Shown: piece after piece, positions 1 through 43,879 of the stretch
How positions within the stretch are numbered: position 1 is the first letter of the stretch
Layout: every line of letters begins with the position of its first letter
Source: Phycisphaerae bacterium
GTDB taxonomy: Bacteria > Planctomycetota > Phycisphaerae > Phycisphaerales > SM1A02
Length of the DNA: 43,879 bases
Reading direction: 5' to 3'
NCBI GenBank assembly: GCA_002709295.1
Contig: PAQL01000006.1
Location: 1-43,879, forward strand
Notes under the pieces: generated by a model
Database searches by the model: none
Seen by the model: the letters and a program-made list of their open reading frames with translations, nothing else
What the model was told of the DNA's origin: nothing
Program-made: the position numbers and the translations under genes

Positions 1-21
1 CGCACCTGGAATCGGTGATCA

Positions 22-1329
22 TCAGAGGAATCGGTTGAACATGTTCTCGAGCATCTCCTGGCGACCGCTTTCAAGCGGCACCTCTCCGACGCGTTCCGCC
101 TCGTCACGCAGGTCCGTCAGGGAACAGTCTCCGGCCATGATCTTCGTGCCGAGGGTCCCATCCCAGCTCGCGTAGCGATGACGCACGAATTCGTCGATGG
201 AGCCATCGGCCTGGATGGCGGCGGCGATCTCGAGTCCATGAGCCATGGCATCCATGCCGGCGATGTGGCTGTGGAACAGGTCCATGGGCTCGAAGCTCTC
301 GCGCCGCCGCTTCGCATCGAAGTTCAGGCCGCCGGTGGTGAACCCCCCCATCCGGAGCACGCATCGCATGATTCTGGCACAGAGCATCGGATCGGTCGGA
401 AAGTGATCGGTGTCCCAGCCGTTGGTCCACTCACCCATGTTGGCATCGATCGATCCGAGGGCATCGGCCTCCATGGCGCTTTCCAGCTCGTGTTCCATGG
501 TGTGGCCGGCGAGCCATGCATGATTGGTCTCGATGTTCAGCTTGAAATGATCGAGGAGATCGAACTCCCTCAGGAAACCGAGACAGGCGGCGACGTCCGA
601 GTCGTACTGGTGCGTGGTGGGTTCCTTGGGCTTGGGCTCGATGTAGAACTGACCTTCGAAACCGATGCGGTGCTTGTGTTCGACCGCGGCATGGAGAAGC
701 CGCGCGAGCTGAGCGCGTTCGCGCTTCAGATCGGTGTTGATCAGCGAGCCGTAGCCTTCCCGGCCCCCCCAGAACACGTAGCCCTCGCCGCCGAGGCGGT
801 GGGTGGCCTCCAAGGCGGCCTTGACCTGGGCGGCGGCGTGGCAGAAGGCCTCCACCCTCGGACTGGTGGCGGCACCGCTGGCATAGCGGGGATGGGTGAA
901 CAGGCAGGCCGTTCCCCAGAGAAGCTTCTTTCCCGTCTCCTTCATCCTCGCTTCGATGGATTCGACCACCTTGTCGAGGTTCTCCTCGCTGCTGGCGATG
1001 CTGTCTCCTTCGGGCGCGATGTCTCGATCATGGAAGCAGAAGAAGTCGATGTCGATCTTCTCCAGGAACTCGAAGAACACCTCCACTCGTCGGATGGCGT
1101 TTTCGACCGATGGGGACCCATCGTCCCAGGGCATCTGCGCGGTGCCGACGCCGAAGGGGTCGGCCAGCTCGTTCCGCATGGTGTGCCAGTAGCAGCTGGC
1201 GAAGCGGAGATGGTCCCGCATCGAACGCCCGGCGATCTCGCGGTCGGGGTCGTAGCGGCGGAAGGCGAGGGGATTGTCGGTGTCTCGGCCCTCGAAGCGG
1301 ATCCGATCGATGTCTGGGAAGGCGGTCAT
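22..1329 (-). CDS. xylA: xylose isomerase
   Basis: Interconverts D-xylose and D-xylulose in the cytoplasm (often also D-glucose and D-fructose). The 435-aa length fits class II enzymes. Visible active-site elements are the catalytic His100-Asp103 pair in FCFHDRD, metal ligands Glu231 and Lys233 in EPKPKEP, His270 in ETNHA, Asp295 in DANMGE and Asp338 in NFDAK. I chose the ATG at 1329 over a start 12 codons upstream because AGGAG lies six bases before it and the conserved N-terminus ([11 protein letters not shown]) begins just after. It is the last gene of a leftward group with the RuvC-like protein and the fucosidase. There is no xylulokinase in the window, so the pathway must be completed elsewhere. 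Confidence 0.97.
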
Positions 1330-1407
1330 GCATGGCTCCTGAAGAACGAGCCGCAGTCTAGCCAACCCGGGTCGGCGCTCCCGCTCCGATCCCCGATTCG
1401 ATCAGGA

Positions 1408-1980
1408 TCAGAGCTTCGGCACCCGGTCGAGGAGATTGACTTCGATGGCTCCGTGGATGCCGATCAGGATCGCCTCCGCAGCGTCGTGACGCAGATCCCC
1501 CTTGGGTTTCGGTGCTCCGCTCCAGGCGATCACCCGTCGAGCAAGGCCATCGGCCTCGCGCTTCGCGATGTCGCCGCTTCGTTGCTGGCGGGGCAGCATC
1601 AGGCACTGCCGCCAGTCCGCGGCGTGAACCTGGCGAAAATCGATCCCTCGGTGGGCCGCCTGCTTCTCCCAGACCTCTGCGATGTCCCCTCCTCCTTCGA
1701 GCCAGATCCAACCCAGGGGAGGGCTCTCCCTGATGATCGTTCCCACGCCCTTGCGGAGTTCTGAGAGCGATCCGAAATGCTTTGATCGATAGGAGAGGAG
1801 TCGTCCATCCGGCCCGTAGATCGCGAGCCCGGTTCGCAGACCCATGTCGACGGCGAGCAGATGCCGCTGGGAGGGAGGCGGAGGATTCAGCTGGACGGGA
1901 TTGGGAGGCCTGCGTCGCTCCGGGTCCTCCTTCTTCGTGCGGCGCCGGCGCTCGTTCGACCGCTCCGGTCTTCGATTCAT
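1408..1980 (-). CDS. RuvC-like RNase H-fold protein, unknown role
   Basis: A 190-aa protein with a basic, proline-rich N-terminus (about residues 1-45) and one RNase H-like domain. Features compatible with a RuvC-type active site are Asp in LLAVDMGLRTG, Glu in WIWLEGG, and an Asp/Glu pair in HDAAEAILIGIHG. RuvC normally has a second Asp where this protein has Glu. The start ATG overlaps the fucosidase stop (ATGA), implying translational coupling; a longer in-frame ORF upstream lies inside the fucosidase gene and is unlikely. It is not the standard ruvC: the length is similar but the basic head and the lack of ruvA/ruvB nearby differ. Holliday-junction or other structure-specific cleavage is an inference from the fold only. 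Confidence 0.75.
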   Translation of the reverse strand: MNRRPERSNERRRRTKKEDPERRRPPNPVQLNPPPPSQRHLLAVDMGLRTGLAIYGPDGRLLSYRSKHFGSLSELRKGVGTIIRESPPLGWIWLEGGGDIAEVWEKQAAHRGIDFRQVHAADWRQCLMLPRQQRSGDIAKREADGLARRVIAWSGAPKPKGDLRHDAAEAILIGIHGAIEVNLLDRVPKL

Positions 1981-4142
1981 GATTCGAAATCCGCTGCGAG
2001 ATCTGCGGCGCGAAGCGGTCGTCGGTGAACGCCCGGACCTTCGAGTTCCAGGGAGAGATCGAGTCCCCCGGTCGCGTTGAACCACTCGACCCGCATCGGA
2101 TGCCAACCCTGCTTCAAGGGGAGTCGGACCGACTTCTCGATGCGACCGTGCAGGCCGTCGTTGTCGATCACGAGGTCGCCGTCGATGAGCAATCGACTTC
2201 CATCGTCACTCGCGAGGTGCAGGGTGTGGACGCCGGTTTCGCGGATTCGAAGGAAGCCCTCGAATACGAGGCCGCAATGTTCGTCCCTGGTTCGAGGTGA
2301 AGCATCGATTCGATCGACGGCATCGATCACGACGGGATCGCGGCCGGGAAGATCATGCAGGCTCTGCCATCCACCTTCATGGGCCGCGACCTCGAGCACC
2401 CCCGGTCGTGGTGCTTCCCAGTCGAGGGGATGGGCGGATTCCCTCAGCATGGATGGATCGAAGCGACGGAACGTGCGTTCCGAGACCATCAGGCTTCGAC
2501 GATCGCCTTCATAGGCGATCGCCTTGAGAACCACATCGTCGTCGATCTCGATCGGTCCTCCACGGTGCCGTGTCGATTTCCGGCTCGGGATCGTGCCGTC
2601 CAGGGTGTAGTGGATGACCGCGGCATCGCGATCGGCGGCCAGATAGGCCTCGGTACGGTCCAGGAAGGCCTCCTGATCCGAGACGATCTCGACGCGTGGT
2701 GGTCCGGAGTACACACCGATGTTCGAGATGGTGGGCGAGGCTCGGGCGTCCTCGATCACGACTCGAATCCGATTCGCCATGACCGCGGGGAATCGGACGA
2801 TGCGCCGGTGACCGATCGTGGTCCCACGGGCCACCGTCGTCCAGCCGTCCACGGTGCGACACTGCACACTGAAGCTCTTCACGCGCTGACCGAGTGGAAG
2901 ATGCTCTCCGATCTCCACATGATCGACCGGACTCGGGCCGGCAAGGGCGATCTCGACGGTTCCGGTGGACGCACCGTCCTCGGCCGCCCAGAAGGTCGCG
3001 GGATCTCCATCCACGGTGGCGGCGGCCCCGAAGGGACCATCCGTCCCGCCTCGGCTCTGCTCGCTGGTTGCCGGTCGACCGAGGGCGAGGTCCTCGGCGA
3101 GGATCGAGTCGATCGCTGCGCGAAGCTCGAGCACGGCGGCGGCATCGTTCTCGTGCACCAGTCCACGACGATCGACCGGGAAGTTCAGCAGCAGGTTGGA
3201 ACCGCGACCGATCGACCCGTACCAGATGTCGAGCAGCTGCTCCAGGTTCTTCACCTCGTCGTCCTGCGACTCGTGGTAGTACCAGCCGGGTCGGATGGAG
3301 ACGTCGGCCTCGCCGGGAAGCCAGTGCGTGCCGTCGATCCGGCCTTCGTTCAGTTCGCGGTTCCGCCCGGTGATGCCCGGATGGAACTCGTCGCGCTTCA
3401 TGAGGTTCCAGTTGGTCTCGCCGACGATGCCGCGCTCGTTGCCGATCCAGCGGACGTCGGGGCCCGCGTCGCTGAAGATGCAGGCGTCGGGCTGAAGTTC
3501 ACGAACCACATCGCGGAAGAGGTCGAAGTCGTACACCTGCCGCCTGCCGTCGGGGCCCTCGCCGTTGGCACCGTCGAACCACACCTCGAAGACCGGCCCG
3601 TAGTTCGTGAGCACCTCGCGAAGCTGGTTCACGAAGAACCGGTTGTAGTCATCGCCGCTTCCGTAGAGCGGATGGTTGCGATCCCATGGCGAGAGATAGA
3701 CGCCGAAGTCGAGCCCGAACCTGCGGCAGCTCTCGGAGAGATCGGCGAGGACGTCGCCCTTGCCGTCCCTCCAATCCGTCGACTCGACGTCGTGATCCGT
3801 GAAGGCGCTCGGCCAGAGGCAGAAGCCGTCGTGGTGCTTCGCAGTGACGATGACTCCGGTCATCCCCGCGTCCTTGAACACCCGGCACCACTGGTCGGTG
3901 TCCAGCTCCGTCGGGTGGAAGGTCTCGGGCGATTCGGTGCCGTCCCCCCACTCTCGATCCGTGAAGGTGTTCATGTTGAAGTGCACGAACGCGTACATGT
4001 CGCGTTCGTGCCAGGCCAGCTGGCGCTCGGAGGGCGTGGGGAGCAGCGGAGGCGGCCCGCTCGGATCGTCGGGGGAGGCCGTTGCGGTCATCAAGGTTCC
4101 CAGGAGCATGACGACGAGGATGGCCCGGAGAGGCGGAAGCAT
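1977..4142 (-). CDS. secreted multidomain alpha-L-fucosidase (GH29)
   Basis: Hydrolyses terminal alpha-L-fucose from glycans outside the cytoplasm. The 721-aa protein has a signal peptide (about 1-22), a GH29 catalytic domain (about 38-345) with the likely nucleophile Asp190 in VFEVWFDGANG, a discoidin/F5-8C-type carbohydrate-binding domain (about 350-478), a chitobiase C-terminal-like beta-sandwich (about 482-560; HYTLDGTIPS) and a PA14-like domain (about 575-705; HLASDDGSRLLIDG). Several accessory binding domains suggest an insoluble algal or host fucan as substrate, which is an inference. It overlaps the RuvC-like gene by four bases. The same window holds genes for GDP-L-fucose synthesis, so the organism seems to both make and degrade fucose-containing glycans. 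Confidence 0.92.
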   Translation of the reverse strand: MLPPLRAILVVMLLGTLMTATASPDDPSGPPPLLPTPSERQLAWHERDMYAFVHFNMNTFTDREWGDGTESPETFHPTELDTDQWCRVFKDAGMTGVIVTAKHHDGFCLWPSAFTDHDVESTDWRDGKGDVLADLSESCRRFGLDFGVYLSPWDRNHPLYGSGDDYNRFFVNQLREVLTNYGPVFEVWFDGANGEGPDGRRQVYDFDLFRDVVRELQPDACIFSDAGPDVRWIGNERGIVGETNWNLMKRDEFHPGITGRNRELNEGRIDGTHWLPGEADVSIRPGWYYHESQDDEVKNLEQLLDIWYGSIGRGSNLLLNFPVDRRGLVHENDAAAVLELRAAIDSILAEDLALGRPATSEQSRGGTDGPFGAAATVDGDPATFWAAEDGASTGTVEIALAGPSPVDHVEIGEHLPLGQRVKSFSVQCRTVDGWTTVARGTTIGHRRIVRFPAVMANRIRVVIEDARASPTISNIGVYSGPPRVEIVSDQEAFLDRTEAYLAADRDAAVIHYTLDGTIPSRKSTRHRGGPIEIDDDVVLKAIAYEGDRRSLMVSERTFRRFDPSMLRESAHPLDWEAPRPGVLEVAAHEGGWQSLHDLPGRDPVVIDAVDRIDASPRTRDEHCGLVFEGFLRIRETGVHTLHLASDDGSRLLIDGDLVIDNDGLHGRIEKSVRLPLKQGWHPMRVEWFNATGGLDLSLELEGPGVHRRPLRAADLAADFES

Positions 4143-4183
4143 GTTCGAATCGTACGGTCGATGCGGATCGGAGAGTGCGCAAG

Positions 4184-4223
4184 CACGGGGCCCTCGTCGA
4201 CGATGGTCGATGAGGGCCCCGTG
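4184..4223 (-). terminator. strong hairpin downstream of the yceI-family gene
   Basis: A perfect 12-bp stem (4184-4195 with 4212-4223) continues through a G-U wobble into a further 4 bp around a 6-base loop. It starts 32 bases after the stop of the leftward YceI-family gene and lies just upstream of the fucosidase start. No T-run follows on the minus strand, so it may be a 3'-end stabiliser or a Rho-type end rather than a classical intrinsic terminator. Confidence 0.6.
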
Positions 4224-4254
4224 GAGTCGATCCTTGATTCGATCACACCGGTGG

Positions 4255-4968
4255 TCAGGCGTCCTTGGCCTTCACGACCTCGAGGCCGACGATGACTCGA
4301 GTGGTGTCACCGAGAACGCCCTTCTCGATGCCGTAGTTGTGCTCGAAGTCGCTTCGCTTGATGTCGAATTCGGCCTCGAATCCCGCTCGACGACCCATGA
4401 CCTCGCCGGTGCCGGTGAACCGGACCACGGCGACGACCTGCTTGGTGATGCCGTTCATGGTGAGGTCGCCGGCGACATCCCAGACGTTCTGACCGAGACG
4501 CTCGACCTCGGTGCTCTTGAAGGTCATCTTTCCGAACTCCTTCGCATTGAAGAAGTCGGGGCTCTTGAGGTGCTGATCGAGCTTGTCGTTGCCGCTGTCG
4601 ACGCTGGCGAGGTCGACATCGATGTCGAATGCGAAGTGCTGCTCCTTGTCGGGGGTGTAGGTGACCACACCGTCGACATCGTTGAAGCGACCCCAGAACT
4701 GACCGGCCTGGGCGTGCTGGACGCGGAACATCGCTGCGGAATGCACGGCATCGACCTTGTAGTCGCCGGCCGGCATGTCCGGGAGCGGTTCGAGGATCGG
4801 GAGGGCGCCCGGGGCGACCGGGACGGTCGACGTCGCGGCGGTGGCGGCGTCATCGTCACAGAACGCGTCGCAGGGGCACAGATCGAAGCCGATCATCGTG
4901 GCCGAACCTGCCACCGCGACTGCGGCACCGGCGGCGATCATCTTGGCAGGGCTGAAGAGGGTTGCCAT
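4255..4968 (-). CDS. YceI-family periplasmic protein
   Basis: YceI-family proteins are lipocalin-like barrels that bind polyisoprenoid-type lipids in the periplasm; the physiological role is usually unknown. The protein is 237 aa with an N-terminal membrane/signal segment (about 8-27) followed by a Cys-containing linker (CPCDAFC) and the YceI domain (about 62-235), recognisable from YKVDAVHSAAMFRVQH, the FxFDIDVD strand, the FFNAKEFGKMTFKST stretch and the MNGITKQV motif. The ATG at 4968 is preferred to a longer form because GGAGAAG precedes it and the signal sequence starts there. It has its own upstream region, divergent from the zinc-ribbon gene. The three clustered Cys after the signal segment are unusual for the family. 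Confidence 0.85.
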   Translation of the reverse strand: MATLFSPAKMIAAGAAVAVAGSATMIGFDLCPCDAFCDDDAATAATSTVPVAPGALPILEPLPDMPAGDYKVDAVHSAAMFRVQHAQAGQFWGRFNDVDGVVTYTPDKEQHFAFDIDVDLASVDSGNDKLDQHLKSPDFFNAKEFGKMTFKSTEVERLGQNVWDVAGDLTMNGITKQVVAVVRFTGTGEVMGRRAGFEAEFDIKRSDFEHNYGIEKGVLGDTTRVIVGLEVVKAKDA

Positions 4969-5179
4969 GGAACTTCTCCGAAGTGAGTCAGAAAGGAGGC
5001 CCAAGAGGGTATCGAGGTGGGGTTGAGGAGGCCATATCCCCGAACCATCCGTCTGCCGGGGACGATCAACGTCCGATATCACCCGCTCAGGCCCGCCGGA
5101 ACGGGGGTCTGCGGCATCATGCTCAGTGTCTTCGTCGCCGTAGCATTGGCGTGTTCAGGATTCCTCCTCGATCTCGATC

Positions 5180-6340
5180 ATGATCCTTTCAGCAGACGTT
5201 CTGGGCATCATCTACCTGCTCGTGGCCCTCGCCGGCGCTCTGGTGGCGTTGCTGGCCTGGCGCGGTCGTCGTGCCGGACGAGCTCGATGGTGTCCTCAGT
5301 GTGATCATGATCTTTCGGATTCGACCGCTCGAACCTGCCCGGCCTGCGGCTACCACTCCACCGACGAACAGTCCTTCCGCCAGCCCGAGCGACGCTGGGC
5401 CATGGTGATCCTCGGGCTCGTGATGGTGACGATGGCCTCCGTGCTCTTCGTGGGATCCGGTCAGGTGGTGCGAACCTCAGGGATGCTCGGTCCCACCTGG
5501 TCGACGGTCGAGTCCCAGCCGCTTCCGGGTGGTCTGGTCGCTCTTCAACTCGTCTCCAATGATCCGGATCGAACGGGATTTCGAACCCGTGTCCGCATTC
5601 AGGACGGCAACGAGACCCTCTTCGACTGGCGCGGATGGTCTGCGACCCTCGGATTCTTCGATCGTGTCACCGCGGAAAGAGCGGGTCTGGGTGATGATCT
5701 CGATCGAAACGGTGAGCCCGATCTCGCCTTTCGAGTGAGGCGGAATGCCGACGATCCGGGCTCCTGGATCGTGGTGTCCCTCGCGGACCGCACCGGTGCC
5801 ACCAGGATCCAGCCGATGGCGGTCCTCGACGACGGTTCTTTCGAAGATGCGAACCTCGATGGCCGATTCGAGTTCATCGCCACGGATTCGGTCCTTCGAG
5901 ATCTCTGGAACGAGCCTCGCCGGATCCGTGTGCCCGCAGTCGTGATGTCTCCGGACCCGGATGGCTGGGTGTTCGATCCGGAACTGACCATGAGTCGTCC
6001 GTGGCCCTCGGATCTCACGGCCCCCGACGATGCGATCCGGATGTCCGCGGATGCATGGAGGGAATCCCGAACCCCGTTCATCACGGAGTTGTTCGGCATC
6101 GCCCTCGAGCTGGTCGCCCGAGGGAGGTGGGAGGAGGCACGAGGTCTGGTCGGACAGCGGTGGCCGGGCGATGAGGCTTACGACGTCTTCGGGGACACCC
6201 TGGTGTTGACCATGCCTTCAGGCGAGTCGGTGTTCTATCGACCGGATCCTGCCTTCAGGAGCGAGCTGCTCGACCGGGTGGTCTCCCTCTCCCGCTTCGA
6301 CGGTCGACTTCGGTCACTGGAACCGAGGCTCGATCCTTGA
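5180..6340 (+). CDS. membrane protein with N-terminal zinc ribbon, unknown function
   Basis: A 386-aa protein with a transmembrane segment (about 7-27), a four-Cys zinc ribbon (CPQCDHDL then CPACGYH, about 38-57), a second transmembrane segment (about 74-94) and a long soluble domain of about 290 residues without recognised motifs. The soluble part has an Asp/Asn-rich stretch (DDLDRNGEPDLAF) resembling a calcium-binding or FG-GAP-like loop. Phycisphaerae genomes carry many short zinc-ribbon-plus-two-helix membrane proteins; this is a long version. I see no good ribosome-binding site before the ATG, so the start is uncertain. It could be a sensor or envelope scaffold, but no function can be read from sequence. 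Confidence 0.75.
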   Translation: MILSADVLGIIYLLVALAGALVALLAWRGRRAGRARWCPQCDHDLSDSTARTCPACGYHSTDEQSFRQPERRWAMVILGLVMVTMASVLFVGSGQVVRTSGMLGPTWSTVESQPLPGGLVALQLVSNDPDRTGFRTRVRIQDGNETLFDWRGWSATLGFFDRVTAERAGLGDDLDRNGEPDLAFRVRRNADDPGSWIVVSLADRTGATRIQPMAVLDDGSFEDANLDGRFEFIATDSVLRDLWNEPRRIRVPAVVMSPDPDGWVFDPELTMSRPWPSDLTAPDDAIRMSADAWRESRTPFITELFGIALELVARGRWEEARGLVGQRWPGDEAYDVFGDTLVLTMPSGESVFYRPDPAFRSELLDRVVSLSRFDGRLRSLEPRLDP

Positions 6341-6440
6341 TGACGAGGATTCGGGGACGTGCGAGCTACCATGCCCTTGAGGAGGCCCGGGCCCCTCATC
6401 GACCATCACTCCAGATCCGTCCGCCCCGCCAGGCTTCCCC

Positions 6441-9400
6441 ATGCTTTCGAACGCTCTGACCACCACGTGCCTCGCATCGGTCCTCCTTGCCGCCGGAGGC
6501 GGACCGCGGACGATCGAGAAGGACGTCGTCGTTCCGGATGGCTTCGACCATCAGGTGATCGCCCGACAACCCCTGATCCAGGACCCCGTGGCCTTCACCG
6601 TCGATCCCGACGGCCGCGTGCTCATCGCCGAGACCGAACGGACGAATCACGGGACGATGGACAATCGTTCGAGTCCGTGGCACCTGGAGGACGATCTCCA
6701 GGCGATGACCGTGGAGGACCGCATCGCCTACATCGAGAAGTGGGCGCACAAGCGCGAAGCGGGCATGGACTACTACACCGAGAGGTCGGACCGCGTGCGT
6801 CGGGCGGTCGACACCGATGGCGACGGTGTCTACGACGATTTCACCATCTTCGCCGGATCGTTCAACGATGTGGCCGACGGCATCGGCGCCGGTGTGATGA
6901 CCGTGGGTGACGAGGTCTGGTACACGAACATTCCGCATCTATGGCGGCTTCGGGATGCCGATGGTGACGGTGTCGCCGAATTCCGCGAGCCGATCCAATC
7001 GGGATTCGGCGTTCGATTCGCGCTCTACGGCCATGATCTGCACGGCCTCGTCCCCGGTCCCGACGGAAGGATCTACTGGTCGATCGGCGACCGTGGCTAT
7101 CACCTCGTGACCTCGGATGGACGCGTGCTGGCCGATCCGAGATCGGGTGCCGTGTTTCGATGCGAGCGGGATGGCTCGAATCTCGAGGTGTTCGCCACCG
7201 GATTGCGCAATCCCCAGGAGCTGGCCTTCAACGACCTGGGGGACCTCTTCACCGGCGACAACACGTCGGACGCCGGTGACCGGGCCCGGATCGTCTTCAT
7301 CCCCGAGCACGGAGAGACCGGATGGGCGATGGACTATCAGTCGCTCGAGGGATCGAATCTTCGAGGCCCCTGGGAGCAGGAGCGGATCTGGGAGGTCGTG
7401 ACACCGGAGAACGCCGAGTTCCGCCCGGACTGGACCCTTCCTCCCCTCGCTCATGTCGGAGCCGGACCCTCCGGATTCGTTCACGAGCCGGGCGTCGGCC
7501 TGCCGGACGAATACGAAGATCACTTCTTCATGTGCGACTTCACGGGATCCGCCGCCCGCAGCAGGATCTGGACCTTCAAGGCGGTTCCGGACGGGGCTGG
7601 TTACGAGATCGTCGATCCGAGAGTCTTCGCACAGGGGATCCTGAACACCGACGTCGACTTCGACTGGAACGGACGAATGCTGGTCTCCGAATGGGGTGCC
7701 GGCTGGAGCGCCACCCGCCGAGGCGCACTTCACGCCATCAGTCACCCCGAATCGGGGACGGATCCCGGAGTCAGGGAGGCTCGTGAGATCGCGGCCGGCG
7801 GCATGGAGAACGTCAACGCCTACGACCTTGCCGATCTGCTCGCCCACCCATCGCGTCGACTGCGACTGATGGCCCAGTACGAACTCGCGGATCGCGGAGC
7901 CTCCGATCTCTTCGCCGACGTCGCCAGGTACGAGACCGATCCTCACGCCCGGATCCACGCGATCTGGGGACTGGGGGAGATCGCGCGTCGCGAAGCGGCA
8001 CGGAAGCGCCGGGTCGACGGCATGATGGCGCCGGTGATCGCACTCCTCGAGGACGGGGACCCCGAAGTCCGCGCCCAGGCCGCGAAGGTCCTCGGCGAGC
8101 CACCCCAGCGGAAGGCGTCCGAATCCCTGGTGGCGAGACTCGCGGACGAATCAGCACGGGTGCGGTATCACGCCGCCATGTCGCTTGGACGGATCGGTGA
8201 TCCGGCGGCGTCCCCCTACCTGGTGGCGATGATCGCGGAGAACGACGATCAGGACGTGTTCCTTCGCCACGCAGGCGTGGTGGCTCTGGCGAGGATCGGA
8301 GATCGGAACACGATCGAGGAGATGGCCTCCAGTCCGGCGACCTCTCTGCGTCGAGCCGCGGTTCTGGTCATGCGACGGATGGCTGATCCGAGCGTGGAGC
8401 GTCTTCTCTTCGATTCCGACCCTCGCATCCGGACCGAGGCAGCGAGAGTCGTTCATGATCTCCCGATCACTGAATCGATGCCGGCGCTCGCGTCGATCGC
8501 CGACGAGTATCTGGAAGCCGACGGAGTGCAGGATGAGAATGCCGGGGGGGACCCTGCGCGGGGTCTGGAACTCCATCCATCGGAGACCCCTCTCCTCCGC
8601 CGCGTGGTCGACGCGAACCTGCGCGGCGGCACGTCCGCCGATCTGGATCGCCTGGCGGGCATGGCGATGAACGCCGCCCTCCCCCCCGTGATTCGTGACG
8701 AAGCGATGAAAGCCATCGCCACCTTCGACGACCCCGGCCCGCGGGATCGAGTGCTCGGCTGGTGGAGGCCGGTCGAGGACGGTCCGCGGGACATCGAGGA
8801 CCTTCGAGGTGTGATGACCCGGATCCTTCCTCCCCTCTCGAACGATCCGACACCTTCGGTGAGGGCCCTGGCGAGAGTGACCGCGGACCGTCTGGATGTC
8901 GCGCTGGATCCCCGGCAGGTGCGGGAGATGTTCATGGACGAGCAGGCTTCGGCCGATGATCGCATCGCCTGTTTCAGGCAGCTGCTTCGGATCGACGATC
9001 CATTGGTTCCGAAGGCGATCGAGATGATGTCCGGCTCGGATGATCCTCGCCTGCGATCAACCGCTCGTGATGCCATCGCACTCACCGATCCCTCGTCGGC
9101 ATTCGACGCCTATTCGACCGCACTCGCTTCGGGAACCGATTTCGAGAAGCAGCAGGCGATCCTCGGGCTGGGTCGAAGCGAGGATGTGCGGGCCCGGGAA
9201 AGACTCGAGCAGGTGTTGGATGAGGTGATCTCCGGCGATGCGGGATCGACGGCATGGGCGGTCGAGGTTCTGGAAGCGTCCGAGGAGGCGGGGTTCGCCG
9301 GGCCCGTCTCGATCTGGCGTTCAAGAAGCCTCGAGGATCCTGCGGTCTGGGACGTGGCACTTTCGGGAGGCGATGTGGAGGCGGGCCGTCGGGTCGCGAG

Positions 9401-9668
9401 ATACCACCCCGGCGCCTCCTGCATGCGTTGTCATGTCATCGAGGGCCAGGGCGGCGATGCCGGACCTTCTCTGGCGGGCGTCGGTGCCAGACTGGATCGG
9501 ACCGACATCCTTCAGTCCATCGTCGATCCACATGCCGTCATCGTCGAGGGATACGGCGATGCCAGCGCGATGCCGAACATGAAACCGCTTCTGACACCGC
9601 GGGAGACGCGGGATCTCGTCGCCTATCTCGCGACCCTGACCGAAGAGGATGCCGGAGGCGGTCACTGA
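6441..9668 (+). CDS. secreted propeller-HEAT-cytochrome c dehydrogenase-like protein
   Basis: A 1075-aa exported protein of a class expanded in Planctomycetes and Verrucomicrobia. A signal peptide (about 1-20) is followed by a beta-propeller sugar-dehydrogenase-like domain (about 25-440; DPDGRVLIAET, GLRNPQELAFNDLGDLFTGDN), a long HEAT-repeat array (about 455-950; repeated PEVRAQAAKVLGE-like helices) and a C-terminal cytochrome c domain with the haem motif CMRCH at residues 994-998 and a likely axial Met near 1043 (ASAMPNMKP). By family analogy it oxidises a sugar or polyol and passes electrons to a periplasmic acceptor; the substrate is unknown. Its last seven bases overlap the end of the convergent S41 protease gene. 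Confidence 0.9.
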   Translation: MLSNALTTTCLASVLLAAGGGPRTIEKDVVVPDGFDHQVIARQPLIQDPVAFTVDPDGRVLIAETERTNHGTMDNRSSPWHLEDDLQAMTVEDRIAYIEKWAHKREAGMDYYTERSDRVRRAVDTDGDGVYDDFTIFAGSFNDVADGIGAGVMTVGDEVWYTNIPHLWRLRDADGDGVAEFREPIQSGFGVRFALYGHDLHGLVPGPDGRIYWSIGDRGYHLVTSDGRVLADPRSGAVFRCERDGSNLEVFATGLRNPQELAFNDLGDLFTGDNTSDAGDRARIVFIPEHGETGWAMDYQSLEGSNLRGPWEQERIWEVVTPENAEFRPDWTLPPLAHVGAGPSGFVHEPGVGLPDEYEDHFFMCDFTGSAARSRIWTFKAVPDGAGYEIVDPRVFAQGILNTDVDFDWNGRMLVSEWGAGWSATRRGALHAISHPESGTDPGVREAREIAAGGMENVNAYDLADLLAHPSRRLRLMAQYELADRGASDLFADVARYETDPHARIHAIWGLGEIARREAARKRRVDGMMAPVIALLEDGDPEVRAQAAKVLGEPPQRKASESLVARLADESARVRYHAAMSLGRIGDPAASPYLVAMIAENDDQDVFLRHAGVVALARIGDRNTIEEMASSPATSLRRAAVLVMRRMADPSVERLLFDSDPRIRTEAARVVHDLPITESMPALASIADEYLEADGVQDENAGGDPARGLELHPSETPLLRRVVDANLRGGTSADLDRLAGMAMNAALPPVIRDEAMKAIATFDDPGPRDRVLGWWRPVEDGPRDIEDLRGVMTRILPPLSNDPTPSVRALARVTADRLDVALDPRQVREMFMDEQASADDRIACFRQLLRIDDPLVPKAIEMMSGSDDPRLRSTARDAIALTDPSSAFDAYSTALASGTDFEKQQAILGLGRSEDVRARERLEQVLDEVISGDAGSTAWAVEVLEASEEAGFAGPVSIWRSRSLEDPAVWDVALSGGDVEAGRRVARYHPGASCMRCHVIEGQGGDAGPSLAGVGARLDRTDILQSIVDPHAVIVEGYGDASAMPNMKPLLTPRETRDLVAYLATLTEEDAGGGH

Positions 9669-11746
9669 TCCCGGACGACCGGGTGATCACCGGGGGCGAG
9701 CCGTCGTCGAAGCAGGATGACCGCATCGAGGAGCGGCCGGTCCTTCGTGGTCTCCACGGTGGGCAGATCCTCGAAGTTGAAACCATCCTGCCCGAGTCCG
9801 GATCGCCATCCTCCACGTTCTTCGAGGAAGTCGATGGTCTCCTCCTCGGTCGCTGGTGAGGACACATCGGGGGTGATCCCCCACCGATGCGGATTCTTGA
9901 AGCGGTCGATGGTTCTCGTGCCCGTCTCTCCGTCCGGAACCTTGAACCACGACTCGGTCACGACCAGGTAGCCGTCGGGGACGCGGGCGACCTGCTGGAC
10001 GCTTCCCTTGCCGAAGGTCCTCTCGCCGAGCACGATCGCTCCGGCCCGGCCCTGAAGCGTTCCGGCGAGGATCTCAGAGGCGCTGGCCGAACCTTCATCG
10101 ACGATCACCACCACCGGCATGCCCTCGAGCCTCGTGTTCCGGCCGGAGGCCGGCGTGCGGTCATCCGAATCGCTCTGATTCCCTTCCGTGGCGAAGAGAT
10201 CCCCATCCGAAAGAAAGAGATCGAGAAGTCTCTCCGTCGAATCGCGACGGCCACCTCCATTGTCACGGAGATCGATGATGAGTCCCTCGATCTGTCGATC
10301 CGGGCCCCCCACCGACTGAAGTTCCCGGTTCGCTTCGGCGATGGCGGCCCGGAATCTCCGATCGGTGTCCTCGACGAACTCACGGATGCCGATGTAGGCG
10401 ATGCCGGACTCCGGATCGATGATCCAGTCCCAGAGCGGCCGGCCCATGCGATCGTGGCCGACCTGCCTCCAGCCGTTGAGCGTTTCTCTTTCGACTTCTC
10501 CCCGAACGACGGGGATCACCAGGGTGCTCGCGCTTCCATCCGGCGCCTCGCGTCGGATGGTGAGTTCGACCACGGTGCCTGATCGGCCGAGGATCCTTTC
10601 GATGGTCTCGCCGATCGGAATGTCGTCGACTGCGACGCCGTCGACCTCGGTCAGGAGATCACCCTCTCGAATCCCGGCCCGTCGGGAGGGACTTCCGGCG
10701 ATGGGCGAGAGAATGATGCCCTCGGGCACCGATTGCAGCTCGGTGCCCACGCCGATGTAGGTGTCGTTGAGCATGCGCTCCAGGGATTCCGCATCCTTGC
10801 CGTAGTAGGCCCGGGTGCGGATGTCCGTCGTGTCGATCATGCCCTCGAGGAAGATCCGAACGCCGTCGACTCCCTTCCCGAAGATCGACTGCGGAGCTTC
10901 CGATGCCTCCTCGAGTCGCCGGCCCACCATGCGAAGAGCCGACCTGATGCGACTCGGCACTTCTCCCGGTTTCTCGACCAGGGACGCAGTCCGTTCGTCG
11001 AACGATGCCCGGATGTCCATGATCGTTCGACGGCCACCATCGTTCGAGCAGGCGTTCTCGGCCGCCGTGAAGCCTGCGTCGACCAGCGTCCTCCATTCGG
11101 GCCGATCGACATGCACCGATACCAGTCGGTCGAGCGTGTAGGCGAGGACGCGTGGAGGCAGAGTGCGGTCTCGTGTGATGCCGATCCGATCCATCAGTCG
11201 ACCGGCCTGGTTGCGGGACTCGAGTTCGAGTCGGGGATGGCGACCGTCGGCAGCGGCCATCGAGATGGCGGACAACGCCGTCACGGCCGCCTCCGCATCG
11301 TCATGTTCGATCGCATCGAGAGCGGCATCGGTCCAGGTCTGGATGCCATCCTCGAGAATGAGGCCGGCCTCGGAATCAAGCGACGGCGACAGTCCGGATC
11401 GTCGAAGATCGGCAAGGGTTCCCAGATCACCCGCGCGTGGCCCCCCTTCCGTCGAACGAATCCGCTCCATCAGGACCCCTGCATCCTGCATGCGCCGTTC
11501 TTCGGCTTCCATCCGAAGGGCGCGGGCCCGCGTCACCCATGCGTCGAGGACGGGATCGTCGCCCGCGGTGTCGATCCCATCGAGGTCATCCACGTGTCGA
11601 TCGGACGCTCTTGCTCCGGTCCAGGCCACGCGGGATTCGACGGAGGCGGAGTCCGAGGATCGATAGGTCGGGATCTCCGGTCCGCGCGAGGCGCATCCCG
11701 CGATCAGCAGCAGGCCGATCGAAAGCGAGGATCGAATTCCGGTCAT
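9662..11746 (-). CDS. S41-family C-terminal processing protease, lipoprotein
   Basis: A serine protease of the CtpA/Prc type acting in the periplasm. A lipobox (LLLIAGC) sits at the N-terminus, followed by about 300 residues of helical, family-unspecific sequence, a PDZ domain (GREGDL-like loop, IREGDLLTEVDGVAV) and the S41 core. The core shows LIIDLRDNGGG, the catalytic serine region DEGSASASEIL and the lysine in GERTFGKGSVQQ. Length (694 aa from this ATG, 698 from one four codons earlier) is closer to Prc than to short CtpA. Neither start has a clear ribosome-binding site. Its stop overlaps the stop of the cytochrome c gene by seven bases, so transcripts of the two must converge. Confidence 0.9.
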   Translation of the reverse strand: MTGIRSSLSIGLLLIAGCASRGPEIPTYRSSDSASVESRVAWTGARASDRHVDDLDGIDTAGDDPVLDAWVTRARALRMEAEERRMQDAGVLMERIRSTEGGPRAGDLGTLADLRRSGLSPSLDSEAGLILEDGIQTWTDAALDAIEHDDAEAAVTALSAISMAAADGRHPRLELESRNQAGRLMDRIGITRDRTLPPRVLAYTLDRLVSVHVDRPEWRTLVDAGFTAAENACSNDGGRRTIMDIRASFDERTASLVEKPGEVPSRIRSALRMVGRRLEEASEAPQSIFGKGVDGVRIFLEGMIDTTDIRTRAYYGKDAESLERMLNDTYIGVGTELQSVPEGIILSPIAGSPSRRAGIREGDLLTEVDGVAVDDIPIGETIERILGRSGTVVELTIRREAPDGSASTLVIPVVRGEVERETLNGWRQVGHDRMGRPLWDWIIDPESGIAYIGIREFVEDTDRRFRAAIAEANRELQSVGGPDRQIEGLIIDLRDNGGGRRDSTERLLDLFLSDGDLFATEGNQSDSDDRTPASGRNTRLEGMPVVVIVDEGSASASEILAGTLQGRAGAIVLGERTFGKGSVQQVARVPDGYLVVTESWFKVPDGETGTRTIDRFKNPHRWGITPDVSSPATEEETIDFLEERGGWRSGLGQDGFNFEDLPTVETTKDRPLLDAVILLRRRLAPGDHPVVRDQ

Positions 11747-11815
11747 GAAAACGGCCATCGGCGCGATGGTATTCGCGACGATGGCCGTGGGTGTGCGACC
11801 GGAGGATTTTCGTCT

Positions 11816-12355
11816 TCAGCGACGTCGACGGCGGCTCATCGGGACCAGCCCCAGCAAGGCGAGGGTTGCGGGAGCGGGGATCTGCGCCGGCGGGTCGTAG
11901 TTGCCGAAGACCCAGGCGTCGCGGCTGCCGTCCGTGAGGATTCGATCACTGAATCCGATCATGGATGATTCCCAGAGGCCATCACCTTCCGCAGTCCAGT
12001 ACTTCCACGTGTCCGCGTAATCGGGAGGCGAGCCTTCGCCGTAGTCGTACGAGTCCTCGATGCCGACGCCCGTGAGGAAGTCACCGAACGAGTATGCGAT
12101 GTAGTCGAATTCGAAGAAGAAACGGCCGGTGTCGTCACCCGCCAGAAGATCGAAGGCCTCTCGTCCCGTGAGATCGCCATCCCACGACAGGTCGAACAGG
12201 AAGGTCTGACCATCGAGGAAGTCGAACTGGATGCTTGCAGTGGACGAGCCTTCGCCGACATCCCATTGGCCGACGAGATCCGCCTGGGACTGCACAGCCA
12301 CGGCGGCAGCCAAAATGAGTCCGATAACACCAGAAAGCAAGGGGGACACACTCAT
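11816..12355 (-). CDS. secreted protein with PEP-CTERM-like sorting tail
   Basis: A 179-aa exported protein. It has a signal peptide (about 1-25, ending near AVQSQA), a Gly/Asp/Tyr-rich body of unknown fold, and a C-terminal tail IPAPATLALLGLVPMSRRRRR: short Pro-Ala motif, hydrophobic helix and arginine cluster, the layout of PEP-CTERM substrates cleaved by exosortases. The motif is PAPAT rather than a strict PEP, which is common in this lineage. The ATG at 12355 has GGAG eight bases upstream. No exosortase gene lies in the window, but an exosortase-associated type polysaccharide deacetylase does (28047). Likely a surface or matrix protein; partner unknown. Confidence 0.85.
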   Translation of the reverse strand: MSVSPLLSGVIGLILAAAVAVQSQADLVGQWDVGEGSSTASIQFDFLDGQTFLFDLSWDGDLTGREAFDLLAGDDTGRFFFEFDYIAYSFGDFLTGVGIEDSYDYGEGSPPDYADTWKYWTAEGDGLWESSMIGFSDRILTDGSRDAWVFGNYDPPAQIPAPATLALLGLVPMSRRRRR

Positions 12356-12600
12356 GATTGATTCTCCTGCCGGTTTCGCGCCGGCCTGGAAGGAAAGGTG
12401 CTTGTTGCGATGGGTGAGCATCAAGCTTGGGAAACACGGCTTTCCAGCTGAAGACCCGACTTGCCAACGGCCATCTGGTGGAACACCAGGAAAGAGGCGA
12501 TTGACACACGGTGCCGCGTGCGTGGCGGATTCTCACCGCCTTCCACAGCATGGTCTGCCGCTACAACGGGGGCTTAGCCTAGTTCATTCGACACGAATGT
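12356..12600 (-). promoter_or_regulatory. long structured leader of the PEP-CTERM-like gene
   Basis: No gene is visible between the PEP-CTERM-like start and the parS sites. On the minus strand the leader can form GCCGG/CCGGC (12361-12381 area) right against the ribosome-binding site, and GGCGG/CCGCC near 12524-12540. A 15-base inverted repeat CATTCG-aca-CGAATG (12585-12599) could be an operator. No confident sigma-70 or sigma-54 promoter was found. Regulation through the hairpin at the ribosome-binding site is an inference. Confidence 0.35.
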
Positions 12601-12820
12601 GCCACCCATCTCCTTCCAAGGCGGATCTTCACAGTTCATCCACGAACGCAGGTCATTCGCAAGCATATGTCGTACATGGATTTAGGTAAATATTGGCGGC
12701 CGCGGATTCCGGGGTTCCACCGCCTCGGGTAGTTGGCAAGCTGTCACCAGTTGCCGAGATCCGTTGCTGATCAAAGGGGTCCGGATCTTCGCTCGGGCCC
12801 CCGCTTTCAGCGGCGTGAAA

Positions 12821-12826
12821 TATAAA
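12821..12826 (+). promoter_or_regulatory. possible -10 element of parB
   Basis: TATAAA matches the -10 consensus at five of six positions, but no convincing -35 lies 16-18 bases upstream. Transcription from here would start near 12833, placing both parS sites in the 5' untranslated region of parB. The 12600-12820 stretch before it shows an AT-rich patch (12661-12695) and nothing else I can name. Confidence 0.3.
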
Positions 12827-12844
12827 AGGCGAGGCGTGCCGGCT

Positions 12845-12870
12845 TGCAGTGTTCCACGTGGAACACTGCA
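12845..12870. promoter_or_regulatory. parS: parS site 1 (26-bp perfect palindrome)
   Basis: The 16-bp core TGTTCCACGTGGAACA (12850-12865) is the widely conserved chromosomal parS sequence, flanked by TGCAG/CTGCA that extend it to a perfect 26-bp palindrome. It is a loading site for ParB, whose gene starts 137 bases downstream. Confidence 0.95.
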
Positions 12871-12888
12871 TGATTCGCTGCTTTCATG

Positions 12889-12920
12889 GCCATCGCTGTT
12901 CCACGTGGAACAGCGATGGC
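12889..12920. promoter_or_regulatory. parS: parS site 2 (32-bp perfect palindrome)
   Basis: The same 16-bp core (12897-12912) flanked by GCCATCGC/GCGATGGC arms, giving a perfect 32-bp palindrome. Its centre is 47 bp from that of site 1. The flanks differ from those of site 1 but are again exactly self-complementary. Confidence 0.95.
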
Positions 12921-13006
12921 ACGGGACATTGGCTCCGTGGTAGGATTCTGGTGGCGGTGGTGTTCTGGGACCGCAATCGCATACAACTCAATCGAGGAGC
13001 CATGCT

Positions 13007-14023
13007 ATGGCCGCATCCAAGAAACCCGCTGGGAAACGACTGGGCCGAGGGCTTGGAAGTCTCATGGGAACACCGGTCGCCGTCGACCCCCCCGCTGGCG
13101 GCGCATCGCCATCCGCCCTCAAATCGCCACCATCGGCGATTGGGGCCTCAGCGGCCTCCGCCTCTGGTGCCAATGGCCCCGTAGCTGGCTCGAACCCAGC
13201 TGGAGGGTCCGGGGTCCGGATGCTGAAGATCAAGGACGTGGTTCCAAATCCCCATCAGCCAAGGCAACGATTTGACGATGCCGCCCTTGCGGAGCTGGCA
13301 TCTTCCATCAAGACTGCCGGTTTGATGCAGCCGATCGTGGTTCGGCCCGGGGCCTCTGGATTCGAGCTGGTCGCCGGTGAACGACGCTGGAGGGCCTTTC
13401 AGCTGCTCGACAAAGCGGAAATTCCTGCCATTGTCCGTTCTGTTGATGATCAGACTGCGGCAGAGTGGGCACTGATCGAGAACCTGCAGCGAGAGGATCT
13501 GGATGTCCTTGAGCGTGCTGATGGCATCGCTCGACTGATGGATGACTATGGGCTTTCTCAGTCTGAAGCAGCGAGCCACATCGGTTTGGATCGTTCGACG
13601 GTTGCGAATCTCCTTCGCCTTCGGGAGGCTGATCCAGCGTTGCGGGAAGCATTGATCGAAGGCCTCCTGACCCAGGGTCACGCCAAGGCATTGCTGGGTG
13701 TGGCTGACGTCGATCAGCGAACCAAGCTGCTTGGGCTGTGTGTTCGAGAAGGCTGGAGCGTGCGAGAGACGGAGCGTCGAACTCGTGAAGTGCCTGGAGG
13801 CAGTGAGCCCAAGTCATCCGGGGCGGGGGTGAAGTCGGAACTTCGAACCCCTCACGTGGCCGATCTCGAGAAGCGGCTCGCTCAGCACCTGGGGACCAAG
13901 GTCGGCATTACACTTGGCCGGAAGAAGGGGAGGGGTCGGATGACGATCGAGTTCTTCTCCCTCGAACAATTCGATGGAGTGCTTCAGAAGATCGGATTCG
14001 ACCCCGACCGAACTGATGGCTAA
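13007..14023 (+). CDS. parB: chromosome partitioning protein ParB
   Basis: DNA-binding CTPase-type clamp that loads at parS and organises chromosome segregation. The 338-aa protein has a basic N-terminus (KRLGRGLGSLMG, the usual ParA-stimulating motif), a disordered Gly/Ala/Pro-rich linker, the ParB/Srx nuclease-like domain with GERRWRA (124-130) and ENLQRED, a helix-turn-helix (about 183-208, LSQSEAASHIGLDRSTVANLL) and a C-terminal dimerisation region. GAGGAG lies seven bases before the ATG. Two perfect parS sites lie immediately upstream, so ParB may repress its own gene. No parA is adjacent; in most bacteria parA directly precedes parB. Codon use appears slightly less GC-rich than its neighbours. 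Confidence 0.97.
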   Translation: MAASKKPAGKRLGRGLGSLMGTPVAVDPPAGGASPSALKSPPSAIGASAASASGANGPVAGSNPAGGSGVRMLKIKDVVPNPHQPRQRFDDAALAELASSIKTAGLMQPIVVRPGASGFELVAGERRWRAFQLLDKAEIPAIVRSVDDQTAAEWALIENLQREDLDVLERADGIARLMDDYGLSQSEAASHIGLDRSTVANLLRLREADPALREALIEGLLTQGHAKALLGVADVDQRTKLLGLCVREGWSVRETERRTREVPGGSEPKSSGAGVKSELRTPHVADLEKRLAQHLGTKVGITLGRKKGRGRMTIEFFSLEQFDGVLQKIGFDPDRTDG

Positions 14024-14158
14024 TAATAGCAGCCGTATAAACAACAAAAAGGCATATTCCGGAAGCTGACGGGCGAAACCACGATACCCGGGCGGGGTGT
14101 CTTCCCCGGGATGTGGTGTCTTTTCGGACTTCACTGAATTCGTGGCCGCGGGCTACCG
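14024..14158 (+). other. parB 3' region
   Basis: An A-rich stretch follows the parB stop, then a CGGGG-TGTCTT-CCCCG hairpin near 14094-14109 with a short T-run some bases later. It is a weak terminator candidate; nothing else is seen here. Confidence 0.3.
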
Positions 14159-14431
14159 ATGCAGTCTTCACCTCGAGAAGTGGTGGCATGGGTGTCGCCC
14201 GCCGAGGGACGTCGACCAGCGGAGTCCAGTCCGATGCAGAGCTTCGAATCCGATGCCACCCCTTCGTACCCCCTGAATCTCGCCGAGTCGAGGGCCAGGC
14301 AGATGTTCGATCGGGTCCTTGTCTCGTGGGCATCCGATTTGCTTGAACTCAGACGACTTGGATTGTCTTCGCCTGGATGGCGGGAACAGGTCGATGGTGT
14401 GGAAGGTCCGGAGTGGCGTCGCGCGGCTTGA
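14159..14431 (+). CDS. small hypothetical protein upstream of fliD
   Basis: A 90-aa ORF in the 456-base gap between parB and fliD, on the same strand as fliD. A shorter form starting at 14234 (65 aa) has GGAG ten bases upstream, so the start is open. The C-terminal half has amphipathic helices (AESRARQMFDRVLVSWASDLLELRRLG) and looks protein-like. I recognise no family. FlaG is often found at this position in other bacteria, but the sequence does not show FlaG features. It might be a small flagellar accessory protein or spurious. Confidence 0.4.
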   Translation: MQSSPREVVAWVSPAEGRRPAESSPMQSFESDATPSYPLNLAESRARQMFDRVLVSWASDLLELRRLGLSSPGWREQVDGVEGPEWRRAA

Positions 14432-14479
14432 GTCGACGATGACCGACATCCGGAGCCTGTATGCGTCCGAGGAGTCGGC

Positions 14480-17400
14480 ATGAGCATTACCAGCGGTATT
14501 GGCCTCGTCAGCGGCATTGACACGGTTTCTCTCATCGAGCAGCTGCTGGCGATCGATTCGCAGGCGAAAGTCCCGATCTACCAGCGCATTTCCTCCCTGA
14601 CGGCAGCAAAAACTGCGCTGATGGATGTCAATGCGCGGATGCTCTCTCTGGGCAATTCGGCTCGGAGTTTCCGAATTGATGATGTCTTTCGTTCCGTGCT
14701 CGCTTCGAGCTCCAACGAGGAGATCCTCGGCGCCACGGCCTCGACACGCGCCAATCCCGGGCAGTACACGTTCCGGGTCAAGCAGCTGGTATCGACCAGC
14801 CAGAAGATGTCCGGTGGGTTCGTCAGTTCGGGGGAGTCGCCCCTGGGCCTCGATTCGCTTTCGCTGGAATGGGGGAACGGGCGAGTCCCGGCCAACATCA
14901 ATCTTGATGACCTCAATGGTGGGGAGGGTGTCGACCGAGGCTCGATACGGATCAAGGATCAGGCTGGAAACGAGTCGGTCATCGATCTCTCGGAAGCGAC
15001 CTCGCTCCAAGAGGTGATCGGGCTCATCAACGACGACGACAATGTGCAGGTTGTCGCCAGTTTCTCGACAGATAGCATCAAGATCGTCGATGAATCGGGC
15101 GGTATCGGCGCTTTTAGCGTCGTCAACGAGGGTGGGTCAACCACGGCGACGGACCTTGGGATCGAAGGTCTGGCGAGCGGGGCCTTCCTCCAGGGCGAGC
15201 CGATCAATGCTCTGGCACCCAGTTCTCTGCTCTCGAGCTTGAACGATGGGAATGGCGTCTTCATCCGGGATGCCGGGATCACTGATTTCGTCCTGCGGGT
15301 CAACGGGACGGATTGGCCCATCGATCTGGGCCGGCAGGACAGCCCGATCAGCGTTGATTCGCTGCTCGAGGATCTCAACGACGGCGACGGCATCACCATC
15401 AACGACGACTCGGCAAGTCCGGATTTCACCGTGGTCAGTTCCACGGGGGTCGAGGTCGACATCGATCTCGGGGTGATCCTCGATGACGAGGGCGAAGTCG
15501 ATCGGGAAGCCGTCACCACGGTCGGCGAACTCCTGCAGCGAGCCAACGGAACACTGACGGACGAATTCGGAGCCGGCCAGGTCGTTCTTCAGATCAACGC
15601 CGAAGGAACCGGGTTCGAGCTCGTCGACTCGATGGGGGGTGGGGCGGAGCCTCAGATCATCGGCGCCGGCCCGAATGGCGATGACACGGCCGGGGATCTC
15701 GGGCTGCTGCAGACCGGAACGGGCGGCACGATCAGTGGTTCGATCATCCCGAACAAGGTCGAGGTCGCTCGAGCCTCGACGATCCGGGACCTCATGACAA
15801 GGGTGCAGGAACAGACCGAGGGTGCGGTGACGGTGTCCATCGCCGCCGACGGGGACGGCATCGATTTCTCCGCCGGTGGTGATCCGGTGGCGATTCTCGC
15901 CGGCACCATCGATGGTGCGGGTCTCGGGGGTGACGTTCAGACGATTCGCGACCTCGGACTCACCGAAGGCGATGAGGCTGCGACCCTCTCGGGCCGACGC
16001 GTCTCGAGTGGACTCGGCACCGTGCTGCTTCGAAGCCTGCAGGGGGGGTCCGGCCTGGGAGGATCGTCCCTGACGGTGACGGATCGCGACGGAGACTCGG
16101 TCACCATCGGGAATCTCGATCAACTCGAGACGCTCGAGGAGCTGGTGGTCGTGATCGGATCCGCGATGACCGGCTCGAACGTGGACGTCTCGATCCGACT
16201 GAACGAAGAAGGCAACGGCATGAAGGTCACCGATCAGAGCGGTGGCACCGGGAACCTCCAGGTCTCGGGTGATGCGGCAGCCGGACTCGGCATCGCGAAC
16301 ATCGATCTCGCCGGTGACGAGCAAATGGGTGAGAACCTGCAGATCCAGTACGTGTCCCTTGCGAGTTCGCTGTCCGATCTCAACTACGGGCGCGGCATCG
16401 GAACCGGAAAGTTCAAGATCACCAACGGCGACGGTCAGTCGCAGACCATCGACATCGGCTCGGATTCCAAGACCCTCTACGACGTGATGCGGGAGATCAA
16501 TGCGATCGCGACCGGAGTCCGGGCGAGTCTGAACGAGAACGGTGACGGGCTCATCATCGAGGACACCAGTCCCGGCGCCTTTCCCATCAAGGTCGAATCC
16601 GTCTCCGGAAGCACCGCTCGCGACCTCGGCATCCTCGGCGAAGCCTCCGAGGCGGGGGGGAGCATCGACGGCTCCTACGAGAAGGTGATCGATCTGGACC
16701 CGGCGGACTCGCTCGAGGACGTGGTCGGGAAGATCAACGATTCGGGCTTCGCGGTTTCCGCTTCGGTTCTGAACACCGGAAGCGGCGGCACTCCGTACCG
16801 GCTGGTGATGAGCTCCGACATCAGTGGTGCCGCCGGGGATCTCGTCGTCGACACCTTCGGGGTGGACCTTGGACTCTCCACCCTCACCGAAGCCCGCAAT
16901 GCGAAGGTGTTCATCGGCGAGGGCGACTCGCGCCTGCTCATCGAGAGTGAATCGAACACCGTCGAGGACGTCATCGCCGGACTCACGCTCGACCTTCGTT
17001 CCGCGTCGTCGGGCCCGGTCACCGTGAACGTGACGAGGGACGAGGCCGGCATCGTCGAGTCGGTCGAGGGGTTCGTGACCGCCTTCAACGACGTGATCGA
17101 TCGCATCAACACCTACGACACCTACGACTCGGAGACCGAGACCCGGGGCCCGCTGCTCGGGGACCCGACGGTCTCCAGGGTCCGGTCGGAGATGTACCGC
17201 GCACTCCAGCAGTCCGCGGTCGGCATCGAGACCAGCTACCGCTACCTCTCCCAGGTCGGCATCAAGGTCACCACCGACGGAAAGATCGAGCTCGACAAGG
17301 CGAAGTTCAACGCTGCCTACGAGTCCGACCCCGAGGCGGTCGAGAACCTCTTCGCGGCATTCGAGCAGCAGGGATCGAGCACGACCGAGATCTCCGAAGG

Positions 17401-17710
17401 TGTGACGGTCAACGAGACGAGCACCACCTACACCGTGCTCGGCTTCGGAGACATCTTCGAACAGCTCGCCGAGCGGATGACGAACTCGATCGACGGCACG
17501 ATGACCCTCGCGGACCGGCAGTTCGAGACCCTTCTCGAGGCTCAGGACGATCGAATCAGCCGGATCGACGAACGACTGGAAGCCAAGCGGGTCCGACTGC
17601 AGAGAGAGTTCGTGGCGATGGAGGAATCCCTCGCCCGTCTTCAGAGCCAGCAGAGTTCCCTCGGCTCCCTGAACCAGAACATCGCGATCGCTGGGTCGCT
17701 GCTCGGATGA
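14480..17710 (+). CDS. fliD: flagellar filament capping protein FliD, enlarged
   Basis: Caps the growing flagellar filament and helps flagellin fold. The N-terminal FliD region is clear (SGIGLVSGIDTVSLIEQLLAIDSQ, residues 1-110) and so is the C-terminal region (about 820-1076; PVTVNVTRDEAGIVESVEGFVTAFNDVI, LSQVGIKVTTDGKIELD, then coiled coil). Family members are usually about 450-700 aa; this one is 1076 aa because the middle holds several diverged copies of a module of about 100 residues (pattern LN-G-G, IDLS-type strand, VxxIN helix, IxDxSGG, DLGI). Such repeats resemble hook/flagellin IN motifs. GAGGAG precedes the ATG by five bases. The start overlaps the stop of a 14-codon ORF (14439-14483). 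Confidence 0.93.
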   Translation: MSITSGIGLVSGIDTVSLIEQLLAIDSQAKVPIYQRISSLTAAKTALMDVNARMLSLGNSARSFRIDDVFRSVLASSSNEEILGATASTRANPGQYTFRVKQLVSTSQKMSGGFVSSGESPLGLDSLSLEWGNGRVPANINLDDLNGGEGVDRGSIRIKDQAGNESVIDLSEATSLQEVIGLINDDDNVQVVASFSTDSIKIVDESGGIGAFSVVNEGGSTTATDLGIEGLASGAFLQGEPINALAPSSLLSSLNDGNGVFIRDAGITDFVLRVNGTDWPIDLGRQDSPISVDSLLEDLNDGDGITINDDSASPDFTVVSSTGVEVDIDLGVILDDEGEVDREAVTTVGELLQRANGTLTDEFGAGQVVLQINAEGTGFELVDSMGGGAEPQIIGAGPNGDDTAGDLGLLQTGTGGTISGSIIPNKVEVARASTIRDLMTRVQEQTEGAVTVSIAADGDGIDFSAGGDPVAILAGTIDGAGLGGDVQTIRDLGLTEGDEAATLSGRRVSSGLGTVLLRSLQGGSGLGGSSLTVTDRDGDSVTIGNLDQLETLEELVVVIGSAMTGSNVDVSIRLNEEGNGMKVTDQSGGTGNLQVSGDAAAGLGIANIDLAGDEQMGENLQIQYVSLASSLSDLNYGRGIGTGKFKITNGDGQSQTIDIGSDSKTLYDVMREINAIATGVRASLNENGDGLIIEDTSPGAFPIKVESVSGSTARDLGILGEASEAGGSIDGSYEKVIDLDPADSLEDVVGKINDSGFAVSASVLNTGSGGTPYRLVMSSDISGAAGDLVVDTFGVDLGLSTLTEARNAKVFIGEGDSRLLIESESNTVEDVIAGLTLDLRSASSGPVTVNVTRDEAGIVESVEGFVTAFNDVIDRINTYDTYDSETETRGPLLGDPTVSRVRSEMYRALQQSAVGIETSYRYLSQVGIKVTTDGKIELDKAKFNAAYESDPEAVENLFAAFEQQGSSTTEISEGVTVNETSTTYTVLGFGDIFEQLAERMTNSIDGTMTLADRQFETLLEAQDDRISRIDERLEAKRVRLQREFVAMEESLARLQSQQSSLGSLNQNIAIAGSLLG

Positions 17711-17712
17711 CC

Positions 17713-17729
17713 GGCGCATGAAATGCGCC
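17713..17729 (+). other. hairpin in the fliD-fliS gap
   Basis: GGCGCAT-GAA-ATGCGCC begins two bases after the fliD stop. It has no T-run, so it probably protects the fliD mRNA end or tunes fliS expression rather than terminating. Confidence 0.4.
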
Positions 17730-17817
17730 CCCCCCGGGAAACCCTGATGAATCGCGCGCGGACCGGATGTCCGCAGCTCATCTCCGAAGCCCCATCGACC
17801 GATGAAACAGGACGATG

Positions 17818-18276
17818 ATGAACTCCAACGCTCAGGCCTATCTTCGTACCAGGGTCATGACGGCCTCCCCCGCCGAGTTGCGGTTGATGCTCATCGATGG
17901 TGCGATGCGATTCGCCCGACAATGTCGGGAGGGCCTTGCGGGCCGTGATTTCGAACAGGCCTACGAAGGCAGTCGGCAGTGTCGGGCGATTCTGACCGAG
18001 CTGCTCTCGGGCTTGAAGCCGGAGGGCGATCCACTCCTCTGCGATCGCATCAACAGCCTCTATTCCTTCCTCATCTCGAGGATGATGGAGGCGATGTCCG
18101 AGCGGGACGCCTCGCTCATCGACCAGGTCCTGGAGCTGCTCGCCTACGATCGGGAGACGTGGCAGCTCGCAGTCGAGAAGATTGCAGGGGCGGGCACGGC
18201 ATCGGGGGCGTCCCCTGCGGATGCCCGACAGGGCCCCTCGGCCAACGATGGTGATCGACTTCACCTGACGGGCTGA
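17818..18276 (+). CDS. fliS: flagellin export chaperone FliS
   Basis: Binds flagellin in the cytoplasm and prevents premature polymerisation. The 152-aa protein is of normal length, all helical, with the family N-terminus (AQAYLRTRVMTASPAELRLMLIDGAMRFARQ) and the helix bundle to about 125; the last 25 residues look disordered. Of two adjacent ATG codons the second (17818) has better spacing from AGGA. It follows fliD by 107 bases in the same direction, the standard fliD-fliS arrangement. The flagellin gene is not in the window. Confidence 0.92.
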   Translation: MNSNAQAYLRTRVMTASPAELRLMLIDGAMRFARQCREGLAGRDFEQAYEGSRQCRAILTELLSGLKPEGDPLLCDRINSLYSFLISRMMEAMSERDASLIDQVLELLAYDRETWQLAVEKIAGAGTASGASPADARQGPSANDGDRLHLTG

Positions 18277-18349
18277 ACCACCGGGACCGTCGTTGTGGCG
18301 GTGCGGATGGAAGCCCTGCCACCAGGTTCGACGCTCGAACAGGAAAGAC

Positions 18350-19108
18350 ATGGCCGAATCCAAGGACATCATGAAGACCCGGGCGTATCCCGAGAACGAC
18401 TTCGGCGGATTCACTCGCTGTGATTCGACGGTCGCCTTCTACACCCGGATCAACGCCCTCGTCGGTCCGGGCACCGACGTGCTCGACGTGGGCTGCGGTC
18501 GTGGGGCGTACTTCGAGGTCGACGGCGAGTCTCCTCACCGCATCGCTCTTCGGAACCTCAAGGGACGCGCTCGTCACGTTCTCGGCATCGATGTCGACAC
18601 CGCGGGCGAAGGCAACGCCTGCCTCGACGAGTTCAGAATGATCGAGAACGTCGACCGCTGGCCGGTCGAGGATGCCTCCGTGGACGTGCTGATGTCGGAC
18701 TTCGTCATGGAGCACGTCGACGACCCCGCGGCCTTCCTCTCCGAGGCGGCTCGAGTGGTCCGTCCCGGTGGAGCCATCTGTCTGCGAACGCCGAACCGAT
18801 GGTCGTACATCGCCATCGCCGCCTCGATCATCCCCAACCGGGCCCATGGGGCGGTGACCTCCAGGGTCCAGCAGCATCGTGAGGAGGAGGACGTCTTTCC
18901 GGTCCGCTATCGATGCAACAGTCGTCGAGCCCTGAGGAAGGCCCTGAACCTCGCCGGTTTCGATCCGGCGGTCTGGACGATGGAGGCCGAGCCGGCCTAC
19001 CTCTCGTTCTCATGGCCGGTCTACCGGTGCGGAACCCTGATCCACGCGGTCATGCCATCGTTGTTCCGAAGCACGCTGCTCGGCTTCGGAAGACGTCGGG
19101 GTTCGTGA
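18350..19108 (+). CDS. SAM-dependent methyltransferase (class I)
   Basis: A 252-aa cytoplasmic enzyme with the SAM-binding motif VLDVGCGRG (44-52), the acidic loop GIDVDTAGEGN, the post-I motif VLMSDFVMEHVDDPAAFL and motif III RVVRPGGAICLRTPN: a methyltransferase type 11-like fold. A start at 18350 is preferred because AGGAAAG sits just before it and the reading frame upstream lacks protein character. It follows fliS by 73 bases and precedes a glycosyltransferase by 22 bases, so it may methylate a sugar of the surface glycan or flagellar glycan. The substrate cannot be read from sequence. Confidence 0.85.
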   Translation: MAESKDIMKTRAYPENDFGGFTRCDSTVAFYTRINALVGPGTDVLDVGCGRGAYFEVDGESPHRIALRNLKGRARHVLGIDVDTAGEGNACLDEFRMIENVDRWPVEDASVDVLMSDFVMEHVDDPAAFLSEAARVVRPGGAICLRTPNRWSYIAIAASIIPNRAHGAVTSRVQQHREEEDVFPVRYRCNSRRALRKALNLAGFDPAVWTMEAEPAYLSFSWPVYRCGTLIHAVMPSLFRSTLLGFGRRRGS

Positions 19109-19130
19109 GATCGGAGGACGGCAGGAACCC

Positions 19131-20297
19131 ATGAGGATCCTTCACTACATCCAGTCGGTCGACTTCAGGAACGGCGGGCCTCCTCGTGCGGTGGTCGACC
19201 AGGTCGCGACGATGCGATCCCGAGGCCATGATTCCGGTCTGGCGACCACGGTGGTTCGGGACGTGCCGGCCGAATGGATGGAGCGTGCGGAAGACGGGTT
19301 GCCCGAGGTGGTGCGCCTCGGTCCGGTGCGCGGCCCGCTTTCCCGTCTCGACGGTGGATCGGTCTCCACCATCCGTGAGGCGGTGAGGAGATACGACATC
19401 GTGCATCTGCACGGGGTCTGGGAACCGGCGAATCTCCAGGTCGCGGCAGCCTGCCGGGATGCCGGCACGCCCTACGTGATCAGCCTTCGAGGGATGCTCG
19501 ACGACTGGTCGATGGATCAGAGCGGTCTGCGCAAGAGGCTTTACCTGTTCCTGGGAGGCCGAAGCATGCTGGAGCGGGCCGCCGCGGTTCACTGCACGGC
19601 CGATGCGGAGCTGGCTCAGAGCAGGAAGTGGTTCCCGAAGGGTCGTGGCGCCGTGGTCCCCAATCTCATGGACATGGCCCCGTATGCGGAGGTCCCCGAT
19701 CCCGCGGAAGCGAGGAGTCGGTGGCCGGAACTCGCGTCGGGTGATTTCAGCGTCCTGTTTCTGAGCCGTGTCCAGCACAAGAAGGGGCTCGAGCACCTGA
19801 TCGACGCGCTTGCGATCCTCGCGAAAGGATCGGAGTCTCCAAGGCTGATGATCGCCGGCACCGGCGATGACGAGTACGAGGCGAGGATGCGTTCCAGAGT
19901 CACGGAGCGAGGCCTCGAGCACCGCGTCTCCTGGCTGGGTCATGTGGGAGGGGATCTGAAGAACTCCCTCTTCGCCGCCTGCGACGTCTTCGCGTTGCCG
20001 ACGAGTCAGGAGAACTTCGGATTCGTGTTCTTCGAATCCCTTGCCTGCGGAACACCGGTGATCACCACGGATCTGGTCGACACTCGTGACGAGATCGAAC
20101 GTTCCGGAGGCGGCATCATCATTCCCCAGGATGCCGCAGCCTTCGCGGAAGCCGTCGCTTCGATCCGGGACGGATCACGCGATCCGCTTGCCATGGGCAC
20201 GTCCGGTCGTGAATGGACGCTGAAGAACCTTTCGACGGCGGAGGTCTCCTCCCGGTTCGAAAAGCTCTACGAATCCTGCATTTCCGACTCCCGCTGA
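19131..20297 (+). CDS. GT4-family glycosyltransferase
   Basis: A 388-aa GT-B fold retaining glycosyltransferase. The N-terminus shows the glycine-rich acceptor loop after MRILHYIQSVDFRNGGPPRAV; the C-terminal domain has LFLSRVQHKKGLEHLIDAL and the EX7E motif ENFGFVFFE (Glu294, Glu302) typical of GT4. It is likely membrane-associated, adding a sugar during repeat-unit assembly. A clear AGGA precedes the ATG. It ends with TGA directly abutting the TGA of the convergent flippase gene (TGATCA), leaving no intergenic space. Confidence 0.9.
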   Translation: MRILHYIQSVDFRNGGPPRAVVDQVATMRSRGHDSGLATTVVRDVPAEWMERAEDGLPEVVRLGPVRGPLSRLDGGSVSTIREAVRRYDIVHLHGVWEPANLQVAAACRDAGTPYVISLRGMLDDWSMDQSGLRKRLYLFLGGRSMLERAAAVHCTADAELAQSRKWFPKGRGAVVPNLMDMAPYAEVPDPAEARSRWPELASGDFSVLFLSRVQHKKGLEHLIDALAILAKGSESPRLMIAGTGDDEYEARMRSRVTERGLEHRVSWLGHVGGDLKNSLFAACDVFALPTSQENFGFVFFESLACGTPVITTDLVDTRDEIERSGGGIIIPQDAAAFAEAVASIRDGSRDPLAMGTSGREWTLKNLSTAEVSSRFEKLYESCISDSR

Positions 20298-21779
20298 TCA
20301 TCGGGATCGTCGGGGGATCCTCGACGAGATGATGGACCACGTCTCCCTCCCCGTCTCCCTGGGCACGACGAACAAGGAGGCGGAGACCAGCAGCAGGAAG
20401 ACGGTTCCGGAGCAGGCGATGGTGATCGCGCCCGCGGTCCGACCTTCACCAAGCAGATCGAGCAGGCGTCCGTCGACGACCGCGGCGATCAACCCCGCGA
20501 CGATCACCGGGGCGGTGCAGCGGATGAGATGGCGGACGGCATCGAATCCGTCCAGGCCGTAGCGGCGGGTGATCCAGAAGATGGCGATCAGGGAGGTCGC
20601 GATCATCGATCCGCCGACCCATGCCGCGATGCTTTCGACCGTCCCTCCGCCAACCGAAGCTCCGATGGCCGCGCCGCCAACGATGCCTCCCGCCCTGACC
20701 GCGTTGCAGACGAAGGTCTCGAGATACTTCCGCTCCGCCATGAACGGGCTGGTGATGATCGTCAGGATCGAGGAGTAGATCAGGCCGACCGAGAGGATCT
20801 GCACGGGGTGCACGACGTCGGACCATCGACCGTTCCAGATCAGCTGTTCGAGGCTGGCGATCACCGCGAACATTCCGAGATTCACGATTGCGATCGTGAA
20901 CCCTCCGGTTCCCAGGAGGCGCCTGATGGCCGAACGGAGGCGTTCAGGTTCGTGCATGACTCGACACACGACCGGAACAAGGACGTTGGTCAGGTTGGTG
21001 GTGAACAGTCGACCGGGCTGCACCGCAAGCTGATATCCGAAGTAGTAGGTGCCGAGGATCGCGGCTGGAACGAGGAACTCCGCCACGGCGTAGTCACCGC
21101 TCGTCCATAGGCTCATCATCGCGGCGACGGCGATGAGCCAGCGGAGTTGATACAGGACCGGAACGACGAACCTGCGATGGGGGGTGAAATCCGTTCTTCG
21201 GGGACGAGCGACCTTCCAGAGGTAGAGGACCTGTGCGAGGCAGCCGACGAGGATCGGTATCGCCAGTGCGAGGGGATTGCGAATGGTCAGGGCGAGCACC
21301 ACCATCAGCAGGTAGGCAGTCACATCCGCGATGAACACTCCCTTCGCGTTGGCTCGAAACTCGAGATGGGCGTTCACCTTCGCCTGAAGGACATACCGCA
21401 CCGGTGCCGTCAGCAGCGTGGCGGACAGGATCCAGAAGAGTGGAACCAGGATCGGTTCCTCGAACCGCTCCGCCACGAAGGGGGCGACCGCGAGCATCGG
21501 AATGATGCCGAGGAGATAGAGCGACGTCGAGATCCAGAAGACCGTTCCGACCCTGAAGCGTCGCTGGGTGGGCGGAAGGGTGACCAGGTAGGTCTGGGCG
21601 TCACCGCCCCGGGTGATGCCCGCAAAGGTCTGGAGTCCCACCGCCGCCGCATAAATCCCGAAGTCCCCGTCCGACAGCACGAGACCGGTGACGATCTGAG
21701 CCAGCAGGGCCAGGAATCGTCCGAAAAAACTCGTAATGAGAAGGAGGCCTGCTCCTCCGGCCAGCCGTTGGGTCAACAT
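20298..21779 (-). CDS. Wzx-type polysaccharide flippase
   Basis: A 493-aa polytopic membrane protein with roughly 12-14 hydrophobic segments and the N-terminal pattern of oligosaccharide flippases (LLITSFFGRFLALLAQIVTGLVLSDGDFGIYAAAVGLQTF). It would flip lipid-linked repeat units across the inner membrane for Wzy-type polymerisation. The polymerase candidate lies at 23021-24472. A single-gene leftward unit between two rightward genes; its stop abuts the GT4 stop. Confidence 0.88.
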   Translation of the reverse strand: MLTQRLAGGAGLLLITSFFGRFLALLAQIVTGLVLSDGDFGIYAAAVGLQTFAGITRGGDAQTYLVTLPPTQRRFRVGTVFWISTSLYLLGIIPMLAVAPFVAERFEEPILVPLFWILSATLLTAPVRYVLQAKVNAHLEFRANAKGVFIADVTAYLLMVVLALTIRNPLALAIPILVGCLAQVLYLWKVARPRRTDFTPHRRFVVPVLYQLRWLIAVAAMMSLWTSGDYAVAEFLVPAAILGTYYFGYQLAVQPGRLFTTNLTNVLVPVVCRVMHEPERLRSAIRRLLGTGGFTIAIVNLGMFAVIASLEQLIWNGRWSDVVHPVQILSVGLIYSSILTIITSPFMAERKYLETFVCNAVRAGGIVGGAAIGASVGGGTVESIAAWVGGSMIATSLIAIFWITRRYGLDGFDAVRHLIRCTAPVIVAGLIAAVVDGRLLDLLGEGRTAGAITIACSGTVFLLLVSASLFVVPRETGRETWSIISSRIPRRSR

Positions 21780-21901
21780 GTGACGGATTTTCCGCTACCG
21801 CCGTGGTACGGGGCTTTCAGTCGGTGAAGTCGATCAACCGATCATCCGAGAATACCTTGTGAGAGGCGTGATCTGCTTCGCCTCAATCCGGGAGCCACAA
21901 C

Positions 21902-23020
21902 ATGATGTCCATCCGATCGGTCCTCTGCGCCACCATCTGCATTTTTGTCATTGGTGGAGGCGCCTTGCGGTCTTCTCATGCCTCATCCTCCGAGGAGCGG
22001 CGGATCAGACCGGCCCGGGAGAGGCTGATCGAATACTGGCTCATCGGAGGCACCGATCGAAATCCCTCCCGTCGTGATGTCGGTCGACATCAGGTGAGCG
22101 ACGAGGGATGGCCGGCCTTCGTCTCCGAGCGGGTCAGGCCCGCCTACGACTGGGGGCTCCGTCGGTTCTGGCTTCACAACCCCTTCGGCACGATCCAGGG
22201 GCAGGAGATGAAGTTCGCCCAGTATCTCGAAGCCAGGGAATCCCGGCTCGATGTCCTGACCGCGGACTTCTCGAAGTCATGGAAGCCGGTGGTGGACGGC
22301 CAGTGGGGTCAGCCCACCGAGCTGATCTGCTATCTCGGTGCGGCCAACTTCGAGGATGGGGAACGCCTGCAGGAACTTCATGAGTCCGGCAACACCTCTC
22401 ATACGCTCGCCTTCATGCTTCGATCCATCCAGCCGCTGCTGAGGGCCGGCGCCTCGATCGGCGCCGATGCGGTGACCCGACTTCCCGACGACGGCCCGAC
22501 CTTCCATTTCTACAAGTATCTCGAGGGGATCGGGATGCCGGTCTACATCGAGTCGCGTCCCAAGAAGGAACATCCCCGTTGGGCGGAGTTTCCGGTGGTC
22601 GCCGAGGATAGATGGTGGAAACGCTCGGATCCGGACAGCCATGCGGATGCGGCATGGGCGATGTCCGAGGAGGAAATCGACACGCCGATCATCAGACTCA
22701 TGGTCGACTACAAGGGGGGAAGCGCCGATCCCGCGGTGATCGAGCCGCTGATTGCGAGGATCCGGGAGGCGCTGCTCGAGGGTCACACCGTCGCATTCCG
22801 TTCCGACGGACTGCGAAGGGCGGGCATTCCTCTCTCCAGATTGACCGAGGGCATCGACGAGGCGCTGGGTGTGGAACCGGATGCGGAGGAGGAGGTGGTG
22901 AAGGAGCCGGTGTCCGTCTCCAGGCCGATCTCGAAGCCGCGAAACCAGTCGCAGCCGAACATCAGGATCCGGAAGCCGGCATCGACCATCGGGATCCAGC
23001 GCAATCGTCTCCGGCGCTGA
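21902..23020 (+). CDS. secreted protein of unknown function in the glycan locus
   Basis: A 372-aa protein with a signal peptide (about 1-27, before SSEERR). GGGAG lies before the ATG. The mature part has alternating strand/helix segments with conserved-looking aromatic motifs (RRFWLHNPFGTIQGQEMKFAQYL, GADAVTRLP, FHFYKYLEGIGMPVYIESRP), which resembles a TIM-barrel glycoside-hydrolase scaffold, but I cannot identify a family or catalytic pair. The last 60 residues are basic and disordered. It sits between the flippase and polymerase, both on the opposite strand, so a role in glycan trimming or binding is possible by context only. Its stop abuts the polymerase stop (TGATCA). Confidence 0.75.
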   Translation: MMSIRSVLCATICIFVIGGGALRSSHASSSEERRIRPARERLIEYWLIGGTDRNPSRRDVGRHQVSDEGWPAFVSERVRPAYDWGLRRFWLHNPFGTIQGQEMKFAQYLEARESRLDVLTADFSKSWKPVVDGQWGQPTELICYLGAANFEDGERLQELHESGNTSHTLAFMLRSIQPLLRAGASIGADAVTRLPDDGPTFHFYKYLEGIGMPVYIESRPKKEHPRWAEFPVVAEDRWWKRSDPDSHADAAWAMSEEEIDTPIIRLMVDYKGGSADPAVIEPLIARIREALLEGHTVAFRSDGLRRAGIPLSRLTEGIDEALGVEPDAEEEVVKEPVSVSRPISKPRNQSQPNIRIRKPASTIGIQRNRLRR

Positions 23021-24472
23021 TCAGGTCAGCCGCTCGCGGAAGTCGTTCTCCTCCCCGTACTCCCCGCACTCCTCGTACTCCTCGTACTCCTCGAACCCAT
23101 CGTGCTCCTCGTACTCGAGGTATGGATCGTGTTCCTCGTATCCCCCCTCGTCGTCCTCTCCGTCGGAGGGCAGATGGAACATCTCCTCGGGGACCGATCC
23201 GAAGATCGACTTCAGGATCCACAGCCCGAGCATGGAGATCACCAGGATCCCGATGATCTCGATGCTGTAGACGTTGATGTCGCCACGGCTGAACCCGATG
23301 AGCTTCGACGAGACCGCGGTCAGGATGGCGATCGGCCATGGGTTCAGCGGTTGCCGGGCCATGATGTCGTCGAACACCCGGAAGAAGAAGCCGAGGATGA
23401 GTCCGTAGACGGCGGCCATCCAGACGCCACCGTCGTGGAACGCGTTCCCGATGATGCTGGTGCCCCAGTTCACGTATCCGTCGGAGAACTCACCGAGGCT
23501 CTCGGGCAGATACTCGCCGAGGGCCTGGGGCTTGTTCGGCCACCAGTCGCGGGGAATCGGGTTGGAAAGGATGTACTTGAACGTGTGGAAGTACTCGGGG
23601 CTTCCGGCTCGATGGAATTTCTCGACGCAGAGCAGGCCGGCGGCGACGCTTTCGTCCTGGAGAAGGCCCTCGACCTCGCTGGTCATGTGGAAGTCGAACT
23701 CGAGCAGCTGCTTGAAGCGGTCTGCGGCCACCGCCGCGTCGGCTTCTCCCATGAAGTCGTGTCGGAAGGTGCTGTACACGAGGATCAGGAAGAATGCCGC
23801 GACTCCGAGGCCCAGCATGATTCCGATCGTCGCGGTCGGCGGCTTGTAACGCCACCGCATCCAGTACATCGTGATCGGCCCCGCCGCCAGCACCGCGAGA
23901 AGCGGATGACGTCCCGCACCGAAGAGGGCGACGAACGTCCCGTAGACCAGCATGAAGCCCGCACCGAAGAGGTAGACGGCGTTGATCGGGGTTCTGAGCC
24001 AGGCCGCGAAGAGGAGGGCGACGCCCGCAGCCGGGAGCAGCTTGCCCAGCACGTTGGTCGTCTGTCCGATCACGGGGATCTGGACGGGGAGGAAGGACGC
24101 GAATGCACCGAAGAGCATGGTCAACAGGGCGGCGACCAGGATGGGCGAGAATTCGACCGGCGGAGAGGTCCGCCAGTGCTTCAGGGCGACCTTGCGCGGG
24201 AATTCCCATTTCCGGTAGGCCCAGTGAAGACATCCGAAGAAGAGTGCGGTGGCGAATATGAACAGCAGCACGTCACCCATGGTGGGGTTGTTGTGCAGGA
24301 GACCGGTCAGCCCGCTGCCCAGAGCGGCGATGCCGAAGAAGTTCGAGCATCCGATCAGGAACAGGTTGTGCGAGGTCACCAGATCGCTGGTTCCACGCAG
24401 GTAGTTGCGCAGGATCACGACCGGCGGAGCCAGGAGCATCACGAAACCGAAGATGGTCAGGATTGCGCTCAA
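23021..24472 (-). CDS. Wzy-like polysaccharide polymerase with Glu/Tyr-rich tail
   Basis: A 483-aa protein with about ten or more hydrophobic segments and a large extracytoplasmic loop (about 225-345) of the type seen in O-antigen/exopolysaccharide polymerases; family sequence conservation is low, so this is a topology- and context-based call. Translation starts at TTG (24472) with GAGAGG five bases upstream. The final 50 residues are a hydrophilic Glu/Tyr/Asp-rich tail (YEEHDP, LEYEEHDG, FEEYEEYEE) coded in part by nine-base DNA repeats. It lies 31 bases after gmd on the same strand, so the two probably form an operon. Confidence 0.7.
   Translation of the reverse strand: MSAILTIFGFVMLLAPPVVILRNYLRGTSDLVTSHNLFLIGCSNFFGIAALGSGLTGLLHNNPTMGDVLLFIFATALFFGCLHWAYRKWEFPRKVALKHWRTSPPVEFSPILVAALLTMLFGAFASFLPVQIPVIGQTTNVLGKLLPAAGVALLFAAWLRTPINAVYLFGAGFMLVYGTFVALFGAGRHPLLAVLAAGPITMYWMRWRYKPPTATIGIMLGLGVAAFFLILVYSTFRHDFMGEADAAVAADRFKQLLEFDFHMTSEVEGLLQDESVAAGLLCVEKFHRAGSPEYFHTFKYILSNPIPRDWWPNKPQALGEYLPESLGEFSDGYVNWGTSIIGNAFHDGGVWMAAVYGLILGFFFRVFDDIMARQPLNPWPIAILTAVSSKLIGFSRGDINVYSIEIIGILVISMLGLWILKSIFGSVPEEMFHLPSDGEDDEGGYEEHDPYLEYEEHDGFEEYEEYEECGEYGEENDFRERLT
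23069..23113. repeat. nine-base tandem repeats in the polymerase 3' end
   Basis: CTCCTCGTA occurs at 23069-23077 and 23078-23086, in degenerate form at 23087-23095 and again at 23105-23113. The period is a multiple of three, so copy-number change would keep the frame and lengthen or shorten the Glu-Tyr tail. Confidence 0.7.
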
Positions 24473-24503
24473 CAGGCCTCTCTGTTGTCCCGGAAGGCGT
24501 GAA

Positions 24504-25559
24504 TCAGCTGGTCAGGCCCTGGACCTCATGGCCTGCATCCCTCAGCGTCTTCTCCCTCCGGGCGAGTTCGAGATCGCTTTCGACCATCATGCGGGCGAGT
24601 TCCTCGACGCTGGTTCGAGGCTCCCATCCGAGCTTCTCCCTGGTCTTCGTCGGATCACCGAGCAGCTCCTCGACCTCGGCGGGTCGGAAGTACCGGGGGT
24701 CGATCTCGATGAAGTCCTTGGAATCGAGGCCGACCTGGGCGAAGCACATGTCGGCGAACTCCTGGACGGAGATCATCTTTCCGGTGGCGACCACGTAGTC
24801 GTCGCCTTCGGGCTGCTGAAGCATCATCCACATCGCCTCGACGTAGTCGCCGGCGAAACCCCAGTCGCGCTGGGCGGACATGTTGCCCATGAACAGCTTG
24901 TCCTGGAGACCGAGCTTGATCCGGCCGACCGCCCTCGTGATCTTCCTCGTCACGAAGGTCTCGCCGCGGCGGGGACTTTCGTGGTTGAAGAGGATCCCGC
25001 AGGATCCGTGCATGCCGTAGCTCTCGCGGTAGTTGACGGTCAGCCAGTGGCCCATCACCTTGGCGCAGCCGTACGGCGACCTCGGGTGGAACGGGGTGGT
25101 CTCGCGTTGCGGGACCTCGTGCACCTTTCCGAACATCTCGGAGCTCGAGGCCTGGTAGTAGCGGACCTGCTTGCCCGCCCAGTCCTGGTACGCCCGGACG
25201 GCCTCCAGCAGCCGGAGGGTGCCGGTGCCGACGACATCGACGGTGTACTCGGGCTGTTCGAAGCTGACCCGCACGTGGCTCTGGGCCCCGAGGTTGTAGA
25301 CCTCGTCGGGCTTGACCTCCTGGACCAGCCTCATGAGGCCGGCACTGTCGGCGAGATCCCCGTAGTGCAGGTGCATCCGGACACCCTTGTCATGGGGGTC
25401 CTGATAGACGTGGTCGATCCGTTCGGTGTTGAAGCTCGAGGACCGACGAATGATCCCGTGGACCTCGTAGCCCTTGTCGAGGAGGAACTCGGCGAGATAA
25501 CTCCCGTCTTGTCCGGTGATGCCGGTGATCAGGGCTCTGCGATGGGGCTGCTGGCTCAT
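24504..25559 (-). CDS. gmd: GDP-mannose 4,6-dehydratase
   Basis: Converts GDP-D-mannose to GDP-4-keto-6-deoxy-D-mannose, the first step to GDP-L-fucose. The 351-aa protein has the NADP-binding loop [14 protein letters not shown] near the N-terminus, [15 protein letters not shown], the TSEMFG-type stretch ([10 protein letters not shown]), the Tyr-Lys pair in PYGCAKVMG and the [17 protein letters not shown] signature. The ATG at 25559 is preferred over an upstream TTG because GGAG precedes it. Divergent from the epimerase/synthase gene at 25839, so the two enzymes of the pathway share one intergenic control region. Confidence 0.96.
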
Positions 25560-25604
25560 CAAGTGGACTCCGGGTGATCGTCTCGAACTTCGAACAGGGG
25601 ACGG

Positions 25605-25661
25605 TAGTATCGCCCCGAGGGGTCAGGGAGCCTTTTAGTATCGACCCCCGGGTCGGGGAGC
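25605..25661. repeat. imperfect direct repeat in the gmd/fcl intergenic region
   Basis: TAGTATCG followed by a short C/G-rich hairpin and GGGAGC occurs twice, at 25605-25631 and 25636-25661, with starts 31 bp apart (about three helical turns). Each copy contains a mini-palindrome (CCCC-GA-GGGG and GACCC-CC-GGGTC). On the minus strand each gives GATACT, a -10-like sequence oriented to gmd. This could be a paired operator or duplicated promoter. Confidence 0.55.
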
Positions 25662-25785
25662 TTTCGTGGTTTCGGGACCTTCCATGCGATGAATCGACTT
25701 CGGGCATCCGGATCGAGCTCCGTCCTCGATTCTGGAGCCGGTTCTGGGCATGTTCAGGGCCCGATCGGTCGATGTGACGGAACCG

Positions 25786-25791
25786 GATAAT
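25786..25791 (+). promoter_or_regulatory. possible -10 element upstream of the GDP-fucose synthase gene
   Basis: GATAAT matches the -10 consensus at five of six bases, 47 bases before the ATG. I find no good -35 at normal spacing, so it may depend on an activator or be chance. Confidence 0.3.
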
Positions 25792-25838
25792 CGTGGTCCG
25801 GACAGGGCGGTCACCGTCAGGGACGAGTTGGAGCAGGC

Positions 25839-26813
25839 ATGAACCTCGAAGAAAAGACCGTGGTAGTGACCGGAGGGGCCGGATTTCTCGGTCGCGCCGT
25901 GCTGGAAGGCCTCGCCGAGAGGGGGGCCGGCACCATCGTGGTGCCCCGCAAGGCGGAATACGACCTGGTCCATGAGGAGGCCGCCGATCGCCTCTACCGG
26001 GACCACGACCCCGATGTGGTCCTCCATCTGGCCGCGGAAGTGGGGGGGATCGGGGCCAACCGGGACAATCCGGGGCGGTACTTCTACGCCAACATGGCGA
26101 TGTCCCTGCACCTGATCGAACGAGCCAGGATCCACATCGAGTCCGGAAGGGACTTCAAGTTCGTGCAGGTCGGCACGATCTGCGCCTACCCGAAGTTCAC
26201 CCCGGTGCCCTTCCGTGAGGAGGAGCTCTGGAACGGCTATCCGGAGGAGACCAATGCTCCCTATGGCATCGCCAAGAAGGCCGCGATGGTCATGCTTGAT
26301 GGATACGCCCGTCAGTACGGACTGCGGTCGGCCTACCTCCTTCCGGTGAACCTCTACGGCCCATACGACAACTTCCACCTGCATTCGAGTCACGTCATTC
26401 CAGCCCTGATCAGGAAGTGCGTCACCGCGATCGATGACGGAAAGGACTTCATCGAGTGCTGGGGGACCGGTTCGGCGAGCCGGGAGTTCCTCTATGTGGA
26501 CGACTGCGCGGAAGGGATCCTGCGGGCCGCGGAGACCCTCGACGAACCCACGCCCGTGAATCTCGGGACGTGCATGGAGATCACGATCCGCGAGCTCGTG
26601 GAGTTGATCGCTCGACTGACCGGTTTCGAAGGCGAGATCCGCTGGGACGCCACGAAGCCGGATGGCCAGCCCCGACGATGTCTGGACACCAGCCGAGCCG
26701 CGGAGATGTTCGACTGGAAGGCCTCGGTCGGCTTCGAGGACGGCCTTCGGCAGACGATCGACTGGTTCCGCGCGAATCGCGAGGACATCGAGACCGCCGA
26801 GGCGACGGGCTGA
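25839..26813 (+). CDS. fcl: GDP-L-fucose synthase-type epimerase/reductase
   Basis: Expected to convert GDP-4-keto-6-deoxymannose to GDP-L-fucose with NADPH. The 324-aa SDR protein has TGGAGFLG (11-18), the family strand [17 protein letters not shown], the YxxxK pair Tyr142/Lys146 (PYGIAKK), the nucleotide region LYGPYDNF and [11 protein letters not shown] with His185 in the position of the catalytic His. In the GSSCIYP motif of E. coli Fcl, this protein has GTICAYP, so the Cys is kept (Cys115) while the catalytic Ser is replaced by Thr113. A related GDP-6-deoxyhexose product cannot be excluded. GGAG precedes the ATG. The next gene starts four bases after the stop. Confidence 0.88.
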
Positions 26814-26817
26814 ATCG

Positions 26818-28050
26818 ATGCGCGTCCTGATGATCAACCAGGTCTTCTACCCCGACGTGGCGGCCACGGCGCAGCACGGTCACGATCTGGCCGCGGATCT
26901 GGTGCGCAACGGCCATCAGGTCACGGCGATCGCCTCCCGGTCCCTCTACGGCGACAAGGGATCGACGCTGCCCTCCCACGAGAACGCGGACGGCATCGAG
27001 ATCCACCGGGTCGGCCGTTCCTTCTTCGGCAAGGTCGGCATCGCGGGTCGCTTCGCGGACTTCCTGCTGTTCTACGTGGCCGCCCTGTTCAAGGCCCTGC
27101 TGCTCCCTCGACATGACGTGGTGATCTGCTTCACGCCCCCGCCGTTCATCGCGGTGGTCGGCAGGATCCTCCGCGTGTTCAAGAGATCCCGGTTCGTCTA
27201 CTGGGTGATGGATCTCTATCCCGACGTCGCGATCGCCGCCGGCCTGATGAAGGAACGAGGGCTCGGTGCCCGGGTGCTGGAGAGCATCAACCGCGCCTGC
27301 CTTCGCAAGGCCGACGCGGTGGTGGTGCTGGGCCGGTGCATGCGGGACCGGGTGCTTGCCAAGGGCGTGGATCCCTCGCGGGTGGAGCTCATCGGAGTCT
27401 GGAGCGATCACTCGGAGATCGATCCCGAATCCTCGAAGGTCAACAGCTACCGGGAGGAGTGGGGAATCGATGACCGCTGCCTGATCATGTACTCGGGCAA
27501 CTTCGGCATCGGTCACGAGGTGGACACCTTCCTCGAGGCGGCGCTGCGGCTGCGCGACGACGACTCCATCCGCTTCGCCTTCGTGGGAGGCGGCAAGAGG
27601 AAGGCGGATGTCGAGTCCTGGGTCGAGCGTCACGCTCTCCAGGAGACCTGCATCATCGCGCCCTATCAGCCCAGAGAGCGTCTCGGCGACCTGCTCACCG
27701 CGGCCGATGTCCATCTGGCCACCATGCTGCCGGGATGGTCCGGGGTCATGGTTCCCAGCAAGCTCTTCGGAGTGCTCGCCGCGGCGAGGCCTGTCCTCTT
27801 CATCGGTCCCGCGGAGAGCGAGGTCTCCCAGGTCGTCGCGGAGCTGGACTGCGGTTCGACCATCGCTCCCGGCGACATCGACGAACTGGTGGCCCGGATC
27901 CGGGATCTGGCCGGGAATCCGGAAGGGGCGAGAGCATCGGGTCATCGCGGCCGCGACGGGCTGCTTGAGGAACACGACGCTCCCCATCGCCTCCTCGCCT
28001 GGCGATCCCTTCTGGAGCGCGTCGTGTCCGGTGACCGGGGTTCGACATGA
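26818..28050 (+). CDS. GT4-family glycosyltransferase (WbuB-like)
   Basis: A 410-aa GT-B protein: N-terminal MRVLMINQVFYPDVAATAQHG with acceptor loop, a membrane-interacting hydrophobic stretch (FADFLLFYVAALFKALLLP), the middle YWVMDLYPDVAIAAG typical of WbuB/WcaI-like enzymes, and the C-terminal nucleotide domain (MYSGNFGIGHEVDTF, PSKLFGVLAAARPVLFI). The ATG is four bases after the fcl stop, so it is probably translationally coupled; a longer in-frame ORF inside fcl was rejected. Probably transfers a sugar, perhaps fucose or an N-acetylated hexose, during repeat assembly; the donor is not determinable. Overlaps the deacetylase start (ATGA). Confidence 0.9.
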   Translation: MRVLMINQVFYPDVAATAQHGHDLAADLVRNGHQVTAIASRSLYGDKGSTLPSHENADGIEIHRVGRSFFGKVGIAGRFADFLLFYVAALFKALLLPRHDVVICFTPPPFIAVVGRILRVFKRSRFVYWVMDLYPDVAIAAGLMKERGLGARVLESINRACLRKADAVVVLGRCMRDRVLAKGVDPSRVELIGVWSDHSEIDPESSKVNSYREEWGIDDRCLIMYSGNFGIGHEVDTFLEAALRLRDDDSIRFAFVGGGKRKADVESWVERHALQETCIIAPYQPRERLGDLLTAADVHLATMLPGWSGVMVPSKLFGVLAAARPVLFIGPAESEVSQVVAELDCGSTIAPGDIDELVARIRDLAGNPEGARASGHRGRDGLLEEHDAPHRLLAWRSLLERVVSGDRGST

Positions 28051-28934
28051 GTTCCGCGGGTTCTCACGACCCGGTGCACGGACTCTCCTTCGACATCGAG
28101 GACTGGTTTCACGTGATCGGAGTGCCGGAACTCGAGGACTCGACCACCTGGGCGGATCGTGAGAGTCTCGTCGAACGACGAACCGATCAGATCCTGCAGA
28201 TCTGCGACGACCACGGGGTCAAGGCGACCTTCTTCGTCGTGGGCTGGATCGCCGATCGTCACCCCGGACTGATGCGTCGCATCGCCGAGGCGGGGCACGA
28301 GTTCGGCTCGCACACCCACTGGCATCGGCTTCTCTTCACCCTCGATCGGCCGACCTTCCGCGAGGATCTCAGGCGATCGATCGCCTCGATCGAGGATCGC
28401 ACCGGCCTTCAGGTGCCCGGATTCAGGGCGCCGTGCTTCTCCCTGACTCCGGGCTGCGAATGGGTCGGGGACGAACTGCTCGACGCGGGAATTCGATACG
28501 ACGCGAGCCTCTTTCCCGTCCCTCGGGAGAACGGTGGCTATCCGTGCCCTCGGGCTCCGCATCTCTTCGAGACGCCCTCCGGTCGTCGGATCCCCACGCT
28601 TCCGATGAGCGTCGCGAGGATCGGTCCGGTGGTCACCGGATTCTCGGGGGGCAGCTACCTGCGGCTGCTGCCCATCCGTCTGGTGGAGAGCCTGTTCCGC
28701 CGCCGGGAGAAGGCGGGCATCCCGGGGGTGGTCTACCTGCATCCCAGGGACTTCGCGCCCGACTGCCCTCGGGTCCCCATGGGCCTGCGTCGCCGCTTCA
28801 ATCTCCATGCCGGACTGGCCTCCACGGAGAGGAAGTTGCGCCGTCTTCTGGAGCGATTCGCCTTCGTACCCTGTTCGGAGTTGGTGAACAGGCACTTTCC
28901 GGTCGATGAAGGGAACGCATGCTCGACGTCCTGA
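28047..28934 (+). CDS. polysaccharide deacetylase, exosortase-associated (XrtA-type)
   Basis: Removes acetyl groups from amino sugars of a polysaccharide. The 295-aa NodB-fold protein shows LSFDIEDWFHV (metal Asp region), ATFFVVGWIADRHP, the metal-binding GSHTHWHR, GFRAPCFSLT and the C-terminal block FSGGSYLRLLP, VVYLHPRDFAPDCPR with NLHAGLASTERKLRRLLERF. This extended C-terminal region (DUF3473-like) is characteristic of deacetylases that accompany exosortase/PEP-CTERM exopolysaccharide loci. No signal peptide is evident, as is common in that subgroup. It overlaps the preceding GT4 by four bases and the next gene by 16 bases, indicating a tight operon. Confidence 0.9.
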   Translation: MSSAGSHDPVHGLSFDIEDWFHVIGVPELEDSTTWADRESLVERRTDQILQICDDHGVKATFFVVGWIADRHPGLMRRIAEAGHEFGSHTHWHRLLFTLDRPTFREDLRRSIASIEDRTGLQVPGFRAPCFSLTPGCEWVGDELLDAGIRYDASLFPVPRENGGYPCPRAPHLFETPSGRRIPTLPMSVARIGPVVTGFSGGSYLRLLPIRLVESLFRRREKAGIPGVVYLHPRDFAPDCPRVPMGLRRRFNLHAGLASTERKLRRLLERFAFVPCSELVNRHFPVDEGNACSTS

Positions 28935-30646
28935 TCATCACGAAGAACGAGGCCGAGAACCTCCCCGCCTGTCTTGCCGGCCTCGCAGGCTGGACCAATC
29001 GGGTGTTCGTGGTCGATTCGGGTTCGACGGACGCCACCGAGGAGATCGCCGCCCAGTGGGGGGCGGAGTTCCGTCATCACGACTGGCCCGGGTACGCCGC
29101 TCAGAAGAACTGGGCTCTCGAGAACCTCGAGTTCGAGTCCGACTGGATCCTCATCGTCGATGCCGACGAGGTGGTCACCGCGGAGCTCCGCCTTCAGATC
29201 GAGGACGTTCTCGCGAAGGACGTCGAGGAGGTTCCCGAGACCGGGTTCCACCTCAACCGGCTCTTCATGTTCCTCGGCCGGCCGATCAGGCACTGCGGCT
29301 ACTTCCCGAGCTGGAACCTCAGGTTGTTCAAGAGAGGGAAGGCGCGGTACGAGGACCGGAGCGTCCATGAGCACATGTTCATCGACGGGATGGCGGGATA
29401 TCTGTCCGAGCCGATGATCCACGACGATCGCCGGGGCATCGAGCATTCGATCTCGAAGCACAACGACTACTCGTCCCTCGAGGCGACCGAGATCGCCAAG
29501 GGACTCGATTCGGTCCGTCTTCCCGCCGCGGGGCTGGAGTCGAACCTGTTCGGGAACACGCTCGCTCGTCGTCGCTGGTTCAAGCAGCGGGTCTACCACC
29601 TCCTGCCGTTTCCGTGGGTGTTCCGCTTCCTCTACATGTTCTTCTGGCGGCGGGGTTTCCTCGACGGTCACGCCGGGTTCCGATTCAGCCTCTTCATCTC
29701 CGCCTACGAGTTCCTGATCTCGCTGAAGATCCGGGAGATCGGGCTTCAGCTCCAGCCTCGTCCGGTGATCGAGCATCCCGAGCCCGTCGAGAAGGACATC
29801 CCGGTGACCGTGGTGGTTCCGGTGCTGAACGAGGAACGGAACCTTCCCGCCTGCCTCAGTCGCCTGGCCCGCTTCGCGAGGGTGATCGTGGTCGATTCGG
29901 GATCCACCGACCGGACCCGCGAGATCGCGGCGGAGTACGGCGCGGAGTTCGTCGACTTCCGCTGGGACGGTCAGTTCCCCAAGAAGCGGAACTGGATGCT
30001 GCGGAACCATGAGTTCGAGACCGACTGGATCCTGTTCCTCGATGCAGACGAGTACGTGAGCGAGGAATTCTGCGACGAGCTTGCGAAGGTCCTCCCGGAA
30101 TCGGATCACTCCGGGATGTGGCTCACCTACCACAACCATTTCATGGGTCGCTACATGCGGCACGGCGAGGCCTTCACGAAGCTCGCCCTGATCCGATACG
30201 GCGCCGGCGAGTACGAGCGGATCGAGGAGGATCACTGGAGCCACCTCGACATGGAGGTTCACGAGCATCCGGTGCTGGAGGGGACGATCGGCCGGATCTC
30301 GGCCCCCATCGACCACGACGACTACAAGGGGCTCCACTCCTACATCCGCAAGCACAACGAGTATTCGTCCTGGGAGGCCCGCCGTTACATCAAGCTTCTG
30401 GAGCAGGGTTCGGAGGCGAGGACCCACTTCACCCGACGTCAGCGATTCAAGTACCGCATGCTTCGGAGCTGGTGGCTCGCCCCCGCGCACTTCTTCTCGA
30501 GCTGGATCCTCAAGCTGGGAATCCTCGATGGCCGTGCCGGCTTCGCCTTCGCGATGCTCAAGGTCATCTACTTCTTCCAGATCCGTCTCAAGATCATCGA
30601 GCTGGAACTCCGGGACGACGAGGTCGCACCGAAGCCGGGATCCTGA
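28919..30646 (+). CDS. tandem-duplicated GT2 glycosyltransferase (two WaaE-like domains)
   Basis: A 575-aa protein composed of two homologous GT-A domains of about 285 residues. Domain 1 has LDVLIITKNEAENLPACL, VVDSGSTDATEEIAA and the DXD-like IVDADEV; domain 2 repeats this as VTVVVPVLNEERNLPACL, VVDSGSTDRTREIAA and FLDADEY. Both end with a similar hydrophobic C-terminus (DGHAGFRFSLFISAYEFLI; DGRAGFAFAMLKVIYFFQI). Single-domain homologues (WaaE/KdtX-like) are about 250-290 aa, so this is an internal duplication with fusion. Both halves keep their DXD, so two successive transfers by one polypeptide is a reasonable inference. AGGG precedes the ATG, which lies inside the deacetylase gene. Confidence 0.9.
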   Translation: MLDVLIITKNEAENLPACLAGLAGWTNRVFVVDSGSTDATEEIAAQWGAEFRHHDWPGYAAQKNWALENLEFESDWILIVDADEVVTAELRLQIEDVLAKDVEEVPETGFHLNRLFMFLGRPIRHCGYFPSWNLRLFKRGKARYEDRSVHEHMFIDGMAGYLSEPMIHDDRRGIEHSISKHNDYSSLEATEIAKGLDSVRLPAAGLESNLFGNTLARRRWFKQRVYHLLPFPWVFRFLYMFFWRRGFLDGHAGFRFSLFISAYEFLISLKIREIGLQLQPRPVIEHPEPVEKDIPVTVVVPVLNEERNLPACLSRLARFARVIVVDSGSTDRTREIAAEYGAEFVDFRWDGQFPKKRNWMLRNHEFETDWILFLDADEYVSEEFCDELAKVLPESDHSGMWLTYHNHFMGRYMRHGEAFTKLALIRYGAGEYERIEEDHWSHLDMEVHEHPVLEGTIGRISAPIDHDDYKGLHSYIRKHNEYSSWEARRYIKLLEQGSEARTHFTRRQRFKYRMLRSWWLAPAHFFSSWILKLGILDGRAGFAFAMLKVIYFFQIRLKIIELELRDDEVAPKPGS

Positions 30647-30678
30647 GCGGTTCCGGTTCGGGCCGATCCTCGCGGAGT

Positions 30679-31290
30679 TCAGTCCTTGAACTTCCGGGTG
30701 CCCACGGGGTTCGCGGGGTTGCCGACCACGATCGTCCAGGGGGCGGCGTCCCGAACCACCACGCTGGCGGCACCGACCACCACGCCCTCCCCGATCGTCA
30801 CCCCGGGCATCACGAAGGCCTTCGCGCCCAGAAAGGCGTGTTCCCCGATGTCGATGGGCGCCACGATCAGGGGAAGTGCCCGCACGGAGAGATCGTGGGA
30901 TCCACCGCAGAGGTAGCCGTGCTGGGCGACGGTGCAGTGGGCGCGAAGGATGCACTCGCCAAGGTTGTAGACCTCCGCTCCATCGCCGAGGCAGGCGCGG
31001 TCGTGCATCTCGAGCTGCCAGGGCACGCGGATCCGCGCGCTTGAAGCGACGTAGGGCCGCCCCGTGATCCGACATCCGAAGATCCTCAGGACGAGGAGCC
31101 TCCAGAAGTTCGCGGGGCCGGGGGTCCAACGACAGGTGAGCAGCCAGACGAGGGCGAACAGCTTGACCCCCAGCTGCTCCTTCCGGGACCAGGGACTTCG
31201 ATAGGCATCGTCCTGGTCCGGCTGCTTGAGCTGGTACCGGTCACGCGGTCGCGTGGCGGGAGAGTCGCTGTTCTGGCTGGAATCGGTCAC
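30679..31290 (-). CDS. WcaF-like hexapeptide-repeat acyltransferase
   Basis: Probably O-acetylates a sugar of the glycan using acetyl-CoA. The 203-aa protein has an N-terminal extension with one hydrophobic stretch (LFALVWLLTCRW), then left-handed beta-helix hexapeptide repeats (IRVPWQLEMHDRACLGDGAEVYNL, IDIGEHAFLGAKAFVMPGVTIGEGVVVGAASVV) and the closing VVGNPANPVGTRKF typical of colanic-acid type WcaF and related transferases. It begins with GTG overlapping the stop of the preceding GT4 gene (GTGA), so the pair forms a leftward operon. Confidence 0.88.
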   Translation of the reverse strand: MTDSSQNSDSPATRPRDRYQLKQPDQDDAYRSPWSRKEQLGVKLFALVWLLTCRWTPGPANFWRLLVLRIFGCRITGRPYVASSARIRVPWQLEMHDRACLGDGAEVYNLGECILRAHCTVAQHGYLCGGSHDLSVRALPLIVAPIDIGEHAFLGAKAFVMPGVTIGEGVVVGAASVVVRDAAPWTIVVGNPANPVGTRKFKD

Positions 31291-32447
31291 GAGTCTGCTC
31301 CGCGGAGCGTCTGGATCGAGTCGGTGAAGTCCTCGAGGTACCGGTCGGCGATCGCTTCAAGACCGTATCGGCCAGCAGCCTCGACCGCCGCCTGCGAGAG
31401 TCGGCTTCGGAGTTCGGAATCTCCGGCAAGGGTGCTCAGATGGTCCGCGAGACGGTCGATCTCACCATCCCCTCTTTCGAAGACCAGCCCGGTCTCCCGA
31501 TCACGGATGTAGGCCGAGTACTGAGGCAGGTCCGCCACCACGGGTGGCAGCCCGCAGGCCATGGCCTCCAGCGGGGCCACCGGAGAAGCCTCTCCGCGGG
31601 CGGCGATCGAGGGATAGCAGTAGAGATCCGCCGCACGGAGCTCGTCGGCCAGGGCGTTCGGATCGGCGACGCCGCCCGGCAGTTCGAGGGGGGCATCCCC
31701 CGCGAGCGATCGAAGCTGCTCGACGTATTCGGGGCCGCCGCCGCCATCGGAACGAGCGGCGGGTCCGACGAGCCGGAGGGAGAAGTCGTGCCCGGCGGCC
31801 CGGAGCCGGCCCCAGGCCTCGACCAGCAGATGCAGCCCCTTTTCAGGATGGATTCGGCCCGTGTAGAGGATGCGGGCCGGGCCCCGGTCCGAGGCTTCGG
31901 ATCCTTCCGATCCGGGATGGAACACGTCGAGATCGACGGGGTTTCCGATCAGCTTGATCCGGGATGCCGTCTCCGGGCGTTCATCCGTGATTCCGTCGAC
32001 GATCGCCTGGGAGACCGTGGAGATTCGATCGACTCCGCCGTAGAGCCACATCTGACCCTTGGGGAATCGCTGGATGTGCATGTTCAGCACGCCGATCCGT
32101 CTGCGGACTCGATTTCGGCGGGATCGAAGCAGCCAGGGCAGCCAGAAGCAGTTGGTCACCGTGACATCGGCATCGGGCAGGAGGCGGGCGGCCTTTCGAG
32201 ACCAGCCGAAGTCTCTCAGGATGTCGATCTTCACGTGGCGAGTGCGATCCAGCAGCGGCAGCCTGCGGTATTCGAGCCCGTCGATGCGGTCGCCACGGGG
32301 AAGGTCCGGATGATCCGGCCCCACCATGACGAGCTCGTGCCCCCGGTCCTGGAAGACCCGGGCGAGCTGCCACCACACCTTCTCGATCGCACCACTCGGT
32401 GCCGGAGGAGGGGGCTTGAACGGCCCGAGCACGATTGTGATTCGCAT
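31287..32447 (-). CDS. GT4-family glycosyltransferase
   Basis: A 386-aa GT-B enzyme. The N-terminus has the acceptor loop (PFKPPPPAPSGAIEKVWWQLA), the middle has VSTVSQ-like ISTVSQAIVDG, and the C-terminal domain has ILYTGRIHPEKGLHLLVEAW and the EX7E element EASPVAPLE followed by AMACGLPPVV. I start it at 32447, where the family N-terminus MRITIVLGPF begins and GGGAG lies nine bases upstream; a much longer in-frame ORF runs antisense through cysS and is not real. Divergent from cysS with about 105 bases between starts; downstream it is coupled to the acyltransferase. Confidence 0.9.
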   Translation of the reverse strand: MRITIVLGPFKPPPPAPSGAIEKVWWQLARVFQDRGHELVMVGPDHPDLPRGDRIDGLEYRRLPLLDRTRHVKIDILRDFGWSRKAARLLPDADVTVTNCFWLPWLLRSRRNRVRRRIGVLNMHIQRFPKGQMWLYGGVDRISTVSQAIVDGITDERPETASRIKLIGNPVDLDVFHPGSEGSEASDRGPARILYTGRIHPEKGLHLLVEAWGRLRAAGHDFSLRLVGPAARSDGGGGPEYVEQLRSLAGDAPLELPGGVADPNALADELRAADLYCYPSIAARGEASPVAPLEAMACGLPPVVADLPQYSAYIRDRETGLVFERGDGEIDRLADHLSTLAGDSELRSRLSQAAVEAAGRYGLEAIADRYLEDFTDSIQTLRGADS

Positions 32448-32552
32448 CGTCGGCGTCTCCCGCGGGCGGAGATCCGCCACATCCGTAGGATACGGATCGT
32501 CGTGGGTCATGATCGCCCCACGGGCACTTCCCGGCATCGAAAGGTTCGATCG

Positions 32553-34106
32553 ATGACGCTTCGTCTGCACGACACCCTCGAACGCCGCCAGGTCGACTTC
32601 ACCCCGGTCGACCCTGACGGCCCCGTGACCTTCTACACCTGCGGGCCCACGGTCTACGACTACGCCCACATCGGGAACTTCAGGTCCTTCCTCAATGCCG
32701 ACGTGCTCAGGCGGACCCTCGAGTTCCTGGGCCACGAGGTCCGTCACGTGATGAACATCACGGATGTCGGCCACATGACCGAGGACGGGGTCGCGGACGG
32801 GGGTGGCGAGGACAAGATGGCGGTCGCCGGACGTCGGCTGCTCGAAAGCAAGAAGTCCGGAACCCTGCCCGACGACGTCGAGATCGATCCCACCGATCCA
32901 CTCGCCATCGCGGACTTCTATGCCGCGGCCTTCATCGAGGACGCAAGACTCCTGGGCCTGACGGTGGTCGAGGACGCCGATGCGGATCCGACCCTCATGC
33001 CCCGACCCACCCAATGGGTCGATGAGATGATCGCCCTGATCGAGCGACTGATCGAGGGTGGCAACGCGTATGTCGGTGGTGATGGAGCCGTCTACTTCTC
33101 GGTGACCAGCTTTCCCGACTACGGCCGCCTCTCCGGCAATTCCCTCGAGGGACTCAAGGAGGGGGAGGGCGGTCGAGTCAACGAGGCGAACCAGGCGGCG
33201 AAGCGTCATCCCGCGGACTTCCTGCTGTGGAAGCCCGATGCGACCCATCTCATGCGATGGCCGAGCCCGTGGGGGGAGGGATACCCCGGGTGGCATCTCG
33301 AGTGCAGTGCGATGGCGCTCGGTCTCCTCGCCCCCTCCGAGGGCGAGCACGCCGGAACGATCGACATCCACTCCGGTGGAGAGGACAACATCTTCCCTCA
33401 TCACGAGTGCGAGATCGCCCAGAGCTGCGCCGCGACCGGAGCCAGTCGCTTCGCGCGGTACTGGTTCCACACTCGCCATCTCGTGGTCGAAGGGGAGAAG
33501 ATGTCGAAGTCCAGGGGCAACTTCTTCACGGTCCGGGACATCCTCGCCCGAGGTGCGACGCCCGCGGCGTTGCGACTGGAGCTGGTGAGAACCCACTACC
33601 GGCAGAATGCCAACTTCACCCTTCAAGGGCTTCGAGACTGCGGTCGCATGGTCGACCGATGGTGCCGGCTTCGGGACGCCCTCGAGGCTGGAAGGGTCGT
33701 CGCCGGTGAGGGGCCGGGTCCGCTGGAGTCCGCGATTCCCGCATTCACCGAGGCGATCAGCGACGACCTCAATCTCGCGCGGGCGATCGGCGTGCTGAAC
33801 GAGGCGGTGAGTGCCGGTCGCGTGGACGAGGATGCGATCGGCGATCCCGATCGGGCGGCCGCGGAACTCGCCGCCCTGCGACGGATGGATCATGTCCTCG
33901 GCGTGCTCGATCGCAACGAGGCTCCGACCAGTGATGCCGACGATGACCTCGCGATCGAGGTCGAATCGAGGATCGTCGCCCGGTCCGAGGCCAAGTCCAG
34001 GAAGGACTGGGCCGCGGCCGATGCCATACGAGACGAGCTCGCCGCAATGGGCGTCGCCATCAAGGACGGCCCCGAAGGCACCACCTGGTCACGGATCGTC
34101 GAATGA
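32553..34106 (+). CDS. cysS: cysteinyl-tRNA synthetase
   Basis: Charges tRNA-Cys in translation. The 517-aa class I synthetase shows the zinc-ligand Cys30 and HIGH-like HIGN (39-42) in TCGPTVYDYAHIGN, further zinc ligands in HLECSAM and the GGEDNIFPHHECE stretch, and KMSKS at 316-320. Length is slightly above the usual 460-480 because of an insertion after MTEDGVADGGGEDKMAVAG. The ATG at 32553 was chosen since the conserved N-terminal LRLHDTL starts there; the longer upstream frame overlaps the divergent GT4 gene. Its stop overlaps coaE (ATGA). Confidence 0.97.
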   Translation: MTLRLHDTLERRQVDFTPVDPDGPVTFYTCGPTVYDYAHIGNFRSFLNADVLRRTLEFLGHEVRHVMNITDVGHMTEDGVADGGGEDKMAVAGRRLLESKKSGTLPDDVEIDPTDPLAIADFYAAAFIEDARLLGLTVVEDADADPTLMPRPTQWVDEMIALIERLIEGGNAYVGGDGAVYFSVTSFPDYGRLSGNSLEGLKEGEGGRVNEANQAAKRHPADFLLWKPDATHLMRWPSPWGEGYPGWHLECSAMALGLLAPSEGEHAGTIDIHSGGEDNIFPHHECEIAQSCAATGASRFARYWFHTRHLVVEGEKMSKSRGNFFTVRDILARGATPAALRLELVRTHYRQNANFTLQGLRDCGRMVDRWCRLRDALEAGRVVAGEGPGPLESAIPAFTEAISDDLNLARAIGVLNEAVSAGRVDEDAIGDPDRAAAELAALRRMDHVLGVLDRNEAPTSDADDDLAIEVESRIVARSEAKSRKDWAAADAIRDELAAMGVAIKDGPEGTTWSRIVE

Positions 34107-34726
34107 CCGCATCGACTCCGCATCGAACCGGCCGACCGCCGGTGATCGGCCTGACCGGAGGCATCGGGGCGGGCAAGAGCACCGTGGCCCGAATCCTCGA
34201 AGGCATGGGGTGCGTGGTCAGTGATTCCGATCGCGATGCCGCGGCGGTCATCGAGACGCCGGAGGTGCTGGAGCGATTGAAGGCGTGGTGGGGGCACGAG
34301 ATCGTGGGACCCGACGGAACACCCGACCGCCGGGCGATCGCCGCGCGGGTCTTCGACGATCCGAGGGAGCGGGGTCGATTGGAGAACCTGGTGCATCCGC
34401 TCGTTCATGAGCGGAGACGGCAGCGCTTCGCGGAGGCGGATTCCGACACCAGGGCTCTGGTGATCGATGCGCCGCTGCTCTTCGAAGCAGGGCTCGACGA
34501 GGAGTGCGACGCGGTCATCTTCGTCGATGCATCCCGCGAGCTTCGTCTCGAACGAGTGAGGTCCGAACGTGGATGGGATGAATCGGAGATCGATCGACGG
34601 GAGGCGGCTCAGCTTCCCATCGATGAGAAACGCCGACGAGCCACCACGGTGATCGCGAACAACGCCGCGGCCGACCGACTCGAGATGGATGTCCGGGCCT
34701 TCCTGGAGTCGATGCCCCGGCATTGA
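34103..34726 (+). CDS. coaE: dephospho-CoA kinase
   Basis: Phosphorylates dephospho-CoA in the last step of coenzyme A synthesis. The 207-aa P-loop kinase has GGIGAGKS at 19-26, DSDRDAAAVI, the CoA-domain helix RRAIAARVFDDPRERGRLENLVHP and the DAPLLFEAGLDEECDAVIFVDAS segment. Length and motifs are normal. Starts within the cysS stop (ATGA), so it should be translated from the same mRNA. Confidence 0.95.
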   Translation: MTASTPHRTGRPPVIGLTGGIGAGKSTVARILEGMGCVVSDSDRDAAAVIETPEVLERLKAWWGHEIVGPDGTPDRRAIAARVFDDPRERGRLENLVHPLVHERRRQRFAEADSDTRALVIDAPLLFEAGLDEECDAVIFVDASRELRLERVRSERGWDESEIDRREAAQLPIDEKRRRATTVIANNAAADRLEMDVRAFLESMPRH

Positions 34727-34830
34727 TCCCGGCAATCGGGGGAGCCCCTCGAGCCATTGTTATAGGACTTTCGGGGCCGATCTTCATCCGAGGTGGCCGG
34801 CTCGACCCGGATCGTCGGCATGGGCCGGAT

Positions 34831-34859
34831 TTGACCTCCGGACGCTGACCGTCCATCAT
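34831..34859 (+). promoter_or_regulatory. candidate sigma-70 promoter of rho
   Basis: TTGACC (34831-34836), a 17-base spacer and CATCAT (34854-34859) resemble -35 and -10 boxes. The coaE-rho gap (280 bases) contains no gene; a leader of about 140 bases would precede rho, consistent with autoregulated rho genes elsewhere. Confidence 0.45.
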
Positions 34860-35005
34860 TCCCGCAGGTCGATCGCTCTCTCGATCGACATCCCCCCGTC
34901 CACGCCGCCGAGATCCCGATGCTCGCCGCTTCGAAAGCGGTGGAGACCGATCGATCGAAGTCACTTCGCGGCGTCGACCAATCCCCTCAACGGTCGCCCT
35001 CGATC

Positions 35006-36454
35006 ATGGCCAGCAAGTCACGTCGTCGTCGTCGCAAGTCCGGCGGCTCCTCGTCGAATCCCAATGGCGCCAGTCCGACCTCGGTCACGCTCGCGCCCGG
35101 ATCGGTCCCCACGGATGAGCAGCTCGAGCAGGAGGCCGCCGAACTGGAGGCCGAACTGCAGGAGCGGTACGACCTCGCGAAGAAGGACGGCCTCGACCTC
35201 ACCAAGCTCCAGAAGATGAAGCTCGAGGAACTCCTCAAGCTCGCCAAGAAGGAGAAGGACGAGGACCCCGGAAACCTTCCGAAGCAGAAGCTCGTCTTCG
35301 AGATCCTCAGGAAGCGGGCCGAGAAGGCCGGCCTGATGATGGCCGAAGGCACCCTCGAGGTCATGGCCGAGGGGTTCGGCTTCCTTCGAAGTCCCGAATA
35401 CAGCTACCTCCCGTGCGCCGACGACGTGTACGTCAGCCCGAGTCAGATCCGTCGGTTCGCGCTGCGTCGAGGCCAGGTCGTGAAGGGTCTGATCCGTCCG
35501 CCGAAGGAGGCCGAGACCTACTTCGCCCTGCTCCGCGTCGAGGAGGTCAACGGCAACGATCCGAAGGTGCTTCAGACCCTGCCGACCTTCGAAAACCTCA
35601 CGCCGCTGCATCCGAACCAGCGGATCCAGCTGGAACTCCCCGAGGAACCGACCCGTCTCGAGCCCAGGATCATCGACATGGTCACGCCGCTCGGCTTCGG
35701 CCAGCGAGCCCTGATCGTCGCTCCGCCGCGTACCGGCAAGACCGTCATCCTCCAGCAGATCACCAATGCGATCGCGAAGAATCACGATGACGTCCACGTC
35801 ATCGTGCTTCTGATCGATGAACGTCCGGAGGAAGTGACCGACTTCAAGCGGAACACTCCCGAACAGGTCGAGGTGGTGGCGAGCACGTTCGACGAGGAGG
35901 CCTCCCGGCACATCGCGATCAGCGAGATCGTCATGGAGAAGGCGCGGCGGATGGTGGAGTTCGGTCAGGACGTGATCATCCTGCTCGACTCGATCACCAG
36001 GCTCGCCCGCGGCTACAACAACGCCATGACCGGATCCGGAAAGATCGGCTCCGGTGGTGTCGACAACGCGGCGCTGATCAAGCCGAAGAAGTTCTTCGGA
36101 TCGGCTCGGAACATCGAGGACGGCGGCTCCCTCACGATCATCGGAACCGCCCTCGTGGACACCGGCAGCCGGGCCGACGAGGTGATCTTCGAGGAGTTCA
36201 AGGGCACCGGCAACGCGGAGCTCCACCTCGATCGCAAGCTGGTCGAGAAGCGGGTCTATCCCGCGATCGACATCGCCGCTTCGGGCACCCGTCGCGAGGA
36301 ACTGCTCCTTGATCCTCAGGAGCATGAATTGATCACGCGATTGAGGAAGGTCGTCTCGGACATGAACGTGGTGGAGGCGATGGAGCTGCTTCGCTCCCGT
36401 CTGGCCAAGACCAAGAGCAATGGCGAGTTCCTGATGACCATGTCGATGGGATGA
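35006..36454 (+). CDS. rho: transcription termination factor Rho
   Basis: Hexameric RNA helicase that ends transcription. The 482-aa form (start 35006, [11 protein letters not shown]) has a basic N-terminal extension, a charged Lys/Glu helix region, the RNA-binding cold-shock-like domain ([30 protein letters not shown]), the Walker A motif APPRTGKT (239-246, Lys245), Walker [16 protein letters not shown] and the Q-loop/R-loop region [12 protein letters not shown] start 29 codons earlier (34919) is possible; neither has a clear ribosome-binding site. The extra N-terminal residues are common in high-GC phyla. Its stop overlaps an ATG of the next frame. Confidence 0.95.
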
Positions 36455-36570
36455 TCGGAGGATGGAACCGGACCCCGGAGTTCCGCGGACGGAACCGGGA
36501 CCCCCGGGCTTCCATGTCGGATTTCCGGCCTCAGGAGTCGGACGCAGAGCCCCAGCCGCGGAGAGCCAAA

Positions 36571-37494
36571 GTGCGATCGAAGACCTACCCCGTCGTGTTC
36601 CGCCGAGGAATGACCCTGACCGAGATCATGGCGGTCATCGGCATCATCGTCGTCCTGCTGGCGATTCTCCTGCCCGGACTGGCGACCGTCCGCCGGACCG
36701 GCGAGCAGACCACCAGTGAGAACAACCTTCGGCAGCTTTACACCTATCTGAAGTCGTACATGACGGACAACCGGGAGTTCGTGCCGCCCTCAAGCTTCGA
36801 CTACCGGGAGGCGACCTACCCGGGCACGGTGCGGACCAACAGCCCCCGATCGTCGCCGCCCAACAGCGGTCCCGTCGCGGGTGGCGTGTTCACCACCGGC
36901 GAGCCCCAGCACGTGGGCAGCTGGGCTGACATCCTCTGGACCTACAGCGACCAGGACGCCATCCTCGATGTCGCAGGCCCTCCGGGGATCGGATTCACGG
37001 GCTACAACTATCGCTACGACTCCCCGGACCGGTGGGTCTTCGATTCGATTCCGGAGTTCAAGACCGCGTTCCGAAGCACGGGTGTCAACACCAGGGCCGT
37101 CGAAGGCTCGGGGGCCACGCCGTTCGGAGACGGCACGGTCGCCGCCGAGAAGGGGCAGCCCGGTTACTTCGCCGCGAACGACTGGTTCGCGGTCGGAGGC
37201 TCCACGGGCGCCGGCTGGATCTCCGGTCCTCAGATCCGGTTTCCCGCCCGAGCCGTGTATCTGGTCGACTCGTATGCCGGTGAGACGATCGCGCCCAACG
37301 AGAATGGCTGGGGGAACCCGGGTGCGAACATCGACACCCAGGTCGACTTCCGCTACATCGGTGACAACGCCCTGTTCCTGACCCTCGACGGCGGGATCAA
37401 GGCCGAGCCGCTCTTCGACGGCATCCAGGCGGTCGAGGAACGGGGATACCGGATCCGGGATCTCGACAAGCGGGTCCAGTCCACCACGCCGTGA
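36571..37494 (+). CDS. prepilin-like secreted protein (type II secretion/DUF1559-like)
   Basis: A 307-aa protein starting at GTG 36571 with GGAG seven bases upstream, giving a 13-residue basic leader followed by the prepilin peptidase site and helix G-MTLTEIMAVIGIIVVLLAILLPGL. Phycisphaerae and other planctomycetes carry many such pseudopilin-like proteins. The body has Tyr/Gly/Asn-rich sequence and C-terminal hydrophobic strands (RAVYLVDSY, NALFLTLDGGIKA) as in H-X9-DG-type proteins, though the H-X9-DG form itself is not clear. Upstream in-frame ATGs at 36451 and 36514 would give unusually long leaders. Function unknown; a surface or secretion-associated role is an inference. Confidence 0.8.
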   Translation: MRSKTYPVVFRRGMTLTEIMAVIGIIVVLLAILLPGLATVRRTGEQTTSENNLRQLYTYLKSYMTDNREFVPPSSFDYREATYPGTVRTNSPRSSPPNSGPVAGGVFTTGEPQHVGSWADILWTYSDQDAILDVAGPPGIGFTGYNYRYDSPDRWVFDSIPEFKTAFRSTGVNTRAVEGSGATPFGDGTVAAEKGQPGYFAANDWFAVGGSTGAGWISGPQIRFPARAVYLVDSYAGETIAPNENGWGNPGANIDTQVDFRYIGDNALFLTLDGGIKAEPLFDGIQAVEERGYRIRDLDKRVQSTTP

Positions 37495-37725
37495 GGCTGG
37501 GGGGCACTCATGGCTATGCCGAGGGGGCAGGGTGATTTCATGCGGTTTCCCCCCTGCAGCACCCTCCGGACCTCAAGGTGCCTCAGACCCCCTGAACCCC
37601 CTTTTTTGATCAAAAACGGCGATTATTGCCTCGGACACGGTCTTCCGAGCTCTGGCAGACGGGGGTGAAGATACCTGGTCGGGGGTCCTGGACCGGTGTC
37701 AATTCTCATTGAGTGCATCGGTGGG
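37495..37725 (+). other. non-coding gap before the tRNA-Thr promoter
   Basis: No gene is seen. It contains G- and C-runs and the palindrome TTTTTGATCAAAAA (37603-37616), preceded by CCCCC tracts. I do not find a stable stem before the T-run, so it is not a confident terminator for the prepilin-like gene. Confidence 0.4.
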
Positions 37726-37753
37726 TTGCCTTCGGACGGGTAATCGCTACACT
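37726..37753 (+). promoter_or_regulatory. promoter of the tRNA-Thr/tuf transcription unit
   Basis: TTGCCT, a 16-base spacer and TACACT, each matching the sigma-70 consensus at four of six bases, located 96 bases before the tRNA. Predicted start near 37760. Confidence 0.6.
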
Positions 37754-37762
37754 CTTCGATCT

Positions 37763-37786
37763 CCGCTCCGATCCGGGGCGGTTTTT
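37763..37786 (+). terminator. promoter-proximal terminator-like hairpin
   Basis: CCGCTCC-GATCC-GGGGCGG (7 pairs including one G-U) followed by TTTTT. It lies just downstream of the predicted transcription start, so it is either an attenuator or the end of a transcript from upstream. Confidence 0.55.
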
Positions 37787-37789
37787 ATT

Positions 37790-37836
37790 CGGTTGGAGAC
37801 CGACCTGTCGGTCTCGGGGCTTCGGCCCGACAACCG
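37790..37836 (+). other. predicted three-way-junction RNA in the tRNA-Thr leader
   Basis: Outer stem CGGTTG/CAACCG (37790-37795 with 37831-37836) encloses an 8-bp hairpin GAGACCGA-CCTG-TCGGTCTC (37796-37815) and a UUCG tetraloop hairpin GGGC-TTCG-GCCC (37817-37828). The nested perfect pairing is seen directly; a function as maturation or regulatory element is an inference. Confidence 0.5.
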
Positions 37837-37848
37837 CGTTCGCCACCT

Positions 37849-37920
37849 GCCACCGTAGCTCAGTGGTAGAGCACACCCTTGGTAAGGGTGAGGTCACGGG
37901 TTCAAGTCCCGTCGGTGGCT
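37849..37920 (+). tRNA. tRNA-Thr (anticodon GGT)
   Basis: Acceptor stem GCCACCG pairs with CGGTGGC, the anticodon stem is CACCC/GGGTG around TTGGTAA, and the T-arm carries GTTCAAGTCC. The 3' CCA is not encoded. It lies upstream of tuf, as in many bacteria where tRNA-Thr precedes tufB. Confidence 0.97.
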
Positions 37921-37949
37921 TCGAGTCTCAACGTGAGGCTCGGCACATC

Positions 37950-38020
37950 GCCTGTGTCCATCCGTCGTTGGCTGGACAGGCACCGGAGTCAGGAACGCCA
38001 CGAGAAGTGGCATGACTCCG
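37950..38020 (+). promoter_or_regulatory. two stem-loops between tRNA-Thr and tuf
   Basis: First: GCCTG and TCCA (37950-37960, two-base bulge) pair with TGGA and CAGGC (37973-37981). Second: CGGAGTC (37984-37990) pairs with GACTCCG (38014-38020), enclosing GCCAC-GAGAA-GTGGC and an asymmetric internal loop. They lie in the 165-base tuf leader and could mark tRNA processing or EF-Tu autoregulation. Confidence 0.45.
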
Positions 38021-38085
38021 CTTCGTCGTATCGCCGATCGGTCACCCGTTGAACCAGACGGCGGAAATCTCGGAGAAGCTTGCAG

Positions 38086-39297
38086 ATGGCTAAGGAAGTC
38101 TTCCAAAGGACCAAGCCGCACGTGAACGTCGGCACCATCGGTCACGTCGACCACGGCAAGACCACGCTCACCGCGGCCATCACCACCGTGCAGGGTGCCA
38201 AGGGCCTCGCGAAGCAGATCGCCTATGACGAGGTGGCCAAGGCCTCCGAGTCGGAAGGTCGACGCGACCCCACCAAGATCCTCACGATCGCCACCAGTCA
38301 CGTCGAGTACGAGTCGCCCAACCGGCACTACGCTCACGTCGACTGCCCCGGCCACGCCGACTACGTGAAGAACATGATCACCGGTGCCGCCCAGATGGAC
38401 GGCGCCATCCTGGTGTGCTCGGCCTCCGACGGCCCGATGCCCCAGACCCGTGAGCACATTCTCCTGGCTCGCCAGGTGGGTGTTCCGAAGATCGTGGTCT
38501 TCCTCAACAAGTGCGACCTCGTCGATGACGAGGAGCTGCTCGACCTCATCGAACTCGAGGTCCGTGAGCTTCTCAACAAGTACGACTTCCCCGGCGACGA
38601 CACCCCGGTCATCCGTGGTGCCGCCTTCCCGGCCCTTCAGAACCCGACCGACGAGGCTGCCAACGCCTGCATCGGCGAGCTTCTGGAGCAGCTCGACACC
38701 TACATCGAGGAGCCGGAGCGGGAGACCGACAAGCCGTTCCTGATGTCGATCGAGGACGTCTTCTCGATCAAGGGCCGCGGTACCGTCGCGACCGGCCGTA
38801 TCGAGCGAGGCATCATCAAGGTCGGTGACGAGGCCGAGATCGTCGGCCTCGGTGCCGAGGACATGAAGACGACCATCACCGGTGTGGAGATGTTCCAGAA
38901 GACCCTCGATGAAGGCCAGGCCGGCGACAACGTCGGTTGCCTCCTTCGTGGCGTCGAGAAGGACGACATCCAGCGAGGCCAGGTCCTCTGCAAGCCCGGT
39001 TCGATCAAGCCCCACAAGAAGTTCCAGGGTCAGGTCTACGTGCTGACCAAGGAAGAGGGCGGTCGGCACACCCCGTTCTTCTCCGGTTACAAGCCTCAGT
39101 TCTACTTCCGCACGACGGACATCACCGGCAAGCTCACCCTTCTCGGCGGTGCCGAGATGTGCATGCCCGGCGACAACGTCGAGCTCGAAGTCGACCTCGA
39201 GGACAAGGGCGTGGCGATGGAGGAAGGCGTTCGGTTCGCGGTCCGCGAAGGCGGCCGTACCGTCGGCTCCGGCGTCGTCACCAAGATCATCGAGTAG
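38086..39297 (+). CDS. tuf: elongation factor Tu
   Basis: GTPase that delivers aminoacyl-tRNA to the ribosome. The 403-aa protein has the P-loop GHVDHGKT (19-26), DCPGH (86-90), NKCD (141-144) and the three-domain layout ending in [13 protein letters not shown] 38086 is preferred over a TTG six bases upstream; GGAGAAG precedes it. The switch I region (about 50-70) reads [22 protein letters not shown] instead of the usual EEKARGITINTSHVEY: the Mg-binding Thr is kept, but the RG and Asn positions differ. I recall a similar switch I in other planctomycete EF-Tu proteins, unchecked here. Followed by rpmG after a hairpin. Confidence 0.98.
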
Positions 39298-39311
39298 CAA
39301 CCGGCAACCAT

Positions 39312-39344
39312 CGCGACCCGGGATCCCATGGATCCCGGGTCGCG
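39312..39344 (+). terminator. hairpin between tuf and rpmG
   Basis: A 15-bp perfect stem (39312-39326 with 39330-39344) closed by a 3-base loop, 15 bases after the tuf stop. Only two T follow, so it may partially terminate or stabilise tuf mRNA, giving more EF-Tu than the downstream genes. Confidence 0.6.
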
Positions 39345-39397
39345 TTGACCGGTCTTCACGCCCCGACACGGGCGTACCCGTCTAAGGACGCATCGTC

Positions 39398-39574
39398 ATG
39401 GCCAAGAAGATGGATCGCGAATTCGTGTGGCTCGTGTGCACCGAGACCGGTGACATGAACTACCGCACCAACATCCGCGTCAAGGGCGGCATCGATGAGA
39501 AGGTCAAGGAGGGCTTCATGAAGTACTCGCCTTCCCTGAGGAAGCACACGCTTCACAAGATCAAGCGCAAGTGA
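39398..39574 (+). CDS. rpmG: 50S ribosomal protein L33
   Basis: Small large-subunit ribosomal protein, 58 aa. The sequence MAKKMDREFVWLVCTETGD starts with the family MAKK-like N-terminus and ends in KYSPSLRKHTLHKIKRK, matching the L33 RKHTLHKE-type end. Zinc-binding L33 has four Cys; here only one remains (Cys14), so this is a C-minus-type protein. AAGGA lies about ten bases before the ATG. Its position between tuf and tRNA-Trp/secE agrees with the usual rpmG-secE-nusG neighbourhood. Confidence 0.93.
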   Translation: MAKKMDREFVWLVCTETGDMNYRTNIRVKGGIDEKVKEGFMKYSPSLRKHTLHKIKRK

Positions 39575-39611
39575 TCCTCCGTCTCGCACGGACCGCTCGC
39601 CTTGCGCATGG

Positions 39612-39684
<73 letters not shown>

Positions 39685-39731
39685 TTCTGCCCACTCACCG
39701 CCGTTCAGCCGGCGACCGATCGGAACCACTC

Positions 39732-40139
39732 ATGTCGACCGCCATCTACAAGAAGGGTCAGGGATTCTGGACCCGACAGATGTCGACCGTTGCCGCAGCC
39801 GTTCTGACGCTGCTGGGCGCCATCTGGATCTCCGATCAGTTCCGTGGTGCGGAATGGTTCAACCTTCAGCCCATCTACTGGCGGGCGATCGTCGGTGTGA
39901 TCTGGTGCGGGGTGTTCGGCCTTCTGATCTATTCGTTCATCTGGGTCAAGCCGCGCTCGGTCGACTTCCTGGTGGCGACCGAGACCGAGATGAAGAAGGT
40001 CAACTGGTCCACCAGGCATGAGATCGTCGGCTCCACCGTCGTGGTGATCCTGCTCGCGGCGGGCATCGCCGGGTTCTGCCGGATCTTCGACTACGTGTTC
40101 CTCCTGCTGTTCAGTTCCATCAAGGTCCTGGACGCCTGA
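39732..40139 (+). CDS. secE: preprotein translocase subunit SecE
   Basis: Inner-membrane clamp of SecY in the Sec translocon. The 135-aa protein has three hydrophobic segments (about 20-40, 47-67, 103-128), like the long E. coli-type SecE, and the conserved amphipathic motif ETEMKKVNWSTRHEIVGSTVVVI. The ATG at 39732 was chosen because the in-frame extension upstream runs through the tRNA-Trp gene. Followed by nusG, as in nearly all bacteria. Confidence 0.93.
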   Translation: MSTAIYKKGQGFWTRQMSTVAAAVLTLLGAIWISDQFRGAEWFNLQPIYWRAIVGVIWCGVFGLLIYSFIWVKPRSVDFLVATETEMKKVNWSTRHEIVGSTVVVILLAAGIAGFCRIFDYVFLLLFSSIKVLDA

Positions 40140-40226
40140 GGCGGATTCAAGACCGCTGCGGAGGACGGACGACCGGTTCGCTGCGGAAATGGGCGTTTCG
40201 ATCACGCTCTCGACTCGAGGTAACCC

Positions 40227-41120
40227 ATGAGCATGTCCGACGAACAACCGATTGGTGAGGAAGCATCCGAGGCCAGGGCCCCCGAGCCTTCGGAGTCCAC
40301 CCCGACGGAGTCGACCCCGGCTCCTGAGGATTCCGAGGAGCGGGCTCCCGAAGATCTCGACCCCACCACGGAAGCCTCTCCCAAGAAGCGTCTGGCCTCC
40401 GGCCGGGCGGCCGCCTCGGCGGTGTCCGCCGGGCAGTCGCTGGGCGACGTCGGCGGTGTGGCGACCCACCGGATCGTCAGTGAGGATCCGAAGGACGGTT
40501 CCGGCGGTGGATCGGACGCGGCCGAGGGCCAGTTCGACCCGGCCGCCGACATGCCGATGTATCGACCCGGTTTCGACTGGTTCGTGCTCCGCGTGGCGAG
40601 CAACAAGGAATCGAGCGTTCGAGAGACCCTGCTCCGAAAGGTCCAGATCGAGGGCATGGAGCACATGGTCGGTCGAATCATGGTGCCCACCGAGAAGACC
40701 CAGTCGATCAAGGCGGGCGCTCGGCGAGTCACCGAGACCAAGCTGTATCCCGGATACGTCTTCGTCGAGATGTCGCTGGAGAGCGACGGCCGGATCCCCC
40801 AGGATGTCTTCTTCCTGATCAAGGAGACCACCGGTGTCGGCGACTTCGTGGGCACGGCGGGGCGACCGACGCCCATGGCGACGCACGAAGTCGAGAAGAT
40901 GCTCTTCGACTCGAGGAAGCCCGACGAGACTCCGCAGGTCAAGATGGAGTTCGTCTCGGGCGACGCGGTCATCATCAAGGAAGGTCCTTTCGAGAACTAC
41001 GAGGGAACGGTGGACGAGGTCATGCCCGAGAAGGGTCTGGTCCGCGTTCTGGTGACGATCTTCGGTCGCCAGGCTCCCGTCGAGCTGGAGTACTGGCAGA
41101 TCGCCAAGGCCGAGGAGTAG
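40227..41120 (+). CDS. nusG: transcription elongation/antitermination factor NusG, N-terminally extended
   Basis: Binds RNA polymerase and couples it to Rho or ribosomes. The 297-aa protein has a disordered Glu/Pro/Ser/Thr-rich extension (about 1-115), the NGN domain (about 116-225; DWFVLRVASNKESSVRETL, TETKLYPGYVFVEM) and a KOW domain (about 240-275; FVSGDAVIIKEGPFENYEGTV). Usual NusG is about 180 aa, so the extension accounts for the excess. GAGG precedes the ATG by seven bases. After nusG the expected rplK is absent and a hairpin follows. Confidence 0.96.
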   Translation: MSMSDEQPIGEEASEARAPEPSESTPTESTPAPEDSEERAPEDLDPTTEASPKKRLASGRAAASAVSAGQSLGDVGGVATHRIVSEDPKDGSGGGSDAAEGQFDPAADMPMYRPGFDWFVLRVASNKESSVRETLLRKVQIEGMEHMVGRIMVPTEKTQSIKAGARRVTETKLYPGYVFVEMSLESDGRIPQDVFFLIKETTGVGDFVGTAGRPTPMATHEVEKMLFDSRKPDETPQVKMEFVSGDAVIIKEGPFENYEGTVDEVMPEKGLVRVLVTIFGRQAPVELEYWQIAKAEE

Positions 41121-41190
41121 TTCCGAAGGCTCCCCTCGTGACTCTCCCTTGTTTCAGGGGTCAGGGTGGGGGGCGAGAAGCGAAATGACC

Positions 41191-41223
41191 CGGCCCGGAG
41201 GCTTCCCAGGAGTGTCCGGGCCG
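41191..41223 (+). terminator. hairpin after nusG
   Basis: CGGCCCGGA (41191-41199) pairs perfectly with TCCGGGCCG (41215-41223) over a 15-base loop, 70 bases after the nusG stop. The following TCTGATCT is only weakly T-rich. It probably ends the tRNA-Thr-to-nusG unit. Confidence 0.5.
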
Positions 41224-41304
41224 TCTGATCTCCCGGGGGCGATTGGCGCAGGGTGAGGAGCCCCGCCGATACACTTCGGGAGCCCTCAACGGAGCGATTG
41301 ATCC

Positions 41305-41931
41305 ATGCATCGACGTCTTCACGAACGTATCGCGTTTTTCCCGGTGGTCCTCCTCTCCCTCCTTGGAGCGGTGGCCTGCACTCCGTACGCGACCTATCCC
41401 CCGATGAGTGATGTCGAACCCCTGGTCCCCGGTCTCTATCCGGTGCCCCAGGTCATGGGCAAGTCCCTCAAGGCCGCCTACGACAAGACCTCGGGGAATC
41501 TGAGCGAGGATGGAAATGCTCCAGCCCTCGTCTACGCCCTGCCGGAAGGCATCAGCCCGGGGAACTGGAAGCAGATCTCGAACCTCACGGGGATCGAGGG
41601 TGCACGTGCCCTGACCGGGGACGATTACGAGGCGGGCGTTCCGTTCTGGAGCATCGAGCAGGTCAGGATCCGGAACCAGCGAGCCGAAGTGGATGTCGTC
41701 TTCCCGATCTCGGATGGGTTCGAGCGAGCGACGGTCATTCTCGAGGCCGAACCCTTCAGAGCCTACGAGGTCAAGTTCTTCCAGCGATGGCGGGTCCCGG
41801 TCGACAAGCCCGCCTTCACGCAGCCCGGACGCCAGTCCACCACGATGGAAGACAACGAGGCTCAGGAGGCCGGCAAGGAGGCGGAAGCGGTCGTTGCTCC
41901 CGAACCCGAGACCGACTCGGACGAATCCTGA
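41305..41931 (+). CDS. hypothetical lipoprotein
   Basis: A 208-aa protein with a lipobox LLGAVAC (Cys25) after a basic N-terminus, then a domain with no recognised family (PQVMGKSLKAAYDKTSGN, alternating strands ending FFQRWRVPVDKP) and a disordered Glu/Ala-rich C-terminus (about 170-208). It should be anchored in the outer or inner membrane by its lipid. It is located where rplK would be expected, but shows no relation to ribosomal genes. Function unknown. Confidence 0.75.
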   Translation: MHRRLHERIAFFPVVLLSLLGAVACTPYATYPPMSDVEPLVPGLYPVPQVMGKSLKAAYDKTSGNLSEDGNAPALVYALPEGISPGNWKQISNLTGIEGARALTGDDYEAGVPFWSIEQVRIRNQRAEVDVVFPISDGFERATVILEAEPFRAYEVKFFQRWRVPVDKPAFTQPGRQSTTMEDNEAQEAGKEAEAVVAPEPETDSDES

Positions 41932-42027
41932 GTCCCTTCGGGCATCCGAACGGGCCCCTCTACGAACCCGTCAGGAGAGTCCGAGGCCCCCGAATCGGGA
42001 CCGAGGCCCCCGTGCTTGGAGTCCCCC

Positions 42028-42660
42028 GTGTCCGAAAACAGTCCATCACCGAGCGACCCTCGACGCATCGTCGTGGGCATCACCGGCGCCAGTGGAGCCG
42101 CGTACGCGGTTCGAGTGATCCAACTCCTGGCCGCGGGGGGCGTCGAGGTCCATCTGGCCTGCAGCGACCTCGGACGTCGTCTGCTGGTCGAGGAGATGGG
42201 CATCACCCGGGTCGATCCCGAACAGCTGGCTCCCGGGCATGCGGACCGGATCGTGACCCATCCGGGGAATGATGTCGGGGCAGCCTGTGCCAGCGGCTCG
42301 TTCCGCCACGACGGGATGGTCGTTGTTCCCTGCTCGAGCAGCTCTCTGGCGAAGATCTCCCTGGGCATCACGGACAATCTGGTCCAGCGGGCGGCCCTGG
42401 TCACCCTCAAGGAACGTCGCCCCCTCGTGCTGGCCCATCGGGAGAGTCCGGTCGGCCTGCCCGAAATCGAGGCGATGCGACGGGTCACCGAAGCTGGAGG
42501 GATCGTGGCTCCGCTTTCCCCGGGGCTCTATCTGAACCCCGACTCGATCGAAGACCTCATCGATTTCATGGCGGGCCGGATCCTGGATCTCCTCGGGGTC
42601 TCTCATGACCTCCGGATCCGCTGGGATGAGCGGCTTCGCGAACGCGATAAACGGTCCTAG
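42028..42660 (+). CDS. ubiX: flavin prenyltransferase UbiX
   Basis: Makes prenylated FMN, the cofactor of UbiD-type decarboxylases. The 210-aa protein starts at GTG 42028 with GGAG seven bases upstream. Family motifs are VVGITGASGAAYAVR, VPCSSSSLAKISLGITDNLVQRAALV, ERRPLVLAHRESP and LSPGLYLNPDSIEDLIDFMAGRILDLLG. No ubiD is in the window. It runs 97 bases after the lipoprotein gene on the same strand. Confidence 0.95.
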   Translation: MSENSPSPSDPRRIVVGITGASGAAYAVRVIQLLAAGGVEVHLACSDLGRRLLVEEMGITRVDPEQLAPGHADRIVTHPGNDVGAACASGSFRHDGMVVVPCSSSSLAKISLGITDNLVQRAALVTLKERRPLVLAHRESPVGLPEIEAMRRVTEAGGIVAPLSPGLYLNPDSIEDLIDFMAGRILDLLGVSHDLRIRWDERLRERDKRS

Positions 42661-42960
42661 GTCCGAGAGAAATCGCTCCAGCCCGCAAATTCGGAATGAT
42701 TCGACCGCTTCCGCTTGCCTCCCGACGGACATGAGGCATCCTGTGGTGACTTGGTTGATCGGATCCAGGAAAGGTCTGATTCCGAGTTTCCGCGGGGTCG
42801 TTGGGAAGGGGTTTCCACGACTCAAAACTCAGACTTGAACGCCGTGTTCTGGTGCATGGTGGTCACGAGCCTTGGCTTGTCGAGGTGACGCTGTGCTGCA
42901 CGCACGCGTCCATCCCTCCGCTTCGACTCGACGGAAGGGAAACGATATTCCCTCTGCCCC
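42661..42960 (+). other. non-coding stretch, possible small RNA or ubiX 3' UTR
   Basis: No convincing gene lies here. The last part can fold: CGAGC-CTTG-GCTTG near 42868-42881, and AGGGAA (42936-42941) can pair either back to TCCCT (42913-42917) or forward to TTCCCT (42948-42953). The stretch ends at a strong intrinsic terminator. No clear promoter was found, so it may be a long ubiX 3' end. Confidence 0.35.
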
Positions 42961-43006
42961 GGCCGCCCTGTCCAGTTGTTTTGTACTGGGGAGGGCGGCC
43001 TCTTTT
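42961..43006 (+). terminator. strong Rho-independent terminator
   Basis: GGCCGCCCT (42961-42969) pairs with AGGGCGGCC (42992-43000); inside it CCAGT (42972-42976) pairs with ACTGG (42985-42989) around TGTTTTGT. A TCTTTTTT tract follows directly. Read on the plus strand it ends the ubiX transcript or a small RNA. Between it and the proS end lies only a further hairpin (43013-43041). Confidence 0.92.
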
Positions 43007-43165
43007 TTGGACGATGCATCAGACCCGGGTGGGTCTGCATCACCCATCCGCGAGGACGAGGCCGTCACTGATCGGGGATGGCCGGCACGGGCTGCGGGAC
43101 ATCTTCAGCCCGACCGCTGCTCGCTCGTGCTTGCGGTCATGTCGCTTGATCGAACGGGGCTCGGC

Positions 43166-43879
43166 TCAGTAGCTCTTCGCCCAGACCACCCGCCTGGCGC
43201 TCGGTTCCCCGGTGAACGGGCAGGTGCCCGGCCGGCCCTCGTCGTCGCAGAGCTTCTGGCCGTCGACGGGAATGCACCGCACGGTGACCGCCAGGTCGTT
43301 CTTGATCCGCTCTTCGAGCTTCGGATCGCCGTTGAAGTGGGTCAGTGCGAAGCCTGCGTGGATCGGGGCGGCTTCATTGTCGGCGGTCTCCGGTGACTTG
43401 AAGAACTCGTAGAACTCCTCTTCGGTGTCGATGACGTGGGTGTGTTCCTTTCGGAACGCCTTCGCCCTCGCCAGCAGGCCGTCCTGGATCTCCTGCAGAA
43501 TGTCGGTGACCCGTTCCACGAAGTCCTCGAGCTTCATGCTCTCCTTGTCCTTGTGGCCCTTGTCCCGGCGACCCATGAAGACGCTGCCTTCGGCCACGTC
43601 GCGGGGACCGACCTCGATCCGGATCGGAGCACCGCGCTTGATCCACTGCCAGGTCTTGTCGCCGCCACGAAGGTCGCGGGTGTCGTACTCGACCTCGACC
43701 ACCCGGCCGCCGAAGACCCTGGTCTTCAGCGCCTCGATGAGCTTGTCGCAGAACGCCATGACCTCGTCCCTGGATTCGGCCTTGTGCAGGACCGGCTGGA
43801 TGATGACATGGGCCGGCGCGACCATGGGGGGGCAGATCATGCCGTCATCGTCGGCGTGGGTCATGATCGTGCCGCCGAT
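43166..43879 (-). CDS. proS: prolyl-tRNA synthetase, archaeal/eukaryote-type (5' part beyond the window)
   Basis: Charges tRNA-Pro. The visible 3' part encodes about 237 residues: the end of the class II catalytic domain (IMTHADDDGMICPPMVAP, motif 3 region), the anticodon-binding domain (VIIQPVLHKAESRDEVM, DKTWQWIKRGAPIRIEVGPRDV) and the C-terminal zinc-type domain ending CPFTGEPSARRVVWAKSY. The terminal Tyr and the C-terminal domain identify the archaeal/eukaryote-type ProRS (type 3), found in some bacteria, rather than the long bacterial type with an editing insert. The frame is open through base 43879; the catalytic motifs 1 and 2 are outside the window. Confidence 0.94.
   Translation of the reverse strand: MGGTIMTHADDDGMICPPMVAPAHVIIQPVLHKAESRDEVMAFCDKLIEALKTRVFGGRVVEVEYDTRDLRGGDKTWQWIKRGAPIRIEVGPRDVAEGSVFMGRRDKGHKDKESMKLEDFVERVTDILQEIQDGLLARAKAFRKEHTHVIDTEEEFYEFFKSPETADNEAAPIHAGFALTHFNGDPKLEERIKNDLAVTVRCIPVDGQKLCDDEGRPGTCPFTGEPSARRVVWAKSY

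Follow-up and report, generated by a model that had tools for sequence, protein, structure and literature searches.

A terminator-like hairpin at the predicted start of the tRNA-Thr-tuf operon, conserved as RNA within a family of Phycisphaerales

The tRNA-Thr-tuf locus and its leader

The window (the whole stretch of 43,879 nt of contig PAQL01000006.1 that was analyzed, from the Phycisphaerae bacterium assembly GCA_002709295.1) codes on its forward strand for tRNA-Thr(GGT) (37849 to 37920), the elongation factor EF-Tu (tuf, 38086 to 39297; Pfam GTP_EFTU together with domains 2 and 3), ribosomal protein L33 (rpmG, 39398 to 39574; PF00471), tRNA-Trp(CCA) (39612 to 39684), SecE (39732 to 40139; PF00584), and NusG (40227 to 41120; PF02357 and KOW). 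Both tRNAs reach the Rfam gathering score. From their order and common strand, we infer that these genes form a single co-transcribed operon. tRNA-Thr(GGT) also lies directly before tuf in the tRNA-tufB operon of Escherichia coli, and the order tRNA-Thr-tuf-tRNA-Trp-secE-nusG is that of the PVC bacteria. Among 12 named loci, 10 have tRNA-Thr(GGT) before tuf and tRNA-Trp after it, and two (L037 and L044) are without tRNA. The NusG of the window has 297 amino acids, with an N-terminal extension of ~110 residues and a Pfam NusG match that starts at residue 117.

The leader of this operon sits between tRNA-Thr(GGT) and a prepilin-like gene located downstream of rho. Both upstream genes are contained in 34919 to 37494 and are a recurrent upstream neighbor of the tuf operon in the family of the window. 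The gene next to the leader, which we take to be prepilin-like from its N-terminal motif, gave no Pfam match. The spacer upstream of the putative operon promoter also contains a T-rich palindrome, TTTTTTGATCAAAAA, at 37602 to 37616.

The putative promoter consists of a -35-like box, TTGCCT (37726 to 37731; letters and coordinates checked), and a -10-like box, TACACT (37748 to 37753), 16 nt apart. Nine nucleotides further lies the stem CCGCTCCG-ATC-CGGGGCGG (37763 to 37781), followed by a run of five T (37782 to 37786). By the usual spacing between a sigma-70 -10 box and the start, which is well established, transcription would probably begin at 37759 to 37761, and from a start placed in this way the stem would begin between about +1 and +6. 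A promoter scan of the window called no promoter at 37726 to 37753: its threshold was 9 of 12 consensus bases, and the two hexamers reach 8. At least 3 of the 6 bases of TTGACA are present at the -35-like position in 81 of 82 relatives, which supports the box weakly, as several spacings were tried and the best of five was taken. The TA...T of the -10-like box is invariant in alignment A1, whose rows were chosen for having such a box. TACACT boxes were also found at other sites of the same genome with a model that favors them, one of them adjoining, by eye, a tRNA-like sequence.

The two arms of the hairpin (37763 to 37770 and 37774 to 37781) enclose the loop ATC, and the GC-rich stem with its U run gives the site the appearance of an intrinsic (Rho-independent) terminator. 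In the window, no other terminator-like site separates the co-oriented upstream gene from the tRNA. The preliminary description of this DNA had located the hairpin, the T run, and a three-way junction correctly in letters and coordinates; its remark that all pairings are exact was right about which bases pair, but one pair of the terminator stem is a U.G wobble. Single-sequence folds give z scores of -1.9 to -2.8, with 3 to 6 of 200 shuffles equally good, which is a modest gain over shuffles. When positions 37726 to 37848 were compared with Rfam 15, no family reached its gathering score, in agreement with the earlier statement that no standard RNA family was known with this layout, and in the whole window only the two tRNAs did so. 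Overlaps below threshold, among them scr5239 and, on the opposite strand, asX2, are probably chance matches.

Conservation within the family and occurrence elsewhere

Named relatives place the family of the window (labeled f1) in the order Phycisphaerales. Searches for EF-Tu detected tuf in 58 of 61 near relatives and, across the order, in 277 of 301 genomes. Leaders were taken from 88 family loci, among the matches listed, together with samples of families f2 to f6. Usable leaders with tRNA-Thr were obtained from 85 of the 88 loci; L004 and L141 were uncounted as they lie at contig ends, and L130, with an N stretch in its tRNA, was recovered as L258, which carries the element. Named records with the element include Phycisphaerales bacterium DLM2.Bin64 and Planctomycetes bacterium TMED75, the latter placed by NCBI in unclassified Planctomycetota.

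We scanned these leaders with a detector that requires TAnnnT, a gap of 5 to 12 nt, and a perfect GC stem of 6 bp or more, with or without a T-rich tail. Without the tail, the layout is present in all 85 leaders, from 38 genera, compared to 1/85 reverse complements and 3 to 7/85 in each of five shuffles. With the tail, it is present in 79/85 leaders (36 genera), in 0/85 reverse complements, and in 0/425 shuffles, which bears out the terminator-like hairpin with TTTTT that had been described after the predicted start. In six leaders, from genera g26 and g23, the stem is retained but TTGT takes the place of the T run; another run of the detector missed eight leaders, six with TTGT tails and two (L192 and L194) with TTTATT. 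Measurements were made on 82 rows, omitting L180, L192, and L194 (no box or stem pick). The gap between the -10-like box and the stem is 6 to 12 nt in all of them, stems have 6 to 10 bp and loops 3 to 10 nt, 66 have a T run of exactly five, and a d'Aubenton-Carafa-type terminator score is above 0 in 74. The distance from the end of the T run to the tRNA varies from 8 to 283 nt; in 30 of the 82 relatives (5 with a TTGT tail) it is 8 to 12 nt, a gap too short to hold a promoter, so that there the operon's own RNA must carry the hairpin.

The stem shows abundant covariation. An unfitted MAFFT alignment (A2) was limited to 47 of the 82 rows, picked for clean alignment, because the first alignment had misplaced the 5' arm in several others. 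In A2, 97.6% of stem cells are paired and 4 of 7 pairs show double changes, with 35 double-change cells compared to 4.0 in shuffles. A covariance model built from these 47 sequences (R1) finds 79/86 family loci at an E value of 0.01 or lower (missed were L015, L118, L136, L150, L160, L161, and L163). In A3, an alignment in which 79 sequences were fitted to the model, which biases it toward the model's structure, 98.9% of stem cells are paired, with 53 double-change cells compared to 6.1 in shuffles; none of 500 shuffles was as good, and slid structures pair only 39 to 58% of cells. The compensatory changes in relatives that the preliminary description had put forward as a test are thus present for the terminator hairpin, 6 of its 7 pairs having changed on both sides in A3. 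Over the 82 rows, the outer six pairs comprise 472 Watson-Crick pairs, 20 G.U, and no A.C, and a scan of seven pairs, which is cruder because it runs into the loop of the 6-bp stems, gave 29 G.U, 9 A.C, and 17 other mispairs. As letter changes are compensated and G.U occurs without A.C in the outer pairs, the hairpin varies as expected for RNA and not for a DNA palindrome. Judging from this comparison of leaders, the terminator-like hairpin with T5 is real and selected, and it is a family-wide element at the RNA level.

Outside the tuf leaders, the element is rare. R1 gives one strong match in the window's own genome (54 bits), the next being at an E value of ~1, and the layout occurs twice on both strands of 442 kb of this genome, the second occurrence reading as coding sequence. 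The best R1 match lies below 1e-3 in 47 of 61 family genomes, and G032 alone has two such matches, which are the same sequence at two contig ends. R1 found nothing below an E value of 1 in 66 nonfamily loci. With the tail required, the strict detector fires in 3 of 61 usable nonfamily leaders: L223 (f2), which resembles the family element and has the tail TTGTTG; L114 (f5), which has a promoter, a start-site stem, and the weak T-rich tail TTTAGT; and L139 (f3). In family f2, the start-site stem is above the 95th percentile of shuffles in 11/25 leaders, mostly without a U run. Nor is a T-rich tail a general habit of these genomes, since the strict detector found a hairpin with T4 in 5/29 tmRNA 3' flanks of the window's family and a hairpin with a tail in 0/30 rpmF leaders (8/30 when no tail was required; 30 of the 55 leaders found were tested). 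The rpmF result also led us to discard a general start-site habit.

Among 199 genomes of the phylum that were searched, two others give weak matches. In two other genomes of the family, weak R1 matches show the same promoter-hairpin-T run layout once more: L347 (G304:C180), preceding rpmF-plsX, and L348 (G228:C8), preceding a dehydrogenase-like gene (gene names assigned by eye); from their sequence, these extra sites of G304 and G228 would speak against full specificity for the tuf leader. Leaders of families f4, f5, and f6 (e.g., L019, L025, L201, and L208) show, by eye, a hairpin just upstream of a promoter whose -35-like box (TTGTTT or TTGTCA) is in the place of a U run. On reading these leaders by eye, we set them aside as examples of the same element, because TTGTTT/TTGTCA is spaced as the -35 box of a further promoter and the hairpin lies upstream of the corresponding start.

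Possible function of the start-site hairpin

Our best reading, in which we have moderate confidence, is that the hairpin and U run, close to the promoter, work as an intrinsic terminator or a hairpin pause and determine how much transcription enters tRNA-Thr-tuf-rpmG-tRNA-Trp-secE-nusG. The arrangement at the start site probably limits or gates the output of the operon, and control of EF-Tu, SecE, and NusG supply, as proposed in the preliminary description, fits the element. A GC hairpin of 6 to 10 bp plus ~5 U would stand at, or a few bases from, the 5' end of the operon RNA, and RNA polymerase would reach an intrinsic-terminator-like site at an RNA length of ~30 nt. Some polymerases would pause there or release a tiny RNA, others would continue into the operon, and the hairpin would thereby set the fraction that enters it. 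Because the stem begins about at the RNA start, a leader peptide, an aptamer, or an upstream antiterminator is not expected, and with the start placed as above, the 6 to 12 nt between box and stem in 82/82 rows hold neither a sensor nor a leader peptide upstream of the terminator. Nor could the downstream RNA be the switch, as it has yet to be made when the polymerase arrives at the T run. If the site is a terminator or pause, the decision would fall to the polymerase and its bound factors, since there is no room for an upstream RNA switch; candidates are NusA, NusG, GreA, or ppGpp.

Pairing between the 5' region and the downstream tail was compared with that obtained with swapped tails (mean 13.07 vs. 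12.55), and 3 of 200 swaps reached the observed value. Genus g56 contributes many of the strongest cases, and the polymerase would already be past the T run before such a pairing could form; we set aside an antiterminator conserved with the downstream tail, as the pairing looks genus level only. The five T are followed by C or A, which would make for a short U run and counts against the terminator reading. As the TTGT leaders (6/85) and most f2 stems are without a U run, the stem may have another job, and a further role such as protection of the 5' end may exist.

Several other explanations have to be weighed against termination or pausing. The hairpin and U run could instead be a barrier that stops transcripts arriving from the upstream gene, polymerases from the operon promoter passing it because their elongation has only just begun or because they initiate inside the 5' arm. 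The setting suits such a barrier: a co-oriented prepilin-like gene lies upstream in 81/85 family leaders (69 at first and 12 more with longer stretches), the window has no other terminator-like site between this gene and the tRNA, and such sites are rare (65 by the strict detector on both strands of 442 kb of the same genome). Against a barrier, the distance to the -10-like box is nearly fixed (6 to 12 nt), compared to 47 to 567 nt to the upstream stop codon, and no part of the stem precedes the expected start in most leaders, which would place the hairpin on the operon's own RNA. In the other leaders, the upstream neighbor is a co-oriented frame in G012 and divergent in G011 and G007, and G032 is cut. 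Both genomes with divergent neighbors (one a Sulfotransfer_2 protein just above the Pfam cut-off, the other a protein below that of Wzy_C) keep the hairpin and the T run, two cases that argue against a barrier as the sole function. We regard the barrier, including the passage of operon-promoter polymerases that it presupposes, as unlikely. A hairpin at the 5' terminus that shields the nascent pre-tRNA/mRNA from end-dependent decay, with the U run as a spacer or nuclease site, seems to us a little less likely still. The stem does begin only a few bases from the expected 5' end, and it persists without the T run in the six TTGT leaders and in part of those of f2, but protection leaves a run of exactly five T in 66/82 relatives unexplained. 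tRNAs are excised from their transcripts during processing, so the tuf message would lose the protected end in any case.

Much less probable is a DNA operator, in which a repressor would bind a palindrome spanning the start site. The position of the stem overlaps the start, but the letters of the stem vary with compensation, the loops range from 3 to 10 nt, and the wobble is strand specific (20 G.U and no A.C in the outer six pairs, 29 and 9 in the cruder scan); we rejected the operator on the compensated changes and the G.U/A.C asymmetry. The predicted three-way junction immediately downstream (37790 to 37836) is an equally remote candidate for a regulatory RNA or, as the preliminary description suggested, a guide of tRNA processing. 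It consists of an outer stem (CGGTTG, 37790 to 37795, with CAACCG, 37831 to 37836), an 8-bp hairpin with the loop CCTG (37796 to 37815), and GGGC-UUCG-GCCC (37817 to 37828), and its fold has a z score of -2.8, with 3/200 shuffles as stable. Against this, the junction was not seen in the folds of five relatives (L005, of the same genus, and L006, L142, L143, and L144); the four genomes of genus g34 have, by eye, a hairpin at a similar place without the outer stem. We therefore rejected it as a conserved RNA, and by this folding it is so far a feature of the window's genome alone, probably without a conserved function. Guidance of tRNA processing is disfavored because the distance between T run and tRNA varies so widely (8 to 283 nt).

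We know of no start-site terminator in the tRNA-tufB operon of E. coli or in the tuf operons of PVC bacteria. Open-access full-text literature, judged by title and the start of the abstract and not covering subscription papers, yielded no planctomycete tuf-operon start-site terminator. For the terminator or pause reading, the closest precedent that we found is GraL, in the E. coli greA leader, where the passages on this RNA in PMC6829880 describe 19 nt before the terminator and about two-thirds of transcripts terminated. The same passages state that terminators about 20 nt from the start work and can be partial, with release of a tiny RNA, and report measured termination and GreA-dependent feedback (PMC6829880). 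In both systems, a hairpin of the terminator type occupies the first few tens of nucleotides of the RNA for a core expression factor, which for the tuf leader depends on the start predicted from the -10-like box. Unlike GraL as described there, the stem of the tuf leaders lies 6 to 12 nt after a -10-like box, belongs to a tRNA-Thr-tuf-secE-nusG operon, and is known from sequence alone. A promoter-proximal terminator or pause of the GraL type is the most likely way in which the element works. Antiterminator structures have been reported for greA leaders (PMC2965389), and the tuf leaders differ in that no conserved antiterminator was found. The same source describes rpsL-leader attenuators of operons with fusA-tufA (PMC2965389). 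These too are premature terminators ahead of an operon encoding EF-Tu, in a different operon and with antiterminators proposed there. The word stem "planctomyc" is absent from the main text of PMC2965389.

Regulation by an elongation factor of its own operon at a leader terminator is documented for Bacillus subtilis nusA, which is autoregulated through NusA-stimulated termination (PMC12288461); the likeness here is the presence of nusG in the operon. The pause motif of B. subtilis NusG, TTNTTT, is unmatched in most tuf leaders, as the sixth base of the tail is T in 5/82, and we set it aside; residues N81 and T82 of this NusG are named as critical in the same review (PMC12288461).

The terminator or pause reading can be extended to a sensor-free attenuator at the start of the EF-Tu operon in at least 36 genera of the family, with read-through set by polymerase-bound factors and feedback by NusG. 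In this full form we think it doubtful. Feedback is conceivable since nusG is inside the operon; if it does occur, NusG at the operon end would close a loop coupling transcription and translation capacity. Few bacterial proteins are as abundant as EF-Tu, yet beyond a few models little is known about how its operon is controlled. A conserved signal resembling a stop in the first 30 nt, without room for an RNA sensor, would be a simple control by the polymerase itself and would tell how the mostly uncultured planctomycetes of this family tune their translation capacity.

Hairpins without a U run

The operon of the window contains a second hairpin, a perfect 15-bp stem that directly follows the tuf stop codon (39312 to 39344) and lacks a T run. 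Stems of at least 12 bp occur within 80 nt after tuf in 22/32 family loci, compared to 0 to 1/32 in five shuffles, and they mostly differ in letters among loci. A possible role of the hairpin of the window is to stabilize the tuf mRNA or to reduce the transcription that continues into rpmG-secE-nusG. In the tmRNA 3' flanks of the family (L295 to L324), long perfect GC hairpins that lack a U run are also frequent, a strong hairpin being present in 18/29. As a hairpin with T4 was found in only 5/29 of the same flanks, hairpins without a U run may serve as terminators in this family. In L314, the flank shows by eye a further hairpin with a T-rich stretch, in addition to those 5/29 of the strict detector.
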